64,000 nt of DNA from Candidatus Obscuribacter sp. (GTDB lineage Bacteria > Cyanobacteriota > Vampirovibrionia > Obscuribacterales > Obscuribacteraceae), in contig JADYXR010000033.1 in the NCBI GenBank assembly GCA_021772095.1, forward strand, positions 62,001 through 126,000, in the 5' to 3' direction. Of the stretch, positions 1 through 64,000 are shown one piece after another. Numbering within the stretch: the stretch's first letter is position 1; each line of letters opens with the position of its first letter. Under the pieces are notes generated by a model. The model did no database searches. It was not told the DNA's origin and saw only the letters and a program-made list of their open reading frames with translations. Made by a program: the position numbers and the translations under genes.

Positions 1-1
1 T

Positions 2-940
2 CTGAGCTGGGAAGACGCATCAAAAGCCAAGTTATACGGTCCTCTCGGAATGACTTCGACAAGTTCGCGATTTTCTGATTTCAATGCACTTCAAAACAAA
101 GCATTAGGACATGTTTTGCAAGACGGCAAATGGGTGCAAAAGTTTAGACGTCAACCCGATGCGCAATCACCTGCCGGCGGTGTCAGTTCGTCAGTCAATG
201 ACATGGCAAAATGGATGCGCTTGCAGCTCGCTAATGGAAAATTTGACGGCAAACAAATTGTCGACGAAAAAGCTCTGGTGGAAACGCATCATCCAGCGAT
301 GTTGACTCAGTTCAATCCGTTCAACGGACTGCCTGGATTTTATGGCTTGGGAATGAACGTTAACTATGACGAGCGGGGTCGCCTGCGTCTTGGACATTCC
401 GGCGGTTTCGCCCAGGGTGCCGGCACGAATGTGTCGATGGTGCCGAGTGAGGAGTTAGGCGTGATCGTACTGACAAACTGCCCTCCAATCGGTGTAGCGG
501 AGGGCTTGGCGACTGCATTTACCGATGTTGCACTTAATGGCAAGCAATCACGTGATTGGCTCGCTATCTTCAAAAAATTTCTAGCCGATCCAGCCGCGAT
601 AGGTGTATTTGAAGGATTCGATTATTCCAAGAAACCAACTGCATTGGCACCAGCTGCATCGAATATTGCTTATGTCGGCAGCTACAAAAACAACTTCTTC
701 GGCGACCTTGAGATCGTCGAAAGAGGCGGTGGTTTAGCCATTGTGCTGGGTCCACAAAAAATGACGGTGCCGATGAATCACTACAATCGCGACACTTTTA
801 CTTACGAAACTAGCGGCGAAAACGCGGTTGGTTTAAGTGGTATCACTTTCACCGTTAGTGCTGATGGTAAATCGCAACAAGTCCTGGTCGAGCATCTAAA
901 TGATTGCGGCGAAGGAACGTTCACGCGCGTCACAAAATAA
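2..940 (+). CDS. Serine hydrolase, class C beta-lactamase/PBP-like (5' end missing)
   Basis: The reading frame is open from the first bases of the window, so the N-terminus and the catalytic SxxK motif lie outside it. The visible part begins with LYGPLGMTST, the usual 'PLGM' segment of beta-lactamase-class-C/penicillin-binding-like hydrolases. A HSGG sequence near residue 130 of the visible part fits the KTG-equivalent (HxG) motif. The last 100 residues resemble the beta-rich C-terminal domain often attached to these enzymes. The family includes periplasmic esterases, D-aminopeptidases and peptidoglycan-active enzymes, so the substrate cannot be named. The ATG at position 50 is internal and should not be taken as the start. 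Confidence 0.8.
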   Translation: MSWEDASKAKLYGPLGMTSTSSRFSDFNALQNKALGHVLQDGKWVQKFRRQPDAQSPAGGVSSSVNDMAKWMRLQLANGKFDGKQIVDEKALVETHHPAMLTQFNPFNGLPGFYGLGMNVNYDERGRLRLGHSGGFAQGAGTNVSMVPSEELGVIVLTNCPPIGVAEGLATAFTDVALNGKQSRDWLAIFKKFLADPAAIGVFEGFDYSKKPTALAPAASNIAYVGSYKNNFFGDLEIVERGGGLAIVLGPQKMTVPMNHYNRDTFTYETSGENAVGLSGITFTVSADGKSQQVLVEHLNDCGEGTFTRVTK

Positions 941-1294
941 AAAGGATGCAGACTAAACGCAGCATCACATAGCAATAGAAGACATCTATAAGAAGATGGT
1001 TGCGAGGTCGGCACGCGGTCAACCTGGCGCTGCCACTTATCCACGTTATGGCGAATTGCCAGCTCAGCGATGCCACTTGTCCGCGTCCATCGTGACATTG
1101 CGGAGTCAGCAATGCCAACCCGGCGCGCCGCTCCGAGCTGCCAGCTCGATCGTTTTGCAGCTCAAAGAAGTCAAGAAAGACGCCAAACCGCTGGTCGCGT
1201 TTGCAATGTTAACGCCGCCTAATTGCGTCAAAGCAGTTTTACCAACATTCTCGCCGCGAAAGTCCTAAAATGTGGAAACAGCGACGGCAGCAAA
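941..1294. other. Gene-free gap of 354 bp
   Basis: No convincing gene is present. The only structure seen is a pair of 19-bp imperfect direct repeats (listed separately) and a related third partial copy near 1108. A 90-codon ORF on the plus strand spans the repeats but has an Arg/Pro/Cys-rich composition unlike a protein. Confidence 0.5.
1027..1085. repeat. 19-bp direct repeat pair, 40 bp apart
   Basis: Two copies at 1027-1045 and 1067-1085 differ at 3 of 19 positions and share the core TGCCACTT. A looser third copy (AATGCCAACCCGGCG) follows near 1111. Purpose unknown; a protein-binding site or a degenerate minisatellite are both possible. Confidence 0.4.
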
Positions 1295-2314
1295 ATGAAC
1301 GACCCCTACACCGAAGACCACAACTACGCATCTGAACCCCCGACGCCCAGACCGCCATTGATGCTGGGATTTGGATTCTTGCCGCGGTTGCAGCATCCGA
1401 GCTGGACCGAGTTCGTGATTCTGTACCTGAAACGTTGCCCGAAGTATTATTTGAAACCGGCAATATTGCTGGCGGCAGGGCTGACCTTGCCGATTGTCAA
1501 TTACGCTATCCTGATCGCGTTTTACAAATCAAACGCGCAGCATCACACTTTCACCGGTCTGTTCGATATTTTTATGATGTTCGGACCGACGCTCATCGGC
1601 ATGCTGATTTGCACGGTCGTTTGTCTTATGACATTGTTCTGGGGATTGGCTTCCATTCTGGTCGCTCTGACCGCGACTTGCCGCAGTTTTTTGATAATTG
1701 ATCCGCAGCATTTTCGTCAGGATCCGGCGGCTTTAGATCGTGCAATTGACACGGCGCAAGACGAAGGCGCGAATTTATTTCGGCATAGAAAAGCGTACCT
1801 CGCTACCGTATGGCTGATGTACTCAGTGTTTATGCTGCTTCCCTCATTTGTCATGTGTGCGTCGGGAGCGATGGTACTGCTCGGGATGCCGCAGATTGGC
1901 GCGTATACGATGCTACCGACTCGAATCGATCTACCGCTAGAAACGATGCTTGGCTCAGCAATTGCGCTTGGTGTCTCGATTATCGTGTTGAGTAACTACG
2001 CGTTAATTCTCATGCCGTACTCCGCAATCACAGAACATGGCGGAGTCAAAGCAGCAGCTAAAGCTCTGCTCCTGTCACTCAAAATCTTACCGGCGATTTC
2101 AATTTATTCTGTAATATTCTTTGTGATATCGAGTTTTTTATCGTCGCCGATAGATCTTCTGCTACTCTACAATCAAGAAATCGCGAATTCGACAATCGCG
2201 CAAGTGCTTTGCTTATTACTGAAAGCAATATGGCACGTCGCATTTTTCGTTTATCTCGCTCCGATGTCATTGCTTATTCCATGCGAAATGATTCGTGGCA
2301 ACACCGACAACTAG
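1295..2314 (+). CDS. Multi-pass membrane protein of unknown function
   Basis: The protein has 339 residues. After a soluble, Pro-rich N-terminus of about 50 residues there are about six hydrophobic segments, including ILLAAGLTLPIVNYAILIAF, a Gly/Met-rich one near residue 100, and pairs near 180-200 and 235-255. No enzyme motif is visible. The layout, with long polar loops between helix pairs, resembles uncharacterised inner-membrane proteins of the DUF4013/YciC kind, but I cannot assign a family. I place the start at the ATG 1295 (MNDPYTED); the frame is open further upstream to 1223, but that part reads through the non-coding gap. It precedes the CobT-like gene on the same strand by 43 bp. 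Confidence 0.65.
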   Translation: MNDPYTEDHNYASEPPTPRPPLMLGFGFLPRLQHPSWTEFVILYLKRCPKYYLKPAILLAAGLTLPIVNYAILIAFYKSNAQHHTFTGLFDIFMMFGPTLIGMLICTVVCLMTLFWGLASILVALTATCRSFLIIDPQHFRQDPAALDRAIDTAQDEGANLFRHRKAYLATVWLMYSVFMLLPSFVMCASGAMVLLGMPQIGAYTMLPTRIDLPLETMLGSAIALGVSIIVLSNYALILMPYSAITEHGGVKAAAKALLLSLKILPAISIYSVIFFVISSFLSSPIDLLLLYNQEIANSTIAQVLCLLLKAIWHVAFFVYLAPMSLLIPCEMIRGNTDN

Positions 2315-2357
2315 GCATCACATTTAATCCGCTCGTTGCTACAAGGTGAAAACAACA

Positions 2358-3545
2358 ATGCCGTTTTCAATCATAAATAATCCAGGCGGCAAAATGGATC
2401 GAATTCTGAGTCGTGCAAGAACGGCTCAGTCACCGCGTTTTGTTCTCTGTGTGGGTGGGACGAAAACGAGTGATGTCGACGGACTTTCCGGCGCCGGTGC
2501 AACGCCTGAAGACAGAAGGATGACTCCGCGATGCGATGCGGAAGCATTGATTAATGGTATCGCGGGCAAGACCAGCCAATTGCCTGTCTCACCTGAGGGG
2601 ATAGTATCGCCTGTGGTGATCACTGTTGCTTGCCTTAAACTTTTGAATATACCGGTGACCATTGTGGACTGCGGTACTTTCGCCGGTCCGCGAGTAGGCG
2701 AACGAATTAAAATCGGAACACCACCGGCGGATTGTTTGTCCAGCGGTTCCGCGCAAGAACTGGACAACGTGAAAAGACTGTTTAAAAACGGCTGTGAACT
2801 GGGAGCCAAGTTAACGCAGGACTCTGATTTAGTTATAATTGCAGAGTGCGTTCCAGCAGGCACGAGCACTGCATTCGCCGTTCTATCAGCGCTCGGCTAT
2901 GACGTGCATAATGCAGTCTCCAGCAGCATGCCGAACTTGAATCACCAGATGCGGTGGCAACTGGCAGCGACAGGTTTGACTAAAGCCGGATTGATTACTT
3001 CAATCACACCCGGTGATCCCGAAGCTACTCAAAGCAAAGTGGGTCAGCCGTTGAACGTAGTGGCAGCGGTAGGCGACCCGATGCAACCATTCGCCGCGGG
3101 GTTGGCTCTGGCTGCCAGCCATAAGGCCACCGTGATTCTTGGCGGCGGCAGTCAAATGCTGGCTGTTTATTCCCTGGCAAAAGCTTGCACCAGATACGGT
3201 GTCTTCGATATCGAAGACGCGAAAATAAACATTGGTGCCAACTCGGATGTTTCCAACATTGGAGTGATAACGACATCCTGGGTGGCGCACGATAAGAACG
3301 CAAAAGTTTCCGACATCAGCAAAACGGTGGATGCGCCATTTGGGTGCTCAATGCTCGACTTCAGCCTGTCGAGCCACCCCGGACTGAGGGCGTACGAAGA
3401 TGGTCACGTCAAAGAAGGAGTCGGGGCAGGCGCTTCGATCGTGCTCACTCATCTTCTCAAGAACTACTCCGCAGAACAATTAATCGCCGCGATTGACGAA
3501 ACGTATTCGCAGATGGCACTCGGGGAAACAGCAACGGGCTGTTAA
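2358..3545 (+). CDS. CobT-like nicotinate-nucleotide phosphoribosyltransferase (UPF0284 type)
   Basis: This 395-residue protein resembles the UPF0284 family of cyanobacteria and archaea, a distant relative of CobT. CobT activates the lower-ligand base of cobalamin with nicotinate mononucleotide. Features seen are an N-terminal VLCVGGTKTSDVDGLSGAG stretch, the glycine-rich ECVPAGTSTAFAVLSALGY motif near residue 170, a GDPMQPFAAGLALAAS segment and an ILGGGSQM motif. I prefer the ATG at 2358 because an AAGG element lies 11 bases before it; a GTG at 2346 is possible. No other cobalamin gene is nearby, so the cell may salvage corrinoids. The substrate is inferred from family naming only. Confidence 0.75.
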   Translation: MPFSIINNPGGKMDRILSRARTAQSPRFVLCVGGTKTSDVDGLSGAGATPEDRRMTPRCDAEALINGIAGKTSQLPVSPEGIVSPVVITVACLKLLNIPVTIVDCGTFAGPRVGERIKIGTPPADCLSSGSAQELDNVKRLFKNGCELGAKLTQDSDLVIIAECVPAGTSTAFAVLSALGYDVHNAVSSSMPNLNHQMRWQLAATGLTKAGLITSITPGDPEATQSKVGQPLNVVAAVGDPMQPFAAGLALAASHKATVILGGGSQMLAVYSLAKACTRYGVFDIEDAKINIGANSDVSNIGVITTSWVAHDKNAKVSDISKTVDAPFGCSMLDFSLSSHPGLRAYEDGHVKEGVGAGASIVLTHLLKNYSAEQLIAAIDETYSQMALGETATGC

Positions 3546-3553
3546 CATCGGGT

Positions 3554-3612
3554 TTTCGCAACGGGCTGTTTCGCAACATGCTGTTTCACGCAGCCAGTTT
3601 CGCAACGGCTAT
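3554..3612. repeat. 15-bp tandem repeat, 4 units
   Basis: Four head-to-tail units of 14-15 bp follow the CobT-like stop codon: TTTCGCAACGGGCTG, TTTCGCAACATGCTG, a degraded third, and TTTCGCAACGGCTAT. The core GCAACGGGCTGTT also occurs at 3531-3543 across the end of the gene. This suggests the array grew from the gene's last codons. Confidence 0.6.
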
Positions 3613-3749
3613 TTTCACGGACAAATGCACCAGCTGTTCAAAACGCGCTCGCTCTAAACAACGTCGAAGCGTCCATTTAGCACCGCGTGAAAGTTTTGTG
3701 TCGGCATTTCCGCGAAGCCAGTGCTTTCAGCTCGTCGAATTCTGAGACC

Positions 3750-5219
3750 CTAAGTAAGTTCAGCAGTACTCGCGTGAACCGTATTGCGCCCTTCTTCTTT
3801 CGCTTTCAGTAGTGCCAGTTTCGCATCGCGCAAAATCGTTTCCGGATTGAGGTCTTCCATATTGAAGCTTGCGCATCCGACACTGACTGTCACTTTCGGT
3901 CCGCGTTTGCCATGACCGAATGACCATTGTTCGATATCAGATCTCACTTTTTCGCCTAACGTTTTCGCGCCGGCACCATCGGTATTCGGCAACACAATTG
4001 CGAATTCATCGCCACCATATCGTGCCACCAGATCACTCGAACGAGTCGTAGTCAGCAAACGATTAGCGATACCGCTAAGAATTGAATCGCCCATTTCATG
4101 ACCGTGCTCTTCGTTGATTCTACCGAGTTCATCGACATCAACGATGGCGAGCCCGACGGGAAGCCGTTGTCGGAACGAGAATAATAATTGCTGCTGCAAA
4201 AATCCGACCAGGAATTCTAGATTGTATAGACCCGTCAGTGAATCAACGTTGGCATTGTAAGCCTCGCGACTTTGCAGACTTTCGATTTCTTGACGCGCCA
4301 GAAGAAGTTTAAAAACAGGTTGAATACTGATTTGCAATTGTTCGATGAATGCTTTGGCAGTCGGGTCGATTGCCTTTTTTTCATACGATCCAAAAAAGAT
4401 AGCGCCAATTCCGCCGACCGGCAAAATATCAAAATCTTCCAGCGCCTTACCGTCCTCGGTAACCTCTAGACGCGGGTCGATATGCGGTTCTGATGTAATC
4501 GACATTTTTGCAAGAATTTCAGTCAACAAGCGCTCGTATGACTTCGACAAAATCGGAGAATTTGATTTAATCGAAATCCAGGGATTGCTCTTGTCTACAA
4601 CCACAACGCCGAGCACATCACCGTGGAAAAGATCGCCTACCATTTGATAGTACGCGTCGAGAAATTGTCGGCGCGGTTCAACAGCATCACTGAGGCTGCG
4701 GACGATTCTGGCAATCACACGTTCCAACAACAGAACATCGAGCAGGCTGCCATAGCTTTGCATGGCGGATTTGGAATCCAACTTCTTATCAGTTGGTAAC
4801 AAACCCTTAGATTTTTCGACACTCCATTCACGAGCTTTCCCTTTTTCAAGGCACCTGTCAAGAAGCTCATGTACAGGCGTGATGCCGTCGGCGAGGTCAT
4901 CGAATTTGACGATCTCGTCGGCATAAGATGCCTTTCTCCAAAACTCCGTATCGTCGCCTTCGTTCAACTTGACAAGGACGAATGGCAGGCCGGCAGTGCG
5001 ATCGTTTGATTTGATCAGCGCGCTCAGTTGATATCCGGAAATGTCAGGCAGCGAAGTTTCGGCAACGATGATGTCAGCGCCGTTATTGTTGAGCTCGTCA
5101 AGCGCATCAAAGCCATGACTTACAACTTTGTGCTGGAAGCCTTTGCTGTGCAAATTATTGGCATCGAGCCAGCCGGCATCAGGTGAGTTGACAACAAAGA
5201 TAACCTTGGAATCCGCCAT
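3750..5219 (-). CDS. Diguanylate cyclase with degenerate receiver domain
   Basis: A 489-residue cytosolic protein. Residues 1-125 fold as a response-regulator receiver by pattern, but the phospho-acceptor Asp is Glu54 (VAETSLPDISG) and the N-terminal acidic pair is missing (VVNSPDAG). It therefore cannot be phosphorylated in the usual way. The middle part (about 160-310) looks like a GAF-type or linker module. Residues 325-485 are a GGDEF domain with an intact GGDEF active-site motif and an RSSD inhibitory site exactly five residues before it, so the enzyme should make cyclic di-GMP and be inhibited by it. It is transcribed alone, away from both neighbours. Confidence 0.88.
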   Translation of the reverse strand: MADSKVIFVVNSPDAGWLDANNLHSKGFQHKVVSHGFDALDELNNNGADIIVAETSLPDISGYQLSALIKSNDRTAGLPFVLVKLNEGDDTEFWRKASYADEIVKFDDLADGITPVHELLDRCLEKGKAREWSVEKSKGLLPTDKKLDSKSAMQSYGSLLDVLLLERVIARIVRSLSDAVEPRRQFLDAYYQMVGDLFHGDVLGVVVVDKSNPWISIKSNSPILSKSYERLLTEILAKMSITSEPHIDPRLEVTEDGKALEDFDILPVGGIGAIFFGSYEKKAIDPTAKAFIEQLQISIQPVFKLLLARQEIESLQSREAYNANVDSLTGLYNLEFLVGFLQQQLLFSFRQRLPVGLAIVDVDELGRINEEHGHEMGDSILSGIANRLLTTTRSSDLVARYGGDEFAIVLPNTDGAGAKTLGEKVRSDIEQWSFGHGKRGPKVTVSVGCASFNMEDLNPETILRDAKLALLKAKEEGRNTVHASTAELT

Positions 5220-5458
5220 CGGTCGCTCCAGACATTAGAGATTACAAGGAGCATTTTACAGCTATTAAGCGAAGAGAGTCGAGGCAACTCGCCGAACGCA
5301 ACGGATTACGACAAGCGAGTTGTGCGTTTTGATGCTAATTTCGAGTTTTCCATAAACGGTATTTATTTAAACCAACCCTGCCCGACACGGTCAAAGTGAT
5401 ATGATCGGACATCGCGAAAGGTCCTCTTTTTCAAGCCGGAAAGGCGCACGAATACTCT

Positions 5459-6640
5459 ATGCAAACAACAACATCAACTTTGACAAACTCGCCAATTACA
5501 TTTCAACTTACCGAAGACCAGGCTCTGATTCGCGACACCGTTCGCGAAATTGCCGAGGCCGAATTCGCGCCGAAAGCCGCGGAAGTAGACCAAAAGCACA
5601 GATTCCCCAGAGAAAACTGGGATCTGCTTGCGGCTTCCGACCTTTGCGGGCTGCCGTTTCCGGAAGAATACGGCGGAGCGAATCTCGATCACGTCACATA
5701 TGCGATCGTTGTCGAAGAGCTGGCCAAAGCCTGCGCAACAACCTCGGTGATGTACTCGGCGCACGTGTCACTGACCTGCGCTCCGGTGTTCACCTTCGGT
5801 AATGAAGAGCAGAAACAAAGAATTTTGAAACCGATGTGCCTGGGCGAAAAGATGGGCGCGTTTTGTTTGTCGGAACCAGGAACTGGCTCTGACTCAGCCG
5901 CAGCGACTTGCACCGCGGTATTGAAAGACGATCACTTTATACTGAATGGTTCGAAAAACTGGATTACAAACGGAATTGAAGCGGACTGGTATCTGGTGAT
6001 CGCGCAAACCGACACAGCCAAGCGCCACAAAGGGCTTGTCGCGCTGATGGTCGAAAAAGGATCCGAAGGATTCACTTTCGGAAAACTCGAAGACAAGCTT
6101 GGCATCAGAGGTTCTTCAACCTGCCAGATTATGTTCGACAACACACCGGTCCCGAAAGCCAATATGCTTGCGGAACAAGGCGACGGCTTCAAAGTTGCGA
6201 TGTCAACGCTCGACGGCGGTCGCATCGGTATCGCCGCTCAGGCTGTCGGTATTGCACAGGGCGCCTGGAATCACGCGCTGCGATATTCCAAAGAGAGAGC
6301 GGCATTCGGCAAGCTGATTGGCGAGTTTCAAGCAATTAAACATATGTTGGCTGAGATGCAAACCGAGATCGATGCTGCAAGATTGCTCACATATCACGCC
6401 AGTGTCGCCCAAGATCTCGGCAAGAAATTTACGATGGAAGCGGCACACGCCAAGCTTTACGCCGCCGAAGTGGCAATGCGAAGCACCGTAAAATGCGTGC
6501 AGATTTTTGGTGGATATGGGTATGTTAGTGATTATCCGGTCGAACGTTATATGCGTGACGCCAAAATCACGGAGATCTACGAAGGTACTTCGGAAATCCA
6601 GCGATTAGTGATAGCTAGCAACTTACTCAAGGGTATTTAA
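5459..6640 (+). CDS. Acyl-CoA dehydrogenase
   Basis: The 393-residue protein has the full acyl-CoA dehydrogenase layout. It has an N-terminal helical domain, a middle beta domain with the FCLSEPGTGSDSAA flavin-binding motif and SKNWITNG, and a C-terminal helical domain with IQIFGGYGYV-like and YEGTSEIQ sequences. The Glu of YEGTSEIQ is the expected catalytic base of short- and medium-chain enzymes. It oxidises acyl-CoA to 2-enoyl-CoA using FAD, passing electrons to an electron-transfer flavoprotein. A 3-hydroxyacyl-CoA dehydrogenase at 48.5-49.3 kb could act in the same beta-oxidation route. The chain length cannot be read from the sequence. The DnaJ gene follows after 2 bases. Confidence 0.92.
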   Translation: MQTTTSTLTNSPITFQLTEDQALIRDTVREIAEAEFAPKAAEVDQKHRFPRENWDLLAASDLCGLPFPEEYGGANLDHVTYAIVVEELAKACATTSVMYSAHVSLTCAPVFTFGNEEQKQRILKPMCLGEKMGAFCLSEPGTGSDSAAATCTAVLKDDHFILNGSKNWITNGIEADWYLVIAQTDTAKRHKGLVALMVEKGSEGFTFGKLEDKLGIRGSSTCQIMFDNTPVPKANMLAEQGDGFKVAMSTLDGGRIGIAAQAVGIAQGAWNHALRYSKERAAFGKLIGEFQAIKHMLAEMQTEIDAARLLTYHASVAQDLGKKFTMEAAHAKLYAAEVAMRSTVKCVQIFGGYGYVSDYPVERYMRDAKITEIYEGTSEIQRLVIASNLLKGI

Positions 6641-6642
6641 AT

Positions 6643-7452
6643 ATGAATTGGCAGCCACCACCTCCTCCCCCCAGACCAGGCGGACCTGGACCCGGACCGG
6701 GCGGCGGTCAACAACGTCCTGGTGGACCTGGACCAGGTGGACCGGGCGGTCCTAACGGTCAACAACCACAGCAGCCTCAACAGCAACAACCGGCTCAAAA
6801 AGATTGGAAAGAGCTGAACTACTACCAGTTGCTGCAAGTAAATCGTGAAGCGCATTCGACGATCATTCGTTACGCCTACCGATTCCTCGCAGCTATGTAT
6901 CACCCCGATAACTCGGAAACCGGTGATGCTGAAAAATTCAGAATCATTACCGAAGCATGGCGCACATTGTCCGATGAAGGAAAACGTGCCGCATACGACA
7001 TGTCGCTCGGACAGGAAGAATCACAACCAGGTCATCCTCGACCAGGTGGTGGCGCCCCTGGTGCCCAACAAAGCGCTCCAAGAGCAGCTGGTTATGGGCT
7101 TCCGAAGAATTTCAAAACTGGAATCTCGTGGCAGGAGATCGAACTGCGTCTGGCAATTCTGCAAATTCTTCTCGATATGCGCAAGAAGAAACCGAAGAGT
7201 GGTGGCGCTTCCGCAAAACTGATCATGGACGTTCTCACGATCGAGCACGTAGAAGAAGTTGAATATGCGCTCTGGTATCTTCGCGAAAAAGGTTTGATCG
7301 AACCGGGCGAACGCGCCTTCATGATCACTGCAGTCGGTGTTGATTACATCGTCGACCAGATGAATAAAACAAATTCGATAACTGAATCCGAAACTGAGAA
7401 AAAAGTGAAGAGGGTTGTGGAAGGCGGCGTTCCAGCTGTCATTCCTCGCTAA
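6643..7452 (+). CDS. DnaJ-domain protein with Pro/Gly/Gln-rich N-terminus
   Basis: The 269-residue protein begins with about 50 residues made almost only of Pro, Gly and Gln. It is followed by a J domain (about 56-125) with the diagnostic HPD (MYHPDN), which stimulates Hsp70 ATPase activity. The remaining 130 residues lack the zinc-finger and substrate domains of true DnaJ. They hold a helical region (about 160-240) with a winged-helix-like look (LIMDVLTIEHVEEVEYALWY, then LREKGLIEPGERAFMIT). It starts 2 bases after the acyl-CoA dehydrogenase stop, so the two are probably co-transcribed, although no functional link is obvious. A terminator hairpin follows. Confidence 0.8.
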   Translation: MNWQPPPPPPRPGGPGPGPGGGQQRPGGPGPGGPGGPNGQQPQQPQQQQPAQKDWKELNYYQLLQVNREAHSTIIRYAYRFLAAMYHPDNSETGDAEKFRIITEAWRTLSDEGKRAAYDMSLGQEESQPGHPRPGGGAPGAQQSAPRAAGYGLPKNFKTGISWQEIELRLAILQILLDMRKKKPKSGGASAKLIMDVLTIEHVEEVEYALWYLREKGLIEPGERAFMITAVGVDYIVDQMNKTNSITESETEKKVKRVVEGGVPAVIPR

Positions 7453-7503
7453 CTTTTCAGTTTTCAAAACAGAACAGTTCAGTGTTCAAAAATAAAGTAG
7501 AAT

Positions 7504-7530
7504 CGCCGGTAGTATCACTGCCGGCGTTTT
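7504..7530 (+). terminator. Intrinsic terminator after the DnaJ-domain gene
   Basis: A 10-bp stem CGCCGGTAGT/ACTGCCGGCG (one G-U pair) with a 3-base loop is followed by TTTT. The right half overlaps the last codons of the convergent TPR gene. Confidence 0.8.
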
Positions 7531-8147
7531 ATCATGCGACCAAAACCGCTTTCTTCATCTTTTTGATATTCATTTGCGTTTTGTGATTGCTGATCTTCCT
7601 GCACCGGGCCATCGTTACCGGGAGGCAGTGAAACCGGCTTCCACTCTCCGCCTAGATAACCGAGTGCGCAGTACATCATATGTTGAGCTTCGTCTTCTCG
7701 ATGCAATTCGTTCAATAATTCCGCGTATTCACCAAGCACTTCGACAGTGAAACTATCGGCTGCACCATAAACCTTAGTGTGAATCGCCAGAGATTTTTTA
7801 AATTGCTCTTCAGCTTCCATCGGCATTCCGTAAGCGCGATAAGTCTTCGCCAGACGAAATGTAATTCGAGCACCATTTTCGTTGTTAATTCCGTCGTGTT
7901 CATACTTTTCGGCAAGTTCAAGCGATCTGAACAACCAGGGAATCACGTCCCAGTCTTGCTTCAACATGATCATCGCCCGACAAATACCAGTGATCGTCTT
8001 CTTGTAGCGGTCATCGGTCTCGCCGAGTTGCTCCGCCAAAGGCAATGCCTCGCGCCAGAGTTCGATGGCGCGTTCGTAACCAGCCCGGGAAAAAGCGCCT
8101 TCGGCTGACCGATTCAAGGCCCACCACTCGTCACTTAATTGTCCCAT
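7515..8147 (-). CDS. TPR-repeat protein
   Basis: A 210-residue soluble protein made mostly of tetratricopeptide repeats. The recognisable units include AIELWREALPLAEQLGETDD near residue 25, a second near 70, and a clear EEQFKKSLAIHTKVYG near 115. The C-terminal 35 residues are polar and Gln/Asn/Lys-rich. I place the start at 8147 (MGQLSDEW) because GGGG lies six bases before it; an in-frame ATG at 8177 would add 10 residues but has no ribosome site. The repeats resemble those of the larger TPR protein at 14.7 kb. TPRs bind other proteins, and the partner is unknown. Confidence 0.75.
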   Translation of the reverse strand: MGQLSDEWWALNRSAEGAFSRAGYERAIELWREALPLAEQLGETDDRYKKTITGICRAMIMLKQDWDVIPWLFRSLELAEKYEHDGINNENGARITFRLAKTYRAYGMPMEAEEQFKKSLAIHTKVYGAADSFTVEVLGEYAELLNELHREDEAQHMMYCALGYLGGEWKPVSLPPGNDGPVQEDQQSQNANEYQKDEESGFGRMIKRRQ

Positions 8148-8623
8148 TTGGAACCCCACTTCTTCACATGCGAACAAAGTCGCATATATTAAGAGGATAC
8201 ACGGTCTTCCAATATTGTAGTTCGGTTTCTTCGATACGATCGAAAAACGCCTATAGAAATCGGCTCAAAATTCTATGAATTTTGCCAGCGCGATTGCACC
8301 ACCGCCAATCAGAACGCCCGGGCGATGGTACCAGATATGGTGCGCACGATTTGCATAGTTGATTCGCACATCTGCCATTCTCTGGCGATGTGCGATCTAT
8401 CGTTCGCTATAAATTTAAACTAAAGCCTTGGTTTCTATTTGTGCACCGAGATAATCTTCAGTTGCACTTCTCACTTTCACAGATTCAGCCTCATCGATAC
8501 GAGAGGCGCTTCGCCATTCTGTCTTGGAGATTTTCTTTCCCATTTATCGACAGAGAATTTATTGCTCTGTCACGACCCTGCGGTCAAGATTCCACTTTTC
8601 CGTCCTACCCTTAAGGGTAGAAC
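8148..8623. other. Gene-poor gap of 476 bp
   Basis: No gene is seen here. A short hairpin (GACAGAG/CTCTGTC, 8549-8571) and a perfect 16-bp palindrome (8605-8620) lie at the right end. The A+T content is higher than in the flanking genes. Confidence 0.5.
8605..8620. promoter_or_regulatory. Perfect 16-bp palindrome
   Basis: CTACCCTTAAGGGTAG reads the same on both strands. It sits 3 bases beyond the stop codon of the 62-residue ORF and has no T-run, so it looks more like a protein-binding site than a terminator. Confidence 0.5.
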
Positions 8624-8812
8624 TTATGCGCAGAATCCAGGAAACAAAACAACCAAGTTGTTGTCGCGATTAACTGATTTATCGCTGTTAGAGTTGCGGC
8701 GACGTGAAAGTTGATCAACCAGGCTGTAATCTACGTTGTTGTTTTCGACAACATGCTTCTTGCTGAAGAGGTCGACTACGTTGGTTTGGTTGGTTGAAGA
8801 TTGGTTATTCAT
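8624..8812 (-). CDS. Small hydrophilic protein, 62 residues, unknown
   Basis: The ORF is short but has gene-like signals: AAGGGT eight bases before the ATG and a possible TATATT -10 element upstream. The protein is Asn/Ser/Asp-rich with a basic patch (LSRRRNSNSD) in the middle and a hydrophobic end (NNLVVLFPGFCA) that includes the penultimate Cys. It has no transmembrane helix. I do not recognise a family. It lies alone in an otherwise gene-poor 1.2-kb stretch flanked by palindromes. Confidence 0.5.
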   Translation of the reverse strand: MNNQSSTNQTNVVDLFSKKHVVENNNVDYSLVDQLSRRRNSNSDKSVNRDNNLVVLFPGFCA

Positions 8813-8845
8813 TGTCGTGTACCCTTAATTTGCTCACCTGTAGAT

Positions 8846-8874
8846 AATATACCACACGCCTCAGAAACAAACAC
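8846..8874 (-). promoter_or_regulatory. Possible sigma-70 promoter for the 62-residue ORF
   Basis: On the minus strand GTGTTT and TATATT are 17 bases apart, about 34 bases before the start codon. The -10 is good and the -35 is weak. Confidence 0.35.
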
Positions 8875-8998
8875 TACTTCCGGGGAGGATTTTGTATTAA
8901 ATATCCTACTTTCTTCTTCATCGGCACCAGTGGGCTTTTTCAGCTCTATCATCAGCCTGAAGATTCATTCAGGGATTAAATCCAGCTAAATTCAGTAC

Positions 8999-9106
8999 AC
9001 TACAAACTGCATTTTAGTAGTTTTCGCACTACAGGACTGTAGACTGCCGGGGTAGACAATTGTCTACTGTTCCACCAACAGGGTTGATTAGTAGACTACA
9101 AACTAC
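8999..9106. promoter_or_regulatory. Cluster of GTAGAC half-sites around a perfect palindrome
   Basis: A perfect 16-bp palindrome, GTAGACAATTGTCTAC, lies at 9052-9067. The half-site GTAGAC recurs at 9039, 9052 and 9091 (spacings 13 and 39, multiples of 13). The sequence ACTACAAACT occurs at 8999 and 9095. The cluster lies 280-380 bp upstream of the small membrane protein gene. It looks like a multi-site operator, but no regulator gene is adjacent. Confidence 0.55.
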
Positions 9107-9382
9107 ATTCCTATATAAAGGATTGCTTCTACAGTCGACTCAAATATCAGGGTGCGTTTCGTCGGGCTCGCAAGAACCGATCAAACTACCTATATACAAA
9201 GGTACGTTTTCGGCACTGGTGGACTTTTAAATCCATCAAGAACCAACAGATTCATAAAGTTTCTAACCGCGACCGGCAATACGTGAGCATGGAGTCCAGA
9301 AACTTGAGCTAAATACACTGTAGATTCGAAACTACAAAGTTCAGATTTCGATAACCAGTAATGTTTACTTTTAGGGGGTAAC
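9107..9382. other. Leader region of the small membrane protein gene
   Basis: Together with the preceding operator-like cluster this makes a 570-bp gap after the 62-residue ORF. I see no gene in it. Antisense ORFs crossing into the next gene have no ribosome site. Confidence 0.4.
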
Positions 9383-9793
9383 ATGGACAAGGAATATTCC
9401 TCTACCACGGACAGAGAAGTGTACGTAAATACCACGGAAACAGTGGCAGTGCCATCAGAAGACTCGGGCACCGGTTGGGCAGTTGCTCTGGTAGTTCTAA
9501 TTTTGGCAATCGGTTTTGGTTTTGTAGCCTTCTCGAATAACCAGTCGGCGAGCGAACTCAGAACAACTCAGCAAATCGAAGATGTGCGTCGCGATAACTC
9601 CCTCAGCACAAATATCCCAGCTGTAGTTCAACCAGCACCAGTGGTATCAATCCCGTCAGTGCCAAATCCTGCAGCGGTTCCTCAAACCACGAACGTCGAA
9701 GTGAAAGTACCTGCACCTGAAGCTCCAGCGCCTGCCGCTCCCGTAGAGTCGGTTCCAGCTGAACCAGCTCCAGTAGAAGAGCCAACAGAATAA
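9383..9793 (+). CDS. Single-pass membrane protein with Pro/Ala/Glu-rich tail
   Basis: A 136-residue protein. Residues 1-30 are polar, residues 31-50 form one strongly hydrophobic helix (AVALVVLILAIGFGFVAF). Residues 55-80 form a charged segment and the last 60 residues are almost only Pro, Ala, Val and Glu (APEAPAPAAPVESVPAEPAP). The orientation is probably N-in with the Pro-rich tail across the membrane, where such tails often span the cell wall. The ribosome site AGGGGG lies seven bases before the ATG. The gene is transcribed alone from a long upstream region and ends at a very strong terminator. The family is unknown to me. Confidence 0.7.
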   Translation: MDKEYSSTTDREVYVNTTETVAVPSEDSGTGWAVALVVLILAIGFGFVAFSNNQSASELRTTQQIEDVRRDNSLSTNIPAVVQPAPVVSIPSVPNPAAVPQTTNVEVKVPAPEAPAPAAPVESVPAEPAPVEEPTE

Positions 9794-9833
9794 CTAAAGT
9801 CGGTGACGACTAACAAAGTAGGGTCCTAAGACC

Positions 9834-9865
9834 AAGAAGAGGCGAGTGATCGCCTCTTCTTTTTT
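9834..9865 (+). terminator. Strong intrinsic terminator
   Basis: A perfect 12-bp stem (AAGAAGAGGCGA with its complement) around a 4-base loop is followed by a T-run. It closes the transcript of the small membrane protein. Read from the other strand, the A-run gives the opposite arm a T-run too, so it may also stop transcripts from rnhB. Confidence 0.9.
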
Positions 9866-9901
9866 CTTGAATGTTGAGTCAGCTCCATGCGGATCTTGAA
9901 A

Positions 9902-11179
9902 CTACTTCACGCGCGTCTTCGACTGCAATTCAGTTTTACTTCCAGAATCGCTATTCGCTTTCTTCGAATCGCTTTGCGACGTTGTTTTAGTTTTGATGCC
10001 GGCAGTTTTAGTTTTGGCGCCTGCAGTTTTGGTTTTCGTGGCCGCAGTTGATTTCAATTTGATCTTCGCGCTGGCCTCATTCACCTTTTTAAGGAGAAGT
10101 GGATTCCGGCTCCCAGACCCAGCTTCGACCGACAACTCGGTATTCTTCGAAGTGATCTTCCGCGTAGTTCTATTTGTCGATTTCGTTTTTGATTCTATAG
10201 TCGACTTCGTTGTAATTTTCGTTGTCGTTTTTACTGCTTTGACTGTTGTTTTAATCGAAACCTTCCTCCCAGGTTTAGCCTTCGACGAAGCTTTTGAATT
10301 CTTGCGACCAACCTTCCGAATCGCCTGCTTGAGAGCGCTTTGAGCATCTTCGTTTTCTTCATCGAAAACATCATCGTCTTCACTGGGCAAACATCTAAAC
10401 GAACGGCGATGCCAGACGGTCATCCCGTGTTCTTGTAGTCCAACGCGGTGATCGAGACACCCATAACCTTTGTTCGAGCGCCAATTGTAAGACGGAAATT
10501 CTTCGCCAAGCTTGACCATGAAAGCGTCTCGGTGGACCTTTGCAATCACAGACGCGGCTGCAATCGACGCGGACTTGGTATCGCCCTTGATGACAGGTAA
10601 TTGATAGGCTTCTACGCCCGGCAATCTCCACTTACCGTCAATGAGGATGACAGCTTCTTTGAGGTCAATCATCGCGGATGATACCAGTGAATTGACTGCG
10701 CGTTTCATCGCGAGCAAACTTGCATGAAAGATATTAATCGTGTCGATTTCTTCGACCGAAGCCTCACCAATGGCGAACTGAGCGCATCCGCGAATTGCAG
10801 TTGAAAGGGCTTCGCGTGTCGCTGCCGTCAACTTTTTGGAATCATCGAGTAATTTTAAACGTTTGGCAATTTCAGAAGATTTTTCAAAACCAGGAAGAAT
10901 GACAGCAGCAGCGACCACCGGACCAGCAAGACAGCCGCGTCCGACTTCATCGACACCGATAATAAACCGGTGCCTGTTGCTGAACAACTTCATTTGTCCG
11001 AAGTTTTCCATGGAAACTCCGGCTCCTGAGCGGAAAGCATCGGGATCGTTGCTTGCCATCACGAAATCATCGAAACGATCGATGTCGAACAAAATCCGCT
11101 CGGACAGAGGATCCGCCGTTACCTCGCCACGTTTTTTCTTCGCTGGTTTTTCTTTGACCGCAGTTTTGGCTTTTGCCAT
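9902..11179 (-). CDS. rnhB: Ribonuclease HII with long basic C-terminal tail
   Basis: RNase HII cuts the RNA strand of RNA:DNA hybrids and removes misincorporated ribonucleotides. The catalytic core (about residues 70-265) has GVDEVGRGCLAGPV with the acidic pair Asp77/Glu78, DDSKKLT, a third acidic site in ILIDGKW, and GDTKSASIAAASVIAKVHRD. The usual length is about 200-260 residues; this protein has 425. A 65-residue N-terminal extension and a tail from about residue 275 consist mainly of Lys, Thr, Ser and Ala (for example KTTTKITTKSTIESKTK). The tail is probably disordered and nucleic-acid binding. It is the last gene of the conserved rplS-rbgA-rnhB cluster, 33 bp after rbgA. Confidence 0.93.
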   Translation of the reverse strand: MAKAKTAVKEKPAKKKRGEVTADPLSERILFDIDRFDDFVMASNDPDAFRSGAGVSMENFGQMKLFSNRHRFIIGVDEVGRGCLAGPVVAAAVILPGFEKSSEIAKRLKLLDDSKKLTAATREALSTAIRGCAQFAIGEASVEEIDTINIFHASLLAMKRAVNSLVSSAMIDLKEAVILIDGKWRLPGVEAYQLPVIKGDTKSASIAAASVIAKVHRDAFMVKLGEEFPSYNWRSNKGYGCLDHRVGLQEHGMTVWHRRSFRCLPSEDDDVFDEENEDAQSALKQAIRKVGRKNSKASSKAKPGRKVSIKTTVKAVKTTTKITTKSTIESKTKSTNRTTRKITSKNTELSVEAGSGSRNPLLLKKVNEASAKIKLKSTAATKTKTAGAKTKTAGIKTKTTSQSDSKKANSDSGSKTELQSKTRVK

Positions 11180-11212
11180 TGCTCTCTCGAGAGAAACGAA
11201 CCTTCCTCTATT

Positions 11213-12442
11213 CTAGGGGTCGAGAGTGATTCTTCCTACTTTTCCATCTCTAAGCTCCGAGAGGAATAGCGCGGCAGCCCGCGGTACATCAGGCTTTGCG
11301 CCTGATGTTAGAAGATTTCTAGCCTTTGCGACTTCCAGAAGCCCCGTACCATCAACAGACAACCCCTGGATATACCCTTCCAGAAGCCGGGGATATTTCT
11401 GACGCAACATGAGAATGGCTTCTTCTGCTATTTCATAGAAATTGTAGGTCGTGTCCGGAATCAAGTTGCAGACGGCGAGCCTGTCTTTGACGGTCTTCGA
11501 GAAGGACGCGCTCGGCAAAATGCCGGGCGTATCGAGCAATTCCAACTTGGGATGCACTCGAACCCATTGCGTTCCTTTCGTTATCCCCGGGCGGTTGCCG
11601 GTTTTTGTTCTATTCTGCCCGATCAGCCAGTTGATCAATGATGATTTGCCCACGTTAGGCAGTCCCACAACGCAAACTCGCATGGGGCGAGGCAGAATGC
11701 CCTTCTTCACCAGCGCCTGCAATTTTTCTTTAGTCGCGTCAACGCAAGCCGACATGATTTGACCCTTACCAGCACTCGTTTTCAACGACACAAGCAGGCA
11801 CTCAATGCCGGTATCGTGTTTGATCTGGTCGATCAAATGCCTGGTTTCTTCAGCGTCGGCAAGATCTGACTTGGCGAGAACAAGCAGTCTCGGTTTACGT
11901 CCAAAAATTTCGTCGGCCATCGGATGCCTGGTGGAAAGCGGCAATCGCGCGTCCAAAACCTCGACAACCAGGTCGACCCATTTGACCATTTCAGTGATAT
12001 TTTGAAACGGCGTCGACTTCGCACCCTTGCGAGGCTTAGTATTGGCCGGTTTACCTGTAGGTTTTACCGCACCAGCTTTGCCTTTACCCTGGGACTTGCC
12101 TTCGTCAGAAGATGCGCCTGCATTGGGCTTGCCATGATACGCGTCGACTTTGTGATGGCCAGCAGCAGCAGCATTCGCCTTTTGCAAAGCTTGAGCTTGC
12201 TTGTTCTTCTGAGATGGCTTTGCATCCGGCTTCTGCTGAGAAGCCGCAGCACTTTGCTTGGTCTCGTTCGAGTTCTGCGAACCGGAACTTGCGTTCTGAG
12301 CGCGCCCAGAAACAAAGCCCGTGCGATTCTTCCCAGCATTGGAGCGCGATTTATCACGCCCCGAGCTTGGTCGCGCGGGCTTATTTGATGATGGCCTAGA
12401 TCCAGATGCCGAGCTACGCCTGTTTGGGCGCTTTTGAGGCAT
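11213..12442 (-). CDS. rbgA: Ribosome biogenesis GTPase RbgA (YlqF) with long N-terminal extension
   Basis: A circularly permuted GTPase that helps late 50S subunit assembly. The motif order is G4 (LAKSDLAD), G5 (SLKTSAGKG), G1 P-loop (VVGLPNVGKSSLINWL), then G3 (LLDTPGILP), which is diagnostic of the YlqF/YawG class. The first 145 residues are an extra low-complexity stretch rich in Ser, Asn, Gln, Lys and Ala. The core then starts at NITEMVKWVDLVVEVLDARL. Bacillus RbgA has about 280 residues; this one has 409. It starts 3 bases after the rplS stop, matching the classic rplS-rbgA-rnhB order. Confidence 0.92.
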   Translation of the reverse strand: MPQKRPNRRSSASGSRPSSNKPARPSSGRDKSRSNAGKNRTGFVSGRAQNASSGSQNSNETKQSAAASQQKPDAKPSQKNKQAQALQKANAAAAGHHKVDAYHGKPNAGASSDEGKSQGKGKAGAVKPTGKPANTKPRKGAKSTPFQNITEMVKWVDLVVEVLDARLPLSTRHPMADEIFGRKPRLLVLAKSDLADAEETRHLIDQIKHDTGIECLLVSLKTSAGKGQIMSACVDATKEKLQALVKKGILPRPMRVCVVGLPNVGKSSLINWLIGQNRTKTGNRPGITKGTQWVRVHPKLELLDTPGILPSASFSKTVKDRLAVCNLIPDTTYNFYEIAEEAILMLRQKYPRLLEGYIQGLSVDGTGLLEVAKARNLLTSGAKPDVPRAAALFLSELRDGKVGRITLDP

Positions 12443-12445
12443 ACC

Positions 12446-12856
12446 TTAGGATTGTTCTTCCGGTTTCTCGGCGACGATCTTTGTCGGTTTGACTTCAACT
12501 TCTCTGCGACCGCCAGTCTTTTCTTTGATTCTGGTGGCTTTACCTGTTCTTTGACGCAGGTAATAGAGTTTGGCGCGTCTTACGACACCGCGACGGAGGA
12601 CTTTGATTTTCTCGATGCGAGGTGAATTCAGAGGGAATACACGCTCGATTCCGATGCCCTGGAAAACGCGGCGAACAGTAATTGTTTTGCCGATTCCACT
12701 GCCACGACGTTTGATGATTACGCCTTCGTAGCCTTGTGTACGTTCTTTTCCGCCTTCGATAATCTTGACGAAGACTTTGACGGAATCGCCCACATTGAGC
12801 TCCGGCAGGTCGTCTTTGATGAATGGCGCTTCGATATCACGAATGATCTGGTTCAT
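12446..12856 (-). CDS. rplS: 50S ribosomal protein L19
   Basis: L19 sits at the 30S-50S interface. The 136-residue protein matches along its length: [20 protein letters not shown], the [14 protein letters not shown] motif, [18 protein letters not shown], and the basic [20 protein letters not shown]. It carries an extra C-terminal tail of about 20 charged residues. It is the first gene of the rplS-rbgA-rnhB cluster. The 275-bp gap before it must carry the promoter; I see no clear -35/-10 pair there. Confidence 0.96.
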
Positions 12857-13131
12857 GGCTTCCTACCAGTGATTGGTTTGAGAATATATGCAAAAGTAGC
12901 CCAAAATTCTATCATCTACGGCGCCGGGGTTGGGGCGTAGGAGATAACTGCCGTCAAAACGCTTCATAAATTGTCATTCAGATTGTCAGAGACGCGCTTC
13001 AACTGTCGTTTAAAGGAAACCAAGGGCATTCACGAATGTTAAGTTGGATATACCTTCTTACTCACGCCGGAAGTCAGGGGGGCTGGCGAGTATTTAAACA
13101 ATGCCGTCTCACTCTATGTCCCGACCGCTAA

Positions 13132-13635
13132 TTAACCATCGGTTGTGACACTAGTGACGGTGGCTTCCGCATTTTCCAACAAGGTCTGCGTGTCCTTCAA
13201 CGTATTCAGCTCAGAGACAAAGTCTTCGATAGATCTAAACTGTCGATATACCGATGCGAAGCGCACGTAAGCGACCTCGTCTAATTCTTTCAAGCGACCC
13301 AAAGACAGCTCACCGAGCAGCGATGCGGGTACTTCTTTCTTGCCGAGCATGGCCAATTCATTTTCAACAGAGTCGACAAGATCATCGATTTGTTCTGCTG
13401 TCACCATTGTTTTCGCGCAAGCGCGTCGCACGCCGGCCATCAATTTTTCACGGGTGTATGGTTCTCGACTGCCCGAGCGCTTCACAACTAGAACCTGCAT
13501 GACTTCAAGACGTTCATACGTAGTGAAACGCTTGGCGCAAGCTTCGCATTCTCTGCGACGCCTGACCGAATTTTCACCAGTCAAACGAGACTCGAGGACG
13601 CGGCTGTCTTTCTTGTTGCAGAAGGGGCAGAACAT
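13132..13635 (-). CDS. nrdR: Transcriptional repressor NrdR
   Basis: NrdR senses ATP/dATP and represses ribonucleotide reductase genes. The 167-residue protein starts at MFCPFCNKKDSRV, the family's usual start. It has a zinc ribbon with CPFC near residue 3 and CEAC near residue 31, followed by RRRRECEACAKRFTTYER and an ATP-cone domain (about 49-140: VVKRSGSREPYTREKLMAGV). The frame is open 11 codons further upstream to 13668, but that extension is not seen in the family. No ribonucleotide reductase gene is in the window. Confidence 0.95.
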   Translation of the reverse strand: MFCPFCNKKDSRVLESRLTGENSVRRRRECEACAKRFTTYERLEVMQVLVVKRSGSREPYTREKLMAGVRRACAKTMVTAEQIDDLVDSVENELAMLGKKEVPASLLGELSLGRLKELDEVAYVRFASVYRQFRSIEDFVSELNTLKDTQTLLENAEATVTSVTTDG

Positions 13636-13905
13636 AGGAGCATTATAGACTGAACGGGATGGTCGCAAGGACCACGGTGTTACGAGAGTTCACCAGGACG
13701 CGGTTGAGTCATTAGTTTAGATCTCAAAAGGATGATCGATTAGGCCTCGACAACTGAATTCCCGTTGTCAGGGAACGAATCGACGAACTCTCTCGTTCTA
13801 CTAATAACGGATTCGCCAATTGGTATCGCGCACTTCTAGAATGAGCTCGAAGCAGGCATAATTAGACTAGGTTCAGTCGCATGGAAACCAGATCCATTTA
13901 GCAGA

Positions 13906-14589
13906 ATGGGAAAACGCGAAAATTACTATGAAGTTCTAGGCGTGTCGCCCGAAATAAATTCGGACGGCATAAAAAAAGCTTTTCGACAATTGGTCAAAAA
14001 GCATCACCCCGATTTGGAATACAGCAAGCAAGACGCTAATCAACGCGTGCAAGCCAAAGAAGTGATGCAGAAGATCAATCAAGCGTACGAAATTTTGATC
14101 GACAGACGCAAGCGCACTGAGTATGACAAAACTATCGGCTTGCGAAACGTCTCTCTTGAGCGGGTTCGACAACAGGTCAACAAAGCCAAGAACGAAGAGC
14201 TTCTTCGAGAAGTTTTCCTGGGGACAGTGTTTCACCCTGCACGAAAATCGATCGTCAAAATTCTCAGCCAATATAAAAAACGATGCGGCGAATTAGAACT
14301 CGATATCTACGACGATCAATTACTGGAAAACTTTAGCGACTATGTAGACTCAATTGAAAAAACGCTGCGAGCTGCATCCAATTCACTCACCGATAATCCA
14401 CCGCCGGAATCGCTTGAGGGCTCGGTTCGCTGGATGCGACACTGCATTGCACAGGCGTCCGATGGACTCGATGAGTTGAATTATTTCCGCAGCAATTTTG
14501 ATTACGATCACTTGAGCATGGCAGGAACTCTTTTTAAAATCGCGTTGGAACACGCAGCCAAAGCCCAGCAGCTGGTCAAACTTTTGTAG
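13906..14589 (+). CDS. DnaJ-domain protein
   Basis: A 227-residue protein with an N-terminal J domain (residues 6-75: YYEVLGVSPEINSDGIKKAF, then KKHHPDLEY with the HPD motif, then INQAYEILIDRRKRTEYDK). The remaining 150 residues are helical, have no zinc centre and match no family I know. They contain LLREVFLGTVFHPARKSIVK and a region near 150-220 that could pack as a four-helix bundle. It probably acts as a specialised Hsp70 co-chaperone. It differs in sequence and layout from the J-protein at 6.6 kb. Confidence 0.78.
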   Translation: MGKRENYYEVLGVSPEINSDGIKKAFRQLVKKHHPDLEYSKQDANQRVQAKEVMQKINQAYEILIDRRKRTEYDKTIGLRNVSLERVRQQVNKAKNEELLREVFLGTVFHPARKSIVKILSQYKKRCGELELDIYDDQLLENFSDYVDSIEKTLRAASNSLTDNPPPESLEGSVRWMRHCIAQASDGLDELNYFRSNFDYDHLSMAGTLFKIALEHAAKAQQLVKLL

Positions 14590-14701
14590 GTCGGTGCAAC
14601 CCATCGCTTCAATAGCTGTTTTAAAATAACGAGGAATTGGTTCGTTCATGAGCACCAGATATGATGCCACTGGCGCCGAGCGATCTTACTAATGATTGTC
14701 A

Positions 14702-15937
14702 TCAATGATTTTTGATCGCTTCAGCGCGCTGCATATACTCCGCTGATTTGTCAGACTGACCAGACTTATCGTACAGTTTCGAAAGGCTCTCCAGGACGCT
14801 GCTGATATCAGGATGTGTGCCAAAATTTTCTTCGAGAATGGCAAGTGATTTCGACAGATATTTTTCGGAGACGGCGAAGTTATTCATTGCCGCTTCAAGT
14901 TCGCCGGTTGCTCGATAGGTATCAGCCAGGTCGGGATGAGCTTTTCCGAGGAAACTCTCTTTGATGGACAGAGCGTCGGCAAGATATCGTTTCGCTTCGT
15001 AGAGATTGCCTTGTTTAAAACGAAGACAACCAAGCGAATGGAAAGACGAAGCAATCATCAAATCTTTTTCGGGAAAAATTTGTTTGCGAATACGAAACGC
15101 TCTATTGATGTAGTCGACGGCTTCATCGGTTCGACCAGTTCGGACCAGGAGATCACCGAGAGCATTTAAATTGTTTGCCAGAAAATATGTGTCTTCGAAA
15201 ACGTGCAGATCGATCGTTTCAATCGCCTGTTTATATTGCTCTTCGGCAAGAGCAAACTTAGATTGCTTCTCGAACAGCCCACCAAGACCGTACATGTCGC
15301 CGGCAAGCGCGGTTACGATTGCAAGCGGGGAGTCGTTCTCACGTTGCTCTTCCGGTTTGAGTTGAACTTTTTTCGCCGCGATTCCTCTGCGGAAAAACTT
15401 TTCTGCTTCCGAAAATCTGCCCAGGTAAAAATAGCAGCTCGCCATTTGACCGACTACTAATTGCGTAAGAATGTGGTCCCAACCGATTGCGCCTTGTGAT
15501 TTGTCCATCGCCAATTCGAGCTTGGCAGCGGCTTCTTTGAACTGCCCGAGACACATCATCGCACTGGCGCGGTTGAGCAAATTCATAACTGCAATTGGCG
15601 AGTCGAACATGCCGCAAACATGCAGAAGTGGAACGATCGCGTCGTCCACTGTAGTTCCCATTCCGGCGACGGCGACCGAGGCTTTGTAGAAGCCATTGTG
15701 CAGCAGCCAGCTGGATAGATTGACCAGGAAAAATGAAAGTGCAAATGGTCCGAGCACTGCCCAGATCAAAACTAGCACGACAACGAAGCTGCGCAGAAGC
15801 GGGTCGCCAAGGGTGAATACGAAAGAGAACCCGGCGCCTAAAAGCACCCAGATCAAGAAGAGCACCACTCCAAGACAACTCGTTCCTCCAACTTTGGAGA
15901 CTGGTCTTGAAGAACGCTGGCTATCTCTTTCTTGCAT
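14702..15937 (-). CDS. Membrane-anchored TPR protein
   Basis: A 411-residue protein. After a short basic N-terminus, two hydrophobic helices (about 22-45 and 50-72: VVLFLIWVLLGAGFSFVF and VVVLVLIWAVLGPFALSFF) anchor it. Residues 85-405 are TPRs; clear units are AEKFFRRGIAAKKVQ, AEEQYKQAIETIDLH, AVDYINRAFRIRKQIFPEKD, AKRYLADALSIKESFLGKAH and SEKYLSKSLAILEENFG. The repeats have the longer, kinesin-light-chain-like spacing of about 42 residues. It likely scaffolds other proteins at the membrane. It starts 145 bp after rimO ends on the same strand. Confidence 0.8.
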   Translation of the reverse strand: MQERDSQRSSRPVSKVGGTSCLGVVLFLIWVLLGAGFSFVFTLGDPLLRSFVVVLVLIWAVLGPFALSFFLVNLSSWLLHNGFYKASVAVAGMGTTVDDAIVPLLHVCGMFDSPIAVMNLLNRASAMMCLGQFKEAAAKLELAMDKSQGAIGWDHILTQLVVGQMASCYFYLGRFSEAEKFFRRGIAAKKVQLKPEEQRENDSPLAIVTALAGDMYGLGGLFEKQSKFALAEEQYKQAIETIDLHVFEDTYFLANNLNALGDLLVRTGRTDEAVDYINRAFRIRKQIFPEKDLMIASSFHSLGCLRFKQGNLYEAKRYLADALSIKESFLGKAHPDLADTYRATGELEAAMNNFAVSEKYLSKSLAILEENFGTHPDISSVLESLSKLYDKSGQSDKSAEYMQRAEAIKNH

Positions 15938-16082
15938 CTATTGTTCAGAGCCTGCTACAAGTGACTGATAGCGAATGACTCGCGAAAACAGCGAATCGAT
16001 TATTCGGAGAGATAGGGTCACCTGCTGCCTTAACCGGCTGATGCCAGCCGCAATGCAGATACGCATGGTTAGCGCCGTTTGC

Positions 16083-17651
16083 TTAATTAGATACCGTGAC
16101 TGCCAGATATTTTTTGCCGGTTTCAGCAGTTTCAGAATCGCTCGATGGAGCTTTCGTTTTAGCATCACCGGTAGTGGCCTTGGCTTTTGCGTGCCGGCCT
16201 GCGGTTTTGACCTTATCCTTCTCAATCTTCGAGTCGGCGTCAGACAACGACTTGGCAGCACCGCCGGCAGTGACAAGAGATTTTGCGCTTGCACCAGCAT
16301 CACATGCGGTGGCAGCACATTGATCCACTTCGATAGCGGTGCCAAATAGATCATACGGCTTAGCCTCGTCTATTCTCACTCGAGCAATCTCGCCCATGTC
16401 GACCAGATTATTCTCGGTATCTTTAACATACACGAGATTGTCGACCTCGGGAGCATCCCATTGCGATCGACCGATGTAGACATTTTTGCTGTCATCGAAA
16501 CGTTCGATGATAACGTCTATTTCTTTGCCTACCAGAGCCTGGTTTAGCTCTGCGGAAATTCTATGCTGCAATTTCATCAGTTTGCCACGTCTAGCTTTCT
16601 TTACCTTTTCAGGTATTTGATCCGGCATCAAACCGCTTGGCACTTCCACTTGTTTTGAATAAGTGAAGACACCGAGCCGATCGAAGCGATACTTCTCGAC
16701 GAACGCCATGAGGTGCTCGAAGTGCTCTTCTGTTTCGCCGGGGAAACCGACGATCACGGTCGAGCGAATTTTAGCTGTTGGAACAATCGCGCGCACACGG
16801 TCCATCACTTTTTCAGGATGGAGCGGACGCAACATGGATTTCAAAACTTCTGGATGGCTGTGCTGGAGCGGGATGTCTACATATTTCACCACTTTGTCCA
16901 GACGATTGATCGCGTCCAAAATTTCGTCGTTGGTTTCGGTCGGATAGAAATACATTACGCGGATCCAGACCAGGTCTTCGATCTCGTTGAGTGCTTCGAG
17001 CAATTGCGCGAGCGCCAGTTTGCCGTAAATATCGAGACCGTAATAGGTGGAGTCTTGCGAAACCAGAATGATCTCGCGAACGCCGGATTTGACGAGGATT
17101 CTCGCTTCTTTGACTAATGATTCGATCGAGCGCGATCTGAACTTTCCGCGCAGCATAGGGATGATGCAGAAGCTGCAGGTGTGATCGCAGCCTTCGGCAA
17201 TCTTCAGATAAGCCGATGCGCCGACGCCTGTGAGCATGCGGGGAAGCACTTCATCGCTGTAGTCGTTTGGAACATCGCTGACTTCGACCACGCGAAGTGA
17301 CGAATCGGCAGCGACGGATTTAATCACGTCGACGATTTTGTAGATGTCGCCGGTTCCGACTACGGCTCGTGCTTCGGGGATCTCGGTAAGCAATTCTTCT
17401 TTAAAATGTTGGGCCAGACATCCGGCGATGATCAGTTCTTTACCGGCATCAGCCAGTTCAACCAGCGTGCGGACTGACTCTTTGCGCGCGTCGCCGATAA
17501 ATGAGCAGGTATTGACCAGACACATTTCCGCTTCGTCAATGTCGAAGGTGACCTGGAAGCCGGCTTCGTTGAGTAGACCCAACATCACTTCCGTGTCGGT
17601 AGCATTTTTAGGACAACCGAGTGTGACCACTCCGATTTTCGGATAACGCAT
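16083..17651 (-). CDS. rimO: Ribosomal protein S12 methylthiotransferase RimO
   Basis: RimO is a radical SAM enzyme with two iron-sulfur clusters that methylthiolates an Asp of ribosomal protein S12. The N-terminal UPF0004 domain has GCPKNATDTE, NTCSFI and AGCLAQ, with the three cluster-binding cysteines. The radical SAM motif CDHTCSFC follows near residue 150, then HSHPEVLKSMLRP and a TRAM domain (about 365-440). I set the start at 17651 (MRYPKIG), which has GGAG eight bases upstream; an ATG at 17681 lacks one. The last 75 residues are an extra Ala/Ser/Lys/Asp tail ending KKYLAVTVSN, absent from typical RimO of about 440 residues. Confidence 0.92.
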   Translation of the reverse strand: MRYPKIGVVTLGCPKNATDTEVMLGLLNEAGFQVTFDIDEAEMCLVNTCSFIGDARKESVRTLVELADAGKELIIAGCLAQHFKEELLTEIPEARAVVGTGDIYKIVDVIKSVAADSSLRVVEVSDVPNDYSDEVLPRMLTGVGASAYLKIAEGCDHTCSFCIIPMLRGKFRSRSIESLVKEARILVKSGVREIILVSQDSTYYGLDIYGKLALAQLLEALNEIEDLVWIRVMYFYPTETNDEILDAINRLDKVVKYVDIPLQHSHPEVLKSMLRPLHPEKVMDRVRAIVPTAKIRSTVIVGFPGETEEHFEHLMAFVEKYRFDRLGVFTYSKQVEVPSGLMPDQIPEKVKKARRGKLMKLQHRISAELNQALVGKEIDVIIERFDDSKNVYIGRSQWDAPEVDNLVYVKDTENNLVDMGEIARVRIDEAKPYDLFGTAIEVDQCAATACDAGASAKSLVTAGGAAKSLSDADSKIEKDKVKTAGRHAKAKATTGDAKTKAPSSDSETAETGKKYLAVTVSN

Positions 17652-17750
17652 TGCAGGTGCTCCAGTCTCTAATCCGTTCATGAGGCGACTCTTGCAGCCC
17701 GTTCGAGAACGAATAAGGCACGCAGAGTTAAAAGCGTTTAACAGACGAGA

Positions 17751-18827
17751 TTACTCGCTGTCAAGACGTCCCTCAGTATAACGGTAAGGTACACCTATAG
17801 ATCTACTACCACCTAGTGATTCGCCTGGAATGTAACGCGATGGTGCGACATCAATGCGGTGAGCAGACGGTGCGGTCTTAGGTTTTCGAACAACTGGCGG
17901 CTTCACACGCTTGACTGCCGGAGCCGTTGTGCGCAAAGCGGTTGCACCTGTGGTGTTGGTCACCGCGGATGGATCAGCTGGAACGCCGGTCGGAGTGCTG
18001 AACTCTCGATCGACTTTCTGTCCTGCCGGACCGAATGTTTCGTGTTTGCCTTGATAGGAAACGTTGAGACTGGCTCCGTTACCGGTTCTTACCTTGAGAC
18101 CGGCGACGTCCTGGAAGTCGCGGCGATCGCCGGCTTCGAGGAATCCAGTGAACAATGACTCGCCGGTGGAAACCGACTTCACTTCGGTCCATACGTGTTG
18201 GCTGGCCTGAAGCTGGATGCGGCAATCTTTTTCAGTTGCCGTTGTTGGAGTCGGTGCCGTTGACGAATTAACGACCGCGGTCGGTGGCGCCGTAGGCTGA
18301 ACTTTATTGAAAGCCGAAGCGGTATCACCGAGCCCAGTAAGCGACGGATCATGCTTCGTCATATAGATCGAGTTTTGATACATCATGATGTATCCCATTC
18401 CGACCAGAACCATAATAAGTAGAACGGCAGGCCAGAAGAAAGTCTTTGCGAAGCCTGGTCGCGGCGGTTCCATGATTGAAACTTTGCTGACCGAAGGTAT
18501 CATCACAGGTTGAGATTGAACTGCAACGCTTTTGCCTTTCTGCTGCGCAAATCCGCGCAGGAAGCCACGCCCGTTATCATGCGCTTCTTCGATGAATTGC
18601 TTATATTCTTCCGACAAGCCTTTGCCGTTTAGTCCTAGAATATCGGCATAACGCTTAATGAAACCGGCCACATAAACCGACTCCGGCAGCTGCTCGCTGT
18701 CGCCATTCTCGATTGCTTCGAGATTAGTCGTTGGTATTTTGGTCTTGTCGTATATCTGTCCAAGCGTCAAACCGCGGCTTTCACGTGCGTTCTTCAGCTT
18801 CTGACCAATTTGCTCCAGGCTCGACAC
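17751..18827 (-). CDS. rodZ: RodZ-like cytoskeletal/cell-shape protein
   Basis: RodZ links MreB to the cell-wall synthesis machinery. The protein has the full layout: an N-terminal helix-turn-helix of the Xre/HTH_25 type (SLEQIGQKLKNARESRGLTL, then TNLEAIENGDSEQLPESVYV), one transmembrane helix (WPAVLLIMVLVGMGYIMMY) and a beta-rich C-terminal DUF4115-like domain (VWTEVKSVSTGESLFTGFLE). A polar Arg/Pro tail follows. I place the start at a GTG (18827) with AGGAG eight bases upstream. That ribosome site overlaps the rluB stop codon, so the two genes are probably translationally coupled; an ATG at 18887 would overlap rluB by 49 bp. The MreB operon lies 27 kb away. Confidence 0.82.
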   Translation of the reverse strand: MSSLEQIGQKLKNARESRGLTLGQIYDKTKIPTTNLEAIENGDSEQLPESVYVAGFIKRYADILGLNGKGLSEEYKQFIEEAHDNGRGFLRGFAQQKGKSVAVQSQPVMIPSVSKVSIMEPPRPGFAKTFFWPAVLLIMVLVGMGYIMMYQNSIYMTKHDPSLTGLGDTASAFNKVQPTAPPTAVVNSSTAPTPTTATEKDCRIQLQASQHVWTEVKSVSTGESLFTGFLEAGDRRDFQDVAGLKVRTGNGASLNVSYQGKHETFGPAGQKVDREFSTPTGVPADPSAVTNTTGATALRTTAPAVKRVKPPVVRKPKTAPSAHRIDVAPSRYIPGESLGGSRSIGVPYRYTEGRLDSE

Positions 18828-18838
18828 CCCGGCTACTC

Positions 18839-19573
18839 CTATAACTGGCAACACCACTCGATTTCCTTTGGCGACAGGTAACGCCACTCTCCAGGCCCCA
18901 TCGGCTTCAATTGTAACCTACCAATGGCAACTCTGACCAAACGAATAACTGGATGGCCAACATGTTCGCACATCCGGCGAATCTGCCGGTTTCGCCCTTC
19001 GCAGATAGATATACAGAAGGCCGTTCGATCGCCTCTTTCATGTATATCAGAAACGATCGCAGGTTGCGTCATTCCGTCTTCTAGCTCCACTCCTTCGGCA
19101 AGGTCGTTGAAAACAAAGTTTTCCGGGACGCCTCGGACAGTGACCTGATATTTTTTCCATACAGTTTTTGATGGATGAGTTAAACGATAGGCAACATCGC
19201 CGTCGTTTGAAAGGATGAGTAAACCTTCAGAGTCGCGATCCAGTCGACCGACCGGCTTCAAGTGCGACAAAGTTTGCGGGAGCAGATCGATCACGTTTTT
19301 CCGCCCCAGCTCGTCAGAGCGCGTGGCCACTACACCTTTGGGTTTGTAGAGCGCGATGTACATCTTCTTTTTGAAGTTGAGCGGCTCATTGTCTACCGAG
19401 AGCCTGTCTTTATCAGGATTGACGATGAAATTGAATTCTTTGACGACTAAACCATTGACCTTGACGCGACCGCGACTAATCGCATCATCAGCCTGTCTTC
19501 GCGACATAACACCAGTCGACGCCACGGCTCGATTGAGTCGAAGTGATGCATTTGATTTTCTATGATCGGCCAT
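18839..19573 (-). CDS. rluB: 23S rRNA pseudouridine synthase, RluB/RsuA family
   Basis: This enzyme isomerises a specific uridine of ribosomal RNA. The 244-residue protein has an N-terminal S4 RNA-binding domain (LRLNRAVASTGVMSRRQADD) and a catalytic domain with the family motif PVGRLDRDSEGLLILSNDGD, where the first Asp after GRL is the nucleophile. YKPKGVVAT and EGRNRQIRRMCEHVGHPV also fit. RluB (U2605 of 23S rRNA) is the most likely member, but RsuA or RluE types are not excluded. It ends 11 bases before the rodZ-like start. Confidence 0.88.
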   Translation of the reverse strand: MADHRKSNASLRLNRAVASTGVMSRRQADDAISRGRVKVNGLVVKEFNFIVNPDKDRLSVDNEPLNFKKKMYIALYKPKGVVATRSDELGRKNVIDLLPQTLSHLKPVGRLDRDSEGLLILSNDGDVAYRLTHPSKTVWKKYQVTVRGVPENFVFNDLAEGVELEDGMTQPAIVSDIHERGDRTAFCISICEGRNRQIRRMCEHVGHPVIRLVRVAIGRLQLKPMGPGEWRYLSPKEIEWCCQL

Positions 19574-19698
19574 TTTATCGTCACCGCAGGTAGTACCATG
19601 GTCAACTGAAACATCTTATGCGTTTCGTGCCATCTTAAAAAATTGAGCGCGCTAGAAATAAATTCCGGCGCGCTCGAATTGATGTTTGCGCTAGCGAA

Positions 19699-20079
19699 TT
19701 AGCCGCCCGAGGTGGCGGATTCGACGTCGTCTACGAGAACTTGCGTGCTCTTGCCGGCCATGTCCTGCAATTTACTTGTCACTTGTTCTTTAGTTTGCTG
19801 AACGCTGTCCGACGCTTTTTTGATTACATCGCTGCTTTTGCCTTTGATGTCTTCGAGGGCATGTTCAGTTCTGTCTTTGAGAGTATGGAGTTTGCCGCCT
19901 GCACCATTGGACAGCTCGCCGAGCTGATCGGAGGCTTGTTTGTACAGGTCTTCGCTGCCGTCAGCCAACTGTCTGCGCAGTTCGGCGCCTGATTTTGGAG
20001 CAGAGAGAATGCCGAAGACGAAGCCTATCAGCCCGCCTACGACGAGTCCTTCGAAAAATCTTCCGGAATTGTCAGCCAT
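19699..20079 (-). CDS. YtxH-family small membrane protein
   Basis: A 126-residue protein with an N-terminal glycine-rich membrane helix (LVVGGLIGFVFGILSAPKSG), the YtxH signature in which the helix ends in APKSG. An amphipathic helix of about 85 residues with many Lys, Glu, Gln and Ser follows (for example SDVIKKASDSVQQTKEQ). YtxH proteins are general-stress proteins of unknown function. It is last in a three-gene unit (YtxH, DUF948-like, YtxH), 36 bp after its neighbour. Confidence 0.75.
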   Translation of the reverse strand: MADNSGRFFEGLVVGGLIGFVFGILSAPKSGAELRRQLADGSEDLYKQASDQLGELSNGAGGKLHTLKDRTEHALEDIKGKSSDVIKKASDSVQQTKEQVTSKLQDMAGKSTQVLVDDVESATSGG

Positions 20080-20115
20080 CGTCCTTCACCTCACCTTAAT
20101 ACTTCAGAGTTTTAT

Positions 20116-20541
20116 TTAAACAGATTTTGAAACGGGTTTCGTTGTTTGCTTCTCGATAGCACGTTCTGATTTGGGTGTCGGCTTGCCGTCGAGATAGGCT
20201 TGCCAACCAGCCATCAGGCCGGCTCCCCAGACGCTTGAATGAGATTTGGCTTGATCAGCGACGTGTGCGATGTTGCCGGTGACGTCTTCGACTTTGGTGC
20301 CGACGTCGGTAATCCGTTGTTCTGCGATTGCTTTGATTTCCTGGACGCTGCCGAGGACGAGATTGACCTCATTCAGGGTCGGTCCGAGTTCTTTATCTAA
20401 AGTTCTGATCAGGCTTTCCGTGGCATCTAGAGTGCGTTCTGATTGTTTGATCAAACTAGAAATCGGCAGTGTCAAAACAGCCAACAAAATTGTGATTGCC
20501 AAAAAAAGAAAAATTACGATCTGGTCCAAAAGCTCTGGCAC
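20116..20541 (-). CDS. DUF948-like small membrane protein
   Basis: A 141-residue protein with an N-terminal membrane helix (IVIFLFLAITILLAVLTLPI) and a long amphipathic helical region with a repeated pattern (TLDKELGPTLNEVNLVLGSV), as in DUF948 proteins. The C-terminus has WGAGLMAGWQAYLDGKPTPK. It sits between the two YtxH genes (34 and 36 bp gaps), an arrangement also seen in Firmicutes and cyanobacteria. The function is unknown; a role in envelope stress is inference from the partners. Confidence 0.65.
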   Translation of the reverse strand: MPELLDQIVIFLFLAITILLAVLTLPISSLIKQSERTLDATESLIRTLDKELGPTLNEVNLVLGSVQEIKAIAEQRITDVGTKVEDVTGNIAHVADQAKSHSSVWGAGLMAGWQAYLDGKPTPKSERAIEKQTTKPVSKSV

Positions 20542-20575
20542 GATTGACGCCCCTTGATGTGAAACGGACGGTTAG

Positions 20576-20932
20576 TTATTTGTGTTGGAACGGGAGAACG
20601 GCTCCGCCGCCGAGTTCCAATTCTTCGCGTCTTTTTGCGGCGGCAAGCTTACCAGCTGCCACAGCCTGTTTCAGACGAACCGTCTGTTCTTCAACCACCA
20701 GTTGAACGTAATTCAACGCCGATGCGTAAAGATCTAGCGAGTCGTCAACCAGCTCGCCTACGCGTTCTGGAACATCCTTCGCCGTTTTTTTGAGCACTCC
20801 GCGCACTTCGTCGCCGGATTTTGGAGTGGTGAGAAGGGCCAATGTGACACCACCAACCGCTCCTATCGTGACACCGACGAGCCAGGATGCAATTCCCACA
20901 CCGGAGCCTCGTTCTCTCGAATCGTTAGCCAT
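20576..20932 (-). CDS. YtxH-family small membrane protein (second copy)
   Basis: A 118-residue protein. The membrane helix (IASWLVGVTIGAVGGVTLAL) ends in TTPKSGDEVRG, the YtxH signature. A helical region with many Val, Leu, Lys and Glu follows (ALNYVQLVVEEQTVRLKQAV), and then a Gly/Phe-containing end. It is the first gene of the trio and has a similar layout to the 126-residue copy. The two are too different to be a recent duplication. Confidence 0.72.
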   Translation of the reverse strand: MANDSRERGSGVGIASWLVGVTIGAVGGVTLALLTTPKSGDEVRGVLKKTAKDVPERVGELVDDSLDLYASALNYVQLVVEEQTVRLKQAVAAGKLAAAKRREELELGGGAVLPFQHK

Positions 20933-21057
20933 AGTTACTCCGAAAGACCACTTGACTTAGCTTTAACTTGCCTACTTTACCAAAAATAATCAAGATTGAT
21001 CCATCTCAACAATTGAATTGTTGCGATATATGGGCGTTTTCGCAGTGCTGCCAGGGC

Positions 21058-22356
21058 TCAAACTACGGGCGTCTTCGCTTCCAGTTCGATAAACATGCCT
21101 TCGAGCACATCGCAGAGATGCTCAGCAATGGCGCGTTTTGGCATACGTTGTAAATTTTCCCGGCTGCCGTCAGCTCCAAGAATGATTACTGCGTTGTCAT
21201 CACTGCCGAATCCGATATCGGGGACGGTGATGTCATTAGCAACAATCATGTCGAGGTTTTTGCGCTTCAATTTTTGAGCGGCATTATTGAGCAATTCTTC
21301 TGACTCAGCGGCAAAACCAATCAGAATCTGATCGGGGCGTTTTACTCGGCCCAGAAGGTCGATGATGTCCGGGTTTTTGGTGAATTCAAGCACCAGATCT
21401 TCTGATTCGGTTTTCTTGATTTTGTGATTCGCCACGCGTAACGCGCGAAAATCCGCTACAGCAGCCGTCATCACCAGGGCGTCGCAAGTATCGAATTCGG
21501 ACTCGACCACTTCCTGCATGTCATGCGCTGTTTCAACGACGATGACTTGATAGCTGCGATTAACCTGAACGGTTGATACCAGAATGACTTCCGCTCCACG
21601 ACCGGCTAGAGCGTCGGCCATCGCGATTCCCATTTTGCCCGAAGAGCGGTTGCCGATGAAACGCACAGGGTCAATCGGCTCTCTGGTGCCACCTGCGGTG
21701 ACCATCACTTGCCGTCCGGTCAAAGTTCCATGCGCCAGGAGCCGCGCCGCCACTGCCGCGACAATGCTCTCTACCGACGCCATTTTGCCGGAACCAATAT
21801 CGCCGCATGCCACTTCGCCGAACTCAGGCGGAATAATGTCATAACGAAAACGATTCTCCAAAGTCTCGAGATTGTTTTGGGTAGCCGGATGCGCCAGCAT
21901 AGTCGGATTCATCGCCGGGGCAATCATCACTTTTGCCTGCGACGCAATCACCATGGTGGTTAGCAAATCGTCACAAATTCCATTGGCGAGCTTACCGATG
22001 ACATCGGCTGTGGCAGGCGCGATCAAGATGAGGTCGGCTTTCTTAGCCAGTTCTATATGTTCCGGGCGCCAGTTGTCGGATTGACCGAACTGTTCGCAAT
22101 GCGCCTGATTGCGCGTGATTGTCGTGAGACTGAGCTGCGTAACGAACTCTTTGGCGTTAGGCGTCATCACTACATGAACGTCAGCCCCAGCGCGCCTCAG
22201 CGCCGACGCCAGATCGCAGGCTTTATACGCTGCGATGCCTCCGGCGACACCTAATAGTATCGTTTTGTTTTCAAGTGGGACAAAATTGTCCAACTCGCCG
22301 CTATTCGCCTTCTTGTCTTTTCCTCTCAAAGACTTCGACTGCCCCTTGTTTTTCAT
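21058..22356 (-). CDS. coaBC: Bifunctional CoaBC: phosphopantothenoylcysteine synthetase/decarboxylase
   Basis: CoaBC makes 4'-phosphopantetheine for coenzyme A: the CoaB half ligates cysteine to phosphopantothenate with CTP, and the CoaC half decarboxylates the product using FMN. The CoaC domain (about 30-205) has LGVAGGIAAYKACDLASAL and the APAMNPTM motif. The CoaB domain has GGTREPIDPVRFIGNRSSGK, AAVADFR and KIKKTESEDL with the conserved Lys. A Lys-rich N-terminal extension of about 30 residues precedes the core. I choose ATG 22356, with GAGG five bases upstream, over GTG 22362. It is transcribed away from metG. Confidence 0.94.
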   Translation of the reverse strand: MKNKGQSKSLRGKDKKANSGELDNFVPLENKTILLGVAGGIAAYKACDLASALRRAGADVHVVMTPNAKEFVTQLSLTTITRNQAHCEQFGQSDNWRPEHIELAKKADLILIAPATADVIGKLANGICDDLLTTMVIASQAKVMIAPAMNPTMLAHPATQNNLETLENRFRYDIIPPEFGEVACGDIGSGKMASVESIVAAVAARLLAHGTLTGRQVMVTAGGTREPIDPVRFIGNRSSGKMGIAMADALAGRGAEVILVSTVQVNRSYQVIVVETAHDMQEVVESEFDTCDALVMTAAVADFRALRVANHKIKKTESEDLVLEFTKNPDIIDLLGRVKRPDQILIGFAAESEELLNNAAQKLKRKNLDMIVANDITVPDIGFGSDDNAVIILGADGSRENLQRMPKRAIAEHLCDVLEGMFIELEAKTPVV

Positions 22357-22505
22357 AACCACCTCGAGCTCAGCATTCCCTGTATTATTATGATTCTACT
22401 CGCGCTAATTAGCTACTCACTTGATTACCTCAAGCGAGCTTTTCCGGGCTTGTTAGCGGGTTTCCTACGTTAAATTTTCGCAGCTTATTTTAAATTTTGG
22501 CAGTT

Positions 22506-22523
22506 ATTCCTCTAACGAGGAAT
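22506..22523 (+). promoter_or_regulatory. Short hairpin in the metG leader
   Basis: ATTCCTC, four loop bases, GAGGAAT: a perfect 7-bp stem just before the metG ribosome site (GAGG at 22526-22529). It is too small for a T-box or a SAM riboswitch. An effect on translation is possible. Confidence 0.3.
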
Positions 22524-22538
22524 CTAGAGGTTTGTTAA

Positions 22539-24155
22539 ATGGAGAAGTTTTACGTCACCACCGCAATTGACTATGTCAATTCGACTCCCCACATCGGACA
22601 TGCGTATGAAAAAATCGCAGCCGATATCGTGGCGCGTTACCACCGCATTCGGGGCAAAGATGTCTTCTTCATGACCGGGGTGGACGAACACGGCAGCAAA
22701 GTCGAGAAATCGGCTGCAGATGCGGGAAAAACGCCTAAAGAATTTTGCGACGAGATGGCTGAGAAGTTTCAACTGGCCTGGACTAAACTGAATCTATCTC
22801 ACGATAAATTTATTCGCACCACCGATCCCGACCACGAACAAGCAGTCCAGGTTCTGTTCTTGAAGCTTCTGGAAAAGGGTGACATTTACAAAGGCACTTA
22901 TACGGGACTGTATTGCGAAGGTTGCGAAGACTTTGTCAGAGAGCGCGATCTGGACGAGAACGGCAACTGCTTCAATCACAAAAAACCACCGAAGCAATTA
23001 GAAGAAGACAACTACTTTTTCCGGCTCACCAGTTACAAAGACAAAATTCGTGAGTGGCTGACTCGCTGTCCTGATGCGGTTAGACCAGAAGGCCGCAAGA
23101 AAGAAATTCTCAATCAACTTGATGATCCGGAACTCGCCGATTTCAGCGTGACGCGTTCGCGCAAATCTTTGACCTGGGGAATTCCAGTGCCGGGCAAAGA
23201 AGATCAAGTAATCTACGTATGGATAGATGCGCTTTCCAACTATATAACCGGCGCCGGTTATCCTCACGATCCGGTAAAATTCGCGCGCTATTGGCCGGCT
23301 GATTTGCATTTAATCGGCAAGGACATCAATAAATTCCACTCGATCTTTTGGCCCGCACTTTTGATGGCGGCCGACATCGAGGTGCCACGCCAAGTTTTTG
23401 CCCATGGTTTCATTACCGTCAACGGACAAAAGATCAGCAAGTCTCTCGGCAATGTGATCGATCCAATCACACTGGTCGACACATACGGCGCAGATGCCGT
23501 TCGCTTCTACCTGTTCGCCGGTACTCCGTTTGATAATGACGGCGATTTTTCAATTCGCGATTTCGCTGACAAAGTAAATGCAGAGCTGGCCAACAATCTC
23601 GGCAACTTGCTAAACCGAGTGCTGACGCTGGTTGACAAAAACTGTGGCGGAGCGGTGCCGATCCTCGATCCAGGCGAAACCGTCGATCATACGTTGAGAC
23701 AACAAGCAAACGAAATTCACCGTGTTGTAGATAAACACATGGAGCGACTGGAATTTGCCAAAGCGATCGAAGCGATTTTTGCGCTTGTCGATCAAGCGAA
23801 TAAATATCTCAACGATGAAAAACCCTGGTCGCTTTTCAAAGAAGGCAAAACCAAAGAAGGCTCCGTGGTGCTTTATACGTGCCTCGAAGTGTTGCGCCGC
23901 GTGACGATGAATGTATATCCGTTTACGCCGGAACTTGCGCAAAAGATTTGGGAGCAGTTAGGATACTCAGACGATGTCGGAAAGATCGGCGATCGCATTG
24001 ATGATAACTTCTTCGATCCAATTCAGCCTGGCATGAAGATCAATAACACCGGTCCTGTTTTCAAACGAATAGAACTTCCGGAAGTTCCTGAAGATGAGGA
24101 AGCCCTCGTCGAAGCCGGACAGAAAAAAGACGATAAGAAGAAAAAAGACAAGTAA
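22539..24155 (+). CDS. metG: Methionyl-tRNA synthetase
   Basis: A class I aminoacyl-tRNA synthetase that charges tRNA-Met. The 538-residue protein has HIGH (HIGHAYEK, about residue 19), a zinc-knuckle insertion with CEGCEDF and one further Cys, and a KMSKS variant KISKSLGN near residue 300. The anticodon-binding helical domain follows. No C-terminal tRNA-binding EMAPII domain is present. It ends in a very Lys/Asp-rich tail (KKDDKKKKDK). The type resembles the Thermus/Bacillus form by its zinc region. A small membrane protein follows 15 bp later and may be co-transcribed. Confidence 0.96.
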   Translation: MEKFYVTTAIDYVNSTPHIGHAYEKIAADIVARYHRIRGKDVFFMTGVDEHGSKVEKSAADAGKTPKEFCDEMAEKFQLAWTKLNLSHDKFIRTTDPDHEQAVQVLFLKLLEKGDIYKGTYTGLYCEGCEDFVRERDLDENGNCFNHKKPPKQLEEDNYFFRLTSYKDKIREWLTRCPDAVRPEGRKKEILNQLDDPELADFSVTRSRKSLTWGIPVPGKEDQVIYVWIDALSNYITGAGYPHDPVKFARYWPADLHLIGKDINKFHSIFWPALLMAADIEVPRQVFAHGFITVNGQKISKSLGNVIDPITLVDTYGADAVRFYLFAGTPFDNDGDFSIRDFADKVNAELANNLGNLLNRVLTLVDKNCGGAVPILDPGETVDHTLRQQANEIHRVVDKHMERLEFAKAIEAIFALVDQANKYLNDEKPWSLFKEGKTKEGSVVLYTCLEVLRRVTMNVYPFTPELAQKIWEQLGYSDDVGKIGDRIDDNFFDPIQPGMKINNTGPVFKRIELPEVPEDEEALVEAGQKKDDKKKKDK

Positions 24156-24170
24156 CTATTTAGAACGACC

Positions 24171-24671
24171 ATGCGCGCATTTTTCTTATTCTTAGTCGGA
24201 GTGATACTGGCGAGCCATGCGTTAGGTTCTGCCGTTTACGCTCAAGGCGAAACCGGTGTGCGAGCCGAACAATATGGTGCAAAATCAGATGACTCCGTCG
24301 TGCCACCACCGGCAGTTTCAGACAATGATGAAACATCCTCTGCGAAAGATCCGGTGCCGGAGTCAGAGACGAAGGAAGACCGAGCACGCATCAATTACAG
24401 ACTCAATAAACCTTATGTTCTGGCTATTACTTTTATAGTAGCCGCGATTCTATTGCCGATTGCATTACTATCAACGACTGGCGGCGCGATCGCGTTTTGG
24501 ACCGGGAGAAAAAAACTCGGAGGCTTAGCGCTCGGGATCACTTTTCTGTGTTTACTGATCTCGGTCGCGGCGCCAGGCTTGAGCAACTTCTTGCTTGTCA
24601 GCCTGCAAGAAGCAAAAATGATCGCGATACCAAAAGACCCTGACCCGCCCAAAGAATCTCCGGTTCTTTAA
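24171..24671 (+). CDS. Signal-peptide membrane protein, unknown
   Basis: A 166-residue protein. Residues 1-25 form a clear signal peptide (FFLFLVGVILASHALGSAVY, then a cleavable AYA-like A-Q site), followed by about 55 polar residues facing outside. Two hydrophobic helices follow (AITFIVAAILLPIALLSTTG and LGGLALGITFLCLLISVA), separated by a short basic loop (GRKKL). The end is polar. No family motif is recognised. It begins 15 bp after metG. Confidence 0.6.
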   Translation: MRAFFLFLVGVILASHALGSAVYAQGETGVRAEQYGAKSDDSVVPPPAVSDNDETSSAKDPVPESETKEDRARINYRLNKPYVLAITFIVAAILLPIALLSTTGGAIAFWTGRKKLGGLALGITFLCLLISVAAPGLSNFLLVSLQEAKMIAIPKDPDPPKESPVL

Positions 24672-25073
24672 TGGGCGACCGATTGGGCGCCCGTGCGCTT
24701 TTCGCAGATTACTCGACCGAGACCACCAAAGTAACTTTTCACTCCTTCTGCTGAATCAACATAGCGGCAAGTACTCGAATTCGTTGAGATCCGCGGTATC
24801 CCAGTTACGGTAAGCTTTTCCAGCGTTTTTGCTGTCCGAATAAAATATCAACAACGCGTTTAAACACTAGAGGCCGAAAAAGCAGAATCGACGCTTCTTC
24901 CCTACCAGGTTAGCCTTTCCGGACACAATCGACGTTTCTTCCCGAACACGATCGACGTTTCTTCCCGAGCGCCGTCGACGTTTCGTCCCAACCACAATCG
25001 ACGTTCTTTCGAACACAGTCTACGGTCTTCCCGAACACAGTCGACGTTTCTTTCGGGCACAAGGGCTTGTCGG
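24672..25073. other. Intergenic gap of 402 bp with a tandem array
   Basis: The first half (24672-24880) shows nothing clear. The second half is the 22-23-bp array listed separately. A 113-codon minus-strand ORF runs through the array but is Arg/Cys-rich and only reflects the repeat. Confidence 0.5.
24884..25058. repeat. 22-23-bp degenerate tandem repeat, 6 full units plus one outlier
   Basis: Head-to-tail units start at 24925, 24948, 24971, 24994, 25015 and 25037. The consensus is about ACAATCGACGTTTCTTCCCGAAC, shown here as ACAATCGACGTTTCTTCC plus a short end. Units are 21-23 bp and differ from each other at 2-6 positions. An earlier, separated copy lies at 24884-24905. The array ends 15 bp beyond the kinase stop codon. 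It has no spacers, so it is not a CRISPR. Confidence 0.75.
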
Positions 25074-27662
25074 CTAAATGGTGCCTTTTTTGTGATCGAG
25101 TTTGATGATAGGTCGTTTGGACTGGAAGCGTTTGATGTCGAGCGGTGTGATGTACGATTCTTCGGGAAGGCGCAGCAATAACAAGCGCGGCATTTTTGCG
25201 ATAAAATCGAGGCCCACACCTGAGATTTTGTTGTCGCCTTCAATCACGAGGTGGGAAATAATTGACTTCGGAAATTCTGCGAACGCGGAATCGGAGAGTT
25301 CACAGTCGAGTAGCGCTAATCTTTTGATGTTTTGCATTGCGCAGATTTGTTTGATGGCGCTGCCTTCCAGGCATGGTCCCATGAATCTTAGTACAGAGAG
25401 ACTCGGCATTTTGGACAATTTCCGGATGTCGTCCGGGTTCATAAATTTGTGGCGCACGATGGTGAGGGTCGTGAGCGATGGCATTTTTGAAATTGCCTCG
25501 AAATGCTTTGATTCAAGCCGATCTCCGTCGAGAGCCAAATTCGTGATAGTTTTTTTTGAAGTGAGTTGCTGGAAGAATTGAAAATCATACGGCTTAACGG
25601 TTGCACCACCAAGAGCGGCAGTCAAATCATCTCTGGTGCGACCGGCCATGTAGAAACTGTCTTTCAATAAGAAAATTTGCAAGGCTGGAAGTTTCGCCGC
25701 CTCTGCAAAACATTCATCTTTCAGTTTCCGTAATTCGAAAAGTGATAGCTGAATCAAATTAGGACAACCGCTTAAGTGAGCAATTCCTGCACCCGTAAAA
25801 CTCGGGTTCCTCGCGATGATTAGTTTTGCCAGACTCTTTTGATTCTTAAGAAATACGAGCGAATCATCTTGAAGATCGCAAGCCTCAATTGTTAATGCGG
25901 TCAGTGGAATGTTTTGGAACATTCGCAGAGCGTGTCCGGTAAACCACTTTGTATTCGTTATTTGCAAATCTCTGATGGTATTCATCTTCCCGACCAGGGT
26001 CAGACCGCCGGTATCGAGAAAGGTGTTATCGAGGTGAAGACTTTCTAGCTTTAATCCCAAAAGTTTTCGGGCGCCTTTTTCGCTTATTTTGCAGCGTATC
26101 AGTCGGAGATGCTTGATGCCAGGTCTGCTTACAAGCTGATCCAACGATTTATCACTACCAGATGTTACCGCGGCACGGTCACCTCTGAAGAAAAAATCCT
26201 CCCTGTCGACGAGTTCATTAGTCCATTCAACAGTTTGTTGGGGCACCAAAACTTTACTCTCACGCATCAACTTCACAGGAGCTTCTTGATGGTGGCTGAA
26301 CGGAGACAGGCGGTTGAGAAGAACCGCACCAACTCCCACACAGAGGGCGCCTATACCGCAGAATAATATCGCAGATTTTAACCTACTTCGAATTGGCGGT
26401 ATCGGGGCACTGTCTATAGTGTCAATGGCAGGATCGAATATCCGTGGTTTGACCACTTCAATGGCGGGAGAATGGACGATTATGCTTTCCAGTTCGGACT
26501 CGAGTTCTTCCATGGACTGAATTCGTTGATCCGGTTGTTTAGCCAGACAATGGAGAATGAGACTTTCGATTTCCTCGCTAAATTCCAGCTCGGGTTGCAC
26601 CTGCAAAAGTGGTATCACTGGAAGATTACGGTGCATGTTCAAGGTTTCAAGAGCAGTTTCGCCGAGGAAAGGTGGATTGCCCGTCAATGCTTCGTAAAAT
26701 AAGCAACCAAGTGAATAAACTTCAGAGCGGGCGTCGAAGGGCTTGCCTTCTAGTTGCTCGGGCGCCATGTAAGGCGGTGTGCCGACCAGAACGGTCTTGT
26801 TTCCTAACGGCGATTCGACACCTTTTGAAGATGCGACGCCGAAATCAATTAGTCGAACCGTTTGCCGTTTTGGATCTTCGACGCCGTCGATGATGATGAC
26901 ATTGGAACTTTTTATATCGCGATGATAAATGCCTTTGCTGTGCGCGTGGACCAGCGCCTGAACCAGGTCCAAGAAGAGCAGCAGTGCTTCGTTTTCCGGA
27001 AGCGGTCCGTTGGCGTCGATCAGACGTTTCAAACTAATCCCTTGAAGGAACTCCATCACCATATACGGTGCACCGCCACGCGCGGCACCAAAGTCGAAAA
27101 TTTTTATGATGTTTGGATGATTTAATCGACTGGTCGCTTGCGCTTCTTTTTGAAACGACATCAATTCGTTTGCAGTAACCGTTTTAAGGCACTTGATTGC
27201 AATTTCCTTTTGAAGAACTTTATCGACCGCTCGATAAACAATCCCGGAAGCGCCTCTTCCGATTTCCGCGAGGGCGCGATATCTGTCAAGCGGAAAGCTG
27301 TCTTCGTCGACAGAAATTGTTTGATCCGCAGGCCCAAGCCCAACAAACTCTCCGTCCTCGAAAGCTTGTGTCGTGTCTTGAATGCTTTTCGGATTCGGGG
27401 TCGCAATCGGTTTGCGAGTGGCAATCGGACTGGGCGTTTCGCATGCGCACAGGTCACTTCGAAAGATCCATTGCGTCAAACTGCCGACGCGACCAGAACC
27501 AATTCGTTTGTTGCATTCAGTGCAAAGTAATATATGTTCGCCCAGCGAATCATCTTGCGGATCGAATTTTAATTCGTCGCACTGACAAATGGAAATCCAC
27601 TGCGTGATGCTGCCGACTCCAGCTTTTCGCTTTTCCATTCCACATTTAGAACAGGTTTCCAC
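25074..27662 (-). CDS. Ser/Thr kinase with two N-terminal Cys4 ribbons, TM helix and LRRs
   Basis: An 862-residue protein. Two tandem ribbons open it: C4/C7 with C26/C28, and C47/C50 with C72/C74. Each encloses the shared core GS(I/L)TQWI and they probably bind zinc. The Hanks-type kinase domain (about 128-385) has a glycine loop GRGASGIVY, an invariant Lys in AIKCLK, YHRDIKSSN, LIDFGVA and APEQLEG, and looks fully active. A transmembrane helix near 430-450 (LFCGIGALCVGVGAVLL) leads to a leucine-rich region (500-862) with units of about 24 residues, presumably outside the membrane. It would signal from an outside ligand to the cytosol. The N-terminal ribbons make it unlike common bacterial kinases. 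Confidence 0.85.
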   Translation of the reverse strand: METCSKCGMEKRKAGVGSITQWISICQCDELKFDPQDDSLGEHILLCTECNKRIGSGRVGSLTQWIFRSDLCACETPSPIATRKPIATPNPKSIQDTTQAFEDGEFVGLGPADQTISVDEDSFPLDRYRALAEIGRGASGIVYRAVDKVLQKEIAIKCLKTVTANELMSFQKEAQATSRLNHPNIIKIFDFGAARGGAPYMVMEFLQGISLKRLIDANGPLPENEALLLFLDLVQALVHAHSKGIYHRDIKSSNVIIIDGVEDPKRQTVRLIDFGVASSKGVESPLGNKTVLVGTPPYMAPEQLEGKPFDARSEVYSLGCLFYEALTGNPPFLGETALETLNMHRNLPVIPLLQVQPELEFSEEIESLILHCLAKQPDQRIQSMEELESELESIIVHSPAIEVVKPRIFDPAIDTIDSAPIPPIRSRLKSAILFCGIGALCVGVGAVLLNRLSPFSHHQEAPVKLMRESKVLVPQQTVEWTNELVDREDFFFRGDRAAVTSGSDKSLDQLVSRPGIKHLRLIRCKISEKGARKLLGLKLESLHLDNTFLDTGGLTLVGKMNTIRDLQITNTKWFTGHALRMFQNIPLTALTIEACDLQDDSLVFLKNQKSLAKLIIARNPSFTGAGIAHLSGCPNLIQLSLFELRKLKDECFAEAAKLPALQIFLLKDSFYMAGRTRDDLTAALGGATVKPYDFQFFQQLTSKKTITNLALDGDRLESKHFEAISKMPSLTTLTIVRHKFMNPDDIRKLSKMPSLSVLRFMGPCLEGSAIKQICAMQNIKRLALLDCELSDSAFAEFPKSIISHLVIEGDNKISGVGLDFIAKMPRLLLLRLPEESYITPLDIKRFQSKRPIIKLDHKKGTI

Positions 27663-28049
27663 AAGAAATTATCCGACCCGCAACCAACGCATCGCCCAGC
27701 TCTATACTACTAGATCCGGCACGCCCTCAGGACTGCGGTCCATTTTTCGTAATCTGAAAAATCTAAATATCGATTCAAACTTTCCCAGATCACAAAACTG
27801 AATTTATCGAATGAAGAAGTAAAAGGATGTTTTCGCCGAGAGAACCACCGAAGATTCAGCTCAGATTTTTCACCAAGATCGCTATCGCCTGTAAACGCCA
27901 GTGCTTGCAAAACACGCAGATCGGTATAAATTTTTAGCGCTTGTGAAAACGCTAGCGGTTTGTGAAAAAACAGTGAGCGGAAGATGTCCGTGCCGTTTGT
28001 GGCACCACGCACATGCTTCCGCTGCACTCTCTCTCGTTCGAGAAAATTC
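27663..28049. other. Intergenic gap of 387 bp
   Basis: I see no supported gene. A minus-strand frame is open through the whole gap and into the rhodanese gene (27710-28246), but every in-frame start lies inside the rhodanese gene and none has a ribosome site. Confidence 0.4.
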
Positions 28050-28466
28050 TTAGCCGCAGGATGAAGTTCCGCAGCTGCTCTTGGTGTGCGTTCCTTCCAA
28101 TGGAAGATCGGCAGCCACGTATTCATCGAATCCGCCGAACAACTCTTTGACTTGATGTCCCTTTTCTGCCAACAAAAGCGCGGCTTTGGTTGCGAGGTGA
28201 CAAGTGATGCCGTAGCAATAAACAACAGCAGTCGTATCTTTCTCAATTACTTCGGTGCTTTTTTGAAGCTCTTCGTAGGAAACGTTGATCGCTCCTGGCA
28301 CGTGGCTTTTGGCGAACAATTCAGGCGTGCGCAAATCGATAACGGTCAGAGGCTCTTTAGCTTCGAGCGCATATTTCAGACCAATTGGTCCGTATTCGAA
28401 AGCGAGTTTGTTCTGGAAATACTGAACGGCTTGAGTCGTATCTTGTTTCGTTAATGTAGTAGTCAT
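28050..28466 (-). CDS. Rhodanese-domain protein
   Basis: A 138-residue single-domain protein. Rhodaneses move sulfane sulfur using a catalytic Cys. The domain has VIDLRTPELFAKSHVPGAIN and an active-site loop VVYCYGITCHLATKAA, with the Cys at the expected place. The loop form CYGxTCH is common in rhodaneses controlled by sulfur-sensing regulators. It ends in SSCGTSSCG, which adds two Cys. I place the start at 28466, with AGGAG seven bases upstream; the upstream frame to 28529 has no such site. It is divergent from the HxlR gene and likely controlled by it. Confidence 0.87.
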   Translation of the reverse strand: MTTTLTKQDTTQAVQYFQNKLAFEYGPIGLKYALEAKEPLTVIDLRTPELFAKSHVPGAINVSYEELQKSTEVIEKDTTAVVYCYGITCHLATKAALLLAEKGHQVKELFGGFDEYVAADLPLEGTHTKSSCGTSSCG

Positions 28467-28590
28467 TGTGATTCTCCTAGCCTTACAAAGGCAACACAGC
28501 GCTGCAACGCCTACGAGCGGCTGTTGCAACTTTCATGCCTTCAGCTTAGAATGGTCAGTATCAATTCGCAAGTAGCCACCGAAAAGTGCT

Positions 28591-28628
28591 GTAGTATCCA
28601 ATAAGGTGTGTAGTATCCTCACGGATAC
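28591..28628. promoter_or_regulatory. Operator-like repeats between rhodanese and HxlR genes
   Basis: GTAGTATCC occurs twice (28591-28599 and 28610-28618). An inverted repeat GTATCC-TCAC-GGATAC lies at 28613-28628, just before the HxlR ribosome site. HxlR-type regulators bind such dyads and often repress their own gene. A possible rhodanese promoter (TTGCGA, 17 bp, TAAGCT on the minus strand) lies on the other side. Confidence 0.6.
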
Positions 28629-28640
28629 CAAGGAGACGTC

Positions 28641-29003
28641 GTGCCAGCCAAATTAGAATGCCCAATCATGTCGACAATGGCCATGATTTCAGATAAATGG
28701 AAGGTCTTAATAATCTGCAAACTTCGCGGCGGCACGTTGCGCTTTAGCGAGTTGATGCGCGCTTTACAAGGCATCACGCAAAAGGTTTTGACAAGCCAGC
28801 TTCGCGAACTCGAAGATGACGGTCTGGTGTCGCGAAAAATCTACGCGGAAGTGCCACCACGGGTGGAGTATTCTCTGACGCCGCTTGGCGAAACGCTCGT
28901 TCCGGTTTTGAACAAATTAGAGGAATGGGCTCAGGTGCATAATGAAGAATTGACGGAGGCGCGTGAGAAGGCGCTCCTTAAGAACGGTCGAAAGACAGGT
29001 TAA
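28641..29003 (+). CDS. HxlR-family transcriptional regulator
   Basis: A 120-residue winged-helix regulator. The HxlR signature is present: CP near the N-terminus, ISDKWKVLIICKLRGGTLRF, LMRALQGITQKVLTSQLREL and a wing PRVEYSLTPLGETL. The single Cys near residue 7 could sense oxidants, electrophiles or reactive sulfur, as in other family members. The start is a GTG with AAGGAG upstream. It is divergent from the rhodanese gene. The paired sites between them support control of both genes. Confidence 0.9.
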   Translation: MPAKLECPIMSTMAMISDKWKVLIICKLRGGTLRFSELMRALQGITQKVLTSQLRELEDDGLVSRKIYAEVPPRVEYSLTPLGETLVPVLNKLEEWAQVHNEELTEAREKALLKNGRKTG

Positions 29004-29105
29004 ATTCAAACAAAAAAACTCAGGGTTTTTGACGGATGTTTAACCGTTGAGCAACATTAGACTGTCATCTTAGAGTGATAGAGACAGCGCAACTCCTGGT
29101 GCCAT

Positions 29106-31676
29106 ATGACAGATTCGCCTTTTAAGGAAGAGACTAAAGAGAAGACGATTCTTCGCGCCGATGCCGCGGTCGAAGCGCTGGATGCGGACGACGTGGACGG
29201 TTCTGTCGATGGACGTTCGATCAATGCGCAACGTATCGTTGCCGGCGACGTGCACTCGGAGAGTTCTCAAAGTGTCGAGTCAGATCTTGAATCTTCCAAT
29301 GGGTTTAAAAGTGTCGAACCAGAGCCTGGGTCTTCAAACAGAGAATCAGATAACGACTATTCCAACGGATCCAACAGTGCCCAAACCCGCAGTGAGACTT
29401 CCAGGGATTCTAAAAGTATTGATGCCAGCGCGAAGAGTTCCCAAAACATCGATCCGGAAGCATTGCCCGATCTTGGTGAAAGATTCGAAGTCATAGCCCG
29501 CATCGGTCGCGGCGGGATGGGGTCGGTTTACAAAGTTCGAGATAGAAACATAGACGCGATTCTTGCGGTCAAAGTTTTGCAGCCCAATCTCGTGCAGGAT
29601 CAGGCGGCGTTAAAACGGTTCGAGCAGGAGGCTGAGGCCGCGCGCAAACTGAGCCATCCTAATTTGGTGTCTGTTTACGATCACGGCACCACTGACGATG
29701 GTGCACCATATATAGTGATGGATTATCTCGAGGGTCGCGCCTTAGCAGATATCCTCAACGACGCTCAGACACTGGAGTCCAGACGAGCGATCAGAATCTT
29801 CAAGGACATTTGCGAAGCTCTTTCGTATGCGCATAAACAAGGTGTGATTCACCGAGATATCAAACCGACAAACATCATCGTAACCGACGTGGGCCTGGCG
29901 ACAGAACGCGCTCATATTGTCGACTTCGGCATTGCCAAAGTTTTGCCGAGCGCTAATCGGGAAACGCACGATCTGACTCAGACCGGCGAAATCTTCGGCA
30001 GCCCGCACTACATGAGCCCTGAGCAATGCCTCGGTTTTATGCTCGACAATAGATCAGATATCTACTCACTGGGATGTTTGATGTATGAAGCCTTGACTGG
30101 AGCGACTCCGTTTGACGGAGCCAATCCGATACAGGTTGTCGTAAAACATATGAATGAACAGCCGGCGGAATTTTCGCGAGCGGCGAAAGTGGACAAGCTT
30201 GTAGAGAAGCTTGAGAACGTGGCTATGCGCTGTCTAGACAAAGAAAAAACTGAGCGTTATCAAAATGTCGACGATGTAATCAACGATCTCAATGCCATTG
30301 AAGCTGGAAAATCGGTCGCCAAATATGCGCAAAACGCGCGAGTCAAGCCAATGTTCACGAAGCGACAAACATTGGGCATTCTGGTCATCTTCGTTGGTGT
30401 CACTATATACGGTACCATCTTTTCGATGACGGTCAATTCGGAATTCGGCGGAAGAATACTCGGCGGCCTGATAACTCTCGTATGCCTCGCTGGCGTTTAT
30501 GTCTTCTATTCAGCAGCATTGGAAGTTTTCAAAAAACGAATAAAAGTTTTGACCGAATCAAATGCCTGGCGCATTTTGCTGCTTCTCAGCCTGGGCACCG
30601 GCAGCTTGACTGCTGCTCAATATCCAACACTGGTCCTGGTCGGCTTCAATCATTTTCCTCGCGAAGAAATTGTGCGGCAATTGTTCTTCGGCATTGGTAT
30701 AGTTCACGTCTTCGCGCTGATAAGCTGTGCCATAGCCGGTCTTGGCTGCCTGTTATTTAGAAGTCCGAAGAAATTCAATCCCCTGACGTTGGCTGCAAAA
30801 TACGTTGCGGTCGGAGCAGCGATCACGATGTTCTGCGGATTTGTGGTGCCGGAAGAAACCGGAAAAGTGCTGACCACGCTGGCACGCGCGTCTACGCACG
30901 AACAGCCGGTAATAGCAAAAATGTTGCACCAGACGGCTTACCAACTGGGAAAAGATAAAAACAAGTTCAGCGCCAAAGATCATCTCAGCAGTATCGCTGA
31001 GCTCGATCACACACTGGGTAACCACGAAGCTGAGCTCGCCTACTACGAAAAGATTGGCGAAGATTCGAGCGAGACCTACCGTCTTCCCGATCTCGCTACT
31101 CGCTTCAAGACTCACAATCAGCCGGTGAAGGCGATGATGTTGATAGACAAGGCCGTGACTGCTGCCCGCGATCGAAAAGACGCCACCGACCTGGCGCGCA
31201 CACTGTCCATGCGTGCCCAGTACCATCAAGAGCGCAATGAATTGAAAGCGGCCCAAACGGATCTGAGAGAAGCCATCCAGGCGCAGCCCCGAATGGAAGA
31301 AAATATGCGCAGCCTGGCAAAACTAGACTGTATCCTGGGCGATTTCAACGAAGCGTCGCAACTAATGGAAAAGGTGTGTGAAGTCTCCGGGCTCTATGCG
31401 ATCGAAGATAGAATTCTCGCCGGGATTCTGGCAGATCACCTCGGCAACATAAAGCTTGCCAACTCTCATTACCAGGCGATTGTCGACCAGTTCCAACGCG
31501 ACAAATCGACGCGCAGCCAAACCATTACTCAATATGCAATTGACAGGCTAGGTCTGCCGCTTCGCGCCACCTACGACCAAAAACCAATCCGTGACGAAGA
31601 CAAGGCAAGTTTTCTCGTGCAACTCGGAATCGAAAAATCGAAGCTTCCGATAAATTGGTCGACTGCAAAGCCATAA
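29106..31676 (+). CDS. Ser/Thr kinase with TM helices and TPR-like C-terminus
   Basis: An 856-residue protein. The first 120 residues are Ser/Asp/Glu-rich and disordered. A Hanks-type kinase domain follows (about 125-395) with GRGGMGSVYKV, invariant Lys in LAVKVLQ, HRDIKPTN, IVDFGIAK and MSPEQC. Several hydrophobic helices (about 425-465, 485-525, 530-550 and near 575) place it in the membrane. The last 250 residues are helical repeats of TPR type, for example LARTLSMRAQYHQERNELKA and NHEAELAYYEKI. The kinase motifs are complete, so activity is likely. It precedes two further kinase genes on the same strand. Confidence 0.85.
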   Translation: MTDSPFKEETKEKTILRADAAVEALDADDVDGSVDGRSINAQRIVAGDVHSESSQSVESDLESSNGFKSVEPEPGSSNRESDNDYSNGSNSAQTRSETSRDSKSIDASAKSSQNIDPEALPDLGERFEVIARIGRGGMGSVYKVRDRNIDAILAVKVLQPNLVQDQAALKRFEQEAEAARKLSHPNLVSVYDHGTTDDGAPYIVMDYLEGRALADILNDAQTLESRRAIRIFKDICEALSYAHKQGVIHRDIKPTNIIVTDVGLATERAHIVDFGIAKVLPSANRETHDLTQTGEIFGSPHYMSPEQCLGFMLDNRSDIYSLGCLMYEALTGATPFDGANPIQVVVKHMNEQPAEFSRAAKVDKLVEKLENVAMRCLDKEKTERYQNVDDVINDLNAIEAGKSVAKYAQNARVKPMFTKRQTLGILVIFVGVTIYGTIFSMTVNSEFGGRILGGLITLVCLAGVYVFYSAALEVFKKRIKVLTESNAWRILLLLSLGTGSLTAAQYPTLVLVGFNHFPREEIVRQLFFGIGIVHVFALISCAIAGLGCLLFRSPKKFNPLTLAAKYVAVGAAITMFCGFVVPEETGKVLTTLARASTHEQPVIAKMLHQTAYQLGKDKNKFSAKDHLSSIAELDHTLGNHEAELAYYEKIGEDSSETYRLPDLATRFKTHNQPVKAMMLIDKAVTAARDRKDATDLARTLSMRAQYHQERNELKAAQTDLREAIQAQPRMEENMRSLAKLDCILGDFNEASQLMEKVCEVSGLYAIEDRILAGILADHLGNIKLANSHYQAIVDQFQRDKSTRSQTITQYAIDRLGLPLRATYDQKPIRDEDKASFLVQLGIEKSKLPINWSTAKP

Positions 31677-31782
31677 CGCTAAACTCAAAAAAGCTCATAG
31701 ACTTAAGTTAAATAAGCGTATCGGTTCGTCGATAAGGGAATAAACCTTTCATCAGGACCTGTGGAGCGATTTCAAGCCAAAT

Positions 31783-33333
31783 ATGGAACCACCAGCTCGG
31801 ACACAGCAACCGCAACAGAAGAGCAAAACTTACGTCATTCCGTATCTGCCCGTCCCGCACCGGGTCGGTCTTTCTATTGCAGGCACGGCCGTGATTCTGG
31901 CGGTGTCGTCACTGATCGGTCTGGTGCTCTGGAAGTTTATGCTGCTCCCGGAAACCATTGTGCAGTGGTGTATCGTGCTTGGTGCGATCTCGATGGCGTC
32001 GATTGCAATATTTCTTCTGCTTGAGAAACGATTGTCCAAGAATGTCTCAATCATGCTGCGCGAGGACGGGATTACATTTCCGTTTATGTTTAAACCAGAT
32101 CTTTTGTTTCGACCGACAAGAGATTGGTGCGACATTGCGCACGTGCTGGTCGGTTCGATGATTTTGCGAGAACCGAAAGGTGCGTATGAATTCGAACTAG
32201 AGAAAAGCAAAGACAATCGCAAAATATTTGTCTACTTCAAATCCGGTGGCCATGCCTATATCGATTTGAAGCGAATGTCGAAAAAAGGTGCTGAGCTTTT
32301 GTTCGTCGCGCTTGAATCTCATTGTATAAACTTCAGCAGATCGCCTCAGTTGAGAGTCGATGGCGATGACGATGACAATCGGCGCTTCATTCCACAACAT
32401 CCAAACGAACTCGAACGAGAAGCTCCGAAGAGCTTCACTGAGTTGTGGGAACAGGAAATGCAGGATCACTTTTCGGCGACAAATTTTGTGCCGCTTCGCA
32501 AAGGCAAGCTGCTGAGAAACGGTCGTTTACACATTCTCATGCAAATCGCAGCAGGCGGTCAGTCGGCTATTTATCTTGCCGAAACTCCGGAAAAAGATTT
32601 GAGAGTGGTTAAGGAAGCCAATCTTCCGCCTACTCTGGATGACAAATCGAGAGAGAAAGCTAAAGAACTTTTCGCCAGAGAAGCGACAATTTTGCAAGGT
32701 CTCTCGCATCCCAAAATCGCAAAAGTGCTCGACTACTTTGTCGAAGACGGCAGAGATTATTTGATTTTGGAGTTTGTCCCCGGTCATACATTGCGGCAGC
32801 TGGTGCGGCAGAACGGTCCAATGCCGGAAGAAGAAGTGTTGACGTACGCACTTCAAATCGCTGAAATTTTGGAATTTTTGCACGAGCAGTCACCGGCGAT
32901 TATTCACCGAGATATCACGCCGGACAACCTGGTTCTTCGCGAAGATGGGCAGATTGTGGTCATCGACTTTGGCGCAGCCAACCAGGTTTTAGGCACCGCG
33001 ACCGGAACCTTGATCGGCAAACAAGCTTACATCGCGCCGGAGCAATTTCGCGGACGTGCTGTTGTGCAAAGCGACCTCTACGGCCTTGGCGGTTCGATGT
33101 ATTTCATGCTGACCGGCAGCGATCCCGAAGCGTTGTCGACTTCCAATCCGCGCGCAATCAACCCTGACATATCGCCTGGCGTGGGCGATTTGGTCGCCCA
33201 GTGCACTGACATCGATGTTATTCATCGAGTTGCTAATGCAAAAACGCTGTATGAAAAAATCGAGTGCATTATGGAAAATGGTGGCGGGGTGGCTGTCACT
33301 ACCAGCGGTGCCGGTAGAGAGCCCACAGCATGA
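31783..33333 (+). CDS. Membrane Ser/Thr kinase (first of a paralogous pair)
   Basis: A 516-residue protein. Two transmembrane helices (about 28-52 and 60-80) come first. A beta-rich module with a PH-like look follows (about 90-185, with LREDGITFPFMFKPDLLF and WCDIAHVLVG). The kinase domain is at 240-500, with GGQSAIYLA, invariant Lys in RVVKEANL, HRDITPDN, VIDFGAAN and IAPEQFRG. All catalytic residues are kept, although 'HRDITPDN' replaces the common HRDLKPxN. It overlaps the next kinase gene by 4 bases (ATGA), which indicates coupled translation. The pair probably works together, perhaps as a heterodimer. Confidence 0.83.
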   Translation: MEPPARTQQPQQKSKTYVIPYLPVPHRVGLSIAGTAVILAVSSLIGLVLWKFMLLPETIVQWCIVLGAISMASIAIFLLLEKRLSKNVSIMLREDGITFPFMFKPDLLFRPTRDWCDIAHVLVGSMILREPKGAYEFELEKSKDNRKIFVYFKSGGHAYIDLKRMSKKGAELLFVALESHCINFSRSPQLRVDGDDDDNRRFIPQHPNELEREAPKSFTELWEQEMQDHFSATNFVPLRKGKLLRNGRLHILMQIAAGGQSAIYLAETPEKDLRVVKEANLPPTLDDKSREKAKELFAREATILQGLSHPKIAKVLDYFVEDGRDYLILEFVPGHTLRQLVRQNGPMPEEEVLTYALQIAEILEFLHEQSPAIIHRDITPDNLVLREDGQIVVIDFGAANQVLGTATGTLIGKQAYIAPEQFRGRAVVQSDLYGLGGSMYFMLTGSDPEALSTSNPRAINPDISPGVGDLVAQCTDIDVIHRVANAKTLYEKIECIMENGGGVAVTTSGAGREPTA

Positions 33334-34997
33334 CGTATTCGAAACAGTCTTTAGCGAAAAGATATTTCTTTTCAAAGACCAGTCGTCGATCGGACGACTA
33401 CTCCGCGTTCTGGATTCGGTATAAACCGGAACGAATCGGACGAAGGCGCATGGCACGCTCGAAAGCCGCCGTGATTGTGACCCTGTCGATCGCGATGGCG
33501 GCGGGAATGGCCCTTTTGATTCTCGGGCAAGAACATGTGCTTTCCGGTTTCTTGATGATTCTCCTTGCCGGTATCGCAGTCAGTTCTATCGTCGCGTTTT
33601 TAAACGTCATGCAGGTCTTCGCACCGACACATGTGGAACTCAACGAAAAGGGTATTCGTTATCATTGGCTCACGCTGTTGTTTCAAGCCAAAACACCACT
33701 GGTAAGCTGGGATCGAATCTCACACGTCACCACTGTGAATAAGAATGTGTTGAAACAAAACGAGACCATGCTGGAGTTCAATGCCATTGCTCGTGGTATC
33801 AGTTTTAAAAACAGAATCGGTTACGCCTTGCTGGCGCCAAGGTTGACCTGGGGCTGGTTCACCAGCGACCGTGCCGCGCTCAGGCTTGAGGTCGATGCGA
33901 TTGCGTCCAGCGACGACCGCCGCCGGCTGCAGTTGGCACTGAAAAAGTTTCTGCCTTCGTATCGAATTGAGCCGAAAGTGGCTGACGATCTGGATATGTA
34001 TGTGCGTTTTGAAACTCACACGGATTTGTGGCTCGACAAATTTTCCGATGACTCAAAGCGCTCGCGTGAAACCAGACTCGAAGAAAACGCGTTGCTGTCT
34101 AACAATGCCTATCAGGTTGTTCGCCCTATCGGCTCTGGTGGTCAGGCTCTCGTTTATCTGGCTCAAATGTTGAAGCCACTGCCGGGAGAAGACAGCCAAC
34201 CTCACGACACGATGATCGATATGTCGGACATGGCAATTGCGATTCCGGACCAGAGCGATGCCAATTCGCCGGCACCACAGGTGGTTCTAAAGGAATTCGT
34301 GTTACCAACGCAAGCGGGGACCAACATACGACGCCGAGTTCTCGAGAACATCCAGAAGGAAGCGGCTCTGTGGCGAAAACTTCGCCATCCCAATATTGCC
34401 AGATTGCTGGATTTCTTCGTGGAAGATCAGCGTGCCTATCTAGTTCTTGAACACGTCGACGGGATAACTTTGAAAGACTTAGTCACCGAATTCGGTGCCT
34501 TCTCAGAAGCCGATGTCATTACACTTTCGATTCAAATGTGCGACATCCTCGGTTACCTGCATCGCCGCCAGCCGCCGGTTATTCACCGGGATTTCACGCC
34601 GGACAATTTGATCATGAATCAAAAAGGCATTGTGAAGTTGATCGACTTTAACGTTGCGCAACAACTGGAAGCGCAGACGACTAAGACCGTTGTCGGAAAA
34701 CATTCATACATTCCACCGGAACAGTTTCGCGGAAAGTCGGTTCCGCAGAGCGATATCTATGCTCTGGGGGCGACTCTTGCCTTTCTTCTCACTGGACAAG
34801 ATCCAGAACCGATTACACCGGCGCGACCACGTGAAAGCAATTCGGATGTCAGTCAAGAGCTTGATGACATCGTTGCGAAATGCACGAATCTCGGTTTGTC
34901 CACACGCTATCAGGACTGCCAGGAATTGAAGACCGATCTGGTCGCTCTGGTTAAGAGTCACACGCAGGACACGACTAATGGTCTATCTGGGTTTTAA
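33330..34997 (+). CDS. Membrane Ser/Thr kinase with DFN instead of DFG (second of pair)
   Basis: A 555-residue paralog of the preceding kinase with the same order: N-terminal basic region, two membrane helices (about 44-66 and 70-92), a PH-like module (LNEKGIRYHWLTLLFQAKTP) and a kinase domain (about 260-535). The kinase has GSGGQALVYLA, VVLKEF with the invariant Lys, HRDFTPDN and IPPEQFRG. Its metal-binding motif is DFN (LIDFNVAQ) rather than DFG. The Asp is kept, so activity is possible but altered. A 40-residue acidic insert lies between the glycine loop and the Lys. The start ATG overlaps the previous stop; ATG 33450 is a possible later start. Confidence 0.8.
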   Translation: MTYSKQSLAKRYFFSKTSRRSDDYSAFWIRYKPERIGRRRMARSKAAVIVTLSIAMAAGMALLILGQEHVLSGFLMILLAGIAVSSIVAFLNVMQVFAPTHVELNEKGIRYHWLTLLFQAKTPLVSWDRISHVTTVNKNVLKQNETMLEFNAIARGISFKNRIGYALLAPRLTWGWFTSDRAALRLEVDAIASSDDRRRLQLALKKFLPSYRIEPKVADDLDMYVRFETHTDLWLDKFSDDSKRSRETRLEENALLSNNAYQVVRPIGSGGQALVYLAQMLKPLPGEDSQPHDTMIDMSDMAIAIPDQSDANSPAPQVVLKEFVLPTQAGTNIRRRVLENIQKEAALWRKLRHPNIARLLDFFVEDQRAYLVLEHVDGITLKDLVTEFGAFSEADVITLSIQMCDILGYLHRRQPPVIHRDFTPDNLIMNQKGIVKLIDFNVAQQLEAQTTKTVVGKHSYIPPEQFRGKSVPQSDIYALGATLAFLLTGQDPEPITPARPRESNSDVSQELDDIVAKCTNLGLSTRYQDCQELKTDLVALVKSHTQDTTNGLSGF

Positions 34998-35093
34998 CTG
35001 ATATGATTACTAGCCGACGTCCATGTAACGGCGTTATGGCGACGTGGTCAACAGGACTCCCCGGCTTCTGGGGACTAGAAGAGTTTATAGATA

Positions 35094-35975
35094 ATGACCT
35101 CGGTAACAAAATTTACTTTCCCGGAAAAAATCTCATTAGGCGGCCTGTATCTGGCATCAAAGTCTTTTCCGCACCAGCGGAAGTGGGTCGGCGAGGCGGT
35201 AGGCGAAGTTACGCCGAATCTTCCTGATGACAAAATGATCGGGTTGCAAATCAGCGGCCACACAACTGACGGAATGCTGACTCAGTCGCAAGCGATTTTG
35301 AAAAATTTGAAATCGTTTGACCTTTCCACATTGAGATTTTCGGACAGTATTTTAAAAGAAGTTACTCAATTCGATCAAACCGTCGAATTGCGTCTTGATT
35401 TTGTGCCCTTTGAAGACAGTCATGTCACCAGGCTTTCGCAGTTGAAAAACCTGGCGACGATTTGGTTTTTACACACTGCGATTACGAACAAGAGCTTGCG
35501 CACATTAGCGACAATGTCGGCATTGCAGCATCTGGTTTTGAAAAAAACTGATATCACCGACGGTGGACTTGTTCATCTTCGCGATTTGCACGCACTGACG
35601 ACATTGCTTCTGCCGTCGGAAATTACCGACAATGGTCTTGAAGAACTGGCGAATTTAGACAATCTCCTGCACCTCGACATTTCGAATACGAAAGTCACGG
35701 ACAAGGGTCTTGAATTTGTGTCGACGATGAAGAACCTGCAGACGCTATGTTTGAATGACACCGCAGTTGGTGACAAAGGACTTGTGCATCTCGGGAATTT
35801 ATCGAATCTTAGAACGTTGTATCTCAGCGGAACTAAGATTAGCGACAAGGGTATCGTTAACCTCGAAAAGCTCACAAAGCTTGATTATCTGGAGATCCGC
35901 GACAACAACGTGACCGACGCGTCTTTGCAAAAATTGCGCACAGCGGCACCGAATTGCACCGTTTTTGGTCCATAA
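35094..35975 (+). CDS. Leucine-rich-repeat protein
   Basis: A 293-residue protein without signal peptide or membrane helix. About eight repeats of 23-24 residues fill residues 60-285, with the pattern LxxLxxLxLxxTxITDxGLxxL (for example VHLGNLSNLRTLYLSGTKIS). The N-terminal 50 residues are different and may be a capping module. Similar repeats are found in the C-terminal part of the ribbon kinase at 25 kb, so it may bind a related ligand or partner. It follows the kinase pair on the same strand after 96 bp. Confidence 0.8.
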   Translation: MTSVTKFTFPEKISLGGLYLASKSFPHQRKWVGEAVGEVTPNLPDDKMIGLQISGHTTDGMLTQSQAILKNLKSFDLSTLRFSDSILKEVTQFDQTVELRLDFVPFEDSHVTRLSQLKNLATIWFLHTAITNKSLRTLATMSALQHLVLKKTDITDGGLVHLRDLHALTTLLLPSEITDNGLEELANLDNLLHLDISNTKVTDKGLEFVSTMKNLQTLCLNDTAVGDKGLVHLGNLSNLRTLYLSGTKISDKGIVNLEKLTKLDYLEIRDNNVTDASLQKLRTAAPNCTVFGP

Positions 35976-36045
35976 GATTAAGAGTTCAGTTCATTTTATC
36001 CGTCCAGGAAACCTGATTGTTTGAGACGAGCGCAGGGCGTTGCCG

Positions 36046-38346
36046 ATGTCAGATTCAGGAAGCAAATCGAAGCAAGAAGGGCGAGTACTCGCGTCTGTTC
36101 CATCGGTTGATTTGACCGAACTAGCGAGAACGGGCAAGCTCGATCCAGTCATCGGCCGCGATCAAGAAATTGGTCGGCTGGTAAACATTTTGACGCGACG
36201 CACAAAGAACAATCCCGCTTTGATTGGTGAAGCTGGTGTTGGTAAGACTGCCGCTATAGAAGGGCTCGCCCAGCGGATCGCTGATGGCGATGTGCCGGAA
36301 AGATTGAAAGGCAAGCGCATTCTTTCACTCGACGTGACCAACCTGATCGCCGGAACATCAATGCGCGGAGAGTTTGAAGAACGACTGAGCGCGCTGGTGA
36401 ACGAAGTCGTCAGCGCCGCCGGCGAAATAATTTTGTTCATCGACGAGATGCATCTGATCATGGGCGCGGGAGCGGCTGGTGATGCAGCGCTTGATGTCGC
36501 CAATGTTTTGAAACCGCATCTTGCTCGCGGTACTGTTCAATGTATCGGTGCCACCACATATAGTGAGTACTCGAAGTACATAGAAAAGGATCCAGCGCTG
36601 GCACGCCGGTTTCAAAAAGTCGTACTTGCGGAACCTACGGTCGACGACGCAGTCGCTATACTGCGCGGTTTGCGAGAAGGCTTCGAAGCATTCCATGGAA
36701 TCAAAATTCGAGACTCGGCGCTTGTCGCCGCAGTCACGCTTTCGCATAGATATTTGCCGGAGAGACGACTTCCGGATAAAGCAATCGATCTTATTGATGA
36801 GTCGGCCTCGCGCAGACGAACGGAAATTGACTCCACGCCTCCCAAATTGAGGGAATTATCAGAGCGAATCGCCAGACTTGAATTGGAGCGAGATTCCCTG
36901 AGTAAGGACAATGATTCAGCCTCCGCCAAGCGTCTCAAAGTTCTTCAAGAAGACTTGCAAAACCTTCATAGCCAGAGCAACGACATCCGCTCGAAGTGGC
37001 GCGAGTTAGTCGATTCCATTCATAAGCGCAGCGAATTGAAATCGAAACTGAATGTTTTGAAACAAGAAATCGATCGCGCGCAACGCAGGATCGACTTCAC
37101 TACCGCAGCTTATCTAGAGAATACACATCTGAGTAAATTGCAGCGGGAATTGGCTGAGGCAGAGGAGTCTGCGGTTCCAGATGCGGAGAATCAATTTGCG
37201 GTTCCCGCGGAAATCAGAGCAGAAGATATTGAAATCCTGCTGTCTGAATGGACTGGAATTCCCATTACCAGATTGGGTGAAAGCGACGTGGCTCGGCTTT
37301 TGCAAATGGAAGCGGAATTGAAATTACGAGTAGTTGGTCAAGAGCGTGCGACAACTGTAATCTCAGACGCCATCAGGATTGCCAGAGCAGGGATCAACGA
37401 TCCGAACCGACCGCTGTCGAGTTTCCTTTTCCTTGGTCCATCAGGTGTGGGCAAAACAGAAGTTGCTCGAGTGCTTGCTGACACCATATTTGGTGACCCG
37501 ACTGCCTTTATTCGCTTGGACATGTCAGAGTATTTTGATCGTTATACAGTCTCGCGCTTGATTGGCGCCGCACCCGGCTACATCGGCTATGACGAAGGCG
37601 GACAGCTCACCGAAGCCGTGCGGCGGAAACCATTTGCATGCGTTCTATTCGATGAAATAGAAAAGGCTCACTCGGATGTCTACAATGTTTTGTTGCAAAT
37701 TTTGGACGAGGGTCGACTAACTGATTCGCGCGGTCGCGTAATCGATTTCAAAAATACGATCATTATCTTAACTTCCAATGTTGGTTCAGAACTCGTAATC
37801 GAAGGACACTCGAGCGAGTCGAAAGTTGATGGTTATTCAAACGACGCGACGCGTGATGGTGTTTCTTCTGACGTGAAACGCGCTGGTGTTTCTAACGACG
37901 TAAAACGCGATGGAGAGGTGTCGAAGCAATGCTCGGAACCAGAAGGAGGCGGTATTGACTCACTTCCGCAAGACCTTCGCGATATGCTGCTGAAAAGATT
38001 CCGTCCCGAATTGCTCAATCGAATCGATGAGCTTGTAGTTTTTTCTCCACTGACAAACTCAGCATTGTCATCAATTGTCGACTTGCAAATAGGTTTACTC
38101 AATAAGCGTCTGGCAGCTAAAGGACCGCAACTGAAGCTAACCGACGGTGCGAAACTTTGGCTGGCGTCTAAATCTTATAGCCCCGCATTTGGTGCCAGAC
38201 CATTGAAGCGAATGTTGAGAAAACATATTGAAGTTCCACTCTCCAGGCTCTTGTTGAACGGTGCAAGCGATTCGTATGAAATAAGTGTGGACGTTGATAA
38301 TGGCGCGCTCACGTTTACAAATCAGAACGGGCAATCAGACCTATAG
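36046..38346 (+). CDS. Clp-type double AAA+ ATPase without N-domain
   Basis: A 766-residue protein with two AAA+ modules. D1 has Walker A GEAGVGKTA and Walker B ILFIDEMHLI; D2 has GPSGVGKTE and CVLFDEIEKAH. A coiled-coil middle region separates them (about 270-385), shorter than in ClpB. The Clp N-domain is missing; the protein starts nearly at the VIGRDQEIGRLVNILTRRTK segment. The second module holds an insert (about residues 585-640) with three 9-residue repeats. It should unfold or remodel proteins; with no clear ClpP-docking loop, protease coupling is unlikely. ATG 36046 is preferred to the TTG 36040. Confidence 0.85.
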   Translation: MSDSGSKSKQEGRVLASVPSVDLTELARTGKLDPVIGRDQEIGRLVNILTRRTKNNPALIGEAGVGKTAAIEGLAQRIADGDVPERLKGKRILSLDVTNLIAGTSMRGEFEERLSALVNEVVSAAGEIILFIDEMHLIMGAGAAGDAALDVANVLKPHLARGTVQCIGATTYSEYSKYIEKDPALARRFQKVVLAEPTVDDAVAILRGLREGFEAFHGIKIRDSALVAAVTLSHRYLPERRLPDKAIDLIDESASRRRTEIDSTPPKLRELSERIARLELERDSLSKDNDSASAKRLKVLQEDLQNLHSQSNDIRSKWRELVDSIHKRSELKSKLNVLKQEIDRAQRRIDFTTAAYLENTHLSKLQRELAEAEESAVPDAENQFAVPAEIRAEDIEILLSEWTGIPITRLGESDVARLLQMEAELKLRVVGQERATTVISDAIRIARAGINDPNRPLSSFLFLGPSGVGKTEVARVLADTIFGDPTAFIRLDMSEYFDRYTVSRLIGAAPGYIGYDEGGQLTEAVRRKPFACVLFDEIEKAHSDVYNVLLQILDEGRLTDSRGRVIDFKNTIIILTSNVGSELVIEGHSSESKVDGYSNDATRDGVSSDVKRAGVSNDVKRDGEVSKQCSEPEGGGIDSLPQDLRDMLLKRFRPELLNRIDELVVFSPLTNSALSSIVDLQIGLLNKRLAAKGPQLKLTDGAKLWLASKSYSPAFGARPLKRMLRKHIEVPLSRLLLNGASDSYEISVDVDNGALTFTNQNGQSDL
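37831..37911 (+). repeat. Three 27-bp repeats inside the Clp gene
   Basis: Three consecutive 27-bp units encode GYSNDATRD, GVSSDVKRA and GVSNDVKRD. They lie in the D2 module between the sensor region TSNVGSE and the RFRPELLNRIDE motif, where family members have a short loop. Confidence 0.8.
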
Positions 38347-38482
38347 AAAACATTGAGCCTGGCGCAAATCACAGTTGTCGTAACGTTTTTTACACGTCCC
38401 ATGGAATTCAAGACACAGGCTACGACATCGAAATCGTGCTAAAACGGGAAGACATGGCACTCGATGTGAAAGGGCTTGCCTC

Positions 38483-38512
38483 TTGACAAATCGGGTGTAT
38501 CAAACGTACGAT
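38483..38512 (+). promoter_or_regulatory. Sigma-70-type promoter
   Basis: TTGACA (38483-38488), an 18-bp spacer and TACGAT (38507-38512), about 39 bp before the start codon of the HEAT-like gene. Confidence 0.7.
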
Positions 38513-38550
38513 CCTGCCAGAGTTGGCATTTCGAGATTTGGAGAGTAATT

Positions 38551-38931
38551 ATGTTTGGCGCCAGACCGCCTGAAGACGTAAGGCACAACAAAGACTACGA
38601 CGAGGACCGCAAACCGGTCCTGCAAATGCTCGGTTTGTATTTCCAGCAAAGATTTTCGTGGCTCTGGAGCAACGCTACCACGAAGGCAAAAGACGAGATA
38701 GAACTGCGCACCTTGCCGTTGGACAAACGAGTTTTGCTCGCGAAGTCTCCGCAAATCACGCCGAAGGAAATCGAGCATTTGCTAAACGATGCGAGCCCTA
38801 TGGTTCGTTTAGAACTTGTGCATAATGCCACCATGAACGGTGAAATTCTTAAGCTGTTGAAAACTGACAGCGACGGTTCCGTTGCTGACGCCGCCCGCCG
38901 CAGGCAGATGGAATTACTGGGAATTTTGTAG
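38551..38931 (+). CDS. Small HEAT-like repeat protein
   Basis: A 126-residue soluble protein. Residues 60-120 contain two or three HEAT/armadillo-like helix pairs (LLAKSPQITPKEIEHLLNDA and MVRLELVHNATMNGEILKLL). The N-terminus is acidic and polar with an aromatic patch (YFQQRFSWLW). The start ATG 38551 has GGAGAG five bases upstream, and a good promoter precedes it. An upstream in-frame ATG (38476) lies before the promoter's -10 and is not used. It lies after the Clp gene but with its own promoter. The function is unknown. Confidence 0.7.
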   Translation: MFGARPPEDVRHNKDYDEDRKPVLQMLGLYFQQRFSWLWSNATTKAKDEIELRTLPLDKRVLLAKSPQITPKEIEHLLNDASPMVRLELVHNATMNGEILKLLKTDSDGSVADAARRRQMELLGIL

Positions 38932-38969
38932 TTTCAAATTTGTAGAACCACGTGCGCGATTCGATGACT

Positions 38970-40397
38970 CTATGCGAGTTCGACAGCGCCGCTTGTTTCA
39001 GCGAAGGCTCTCACAATACCGCTGAACATTTTGTCTCTGACGATTCGGCGTTGCCGGAAGTCGACGGGATATCGCGCGGTGAATTCGAATTTGTTGTCAG
39101 CGACAATCATCGTCACCATGGGATCGATTCTCTCGTCTTCAACGAGATATTTTTCCTTCAGGCGCTCCCAGGCCAGTTTCGCCTCTGTGGTGAAGTCTCC
39201 TGTGACTTCGTCGCAAACTTTTTGAATCAAATGTCGCGCCGATTCCGGATCGCTTTCCGAGTTGACTTTGATGATTACTTCGTCCCAGAGAAAAGGCAAA
39301 TCGCGACTGTAGTTGTACATCGGTGCGGAAAAAATCTCACCGTTGGAGACGCGCACGATTCTGCCCGTGTACTGGTCGCCTTGAACCCACTCACCAAGCT
39401 CCATAAGAGTTGTGCGAACTAACCCCACATCAATTACATCACCTTTTATTCCGCCAACTTGAACACGATCACCGACTCTGTAGGTGTCACCGAATGTGAT
39501 GGCAACCCAGCCGGCGATACTGACGATCAGGTCTTTCAGTGCAAGAGCGATGCCGGCAGTAGCCGCCCCGAGAATGACAGCCAAACTGCCAAGCGTGTCG
39601 CTGAAAACTATGGACAAGAATATTAGACAAACAAAATACGAACAGAATTCTGCGATTTTGCCTATGGTGTAGCGCTTGTTCGACTCGTGAAAATATTTCG
39701 GAATGGATTTTCTTATCGAGTACGAAATAACCGAGAGGATTAGCAGACCGAGAATGCTGATGCCGATGCGCAAGGACACAGGGTTTCCGAGGAAGTAGAG
39801 CAGATTGCTTTTAACCGTGCCGAACTTCACCTGGTCGATTGCATCAGAAAGATTTCTTCGATAGCGTTCAGATTCAATGGTCGTTTTAATGCTGCTCAAC
39901 CATTTGTCGGCGACTAAAGGTAAAGCAACTCCCTCGCCTAGAGCGTCTTCTTGCGTAATCGCGAACAGCGGCTTGTCACCAAGGACGATATCACTCGAAT
40001 TGGTGCCATTTCTGACAGTCAACGAGGATGGATGAAATTTTGGATCGTCAACAAGCTTTCCGATAGCCGCACTGATCAAACGAAGACGCTTATCCGTGCT
40101 TCTTTCGGATTCGCCGTAAATTTTGAAAAGCTCTTTACCATTGACAACAACAGAGGCTGAATGCGCCGGTGGAGCAGCGCCGGCCGAGGACGTTCCAGCC
40201 TGTACCTGACCGGGTTTCGAAGTAGAACCGGCATGTGCAGGCGAAGGCGATTGGGCGATTAATTGACGTCCCCACAAATGAGCTGCTGTGGGCTTTTCGC
40301 CATTCGTTTCGTCCAAAGCAAATGCCGAATCCATCGAGACCACGCTGGCGAACAGCGCCAGTAGGCATTGAGTGATTCGTTTGAGATGGTGGCTCAT
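38970..40397 (-). CDS. MscS-family mechanosensitive channel
   Basis: A 475-residue protein. It starts with a signal peptide (CLLALFASVVSMDSAFA) and a periplasmic domain of about 180 residues. Transmembrane helices follow (about 205-225, 250-270, 278-300). The pore-lining TM3 and beta domain of MscS are clear: ILGAATAGIALALKDLIVSI, FGDTYRVGDRVQVGGIKGDV and VRVSNGEIFSAPMYNYSRD. The cytosolic C-terminal domain ends the protein. It opens under membrane tension to release solutes in osmotic downshock. It lies between genes on the other strand and is transcribed alone. Confidence 0.88.
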   Translation of the reverse strand: MSHHLKRITQCLLALFASVVSMDSAFALDETNGEKPTAAHLWGRQLIAQSPSPAHAGSTSKPGQVQAGTSSAGAAPPAHSASVVVNGKELFKIYGESERSTDKRLRLISAAIGKLVDDPKFHPSSLTVRNGTNSSDIVLGDKPLFAITQEDALGEGVALPLVADKWLSSIKTTIESERYRRNLSDAIDQVKFGTVKSNLLYFLGNPVSLRIGISILGLLILSVISYSIRKSIPKYFHESNKRYTIGKIAEFCSYFVCLIFLSIVFSDTLGSLAVILGAATAGIALALKDLIVSIAGWVAITFGDTYRVGDRVQVGGIKGDVIDVGLVRTTLMELGEWVQGDQYTGRIVRVSNGEIFSAPMYNYSRDLPFLWDEVIIKVNSESDPESARHLIQKVCDEVTGDFTTEAKLAWERLKEKYLVEDERIDPMVTMIVADNKFEFTARYPVDFRQRRIVRDKMFSGIVRAFAETSGAVELA

Positions 40398-40510
40398 AAC
40401 AGTGTTTGTTCAAACGGACGAAGGGTAACAGCTGAACTATCTTAGCCTCTATTTTGCCTGTCATTCAAGCATCAGAGTTCAATCGGCACATACTTCGACG
40501 ATACCTTCTT

Positions 40511-40624
40511 TGATTGAACCAATCGTATCTGTGTTTGCTCGATTGAACCAAACGACATTCATCCCCATCAACTTTGATTAAACCAGTCGACTTCATTCCT
40601 GTCTGCGTCGTTGACCAAACAGCG
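40511..40624. repeat. Degenerate direct repeats with core GATTGAACCAA
   Basis: Copies at 40511-40525, 40540-40554 and 40575-40589 share (T/C)GATT(G/A)AACCA with a following (A/T)CG; a weaker one lies near 40609. Spacings are 29, 35 and about 34 bp. They lie just upstream of the lipoprotein promoter and could be regulator sites or a decayed tandem array. Confidence 0.5.
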
Positions 40625-40654
40625 TCGTGCCTGCCTGATTCTCTCCAGTACGCC

Positions 40655-40660
40655 TATAAT
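40655..40660 (+). promoter_or_regulatory. -10 element TATAAT of the lipoprotein gene
   Basis: A perfect TATAAT lies 61 bp before the lipoprotein ATG. No good -35 is seen at the right distance, which would suit an activator-dependent promoter. The start codon has a strong AAGGAGG eight bases upstream. Confidence 0.55.
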
Positions 40661-40721
40661 GACGGGTGTTAAAGACACTCCAATCGGGTAAAAGGTTGGC
40701 AGATACAAGGAGGTTCGTTCC

Positions 40722-41162
40722 ATGAGCCTGGTTATTAATAGACGCATTCGCCAACTAGCAGTCCCGCTCTGTGCACTGATTTGTTTGACTGCATGCGGTT
40801 CACAGGATACGACAACATCGTATGACGATGTTAACGAGAGCGAAGCTCAAGCAGCACTGGGTTCGGATTTCACCGTTCCGTACTACGATAAGGCGAGATT
40901 GTTTTCGGTGAAGCGCTCTGTTTCGAGCATGCCGGCGTCGGTCACAGTGACAGGAAGTTTTCACACCAAAGACGACTGTCCATCAGTGTCTGACAATTAC
41001 TCTCGACGCCTTCGCATCGACAATTGGGTGGTCACCGACATCGAAAAAGAACCGACAAAAGCCAGCTTCAAGGCACATAAAGACAAGGATGAGTGCACAA
41101 TGTCAGCGACTAACGACGGCGGTGAAACCGCTATAGTGCTCTCGGTGAAAACGCCTAAGTGA
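40722..41162 (+). CDS. Small lipoprotein
   Basis: A 146-residue protein with a lipoprotein signal peptide: basic N-terminus, hydrophobic stretch (LAVPLCALICLTACGSQD) and lipobox LTAC, so the mature protein is lipid-anchored at Cys26. The mature part of 120 residues is polar with two further Cys pairs (DDCPSV and DECTMS) that could form a disulfide. The beta-strand-like pattern (ASVTVTGSFHTKDDC) suggests a small beta domain. I know no family. A strong ribosome site and an intrinsic terminator frame the gene. Confidence 0.75.
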   Translation: MSLVINRRIRQLAVPLCALICLTACGSQDTTTSYDDVNESEAQAALGSDFTVPYYDKARLFSVKRSVSSMPASVTVTGSFHTKDDCPSVSDNYSRRLRIDNWVVTDIEKEPTKASFKAHKDKDECTMSATNDGGETAIVLSVKTPK

Positions 41163-41201
41163 GCAAACTCGATTCGCAGATAGTCAACAAGAGTATTTTA
41201 G

Positions 41202-41240
41202 CTAGCAGCAGTTTTTTGAAAACAGCTGCTAGTTTTTTTT
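41202..41240 (+). terminator. Intrinsic terminator of the lipoprotein gene
   Basis: The stem CTAGCAGC/GCTGCTAG extends with GTTTT/AAAAC after one mismatch and is followed by eight T. It may also serve the convergent coiled-coil gene. Confidence 0.88.
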
Positions 41241-41276
41241 GACAAGGGAACGAACTTTTTTGATAAGGGCAATAAC

Positions 41277-42266
41277 TTAGTCAGGAATATTGCCATGACG
41301 TGTGGCGTCGTATTTTCTCAAATTCAAACCTTGAGCTTTGAGAAACCAGCGACGAACTTTAGTCATCCACTTACGTGGTCCACGATCGATGTGACCGCGC
41401 ACGTTGGCGAATCTGTAGCGTTCTAATTCAAACTTCACTTTGTGCAATTCAGAACGGAACTCTTCAGTTTTGAACGCGACTGACATGGCGCGATCCGCTT
41501 GTTCTTGCAAGTCGGGAAGCAAACGCAATTCAGTTTCGAGAGTGGCGATGCGAGCGCGATCTTCCACGCGATCAGTAAGCAGTTTGATGATTGTCTCTTG
41601 CGCTTCGATGACGAGACGACGCATCTCTTCTAATTCTTGGGTTTTGTCCTCGACTTGAATGTCGTGAACTTTCAACTCTTCGGCAACTGGTGCCATGATC
41701 TGTTGTGCTTTGGCAAGCGCCAATGCGGACCCAGGTGCGGCGCCATCCTTGCGCAAGATGGTGACAAAGCCTTCGAGCAATCCAATCAATTCTGTTCGCG
41801 AAACGCGATCTTCTTCAGTGACCACCGCTGGATTGGCGGCGATAGATTCCATGCCTTTCTTGATCACAGGCGCGAGTTCGTCGGCGCGAATTTGACGCAT
41901 CGGTGCTTGACCGTGCATCGCTACCGGACCCGGCTTCGAAGGAATTCCTCTTCGGGTAGCGTTGGCTCGCATTTGCGCGTATTCAAACGTTCCGGAAGTA
42001 TCGTGGGAAACATCGGCGGAAGCGTCAGCAGAACGGGCTTGAGACATCTCTTCGTTGACGATTTCATCGACACCGTCAAAACCACGAGTGAACAAATCAC
42101 TCGGGAAATCGCGATGAACTTGCACACCCTTCGGTGGTGTCGCGTCGATTTGATCAGGCGACAAAGCCGGTGATGAGCCAGTTTGATTCAATTGATTTGG
42201 AAACATTTGATCGAGACCATCCAGAGAGACTGGATTCGGCACGTCAAGTGGTTGTGACTGACTCAT
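41277..42266 (-). CDS. Coiled-coil protein, unknown
   Basis: A 329-residue soluble protein. Residues 1-120 are polar, Pro/Asp/Ser-rich and without clear structure. Residues 120-190 are partly helical. Residues 185-285 form a long charged coiled coil (for example VEDKTQELEEMRRLVIEAQE and KTEEFRSELHKVKFELERYR). The C-terminus is basic with aromatic residues (KWMTKVRRWFLKAQGLNLRK). I place the start at 42266, with GGGAGA six bases upstream. It precedes the shape-gene operon's end, so a cytoskeletal or envelope role is possible but is only inference. Confidence 0.65.
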   Translation of the reverse strand: MSQSQPLDVPNPVSLDGLDQMFPNQLNQTGSSPALSPDQIDATPPKGVQVHRDFPSDLFTRGFDGVDEIVNEEMSQARSADASADVSHDTSGTFEYAQMRANATRRGIPSKPGPVAMHGQAPMRQIRADELAPVIKKGMESIAANPAVVTEEDRVSRTELIGLLEGFVTILRKDGAAPGSALALAKAQQIMAPVAEELKVHDIQVEDKTQELEEMRRLVIEAQETIIKLLTDRVEDRARIATLETELRLLPDLQEQADRAMSVAFKTEEFRSELHKVKFELERYRFANVRGHIDRGPRKWMTKVRRWFLKAQGLNLRKYDATRHGNIPD

Positions 42267-42598
42267 GGTATTCTCCCGCCAACTCCAGCCCCGATTATCC
42301 TTGATACGGCGCCGCATTGTCCAGTGAGTTCATGGTGCTACCTGTGGTGCCACATGCACTATCGGGATCATTACATTTTGGATATCGAAAGACATTTGCA
42401 TGGCGATTCGATATGCCGCAGGCGCAACGCCGCGTATAGCCCGAGATCTCGAACTGTTATCGCACGTTCATTTTTAACGTGTAATCAAGTATTAAGAGCA
42501 GCTTGCCATGGACTTCTTACAGAGCGATCTTAAAAAGGTTTTCATGGCTCTAAACTACTTCACCGGCTGTAACGTGTTGATCATCATCGCTAATCGCC
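42267..42598. other. Intergenic gap of 332 bp
   Basis: No gene is seen. The only notable point is the dyad TGTGG-TG-CCACA near 42342. It should hold the promoter of the coiled-coil gene. Confidence 0.4.
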
Positions 42599-44428
42599 CT
42601 ATTCCGGTTTCTTAGGCTTCGCTTTTGGTTTTGGTTTCGCTTTCGGTTGCAGTGCCGTCGGTAGTGGCGTGCGTTTTACACCAAAGTGCATCTCGACCAT
42701 TTGTTTGACTAGAGGTGCTGCTGCAACGCCGCCGTGGCCGCCGTGTTCGACGAATCCGCAGACTGCCAGTTCCGGTTTATCCGAAGGCGCGTAGCAACAG
42801 AACCATCCGTGAGTTTTACTGCCCTTCGGTGGTGCCTCGGCGGAGCCTGTCTTTCCGGACATCGGCACTTCCGGGATGCGCGAGCGACCGGCTGTTCCAG
42901 CTTCAACTACAGCTTTCAAGCCGTCGGAGAGAATCTTCATGTCCACCGGATTGACCTTCCAGTATTCCGGCTTGGGAGCGGGGATTTGGCGGTCAGCAAT
43001 TTTGATTACGAAGTGCAAAAACGGAACGCGACCTTTCATCGCGAAGCCTGCATACATGCGCGCAGCCTGTGCAGGCGACACTTGCAAGAATGTTTGTCCG
43101 ATCGACATGTGGAGCGTGTTGCCTTTGTACCATTGTTCATGCAGTCGTCTAAGCTTCCACGCTTTGTCGGGAACCAAGCCGCTGCGCTCGTTGGGCAATT
43201 CTATACCGGTCGGCCGACCGGCACCAAATCTGTTGCCCCATTTTTTGATGTCTTCCGGTTCCAGCCCAAGCGCCATTTGATAGAACGCCGTGTCTCTAGA
43301 CCACTGCATGCACTGCACGAGGTTGTAACGCGCTGATTTGCTGGTCCAATCGTGGAAAGTAAACCCACCCAGACTTAAACCGCCGTTAACCGATAGTATC
43401 GTATCCGGTTTCACGACTTTCCTGTCGAGCGCCGCCAGTAGTGTCACAGGTTTCCAGATCGATCCAGGTGGGAAGCCGGAGAGAGCGCGGTTGTGCAATG
43501 GATGTGACGGAGAGTTCAAAACTTTTCTGTCGGCTTTTGTCATTCGCCGAGTGAAAACGTTCGGATCAAAACTAGGTCGCGACGAAAGAAACAGAACTTC
43601 GCCGGAACGCGGGTCGCATCCAACCAGAGCGCCGGATTTCTCACCCAATAGTTCGTAAGCGCGACGTTGAAGATCGACGTCGAGCGAAATCACAATCGGC
43701 AATCCCGGTTTTGCTTTTTTAGTGATGACCGGTTTCGAAGTCTCGGCAGAAAGCGCATGACCAGACGCGTTTACTCGTACGCGTTGCTCACCGTCCACAC
43801 CGCGGAGCTGATCGTCGTATATCTTTTCGAGCCCGGCTTGTCCGCACACATCGCCCATTTTTCGATCGGGGCGATCCTTCAATTGGTTCTCTGTAATTTC
43901 GCGACAATAGCCCAGCACATGCGCGGTGGCATCCGCGTTCGGATAGGTTCTGCTAATATCGGGAAGTATGTCTATCCCTTCTAAGAATATCTTCTGCTCA
44001 TAAAATCGGCTGACGATATCCATATCAAGGTCATGCTCGATCACCACAGGTAGTACCAGACCTGACGCTTTTGCTTTCATCAAACGGTTTAAAACTTCGG
44101 CTTTATCAATCGCAAGAATTTTGCTGAGCCTGACCGACATCGCTTCCATATTATTGAGAGCAGCAGGCACCGCAATTAGTGACAGAGACTGTTTGTTGGT
44201 GGCAAGCAAATTGCCGTGGCGATCGTAAATACTGCCTCGAGGCGCCCGCAAGAAGGTCACCCGAGTGGAGTTTTCCGTCGCCTGGTTGACGTAGTGCTGG
44301 TGGAAGGCAATCTGCAACCAGCATAATCGCAAAATCAAAAGCGACAGAGCGAAGATAACGACGCTGCCGAGCACAACGGCCTTGAAAGCTGCTTCATCAG
44401 CGCCTCTGTTTATAACAGACTGACTCAT
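42599..44428 (-). CDS. mrdA: Penicillin-binding protein 2 (elongation transpeptidase)
   Basis: PBP2 crosslinks peptidoglycan during cell elongation. The 609-residue protein has an N-terminal membrane anchor (VVLGSVVIFALSLLILRLCW), a dimerisation domain with RAPRGSIYDRHGNLLATN, and a transpeptidase domain. The active-site Ser is in GSIWKP (SxxK), the second motif is SRD in QWSRDTAFYQ, and the third is KTGSAEAPPKG. The C-terminal 17 residues are almost only Lys, Pro and Ala (QPKAKPKPKAKPKKPE). It overlaps mreD by 4 bases at the end of the mreB-mreC-mreD-mrdA operon. Confidence 0.93.
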   Translation of the reverse strand: MSQSVINRGADEAAFKAVVLGSVVIFALSLLILRLCWLQIAFHQHYVNQATENSTRVTFLRAPRGSIYDRHGNLLATNKQSLSLIAVPAALNNMEAMSVRLSKILAIDKAEVLNRLMKAKASGLVLPVVIEHDLDMDIVSRFYEQKIFLEGIDILPDISRTYPNADATAHVLGYCREITENQLKDRPDRKMGDVCGQAGLEKIYDDQLRGVDGEQRVRVNASGHALSAETSKPVITKKAKPGLPIVISLDVDLQRRAYELLGEKSGALVGCDPRSGEVLFLSSRPSFDPNVFTRRMTKADRKVLNSPSHPLHNRALSGFPPGSIWKPVTLLAALDRKVVKPDTILSVNGGLSLGGFTFHDWTSKSARYNLVQCMQWSRDTAFYQMALGLEPEDIKKWGNRFGAGRPTGIELPNERSGLVPDKAWKLRRLHEQWYKGNTLHMSIGQTFLQVSPAQAARMYAGFAMKGRVPFLHFVIKIADRQIPAPKPEYWKVNPVDMKILSDGLKAVVEAGTAGRSRIPEVPMSGKTGSAEAPPKGSKTHGWFCCYAPSDKPELAVCGFVEHGGHGGVAAAPLVKQMVEMHFGVKRTPLPTALQPKAKPKPKAKPKKPE

Positions 44429-45033
44429 CTCGCCTCCATTACTTGACGGTAGCGTGAGAATTCATACCAGCCCCGCATCGGCAGAAAAACAAACGGCGCG
44501 ATCAAAGCGTTTAAAATAGCCTCTGTGAGCGCGATTTCCACGAAGTTATCAAAAACGAGCGGGCGACCAAGCACATACAATTGCAGAGCATTGATCGCTT
44601 CACCCAGGAAAGTAAGAATCAAAACCAGTGGTATCACAAGCACGATTGCTTTGTTGAAATTTCGCAGACAGAAGTAGCCGGCAATCCAGCCGATAAGCGG
44701 ATAAGCAATGGGGTAATGCTGCAACACCGATGAGTACAGCGCGGCAAAAGCAGCACCGAGCAAGGCACCACTGATAGAACCAGTCAACGCCTGGCGCAAC
44801 ATCGCAGTTTTGATCGTGGTCAATCGCAGCTCGTCGATACTTGGTTTGCTAATCGGCGATCCGAATGTGATGCCCCAAACAATAATAATCGTCAGAGGCA
44901 ACGAACAGCCGACTCCGGTCACGAACAAACGGCTAACGACAGCGAGCTGTAAAACCCACGCCAGCGCGATAATAAGCGCCGTCATCGAGATGGCGACGAA
45001 TCTTCTTCGCATTCTTATTGAAAGGAAGGACAT
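44425..45033 (-). CDS. mreD: Rod shape-determining protein MreD
   Basis: A 202-residue membrane protein with five or six helices; MreD couples MreB and MreC to the elongation machinery. Sequence identity in this family is low. The assignment rests on the hydrophobic profile, the length, and the place between mreC and mrdA. It starts directly after the mreC stop (TAA-ATG) and ends with a 4-base overlap with mrdA. Confidence 0.85.
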   Translation of the reverse strand: MSFLSIRMRRRFVAISMTALIIALAWVLQLAVVSRLFVTGVGCSLPLTIIIVWGITFGSPISKPSIDELRLTTIKTAMLRQALTGSISGALLGAAFAALYSSVLQHYPIAYPLIGWIAGYFCLRNFNKAIVLVIPLVLILTFLGEAINALQLYVLGRPLVFDNFVEIALTEAILNALIAPFVFLPMRGWYEFSRYRQVMEAR

Positions 45034-45843
45034 TTACTTTTGAGCCGTCGGAGGTAAAACAAGCACTTGATTCAAATCGTAGCAATTTTCTGAGAGTTTG
45101 ACGTCAATTGCCATCGAAGCGCCATCCGAATCGCGCCGAATCGCGGCAACGGTTCCGACCGGGTGGTTTTCCGGGAAGACGCCGCCTTTGCCGAAACAAA
45201 CGATTTTATCGTTTAGATCCACATTAGTGCCCACTGGAATGTAGTTCATAACCGCAAGCTGCTGCCCGTTTCCGGAGATTATGCCGGGCAGACCGATGCG
45301 TTTAATCAACACACCAAGCTTCTGCTCCGGGTCGGTGATCAGCCTGACGACAGACGCGTCCTTATCGACTTTGACTATTTGCCCGACGATGCCGTCGCGC
45401 GTAATCACGGCGCTGCCGAGCGTCACGCCGTCGGCTGTGCCTTTGTCGAGCACGACTTGTTCAAACCAATTGTCCGGATTGCGCGCGATAACTTCGGCAG
45501 CGATGGTTTTGCGCGGCAACTTTTCTTTCAATCCCAATAACGCGCGCAGGCTGTTGGAGTCGCGAGATTGGCGCCGCAACGTGGTTAGCTCGAGTTCCGC
45601 TGATGCCAGTTTGCGTTCCAATTCTCTAATTCTTTGAGAAGAAACCAAAACTTCATTGGCGAGGTTTTTCGTGGACTCCACCTGGTAGGCGCCTTTCGTA
45701 ATCATGCCCGACACGGTGGTGGCAGCGGTCAAAAGAAATCCAGCGGCGGGACCACCGACCATAATGATTATGATAATGAGGAAAATCGCCTCGGCTATGG
45801 ACTCCGATTGGTCTCCAAGACGACGCTCGTTACCTAAAGGCAC
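45034..45843 (-). CDS. mreC: Rod shape-determining protein MreC
   Basis: A 269-residue bitopic protein. After a short cytosolic part and a membrane helix (AIFLIIIIIMVGGPAAGFLL) comes a coiled coil (about 55-95: SSQRIRELERKLASAELELT). The beta-rich MreC domain follows with IAAEVIARNPDNWFEQVVLD, KGTADGVTLGSAVITRDGIV and VRLITDPEQKLGVLI. It organises PBP2 and MreD from the periplasmic side. It starts 10 bp after mreB. Confidence 0.93.
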   Translation of the reverse strand: MPLGNERRLGDQSESIAEAIFLIIIIIMVGGPAAGFLLTAATTVSGMITKGAYQVESTKNLANEVLVSSQRIRELERKLASAELELTTLRRQSRDSNSLRALLGLKEKLPRKTIAAEVIARNPDNWFEQVVLDKGTADGVTLGSAVITRDGIVGQIVKVDKDASVVRLITDPEQKLGVLIKRIGLPGIISGNGQQLAVMNYIPVGTNVDLNDKIVCFGKGGVFPENHPVGTVAAIRRDSDGASMAIDVKLSENCYDLNQVLVLPPTAQK

Positions 45844-45853
45844 CGCGAAGCTC

Positions 45854-46888
45854 CTATTTACGGTACTCGCACAAATCGCGTACGCGACTATAAGCTGGGT
45901 CGGTCAACAACTTGCCGGTGCCTATAACCACGCATGATAATGGATCATCAGCCAGGAAAACCGGAACTTCGGTTTCGCTGGAGATCAGCTCGTCGAGCCC
46001 CTGCAGAAGCGCGCCACCACCGACGATGACGATACCCCGGTTGAAGATATCGGCAGCCAGTTCTGGTGGAGTTTTTTCCAGAGTTCTTTTAACGGCAGAA
46101 ACAATATGTCTTAGCGGTTCTGCAATTGCTTCGCGAACTTCACCGCGACTAACTGTCACTGTGCGAGGCAAGCCGTTGATCAGATTCAGTCCTCTGACAT
46201 TGAACTTGTCATTCACTTCAGTCTTCCAGGCAGAACCAAGACGGAATTTCAATTCTTCGGCGGTCTTTTCACCGACATCAAGGCTGTGAACTTTTCTCAG
46301 GTAAATCCGGATGGCGTCGTTGAGTTCGTCGCCTGCAATTCTGATCGATTCGTTGACGACGATTCCGGATAAGGAAAGCACGGCAACTTCAGTGGTACCG
46401 CCGCCGATATCAACGATCATCGAGCCGGTTGGTTCCGTCACTGGAAGGTCGGCGCCGATGGCAGCGCACATTGGCTCTTCCGGCATGAAGATGCGGCTGG
46501 CCTTGGCGTTCTCCGCCACTTGTTTAATCGCAATTTTTTCGACGCTGGTGATACCAGCAGGAACAGCAATTACGATTTCCGGATTGCGCAGCATCGTCTC
46601 TTGTTGCGATACGCGTTTCATAAACTCATTGAGCATGAAAGTGGCATCATTGAGTTCTGCAATAACACCGTCTCTCAATGGTCGACTGGCTCTCACGCCT
46701 TGAGGTGTGCGACCAATCATCGCGCGGGCTTCTTCGCCGACTGCGATTGGCAGGTTGGTATTACTGTCGATGGCGATGACAGACGGCTCTCTGAGCACGA
46801 CTCCGTGACCTTCGACGTAGATCAGCGTATTGGCGGTACCAAGATCGACGCCAACGCCTTTGCTCCAAAATCCTTTGAACAAGCCCAA
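45854..46888 (-). CDS. mreB: Rod shape-determining actin homolog MreB
   Basis: MreB forms membrane-bound filaments that guide wall synthesis. All actin-fold signatures are present: GVGVDLGTANTLIYVEGHGV, PLRDGVIAELNDA, AVPAGITSVEK, the phosphate-2 loop DIGGGTTEVAVLS and GGGALLQGLDELI. I place the start at a TTG (46888) with GGAG eight bases upstream, which gives the family's usual start (LGLFKGFWSKGVGVDLG) and 344 residues. The longer frame to ATG 46942 would add 18 residues with no counterpart in MreB. It is first in the operon; RodZ is 27 kb away. Confidence 0.94.
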   Translation of the reverse strand: MGLFKGFWSKGVGVDLGTANTLIYVEGHGVVLREPSVIAIDSNTNLPIAVGEEARAMIGRTPQGVRASRPLRDGVIAELNDATFMLNEFMKRVSQQETMLRNPEIVIAVPAGITSVEKIAIKQVAENAKASRIFMPEEPMCAAIGADLPVTEPTGSMIVDIGGGTTEVAVLSLSGIVVNESIRIAGDELNDAIRIYLRKVHSLDVGEKTAEELKFRLGSAWKTEVNDKFNVRGLNLINGLPRTVTVSRGEVREAIAEPLRHIVSAVKRTLEKTPPELAADIFNRGIVIVGGGALLQGLDELISSETEVPVFLADDPLSCVVIGTGKLLTDPAYSRVRDLCEYRK

Positions 46889-47010
46889 CTTCGTTACTCC
46901 AAAACACAGCGTGGTAGCGCTACCAGGTCTTAAGTCTAACACGCTAAGAACGCTTTAGGTAGCTGAAAATGACGATGAAAAGCCAAAATAAGCGTGTATA
47001 TCGAAGACGC

Positions 47011-47232
47011 CTACTTCTTTCGCAGGACTCCATATCCAATGACATTGCTCTTCACGAGCGTAAAATCACCTGTATCGAGAGTCAGCGAGAAAGCCTGTTC
47101 ATCGAACCAGCGCAACTTTCCTGTGTACGTCGTGCCGTCAACGGTTTTAAACGTGAGTCGTTCGCCGTCTTTGATAAAACGCTGGAGTTCCGCTATCGAC
47201 GGGATTTTACCTTCATGAGTTTGATTCGACAT
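47011..47232 (-). CDS. hfq: Hfq-like RNA-binding protein
   Basis: A 73-residue protein with the size and pattern of an Sm fold: helix (PSIAELQRFIKDGERLTF), then strands with KTVDGTTYTGKLRWFDEQAF and a second Sm-like segment FTLVKSNVIGYGVL. Cyanobacterial Hfq proteins begin similarly and lack the classic 'YKHA' motif of proteobacterial Hfq, as here. It may chaperone small RNAs or act in motility, as cyanobacterial Hfq does. It is possible that it is another LSm protein. It lies 14 bp after the glycosyltransferase gene and may share its transcript. Confidence 0.6.
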   Translation of the reverse strand: MSNQTHEGKIPSIAELQRFIKDGERLTFKTVDGTTYTGKLRWFDEQAFSLTLDTGDFTLVKSNVIGYGVLRKK

Positions 47233-47246
47233 CGATGTTCTATTTA

Positions 47247-48476
47247 TTAGCCGTCAGAAGCATCTTGTAGTTTAGCAGTCTCTAATGAGCCTGCAGCACG
47301 AATAGTTTTGTGCTTGTTAACTACATACTGTCGACCTTTCCACTTCACTTGTTCGCCGAAAAGCACGAGATATGCAGAGTGTATATGCAAGCACGAAACC
47401 GCGATGCCACCAAAAGGAATCAAGAAGAAGTGTCTCCAATCAACACCGGCATGGTGAGTGGTTGTTTTCCGCCACCAGAACGAGAAGATCACCCACTGAG
47501 CGACTACCAGCGAAGTTAGCTTATAGAGATCACCGGAGAAATCGCCTTCGCACCATCCCGCGGCAACCCAGGCCAGCTCAAGGTATGGCAAGAGCAAAAT
47601 GGTGTTGAGCATGATCACAAGAAAAACAAGATTGAAAATTTTGCTGTCGATCAATGAATAAACGTTCTTCGTCCAGCCCTGCCAGAGCGATTCGAAGTCG
47701 GTATACATTCTTACGCTGTAGAGCGTTTTTCCATCAGCGACGTTGACCTTGTAGCCCTTGTTTTTAAAGACGCGCCCGATAGCGTGGTCTTCAACGATCT
47801 CATCGCGCACGCTCTGGTGTCCGCCGATGGCGTGATACGAACTGCGACGGCAAAGAATGTACTGACCATAAGCGTATGCGCGTGCAGCTTCCGGATCGTT
47901 GACTGTGTGAAACGGATCGCCCAGCAAAAATGATCCGAGCAAAACCGGCATGACCAGCCGTTCCCAGAAACTTCCCAGTTCTTGCACCGGAACGAAGGAA
48001 AGCAGATCGCATTTCTCGACGATCGCATGCGAGATGGCGTCGCGAACGGAATTCGGGTGGTGATAAGTGTCCGCGTCAGTAAAGATGAAGAACTCACCTG
48101 AGGCATAACCGACTGCATTGGCAAGCGCATTACACTTGCCGACCCAGCCGTCAGGCGCTTCTTTGCCCTGCACGAATTTGATTCGTTTGTCCCTGGCAGC
48201 AAACTCTCCGATGATTTCGCCGGTGCTATCCGTAGAGCGGTCGTTGATGATAACGACTTCGAAGTTTGGATAATCCTGTTTTAAAACTGATTCGATGCAG
48301 CGCGCGATCTTCCCTTCCTCATTGCGAGCAGGGATGATCACGGACACGAATGGAAGAGTTTTGTTATCGAGCTTCGAGGTCTCGACTGGTTTCAGCAAAT
48401 GATAAAACGCGCATGTCAGGCTGAACAGGCTTAAAATTAAGAGAGTGCTAATCAGGAAGATGCTGACTGTAATCAC
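47247..48476 (-). CDS. Family 2 glycosyltransferase, membrane-bound
   Basis: A 409-residue protein with an N-terminal membrane helix and two or three helices near the C-terminus (for example [20 protein letters not shown]). The GT-A domain (about 42-290) has [31 protein letters not shown], the metal-binding [10 protein letters not shown], a D-H pair in VEDHAIG and a WQGWTKN motif. The layout resembles HpnB- and CruC-like transferases that act on lipid or carotenoid acceptors, but the substrate is not determined. It overlaps the end of the upstream 3-hydroxyacyl-CoA dehydrogenase gene by 4 bases. Confidence 0.85.
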
Positions 48477-49351
48477 GCTGTGGCACCACCATATTCGTAG
48501 AATCCCTTACCAGTTTTTCGGCCCAGATGCCCAGCCGAAACAAGTTGTCGCAGAAGCGGACAGGGACGATATTTGGGATCGCCGAAGCCTTCCTGCAACG
48601 TTTCCATAACGTGCAAAACGATGTCCAATCCAACGAAGTCAGCCAGGGCCAACGGTCCCATCGGATGGTTATAACCAAGAGTCATACCGAGATCGATTTC
48701 TTCAGGAGAGGAAAGTCCCTCCATGAGCGCGAAGGCGGCTTCATTGATCAAACACAAACCAAGTCTGGTTGTGATAAAACCGGGAAAGTCTTTTGATTTG
48801 ATGATGGTCTTGCCGATCTCTTCGCCGAAGCGTCGCACTTTGACGACCGTCTCGGCCGACGTGTCGCAGCCCGGAATAATCTCGAGCAACTTCATCACAT
48901 GCGCCGGAGAGAAGAAGTGCATGCCGATGAATTTGTCTGAACGTTTTGTCGCTGACGCCAAACTGGTGATTGGCAGCGAGGATGTGTTGGATGCAAAAAC
49001 GGTTTCGGGTTTGCAAATTGCGTCAAGCTTCTTGAAAAGCTCGCGTTTCACATCGAGATTCTCGACAATCGCTTCGATTACCAGGTCGCAATCTTTGGCC
49101 GAGTCCAGAGATGTTGTCGAAACAATTCTCTTCTTGACGTCTATCAATTCGGCTTCGGTCAAAACGCCTTTGTCGACAGATTTCTTGCCAAACTTGTCTA
49201 TTTCGCCGGCCGCAAGCTTCAGCGCCTCATCTGATACGTCAAAAAGATGCACTGTCGAATTGGTTTTTGTGGCTATCAGGTAAGCGATCGCCCGACCCAT
49301 GAAGCCGCTGCCAGACATAAAAACCCTGGAGAAGGTTGCTGCTGCAGGCAT
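48473..49351 (-). CDS. 3-hydroxyacyl-CoA (3-hydroxybutyryl-CoA) dehydrogenase
   Basis: A 292-residue NAD-dependent enzyme of the HBD/FadB2 type. The Rossmann motif is [35 protein letters not shown] follows, then NTSSLPI, the catalytic His region [25 protein letters not shown] and [18 protein letters not shown]. It interconverts 3-hydroxyacyl-CoA and 3-oxoacyl-CoA in fatty-acid or butyrate metabolism. The acyl-CoA dehydrogenase at 5.5 kb could supply the same route, but thiolase and crotonase are not in the window. It overlaps the next gene by 4 bases. Confidence 0.92.
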
Positions 49352-49698
49352 TTGAAGATTCCTAGTAAACCACCATCACATACGAGAAGATCCTAGCATC
49401 AATTAAAAAGGGGAGTCGAGCGGAACGCAACAGAATAAGAACTGTTTGAACTATGCTGCCGACAGAAAAATGATTTTTTCGTATTTTCTGAGTCCTTTTT
49501 ATTGGGTTGCTGCTAGCGTGTTGTATGGCAGACGACGCACAGGATCCGACCTTCCGGAAAAGGCTGGAAACACACGACGGGCCGACCAGACCGAAGCGCT
49601 ATCGATATACACATACATATACATCGGTGCGTGAAATCGAATTTAGCTTACTGAAACCGGCGCTGCGGCGCGGGATGCAAGGTCGAAAGAGGGGAGCA
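49352..49698. other. Intergenic gap of 347 bp
   Basis: This holds the divergent promoter regions of the 3-hydroxyacyl-CoA dehydrogenase and carboxylase genes. A short alternating ATACA/TATACA run lies near 49606-49623. The carboxylase frame is open upstream to 49507, but that part is unlike biotin carboxylases. Confidence 0.4.
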
Positions 49699-51576
49699 AT
49701 GTTCAAGAAAATTCTTATCGCCAATCGCGGTGAAATCGCAGTCCGCGTAATTCAAGCCTGTCGAGAGCTTGACATCAGAACCGTCGCCGTTTTCTCCGAG
49801 CCCGATAAGGACTCCAAACACGTTGCCATGGCTGATGAAACCTGGCGCCTGGAAGGTCAACCCGGCAAAGTTTATCTGGATTACGAACAAATTCTCGACA
49901 TCGCCAAACGCTCAGGCGCCGAAGCCGTGCATCCCGGCTACGGATTTTTGAGCGAGAACACTGACTTCGCCAGAGCTTGCATCGACAAAGGCATTAAATT
50001 CATCGGACCTGAACCTGAAGTAATCCTGCGCATGGGTTCGAAAGTCGAATCGCGCCGCGTCATGCAGGATGCGGGCGTGCCTGTCGTGCCGGGAACAACC
50101 GATCCGGTAACCACTCCGGAAGAAGTGAAAAAATTAGCCACCAAATATGGTTATCCACTGGCGATCAAAGCTAGTGCCGGAGGTGGTGGCAGAGGTTTGC
50201 GCGTGGTTCGCAAAGACGAAGATGTGGAGAACGCTTTGGCGGGCGCGCAGCGCGAAGGCGCGACGTATTTCGGATCGGCAGAAGTGTACGTTGAAAAATA
50301 TTTGGATAAACCAAGACATATTGAAGTTCAAGTTCTAGGCGACGAGCACGGCAATGTCGTGCATTTATACGAACGCGATTGCTCCAGCCAGAGACGGCAC
50401 CAGAAGCTGGTTGAAGAAACACCAGCGGCAAAACTGGACGCTAAATTGAAAGAGCGTTTGCTGGAAGCAGCTGTGATTGGAACCAAGGCGTTGAATTACA
50501 CTTCAGCCGGAACTCTCGAATTTATGGTGGCACAAGATGAGTTCTACTTCCTCGAGATGAACACGCGCGTGCAAGTCGAGCACCCGATCACAGAGATGAC
50601 CACCGGCGTCGATATCGTCAAGGAGCAGATCTCGATCTCCTTTGGCAATCCGCTTTCTTTCAAACAGTCTGAGGTTTTTCAACGCGGTCATGCAATCGAA
50701 TGCCGAATCAATGCCGAAGACGTCAACAAAAATTTCATGCCTAATCCAGGCGAACTCAATGTATATAAGGAACCGTCCTTGCCATGGGTTCGCGTCGACA
50801 GCGCCTGCTATCCGGGCTACAAGGTAGTTCCGTTTTATGATTCTTTGTTGGCGAAGCTTGTCGTCTGGGGACGCACTCGCGCAGAAGCGGTGGCAAGAAC
50901 CAGACTGGCACTTCGCGATTTCAAAATCGAAGGCGTTTCGACCACGATTCCTTTCCACCTCGCCATGATGGACGATCCGACATTCGAAGCTGGTGAAGTT
51001 CATACCTCTTATGTAGAGGGTGAGATGATGAAAAACTGGAAGCAGTTGCAGGAAAAATATTCCGGCAAATGCGCAGTTAACGGTGCTGCAGGCGCCGCGG
51101 TCGGGTCAGCCGAAAGTGCCAATGGTGGTGCATCCGGTGCGGCTTCGGCGGCTTCTTCAAATGGCGGCGCTGAGGTCGCGCTCGAACGCTCGACTCCACG
51201 CGCTTTTGAAATCGAAGTTAATCAACGCATGTTTAAGGTTGCGGTTTCGGAGTTGGTCGATCCATCAAAGCCGAGAACAATCGCCACCACCACAGCTGGT
51301 GCCCAGCGTCCAGCCACTGCGACTAGAACTAATCGCAAGGTCGTGGTGCCAACCGCTCATACTGGCGATATTCGCTCAACTATGAACGGCGTAGTCAAAG
51401 AGATTCTCGTCAAAGAAGGCGACAAAGTGGAAGCCGGACAAAAGGTGATTACCTTCGAAGCCATGAAGATGGAATCGGATCTGGTATCACTGAAAGCCGG
51501 CACCGTAACTAGTATCAAAGTCAAACTCGGCGAAACCGTCGAGAGTGACGTTGTGCTTATGACTATCGGAGACTAA
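49699..51576 (+). CDS. Acyl-CoA/pyruvate carboxylase subunit: biotin carboxylase fused to biotin carrier
   Basis: A 625-residue protein. The biotin carboxylase part (1-455) has FKKILIANRGEIAVRVIQAC, GYGFLSEN, the ATP-binding SAGGGGRGLRVV, and EMNTRVQVEHPITEMTTG. An Ala/Gly/Ser-rich linker follows (460-505), then a degenerate lipoyl-like region and the biotinyl domain with AMKM (FEAMKMESD, about residue 591), where Lys receives biotin. This A-subunit layout occurs in acyl-CoA carboxylases and two-subunit pyruvate carboxylases. No carboxyltransferase subunit is in the window, so the acceptor is open. The start MFKKIL has a GAGGGGAG site upstream. Confidence 0.9.
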   Translation: MFKKILIANRGEIAVRVIQACRELDIRTVAVFSEPDKDSKHVAMADETWRLEGQPGKVYLDYEQILDIAKRSGAEAVHPGYGFLSENTDFARACIDKGIKFIGPEPEVILRMGSKVESRRVMQDAGVPVVPGTTDPVTTPEEVKKLATKYGYPLAIKASAGGGGRGLRVVRKDEDVENALAGAQREGATYFGSAEVYVEKYLDKPRHIEVQVLGDEHGNVVHLYERDCSSQRRHQKLVEETPAAKLDAKLKERLLEAAVIGTKALNYTSAGTLEFMVAQDEFYFLEMNTRVQVEHPITEMTTGVDIVKEQISISFGNPLSFKQSEVFQRGHAIECRINAEDVNKNFMPNPGELNVYKEPSLPWVRVDSACYPGYKVVPFYDSLLAKLVVWGRTRAEAVARTRLALRDFKIEGVSTTIPFHLAMMDDPTFEAGEVHTSYVEGEMMKNWKQLQEKYSGKCAVNGAAGAAVGSAESANGGASGAASAASSNGGAEVALERSTPRAFEIEVNQRMFKVAVSELVDPSKPRTIATTTAGAQRPATATRTNRKVVVPTAHTGDIRSTMNGVVKEILVKEGDKVEAGQKVITFEAMKMESDLVSLKAGTVTSIKVKLGETVESDVVLMTIGD

Positions 51577-51603
51577 GTTTTTTCCACCGAGAGGAACGTG
51601 ATC

Positions 51604-52095
51604 GTGCCTGCCATCTCAATTAGAATCGGAAACGGATTCGACGTTCACAGGCTGGAAGCTGGGCTGCCGCTAATTCTCGGTGGAGTCAAACTCGAACACA
51701 GCAAAGGCAGCGTCGGTCACTCTGATGGCGATGTCGTCACTCACGCGGTGATCGACGCTTTGCTGGGAGCTGCTGCACTCGGCGATATCGGCGTGCACTT
51801 TCCACCGACCGACAATTCGATCAAAGGCATCGACAGTATGATGATGCTTGAGAAAACCATGGCGATGCTGATCGATAATGGCTACATCGTAAGCAACGTC
51901 GATGTCACGGTCGTCTGCGAGGCACCAAAACTGTCGCCGCATTACCTGGCGATGCGAAAGCGTCTTGCAGAAGTGATCGGCTTGGATGTATCACAAGTCA
52001 GCGTCAAAGCCAAAACGGCAGAAAAATTAGGAAGCATCGGAGAAGGGAATGCAATCGCGGCCTACGCAGTGGCATTGATTGCAGAAGAAGACTGA
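51604..52095 (+). CDS. ispF: 2-C-methyl-D-erythritol 2,4-cyclodiphosphate synthase
   Basis: IspF makes the cyclodiphosphate intermediate of the MEP isoprenoid pathway. The 163-residue protein has GNGFDVHRL (metal-binding Asp and His), GHSDGDVVTHAVIDALLGA and IGVHFPPTD, and ends with the usual SVKAKTAEKLGSIGEGNAIA. I place the start at GTG 51604, nine bases after GAGG; GTG 51598 is too close to that site. It follows the carboxylase by 27 bp and may share its transcript. Confidence 0.95.
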   Translation: MPAISIRIGNGFDVHRLEAGLPLILGGVKLEHSKGSVGHSDGDVVTHAVIDALLGAAALGDIGVHFPPTDNSIKGIDSMMMLEKTMAMLIDNGYIVSNVDVTVVCEAPKLSPHYLAMRKRLAEVIGLDVSQVSVKAKTAEKLGSIGEGNAIAAYAVALIAEED

Positions 52096-52109
52096 TACTG
52101 GAGACTAAA

Positions 52110-52181
52110 ACTTCAGATCGGAACTTGAAGATGGAAACCTGGAACCTGAGACTGAACTAGAAACGTAATTAGAAACTGAGG
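52110..52181. repeat. Purine-rich short repeats (GGAAC/GAAAC motifs)
   Basis: The gap after ispF is built of loosely repeated 10-12-bp pieces such as CGGAACTTGA, TGGAACCTGA, GAACTAGAAAC and TTAGAAACTGA. The last one carries the GAGG ribosome site of the next gene. Confidence 0.4.
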
Positions 52182-52190
52182 ATGACGAAG

Positions 52191-53933
52191 ATGACAAACT
52201 ATGATGTCGACGTGCTCGTGGTCGGTGCCGGTCCAACCGGTTTAACACTAGCCTGTGAGCTAGCTCGACATGGTGTGAGCTTTCGAATCATCGATAAATT
52301 GTCGGTCGGATCGAACAAGTCAAAAGCGCTTGCCGTTCACTCGAGATCGCTCGAGATGCTGGAAGACATGGACATTGTCGATCGCTTTTTGACATTTGGT
52401 TTGAAACTTCACGGCGTCAATATTTTTGCCGACCACAAACAAATCGCAAAGCTCACTTTCGACGAACTCGATAGTTTCTACTCGTTTGCTCTCAGCCTGC
52501 CGCAAAGTGACACTGAGCGAATCCTCATGGAACGACTGGCAGAGCTCGATCACGCCGTCGAACGCTCGCGCGATCTGGTCGCACTCAAGCAAGACGCTGA
52601 CGGAGTAGAGAGCACCATCACTGATGACAACGGAAAAACAGAAACACTTAGAACGCGATGGGTTGTTGGTGCAGACGGCGCTCACAGCTCTGTTCGAAAA
52701 TTGCTGAACATGGAATTTGTCGGATCGAAATATCCCGATCTGATTAACCTCAGCGACGTGCAGATTGACGGTCCGCTAATCAGCGATGAAATCTACGTGT
52801 TCAACTCCGATAAAGGACTGATTGCATTTTTTCCTTACGGTGGCGGTCGCTACAGAATCGCCGCGGTGATGCCAACGGCAAAAGCGCAGGAAAAGGAAGT
52901 CGCCGAAGGTAAGCCTGCCGAGCCTACCCTGGAACAAATGCAAGCGATTGTCGATGACCGATCCATGCATTCATTGAAACTATCTGATCAATTGTGGTCT
53001 GCCGGACTTTATTTGCACCAGAGACACGTCACGCATTACCGCAACGGTAATTGTTTCGTCGCCGGCGACGCGGCTCACATCCACAGCCCAGCCGGTGGGC
53101 AGGGCATGAACACGGGAATGCAGGACGGTTACAACCTGGCGTGGAAGATGGGTCTGGTGACGAAAGGATTGTCCAGCGACGCACTGCTCGAAAGCTATGG
53201 TGCAGAACGTCTTGGTATCGCCCTTGGTGTCCTCAAAATGACCGACTTCATGATGAAAGTCAACACCTTAAAGAATCCAATCGCAAAACATCTGAGAAAC
53301 ACTCTGGCGCCTATCCTGACAGCCCAAGAGGTTATTCAACGACGCGCTCGACATGGCATCGCAGAACTTTCTCTCAATTATCGAGAAAGTGCAATTGTCG
53401 AAGAGCATATGTCTTGTGTCACTAAATCAATTCAACATAAAAAAGACATGCCGACGATTGCAGATACTTTTGAGTTCAAAAACGGTCCCGAAGCAGGCGA
53501 TCGCGCACCGGATGCCTTTGTCGGAGATAGCGCTGGAGAGCCAGTTCGCCTCTACAATTTCCTGAAAGGCACTAAGCACACTCTGCTATTGTTTTCCGGC
53601 GATCAAACCAGCGACAATGAAATCGAAACGTTCAAATCAATCGCGAGCGACCTGGCAAAGTCGCACAAAGAAACTGTGAATGTTGTAGTAATCTTGGACT
53701 CCTCCGAAAGTTTGGCAAGATGCGCGCCGAAACTGGCTGGGCTCGGAGACAGCACACGTGTGGTCTCCGACTGGGAGATGTCGACGCACCACAAATACGC
53801 AGCCGGTTCGAACTGCGCGTACCTGATCAGACCTGATTGCTACATCGGATTCAGAAGCCAACCAATGGATGAAAAACTGCTGAGCGCTTATCTCAATCGA
53901 ATCTTTGACAAGGTCTGCTCGCCGGTAACATAG
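52191..53933 (+). CDS. FAD-dependent aromatic monooxygenase (PheA/TfdB type)
   Basis: A 580-residue flavoprotein of the class A hydroxylase family. It has the dinucleotide-binding VVGAGPTGLTLACELARHG at the N-terminus, the WVVGADGAHSSVRK motif near residue 160, and the second flavin motif GDAAHIHSPAGGQGMNTGM with QDGYNLAWKM. The last 140 residues fit the thioredoxin-like C-terminal domain of phenol hydroxylase. Such enzymes hydroxylate phenols or polyketide-like rings with NAD(P)H and O2, so the cell probably meets oxygen. The substrate is unknown. ATG 52191, nine bases after GAGG, is preferred to 52182. Confidence 0.88.
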   Translation: MTNYDVDVLVVGAGPTGLTLACELARHGVSFRIIDKLSVGSNKSKALAVHSRSLEMLEDMDIVDRFLTFGLKLHGVNIFADHKQIAKLTFDELDSFYSFALSLPQSDTERILMERLAELDHAVERSRDLVALKQDADGVESTITDDNGKTETLRTRWVVGADGAHSSVRKLLNMEFVGSKYPDLINLSDVQIDGPLISDEIYVFNSDKGLIAFFPYGGGRYRIAAVMPTAKAQEKEVAEGKPAEPTLEQMQAIVDDRSMHSLKLSDQLWSAGLYLHQRHVTHYRNGNCFVAGDAAHIHSPAGGQGMNTGMQDGYNLAWKMGLVTKGLSSDALLESYGAERLGIALGVLKMTDFMMKVNTLKNPIAKHLRNTLAPILTAQEVIQRRARHGIAELSLNYRESAIVEEHMSCVTKSIQHKKDMPTIADTFEFKNGPEAGDRAPDAFVGDSAGEPVRLYNFLKGTKHTLLLFSGDQTSDNEIETFKSIASDLAKSHKETVNVVVILDSSESLARCAPKLAGLGDSTRVVSDWEMSTHHKYAAGSNCAYLIRPDCYIGFRSQPMDEKLLSAYLNRIFDKVCSPVT

Positions 53934-54095
53934 CCATCGGCACTGAGATCTCGATTCCAATCGCGATACAGAAAAGCACACTAGCTGCCAGTTCGAGTAC
54001 AGGCTTCGCGCCAAAGTTCGAGTCAGGCGTTGCGCCAACAATCTCGACGAAAACAGCGCCAATGCCTCGACCATTCTCCAGGAGACCCTACACCG

Positions 54096-54500
54096 GTGAA
54101 ATTCGCAAAGATCACATTTCTGGTCGCAGGCATCTACGGAATCCTCGCGTTGGTGCCGATGTATTACATGGAAGCGCAAATTGCGCAGCAAAGCACTCCA
54201 GCGACGGATCTATTAAGCCGCCCCGAATTCTTCTACGGCTTCATCGGCGTCGCACTGGCGTGGCAGGTAGCATTCTTGATTATGTCGCGAGATCCGCTGC
54301 GCTACAGACCTTTGATGTTGGTGGCTATCCTGGAAAAGGTAGGATTTGGAATGGCGGTGCCAATCCTGTTTCTTGAAAATCGCGTGCCACTACAAATGGT
54401 GACACCGGCGTTTATCGATATGATTTTAGGCGTGCTTTTCCTTGCATCGTACGCGCTAACATCCAAGAAGTTTCTCAAGAAGGAGGAGAGCCTCGAGTGA
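54096..54500 (+). CDS. Small four-helix membrane protein
   Basis: A 134-residue protein with four hydrophobic helices: ITFLVAGIYGILALVPMYYM, FFYGFIGVALAWQVAFLIM, LMLVAILEKVGFGMAVPILF and FIDMILGVLFLASYAL. The start is a GTG at 54096 with AGGAG upstream; the frame to ATG 54030 reads non-coding sequence. Its stop codon overlaps the GTG start of the next gene (GTGA), so the two are translated together. I know no family name. It may help the secreted hydrolase next to it, but this is inference. Confidence 0.65.
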   Translation: MKFAKITFLVAGIYGILALVPMYYMEAQIAQQSTPATDLLSRPEFFYGFIGVALAWQVAFLIMSRDPLRYRPLMLVAILEKVGFGMAVPILFLENRVPLQMVTPAFIDMILGVLFLASYALTSKKFLKKEESLE

Positions 54501-56296
54501 TTTTCGGAAGGACCATCGCTTTACGCTTGGCTGCAATCATCTGTCTGTTTACGTGCGCAATGTCCTCAGCGCCCGCATCAGCGCAGAATCAATCCACCTC
54601 CCCAGCACCCGCTCAGATTCAACAGGGCAACGATCCGGAATCCTTGACTGCGGCGTTGGCAGAAGTTGAAGCCGCACTGCGAAATAATCCATCCGATCGT
54701 GCACTGCGTCGCAAAAAAGCAGTTTTGTTCAGTCAGTCTCTAGAACATCAAGGCGAAGCAAAACCAATCTTCGAGCAGCTCGTAAAAGAGCATGAGGACA
54801 CCGATTCACTACTGGATCTGGCATCCTGCTACCACAAAATAAACTTCGAAGAAGAATTCAAACTCAGTCAAAAAGGTGACCGTTTAAACAACGGAAAGAT
54901 CTACACCCGTGCAATGACCTTACTCGCAATGGCTGATGCGAAATATCGACAAGGGCAGTTGGCAGTGGCAGAGCAGCTCTTCAAAGATAGCCTCGCCGCG
55001 CTCACAGAGAAAGATCTTTTCCCAATCGCCAAACTTGATCTCGCTGGACTCGGTGGAGTCTATTGGCGCTTAAAAGACTACTCAAAAAGCGCTGATGCCT
55101 ATAAAAAACTGTACAGGCTCGCACGCGATCGCTACGGCGCAAACGACATAGACTGCGGCTGGGCCTGTTTGCAAACCGCTTATGCGTTGGCAAAACTTGG
55201 CGATCACGAACAAGAAAAGAAATGGTTCGAACGCGCAATATGGATTTTCCGAAAAGACAACGCCGATCGAATTATCGAAGAATATAAACAGAAACACGAC
55301 GATCAAATTTCGGCGGAGAAAGCCTCATACATCGCGTCTTGCTTATTTGGCAGCAAGACCGGCATAGTGCCACCGGATCCAGCTGATGAAGCTCACAGCG
55401 AATATCAAAATTTGAGAGCACCAGATCAAGAATACCTGACGCCCTGGAAAAGGAAGTTCAAACAAATCGAGGCTCCGGGCTGGGTGTGGCTAGATCCGGA
55501 TGCGAAGTTCAAAAGCATTTTGATCTGCGTGCACGGTCTGGGTTTGCATCACAAGGCCTTCGAATCGTTTGCAAAAAGAATCGCACCAGAAGGCACCATG
55601 ACCATTGCATTCGATGTTCACGGTTTTGGAACGTACGTAGAAGCTAACGGTTTAGAAACTCTATCGATGGAAGCGTGCGTTGAGGATTTAAAAAATATTT
55701 TCGCCATGTTGCGACGAGACTATCCGAATGCGCCAATGTTTTTGTTGGGCGAATCAATGGGAGGTGCGCTGGCTTTGCGCATCGTGGCTGACTCTCCAGA
55801 GATTTTTGACGGACTGATTTGCTCAGTGCCATCAGGCGATCGGTATAAATCGCTAGGAACAAACCTGAAAATCGGCGCAGAATTTTTGAAAAATAAATCG
55901 AAGCCCGTGCCAGTTGGTCTAGGAGTAATCGAGCGTGCCACCACTAACGAAGAGTTGCGCCACAGCTGGAGCCACGATCCATCATCACGTTTGAGTCTGT
56001 CGCCAGCGGAACTTTTGAACTTCCAACGTTTCATGAACGAAAATAATGAGTCCGCTAAAAAAATCATCGACAAACCAGTGATCATTTTCCAGGGCAACGA
56101 CGACAAACTGGTTAAAGAAACCGGCACTCTCGAACTCTTTCAAGCGCTCACCACGCCGGATAAAAGCATCGTCATCCTCGGCGGAACAGAACACTTAATT
56201 TTCGAAGCCGGACAATTCAAAGACGATCTCACACTCGGCGTGCTCGGCTGGATGTCAGCGCACAGTCGCAAAAAGCTAGACGCGAAAACAGAATGA
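54497..56296 (+). CDS. Secreted TPR-alpha/beta hydrolase fusion
   Basis: A 599-residue protein with a signal peptide (ALRLAAIICLFTCAMSSAPA, then ASA-QNQ). Residues 50-290 are helical TPR-like repeats (for example AEQLFKDSLAALTEKDLFP and SADAYKKLYRLARDRYG). Residues 310-595 are an alpha/beta hydrolase of the monoacylglycerol-lipase kind, with CVHGLGLHHKAF, the nucleophile elbow GESMGGALAL, an Asp in QGNDDKLVKE and the His in GGTEHLIFE. It probably hydrolyses a lipid or ester in the periplasm. The start GTG has a strong AAGGAGGAG site. Confidence 0.82.
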   Translation: MIFGRTIALRLAAIICLFTCAMSSAPASAQNQSTSPAPAQIQQGNDPESLTAALAEVEAALRNNPSDRALRRKKAVLFSQSLEHQGEAKPIFEQLVKEHEDTDSLLDLASCYHKINFEEEFKLSQKGDRLNNGKIYTRAMTLLAMADAKYRQGQLAVAEQLFKDSLAALTEKDLFPIAKLDLAGLGGVYWRLKDYSKSADAYKKLYRLARDRYGANDIDCGWACLQTAYALAKLGDHEQEKKWFERAIWIFRKDNADRIIEEYKQKHDDQISAEKASYIASCLFGSKTGIVPPDPADEAHSEYQNLRAPDQEYLTPWKRKFKQIEAPGWVWLDPDAKFKSILICVHGLGLHHKAFESFAKRIAPEGTMTIAFDVHGFGTYVEANGLETLSMEACVEDLKNIFAMLRRDYPNAPMFLLGESMGGALALRIVADSPEIFDGLICSVPSGDRYKSLGTNLKIGAEFLKNKSKPVPVGLGVIERATTNEELRHSWSHDPSSRLSLSPAELLNFQRFMNENNESAKKIIDKPVIIFQGNDDKLVKETGTLELFQALTTPDKSIVILGGTEHLIFEAGQFKDDLTLGVLGWMSAHSRKKLDAKTE

Positions 56297-56318
56297 ACTA
56301 TTGAGCATTCGCTAAACG

Positions 56319-58529
56319 CTAGTCGTCGTCGCGTTCTTTCTCTTCGTAGCCTTTATCAACTTTCTCGTCGACGATGTCGTCGTAGTATTTTTTCGCCGCA
56401 TCTTTGTTGGTAAACGACTTGGATTTCTCTTGTCCGTTAGTTCCAATGCGCCCGTATTTGACTGTTACTTCGCAGCCCACCATCGCGATTGACCAGAACT
56501 TGCTCGAAGAACCTTCGATGAATTCAAAATAGCGAAAGTCAGGAACACCCGTCGAAGCTTTGCTTCTGGCACCCGCTGCCGACTTACTGTTTTTCGGTGG
56601 AGTTGCTGTAGATTTCTTTTGCGGTATGGTTTGCACTTTTCCGCTAGCAGAGGCACTCGCCACCTTTGCCCCGACGAGATCCGGGCGGCACGATGAGCAA
56701 TAGCAAAAAACTGTTCCCTTAGGCGGATGCCTGTAGGTTGCCGCTAGATTGACGTAGTCCTCGAAAGGACGATTCTCATCATCGTCGTCGACAGTGTCAT
56801 CATCTTCGGCATCGTCGTCGTCCGCGTCTTCGTCATCTTCATCGTCAGCCTCATCCTCCTCGGAAGGAACAGTCGATCTCGCGCTTTCGAATTTTAGAAT
56901 ATCAGGGTCAGACCGGTCACCTTCGGCCTCAGAGATTTGCTCCCCGGGATTGACGCCAGAGTCCTTACCCGGAGCACTGTTTCCATCGCTATGTTCGCCG
57001 CAGAAACCAGCTTTTTCAATGTATCCTTTGTCGGTTTTCTCACCAACAATTTCGTTGTAGTACTTGTTCGCTTCGGCTTCGTCGTTGAAACTCTTGACCT
57101 TCTCTTGTCCTTTCGATCCAATTTTGCCGTACTTAACAGTGACATCACTGCCGGTGCGCCAGATCGACCAGAACTTACTCGAGGCATCATCTACGAACTC
57201 AAAATATCTAGGTTCTGAAACCTCATACGTCTTCGGTGGAGTCTCTCCTGAGGTTTCTGAAACATCAGCATTGGACTTACGGGAAATGCGCGGCGCAAAC
57301 GCCACCACATTTGATGTACGCGTTTCATCCACTTTTTGCTCGTCTCCGTTTGACAACGCAGTTGACTCACTATTAGCCGGCTCATCATCGAGGGTGGAAA
57401 CCTCCACGCTTGCGGCACCACCTGCGATATCACTCAACTTAGACGAATCCGGCAATTTATCGATATCCGTTCGCAATCTAACATACGAAGGAAAACGTGG
57501 AACGCCACCATCCGTCAGTTCTTGGAAGCGAAACGTGACGATACTGCCAACAGGCGGCGGACTCTCTCTTTGCTTATCCGAGAACCCAGTACCAATTGCA
57601 AATTTCGTTCCATCGTTCAGTTCAACACTCAAAGCACCCAATCGCCCTTTGTGTTTGCCAGTCCCCGGCAGGTGTTCAAGCACTCTTGCTTCAGCGTCAT
57701 GAAACGTTTTGACTTTCAACAGTGTGAACGACCGACCCGATTCGTACTTCGAATTCGGCTGCCGCAGCATCAGACCTTCGCCACCGCCTTCCTCGACGCG
57801 CTGCAATTCTTCGCGCAAATGTTCAGAACTTTTGCAACGCTCCTGCTCATGCGGTCTGGCATAACGTGGCTGCGCTTCATCCAGACACTGCTGCACAAAG
57901 GCAATGCGCGCTTCGAAAACATCGTTGACATGCGGCGCATCGAAGACCACAAACTTAACAGCTTCCCACTCTTTGCTCTTGTCCTGCCGCCTGACGATGC
58001 TCACGGTCTTTTGAAAGGCTTTCCGAGCGATCCACAACTCACCATCCAGATGAATGTCGGCAGGCAAATCCTCGACAAACCAGTCAGGCGCCATATATAC
58101 ATTGCCCTGGCGAGAAATAAACTGTTTGCCATCCCAGTAAGCCCGCACGCCGTCGAGCTTTTCACTCATCCACCAGCCGGTCAGATCGAGCGAATTGTCC
58201 CAGGAATGCGCCAGGAGAATGGGGGGCACGTTGGACGCAACCTCTTCGCCTGGCTGCCCATCCGAGCTGGCAGCCACCGCTTTGCGACGCGACACAGCCG
58301 GCTTCGCAGGCAATTCGCCGCCGAGCCTTTCGAGTTCTGCTGCTTCGCCCCGGTACTTCCGCAAGTGCTTACAGGTGCGCTGCTCGATTGGATGTGACTG
58401 CGTCCGCCATGCAGGACAACTGCAGGAATAGACGCCACCAAGATTTTTCAAAATATACGGGTCTTTAGCGGAACCCTGAATTTCAACCGACTCTCCGTCA
58501 TCGATATCAGGCATGTTTAACCTCAACAA
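56319..58529 (-). CDS. SWIM zinc finger-ATP-dependent DNA ligase-WGR-WGR protein
   Basis: A 736-residue fusion. Residues 33-56 form a SWIM finger (C36, C38, C53, H55). Residues 103-360 are an ATP-dependent DNA ligase core: motif I EKLDG with the AMP-accepting Lys124, motif III HLDGELW, motif IV EGLMLR, motif V LLKVKTF, and an OB-fold with GSIVTFRFQEL. Two WGR domains follow at 439-507 and 665-730 (VKYGKIGSKGQEKVKSF and VKYGRIGTNGQEKSKSF). Between them lie an acidic stretch (555-585) and C609, C611 and C614, a possible metal site. WGR domains occur in PARP and MolR and bind nucleic acid. It likely seals breaks in special DNA. The usual bacterial NAD-dependent ligase is not seen here. Confidence 0.85.
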   Translation of the reverse strand: MLRLNMPDIDDGESVEIQGSAKDPYILKNLGGVYSCSCPAWRTQSHPIEQRTCKHLRKYRGEAAELERLGGELPAKPAVSRRKAVAASSDGQPGEEVASNVPPILLAHSWDNSLDLTGWWMSEKLDGVRAYWDGKQFISRQGNVYMAPDWFVEDLPADIHLDGELWIARKAFQKTVSIVRRQDKSKEWEAVKFVVFDAPHVNDVFEARIAFVQQCLDEAQPRYARPHEQERCKSSEHLREELQRVEEGGGEGLMLRQPNSKYESGRSFTLLKVKTFHDAEARVLEHLPGTGKHKGRLGALSVELNDGTKFAIGTGFSDKQRESPPPVGSIVTFRFQELTDGGVPRFPSYVRLRTDIDKLPDSSKLSDIAGGAASVEVSTLDDEPANSESTALSNGDEQKVDETRTSNVVAFAPRISRKSNADVSETSGETPPKTYEVSEPRYFEFVDDASSKFWSIWRTGSDVTVKYGKIGSKGQEKVKSFNDEAEANKYYNEIVGEKTDKGYIEKAGFCGEHSDGNSAPGKDSGVNPGEQISEAEGDRSDPDILKFESARSTVPSEEDEADDEDDEDADDDDAEDDDTVDDDDENRPFEDYVNLAATYRHPPKGTVFCYCSSCRPDLVGAKVASASASGKVQTIPQKKSTATPPKNSKSAAGARSKASTGVPDFRYFEFIEGSSSKFWSIAMVGCEVTVKYGRIGTNGQEKSKSFTNKDAAKKYYDDIVDEKVDKGYEEKERDDD

Positions 58530-58628
58530 CCGGCAAGCTAAATTTGCCCGGACACAGCCTCTCCGAATCGTATTTAGAGATAACTTAATTTATTTAGGAC
58601 CAAAACTTGAATTCGCGTTTGGTGAAAA

Positions 58629-59504
58629 CTAAACAGTCAATCTGGAAACTGGACTCCAATCAGCAGGAACGCGTTCTAAAATTCCGCCTGAAAATACATC
58701 GTAAAGCCGCAATTCGTCCATGTGCACGTAGCCGATATGGCAACCACAGACGGCGTTTGAACAGGGCGACTCGCTGAGCGCAGACTCGAATTCTTCGTCG
58801 TAAATATTGCCAATTTTTTCGGAAATAAAATGACAACGTTTGATTTGTCCGTCACCGTCGACTGAGATAACTGACGAACCTGCGCGGCAAGCCTTTCCGA
58901 GACTTGGATGGTATTCATTGTTCATTGGAAACAAAGGATCGATTTTCGTCAGCAGTTCAATATCGGCATCCGTGTAATAAGACTCGATGCGTTTGTAAGC
59001 ATTAATCCAGAAGTAAACGCTGTCAGGCAGCTCATCGCGAAGCGCCAATATTTCGTCGAAGTGTTCTTTTAAACCAACGGCTCCGACACTAAATCGCACG
59101 CCTCTGGAAACCAGCTCAAGGCATTTGGCTAAAAACTTTTGCCTCGTAGTTTCCGTCGGGTGAAACGTCGCCCACAGCGCCAGTTTCGACTTATCACAAT
59201 TCTCAACCCACTCAAGTCGACAAGAAAGATTTGTTTGAATCGCGACCTTTTCGATGGTATCAGATTTGGTGAGCGTAGATATTGCGTCCTGGTATCGAGG
59301 TCGAATAAGCGCCTCTCCCCAGGGCGTAAACAAAACCGAGAGTTGATGCTGTTTTCGAGTGTTCGCCCAATCCACAAAACGCGACAATTGTTGCGTGTCT
59401 CTGGCATGCTCTTCGTCAGTTTCATGATGCTTCGCGAACGGACAATATTCGCAACCGTAATTACAACTGCTGAGTGGTCCACGGTAGATGATGGAAAGCC
59501 TCAT
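58629..59504 (-). CDS. Radical SAM protein, STM4011 family
   Basis: A 291-residue radical SAM enzyme. The cluster motif is CNYGCEYC (C14, C18, C21), followed by VLFTPWGEALIRP (a conserved Trp-Gly-Glu). The C-terminal part has further Cys residues (KACRAGSSVISVDGDGQIKR with CHFISEK, and CSNAVCGCH) like an auxiliary cluster domain. The family is named after a Salmonella locus; its product is unknown. It overlaps the STM4012-type gene by 4 bases, so the two act together. Family naming is from memory of NCBI annotation; the radical SAM assignment is direct. Confidence 0.8.
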   Translation of the reverse strand: MRLSIIYRGPLSSCNYGCEYCPFAKHHETDEEHARDTQQLSRFVDWANTRKQHQLSVLFTPWGEALIRPRYQDAISTLTKSDTIEKVAIQTNLSCRLEWVENCDKSKLALWATFHPTETTRQKFLAKCLELVSRGVRFSVGAVGLKEHFDEILALRDELPDSVYFWINAYKRIESYYTDADIELLTKIDPLFPMNNEYHPSLGKACRAGSSVISVDGDGQIKRCHFISEKIGNIYDEEFESALSESPCSNAVCGCHIGYVHMDELRLYDVFSGGILERVPADWSPVSRLTV

Positions 59505-60949
59505 AACGCCTCGTGTTGCGACATGAGCTTCAGGATATTCGGCGAATACATTTCATATCCAATTCGATCAGACCATTCCAATCCAGAACTCGTCAATCGC
59601 ATTCGACCTTCTGTTATTTCCAGCAGTCCGAGTTCCACGAATTCGGAAAGTTCAGAACCAAAGTCCACCCGAGCCGAGGATTGGAAGCGCCTCTCGTACT
59701 CCGCGAATGAAAGGCCTTCCATTTGCAAAAGCGATTGGATAAGAAACCGCCGTTTTTGATCGTCATCAGATAAACGAATTCCGTAGTCAGCAAAACCGAA
59801 TGCTTCAGTTTCGCAATCGATAAAATTTTGCAAGATCTCCCGGACCGGCTTCTGTCCGACCGCGTAACGCATCGAGTAGTGCACCGATGATGTATAGGAT
59901 CGAGCACCGCAACCGAGCCCAACCATGCCATCTTCCTGACAGCTGTAAGCCGGTCTTCCCGGAGTCGCGTCGCCGCTTTGAAATTCATCGCGGCTCAGCT
60001 CATCGCTTCTAAAACGATTTAAAACATCAGCGCCACTGCTCGCCGTATCCGCCGTATCCGCGCGTTCGAACATTCTCATCGATACTTGCTGGTATCCCGC
60101 TTCGCTCAATTCCTTTTGGGCCTGGCGGTAAAGCTCAAGGCGAATGTCACTATCCGTGGTGCCCATCTTTTCCAGCCCGGTCAGCGGACGAACATATAGC
60201 GGATACAAATAAATTTGTTTCGGACTATAATCTAACGTTCGATTTAACGAATAACTCCAGGATTCCGCTGTCTGTCCCGGTAATCCGTACATCAAGTCGA
60301 TGTTCAAAATTTTGAATCGGAAAGAATTGACAAGGTCCAACGCTCTTTCCACTTCAACATTTTTTTGCGAACGGCCCACAGCCATTACTTCGGCTTCAAC
60401 AAAACTCTGCACGCCAATGCTGACACGCTCGATTCCGCGTTCCTTGAGAATAGCTAGTTTGGCTGCTTCCGACGTCAACGGTGAAGTCTCGACTGAAGTT
60501 GGAACATTGCGCGGATCGATTCCAAAAACTCGATGCACCATGTCGAAAAGATTTTCCAGATCCTGAGGATCGAGATAAGTCGGTGTGCCGCCACCAAGCG
60601 CCATCCTCGCGAACTTAGCGTCACCCAGCGCTGCGCGCACCCGCTCCGCCTGGCGCTCGAGAGCAGTAAGATATTCCTGCTCGAAGGAAACTTCCGGGTT
60701 CGATGTCGTGAACAAATTACAAAAGCCGCAGCGCATTTCGCAAAAGGGGATGTGCACATATAAGAACAAAGCGTCGCGTTTTTCTTGTGCCCAAATGTTT
60801 TTCAACTCGACGGGCTGGGCGAATTCACGATAAGCGGTCTTGTGCGGATACGAATACGAATAGGCCTGGTATCGAACAGCGTCCGACTCATTCAACCAAT
60901 TTGAAATTTTTTGAGCACTACCGACAGTGCCACCAGTTTCAATCATCAT
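59501..60949 (-). CDS. HemN-like radical SAM protein, STM4012 family
   Basis: A 482-residue protein related to coproporphyrinogen oxidase HemN. Motif C70-x3-C74-x2-C77 (FCEMRCGFCNLF) binds the cluster. GGGTPTYLD, RVSIGVQSF and NIDLMYGLPGQT follow the HemN order. The C-terminal 150 residues (VGLGCGARSYTSSVHYSMR and a winged-helix-like end) also follow the HemN pattern. Unlike HemN, the region after CGFC is NLFTTSNP. It heads a two-gene unit with STM4011-type. The Salmonella locus also has STM4013 (hydrolase) and STM4014 (ATP-grasp-like), which are not in this window. It is not a plain heme enzyme by context. Confidence 0.8.
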   Translation of the reverse strand: MMIETGGTVGSAQKISNWLNESDAVRYQAYSYSYPHKTAYREFAQPVELKNIWAQEKRDALFLYVHIPFCEMRCGFCNLFTTSNPEVSFEQEYLTALERQAERVRAALGDAKFARMALGGGTPTYLDPQDLENLFDMVHRVFGIDPRNVPTSVETSPLTSEAAKLAILKERGIERVSIGVQSFVEAEVMAVGRSQKNVEVERALDLVNSFRFKILNIDLMYGLPGQTAESWSYSLNRTLDYSPKQIYLYPLYVRPLTGLEKMGTTDSDIRLELYRQAQKELSEAGYQQVSMRMFERADTADTASSGADVLNRFRSDELSRDEFQSGDATPGRPAYSCQEDGMVGLGCGARSYTSSVHYSMRYAVGQKPVREILQNFIDCETEAFGFADYGIRLSDDDQKRRFLIQSLLQMEGLSFAEYERRFQSSARVDFGSELSEFVELGLLEITEGRMRLTSSGLEWSDRIGYEMYSPNILKLMSQHEAL

Positions 60950-61252
60950 TTACAGAAAACCGAGTCAGGCGCGATGAGAAGTTCACTGCGCTGAGATTCT
61001 ACGCCGAAGCGGATCTTAACATGCCCTTGCACACGGAAAAAGTGTCAGTCGCACTACGCGCTAGGACTGCCGCGTTATCGGAGCAAGGGAGGAATGATCG
61101 ACCCCACCCAGAGCGCTGAGAGCATATTGCCCATCGTCGCCTGAGGGTGCAATCTCGACCTTCATGAGAGCGCTGACTGGCTATGCCCATATTTTCCTAA
61201 GCTGGTGCAATCTCGCCCTCGTCAGAGCGCGAGGGCTATTGCCCGTGGTTGC
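60950..61252. other. Intergenic gap of 303 bp
   Basis: The left part holds the upstream region of the STM4012-type gene. The right part is two and a half units of the 57-bp tandem array. No gene is seen. Confidence 0.5.
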
Positions 61253-61270
61253 CTAAGCTGGCCCGATCTC
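61100..61270 (-). repeat. 56-58-bp tandem repeat, three units, starting inside a gene end
   Basis: On the minus strand three units read 61270-61215, 61214-61157 and 61156-61100. Each begins GAGAT(T/C)G(C/G), continues with CCAGCTTAGG or a variant, has a GGGCAATAGCC-like self-complementary centre and ends with GCGCTCT plus a short GA-rich piece. The first unit contains the last five codons and stop (TAG) of the broken gene; the second copies that stop. Confidence 0.75.
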
Positions 61271-61696
61271 GGCTGGTTCAAACATACATGAAGCGTGTCC
61301 GAGCACTCTGGCGCCATCGACGAGTTCGGAAACTTGCGGCTGCCAGCCCTGACTGAGATGCCACTGCAGAAGTTCATCTGCTGACGGCTTGTAGTCTTTG
61401 ACGGCGACCGCCGACAAATTGCCTACTCAGGTCACGCCTAGAATCAGGTACAGTTTTTCACCTGGAAACGGCAAAATTATGTCGAGTGTGAATTCGTCCT
61501 GCGACACGATATCCATCTCGCCAATCGAGAATCGAAGCGAAGTTAGAAACCGGAAAGCATTGTCCAGGTTATTACACCGAGCTAACCCGCTTAACTCCGG
61601 ATGCGCTTTACCAATTTCTTTAACGTATTCTTCGAACTTCACTTTCACACTAATTTTAGTCAGATATCCATAAGACCACGTATTCAGAGCCAGCAC
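61253..61696 (-). pseudogene. Small hypothetical protein broken by an in-frame TGA
   Basis: Reading from GTG 61696, a frame runs 89 codons to a TGA at 61427-61429. Beyond it the same frame stays open for 57 more codons to a TAG at 61253-61255. The part after the TGA looks like protein (VKDYKPSADELLQWHLSQGW, then VSELVDGARVLGHASCMFEP). A single change from TGG (Trp) to TGA would explain it. Undisrupted it would be about 147 residues, helical at the start (VKFEEYVKEIGKAHPELSGL) and with strands later; no family is recognised. A sequencing error or true stop followed by relic coding DNA are the alternatives. It is divergent from the SDR gene by 28 bp. Confidence 0.6.
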
Positions 61697-61724
61697 AATC
61701 CCTCAAAAGTGTTATTTCCTGGCG

Positions 61725-62636
61725 ATGGTTTATCATGTTAGGTCAATCGAACGACTGTGGCGGTGCAACTTGTCCCAACCCAAACCATATCTGGTTTCAC
61801 TTTCACGAAAACATCCTGGCAAGCGCGCCTTCATAACTGGTGCCGGGAACGGTTTAGGACTGGCTTTCGCTATGGAATTAGCCGCAGCAGGTTGGACGAT
61901 CGGCATCACGGATTTGAACAAGGATAGTCTAAATGCTGCTGCTCAAATGATTCAAAACTCTGGCGGCACGCCCGTTCCCTACCTATTCGATGTCACTGAT
62001 TACGACAAATTTCGCGATTCAGTCAACAATTTCCAGCAACTGCATGGTGGTATCGATATTGGTATCAACAATGCCGGTATCGGCTGTGGTGGCTTCATAC
62101 ACGAACTACCAATCGAGAGCTATCGCAAAGTCATCGAAGTAAATTTGATGGGAGTAATAAACGGCTGTCATCTGTTCGTCCCCATCATGCGACTACAAAA
62201 AACCGGACACATTTTAAACATCGCCAGCGCCGCAGCATTCGTCGCCGCGCCTCGCATGTCCGCGTATAGCAGCTCGAAAGCGGGCGTGGTCGCCCTCAGC
62301 GAATCTCTCCGCAGTGAACTCGTGGACGACGGCGTAGTCGTGTCAGTTCTAATGCCCACATATGTCAGAACAAATATCGGCAGAGACTCGCTCGGCTCAA
62401 TCGCTGACAATCAGCTCGCGCAGCAATTAGTTGAACAATCACAGTTAACAGCAGAAACAGTGGCAGCAGTGACCCTGCAAAAAATGAATGCCGGCGCACT
62501 ATATGTGGTGCTGCCGGCAGAGGCTGAATTTTTGTGGCGGTTTAAACGGTTTATGCCGGAGCGATTTTGGCGATTCATTGCAAGAGAAGCAACCCGCCGA
62601 GTAGCGCTCCTTCAAAAGGATTCGACATTAAGATAA
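61725..62636 (+). CDS. Short-chain dehydrogenase/reductase
   Basis: A 303-residue classical SDR. The cofactor motif TGAGNGLG (residues 38-45), NNAG (115-118), the catalytic Ser168, Tyr181 and Lys185 (YSSSK) and the PTYVRTNI segment are present. Asp63-containing ITDLNKDSLN at the end of strand 2 favours NAD. The first 30 residues precede the usual start; a TTG at 61770 or a later codon may be the true start. The C-terminus has an extra 35 residues with an amphipathic aromatic helix (FLWRFKRFMPERFWRFIARE), suggestive of membrane contact. The substrate is unknown. Confidence 0.87.
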   Translation: MVYHVRSIERLWRCNLSQPKPYLVSLSRKHPGKRAFITGAGNGLGLAFAMELAAAGWTIGITDLNKDSLNAAAQMIQNSGGTPVPYLFDVTDYDKFRDSVNNFQQLHGGIDIGINNAGIGCGGFIHELPIESYRKVIEVNLMGVINGCHLFVPIMRLQKTGHILNIASAAAFVAAPRMSAYSSSKAGVVALSESLRSELVDDGVVVSVLMPTYVRTNIGRDSLGSIADNQLAQQLVEQSQLTAETVAAVTLQKMNAGALYVVLPAEAEFLWRFKRFMPERFWRFIAREATRRVALLQKDSTLR

Positions 62637-62673
62637 CACGGCGTGTGGTTAGGGTCTAAGAGCGAGCCCCAGG

Positions 62674-64000
62674 TCATTTATGAGCCCTTGCGACTGTTAA
62701 TTTGGCTAGAGGATTCTCAGACGAATTGTTGTTGACGGCGCGGGCAATGCCGAGCAACATGCCGTCGAAGATCAGGTCATGAAGCGGAGTGACGAGTCGC
62801 CAGTAGAGCATCCCGAGCAGTCCTTTGGGCAGATATTTCGCCGTCTGAGTCAGTTCGCATTTTCCGGGGCTGATCTCATTTATTTTAAATTCTAAGACCG
62901 CTTCTCCAGGAAGTTTCATCTCTGCCACCAACAGTAGTGACTTGTGTTTGTCGACGTCTCTCACTCTCCAGAAATCCAATGCGTCGCCAGCTGACAACTC
63001 ATCAGGGTTTCGTCTGCCGCGGCGGAGGCCGACGCCGCCGATCAATTTGTCGAGTACGCCTCTGAGACGCCAGAGCCAATCACCGTAGTAGTAACCAGTG
63101 GCGCCACCAATTCTGACCAACGGTTTCCAAATCTCTTCGGGAGTATTATTCAAAACAACCGATCGCTTGTCCTCGTATATCGTTCCACCAGCCCATTTTT
63201 CGTCGGCTTCACTGCTCCAGGCTACCGGCCAAATTTTGCCAGCGTCAGTCCAATGACTTTCAACTTTGTGATACTGGGTTTTGTCCAATGCAGAACGAAT
63301 CGCCGCTCGGCAAGTCAACAGGTCTTGTTTCACTATCTGTTGAATGTCATTCTCGCGGCATATTGTCGGGTTTCGCAATCCCTCTGCCAGTGGTCGGCCG
63401 ATGTATGCGGGCACGGGCGTGACCAGGTGAATCCAATATGAACTCAGCGTCGGAGTGAAAACAGGAACTGGAATTATTGTGCGCTTATCGAGTTCAGCTT
63501 CCTCCGCATAAATTTGCATCAGATCTCTGTATCTGAGCACGTTTGGTCCACCGATATCGAACGTACGATTGAGCGTTTCTTCGCGCCCCAAGCAACCGGT
63601 TAAATAGGTCAAAACATTTGCGATACCAATTGGCTGCGTATCTACTGAAACCCATTTCGGCGTGATCATCACCGGCAGGCGTTCGACAAGATAGCGCAGG
63701 ATCTCGAAAGACGCGCTTCCCGAGCCAATTATCATCGCGGCTTTCAGAGTAGTTACGGGAACGTTTCCTGAGCGCAGAACTTCACCAACTTCAGCGCGAG
63801 ATTTAAGATGTTTGCTCAACTCGGGCGAGTCATCCCCTAACCCGCCCAGATATATGATCTGCTTGAGGGCCGCTTGATCGGCAGCAACGATCATATTCTC
63901 CGCAGCTTTGCGATCTGCGTTGGCGAAATCTCGCGTTTGTTTATTCATCGAATGAACCAGATAGTACGCACTATCGCATCCTTCCAGAGCGCTCGTCAGC
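62674..64000 (-). CDS. NmrA-like/DUF2867 NAD(P)-binding protein (5' end missing)
   Basis: The frame is open to the window edge (ALEGCDSAYYLVHSMNKQTR before the internal Met at 63948). The start and the nucleotide-binding glycine motif therefore lie outside. The visible part has the end of an atypical SDR/NmrA-like domain (IIYLGGLGDDSPELSKHLKS, FDIGGPNVLRYRDLM) and, from about visible residue 290, a DUF2867-like domain (GGATGYYYGDWLWRLRGVLD, DFWRVRDVDKHKSLLLVAEM). This two-domain layout is common in uncharacterised epimerase-like proteins and may bind a hydrophobic ligand. It is convergent with the SDR gene, 37 bp away. Confidence 0.82.
   Translation of the reverse strand, partial: LTSALEGCDSAYYLVHSMNKQTRDFANADRKAAENMIVAADQAALKQIIYLGGLGDDSPELSKHLKSRAEVGEVLRSGNVPVTTLKAAMIIGSGSASFEILRYLVERLPVMITPKWVSVDTQPIGIANVLTYLTGCLGREETLNRTFDIGGPNVLRYRDLMQIYAEEAELDKRTIIPVPVFTPTLSSYWIHLVTPVPAYIGRPLAEGLRNPTICRENDIQQIVKQDLLTCRAAIRSALDKTQYHKVESHWTDAGKIWPVAWSSEADEKWAGGTIYEDKRSVVLNNTPEEIWKPLVRIGGATGYYYGDWLWRLRGVLDKLIGGVGLRRGRRNPDELSAGDALDFWRVRDVDKHKSLLLVAEMKLPGEAVLEFKINEISPGKCELTQTAKYLPKGLLGMLYWRLVTPLHDLIFDGMLLGIARAVNNNSSENPLAKLTVARAHK

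Follow-up and report, generated by a model that had tools for sequence, protein, structure and literature searches.

The window, by which we denote the entire stretch of 64,000 nucleotides that was analyzed, is part of a 138-kb contig (C210) of a Candidatus Obscuribacter sp. assembly (G000). Near one end, it contains two overlapping genes for radical SAM enzymes followed by a ligase gene:

60950..61724: intergenic stretch of 775 bp upstream of STM4012, at the usual place of STM4013
59501..60949, minus strand: STM4012-family radical SAM protein (482 aa; NF006067, 576.9 bits, cut-off 380)
59501..59504, minus strand: ATGA stop/start overlap of STM4012 and STM4011, evident from coordinates and sequence and indicative of translational coupling
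58629..59504, minus strand: STM4011-family radical SAM protein (291 aa; NF038073, 406.6 bits, cut-off 200)
56319..58529, minus strand: gene for a SWIM-like, ATP-dependent DNA ligase and 2x WGR protein, directly downstream of STM4011

The families were assigned using NCBIfam profiles with curated cut-offs, and the result (rounded, 577 bits against 380 and 407 against 200) bears out the preliminary description, which had recognized both families and their order, along with the 4-base overlap of the two genes and the ligase-WGR gene as the next one downstream on the same strand. The STM4012 protein is HemN-like, with a HemN_C domain (domain profiles PF04055 and PF06969), and its radical SAM motif CX3CX2C consists of C70, C74 and C77. 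The nearest solved structures are HemN (1olt) and the methyltransferase NocN (9p2u), with both of which it shares the radical SAM core, the HemN_C domain being common with HemN. It differs, however, from HemN or HemW proper, an identity that the preliminary description had named among those that would count against it: the scores with the respective models, 166 bits (cut-off 325) and 155 bits (cut-off 205), are far under both cut-offs.

In the STM4011 protein, the radical SAM motif is formed by C14, C18 and C21, and five further cysteines, C206, C224, C248, C253 and C255, occupy invariant columns; the arrangement C206-X12-G219-X4-C224 fits the first half of the SPASM motif. The AlphaFold model of this protein (pLDDT 90.3) has its best matches in the PDB among the folds of anSME, MoaA and SkfB, and also EpeE. 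As noted in the preliminary description for STM4013 and STM4014, no homologs of these genes are present within the 64-kb window, and neither is STM4015; no remnants of the three were found in the 775 bp upstream of STM4012.

Partner genes and gene order

The five families, represented by the models NF038073, NF006067, NF038075, NF038074 and NF038076, make up the STM4011-STM4015 gene cluster. A profile search of the contigs of the same genome identified the three genes missing from the window side by side on contig C46 (4,367 bases; locus L101):

1035-1952, minus strand: STM4013 (373 bits, cut-off 250)
1912-3066, minus strand: STM4014 (377 bits, cut-off 175)
3232-4173, minus strand: STM4015 (337 bits, cut-off 275)

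The pair had been described as lacking its usual partners and as a reduced two-enzyme version of the pathway, and neither statement holds. All five families score above their cut-offs in this genome, and the STM4011-STM4015 system is complete, with one half of it in the window; it is split into 4012-4011 and 4015-4014-4013, on separate contigs and not in one operon; the contiguous cluster, which is usual but not obligatory, is absent. The split looks real because STM4012, at 121.5-122.9 kb of C210, lies 15 kb inside the 138-kb contig, and because two genes located upstream in the congener G002 (L103 11202-12331) are also found, syntenically, upstream of STM4012 here; an assembly artefact was rejected on these grounds. 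C46 is a short contig of a MAG, with a GC content of 46.0% compared to 49.7% for the window, and its assignment to this genome relies on phylogeny. In the trees of STM4012 and STM4015, the three congeners form a group (97 and 99% SH-aLRT, respectively), and STM4014 groups with that of G002 at 99% support. Given that the STM4014 and STM4015 copies are placed with those of genus members, C46 belongs to the genus, and contamination was dismissed as its source.

Among 99 relatives, STM4012 is above the cut-off in only four, namely, the present genome, its congeners G001 and G002, and G013, a sister member of the family that belongs to another genus, and all four encode all five genes. In a set of 386 genomes from the phylum, the same five, representing three genera, have both STM4011 and STM4013 above the cut-offs. 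The layouts differ: in G013, the order 4015-4014-4013-4012-4011 is contiguous; in G002, four ORFs are located between 4013 and 4012; and in G001, 4015-4013-4012-4011 are found together and 4014 is on another contig. The latter STM4014 is only 40% identical to the copy on C46 and may be a replacement of the original one. Because homologs of two of the genes inserted in G002 remain upstream of STM4012 in the window, we infer an order of events in which a G002-like insertion preceded the full split, as the shared genes suggest.

In other lineages, 44 of the 46 loci analyzed contain all five genes, and the other two end at contig ends. These loci come from Actinomycetota, Pseudomonadota, Bacteroidota, Cyanobacteriota, Planctomycetota, Chloroflexota, Myxococcota and Lentisphaerota, along with a Lokiarchaeota MAG. 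Through the natural break-ups within the genus, all five genes were retained, which shows that they are linked functionally and not merely by position.

A HAD hydrolase gene is located between 4014 and 4013 in 15 loci, and in Salmonella, a Cof-type HAD gene follows 4011. In a Bacteroides finegoldii record (L169 7811-9754), STM4011 is fused to a HAD hydrolase, and only short ends of STM4013 and STM4012 are present. A Calothrix plasmid (L173 2014-3288) carries an STM4015 gene with the tail RYCSVAE and none of the four partners in the 9.3 kb read, a candidate for another dispersed case. Three genomes of the phylum (G271, G354 and G370) encode an STM4013-like protein scoring 155-163 bits, under the cut-off, in the absence of STM4011; these proteins appear to represent a sister hydrolase family. 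In unrelated phyla, a DUF6745 (LRR-like) gene and a gene of ~100 aa adjoin the STM4011-4015 cluster and possibly constitute an accessory pair of the system:

L171 11073-12394
L172 4602-5927
L174 11044-12353
L176 4213-5677
L178 11011-12308
L180 4053-5675
L105 6456-7950
L021 12301-13647
L013 12345-13622

An upstream gene that recurred in Streptomyces loci was discarded; it looked like wrong-frame ORFs.

The C-terminal tail of STM4015

Each STM4015 ORF was read to its stop codon, and 78 of the 80 end with a free C-terminal Glu (59 of 61 in the first set and all 19 in a fresh sample drawn from plasmid records, Salmonella included). Of the two that do not, one lies on a poor 4.9-kb contig (L048) and the other is a second copy of the gene in the genome G209. 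The commonest end is an acidic linker followed by R-[YF]-x-x-V-x-E-stop, and STM4015 of the window genome ends with ...DDEIWRFVQVSE. In the tails of Salmonella (MNAMYTE) and Bacteroides (YYPMITE), the Glu is kept and the Arg is missing. The last residue varies least, and only this Glu is invariant, with Tyr, Phe, Ser and Met alternating at or near position -6. Clusters often include two STM4015 genes, with the tail on both. One locus (L094 1219-1785, in G001:C103) encodes a 128-aa C-terminal STM4015 fragment with the tail YRSVSVSE, adjoining a gene of ~100 aa; it could be a truncated remnant or a small second copy.

The terminal Glu is encoded by both of its codons, followed by any of the three stop codons, and the gap to STM4014 ranges from an overlap to more than 1 kb, so the constraint acts on the protein. 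Conservation of this stretch as a ribosome-binding site of STM4014 was rejected because the tail persists when STM4014 is far off or absent next door. The strict C-terminal motif R[YFW]xx[VIL]xE was found in 55 of the 11,795 ORFs of the first loci, of which 54 scored as STM4015 and the 55th is an STM4015 end cut by the end of the locus. The tail is absent from two further LRR proteins encoded in these genomes, and in four genomes searched for other tail-bearing proteins, the counts of the DNA pattern were at the level of the reversed-pattern control. A further match to the tail, in L146, was set aside as not an ORF of the STM4015 kind.

In the open-access literature searched, we found no earlier report of this tail and, on the STM401x genes, only passing mentions and no function; to that extent, the statement that the product is not known stands. 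The families are already named in NCBIfam, and what is new here is the STM4015 tail and how the system may work. The earlier interest in a reduced pair falls, but the locus keeps its value as an entry to an orphan system, which the tail renders testable.

A candidate pathway on a proposed carrier protein

The AlphaFold model of STM4014 (pLDDT 91.4), in which the ATP-grasp E-x-N is invariant, has its best structural matches in PsnB, RimK, ArgX-LysW and LysX, with moderate TM-scores to any one solved enzyme (0.5-0.55 over the query) that do not fix the sub-class. The fold predicted for STM4014 is that of ATP-grasp ligases whose targets are the C-termini of proteins or the side chains of peptides. 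STM4013 has a sulfatase fold with an invariant Thr at the position of the formylglycine Cys and a His in place of Arg, that is, F-T-x-x-x-H instead of the sulfatase C-x-P-x-R, and the motif C/S-x-P/A-x-R is absent. The replacement of the formylglycine Cys by Thr indicates phosphoester chemistry and disfavors a sulfatase-maturase pair.

From the co-inheritance of the five genes, the invariant C-terminal Glu and the predicted folds, we infer all of the chemistry proposed below. Probably, one protein of the system carries what the enzymes modify. In the reading that we favor and to which we give about an even chance, this protein is STM4015, serving as carrier or substrate; STM4014 would work on the Glu at its C-terminus, and the two radical SAM enzymes would alter this end. 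STM4015 is a leucine-rich-repeat protein and would be made ribosomally; its globular domain would be recognized, and the chemistry would take place on the C-terminal tail with the free Glu. The ATP-grasp enzyme STM4014 would activate the Glu carboxylate and either join it to an amine or make an intramolecular bond; the SPASM-like STM4011 and the HemN-like STM4012 would next make changes to either the tail or the group attached to it, and the sulfatase-fold hydrolase STM4013, together with the often-present HAD phosphatase, might handle phosphoester steps. A product-releasing protease is not part of the cluster.

Such a pathway would follow the logic of amino-group carrier proteins (LysW/LysX), or else that of a RiPP whose leader is folded. 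LysX acts on LysW, where attachment takes place at the C-terminal Glu of EDWGE (PMC10433800); RimK extends the C-terminus of a protein with Glu (PMC4741518); and the pearlins set a precedent for building on the C-terminus of a carrier with a radical SAM enzyme (PMC9303977). Similarly to LysW with LysX or ArgX, STM4015 is a separate protein with an acidic C-terminal stretch ending in Glu, and its partner STM4014 has the predicted LysX/RimK ATP-grasp fold. In contrast to LysW, a small Zn protein, STM4015 has an LRR domain, with neither a Zn fold nor EDWGE but a RYVAVSE-like tail (R[YF]xxVxE), and the STM system adds two radical SAM enzymes and lacks amino acid pathway genes. STM4011-STM4015 range over Salmonella, Streptomyces, cyanobacteria and a Lokiarchaeota MAG and might represent a widespread and hitherto undescribed class of carrier- or precursor-protein pathways in which a folded LRR protein offers its C-terminal heptapeptide, with Glu as the last residue, for modification, a generalization that we consider just as likely to prove right as wrong; in this class, the modification would be built or fixed by the two radical SAM enzymes together with an ATP-grasp ligase and phosphoester hydrolases.

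The system could instead be a RiPP proper, with the R[YF]xxVxE tail as core peptide: STM4011 and STM4012 would cross-link or epimerize the side chains of the tail, STM4014 would perform the closure as in graspetides, and the product would then be released. STM4011 folds like SkfB, EpeE and anSME, STM4014 resembles the graspetide ligase PsnB, and the duplicated STM4015 genes are reminiscent of multiple precursors; as in SPASM RiPPs and graspetides (SkfB, EpeE, PsnB), the gene for a protein whose C-terminus is conserved is accompanied by those for a SPASM-like radical SAM protein and an ATP-grasp enzyme. However, the residues near position -6 swap and Glu alone is invariant, the "leader" would be a folded LRR protein of 300 aa and not a short peptide, and neither a protease nor an exporter is constant. 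When neighbors of 80 aa or more were clustered across the 46 loci, no short precursor peptide with a protease or exporter emerged as a constant neighbor. We regard this possibility as unlikely.

Quite unlikely, too, is a pathway in which the enzymes convert free metabolites into a small molecule and STM4015 is a scaffold on which the tail docks them. LRR proteins are common scaffolds, and the HAD phosphatase and the sulfatase-fold hydrolase suggest phosphorylated small intermediates. The tail could indeed be a docking or stability signal instead of a substrate, but a docking peptide does not need a free terminal Glu carboxylate, and it is precisely the last residue that varies least. Formylglycine formation on STM4013 by STM4011 acting as an anaerobic sulfatase maturase might be envisaged from the best PDB fold of STM4011, anSME, and the sulfatase fold of STM4013, but it would leave STM4012 and the STM4015 tail unexplained and was rejected on the active-site motif of STM4013, where the invariant Thr and His eliminate the maturation motif; we give it hardly any credence.

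The downstream ligase-WGR gene

The ligase-WGR protein, for which the likely start is an internal ATG (MPDIDDGES) at about 58514 that matches the relatives, combines an ATP-dependent ligase core with two WGR domains and a SWIM-like N-terminus (CxC...CKH, read from the sequence). In each of the three congeners, as in the Lokiarchaeota MAG, its gene comes after STM4011, and in nine other loci STM4015 has WGR domains fused to its N-terminus. Both observations could speak for a true reduced pathway of STM4012 and STM4011 in which the WGR ligase would be a new partner and act on nucleic acid. However, the other three genes are present in the same genome (unless C46 is a contaminant), four genomes of the family encode the ligase and have no STM4012 above the cut-off, and in G013 the ligase is on another contig than the cluster. 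Moreover, the Lokiarchaeota STM4012 branches beside this family, so the adjacencies in Lokiarchaeota and in the genus may be one event. Such a two-gene pathway is thus extremely improbable, and the distribution of the ligase in the four relatives and its separate site in G013 argue against a replacement partner. Away from the cluster, the neighbors of the ligase-WGR gene are SbcC/SbcD-like (G013) or fusA genes. Probably, it is a bystander kept by synteny, with some room for a looser link of WGR to the system, given the nine fusions. In the Lokiarchaeota MAG, the whole cluster is accompanied by a SWIM-ligase-WGR gene like that in the window (L021 13598-15115), which could reflect either transfer or a binning error.
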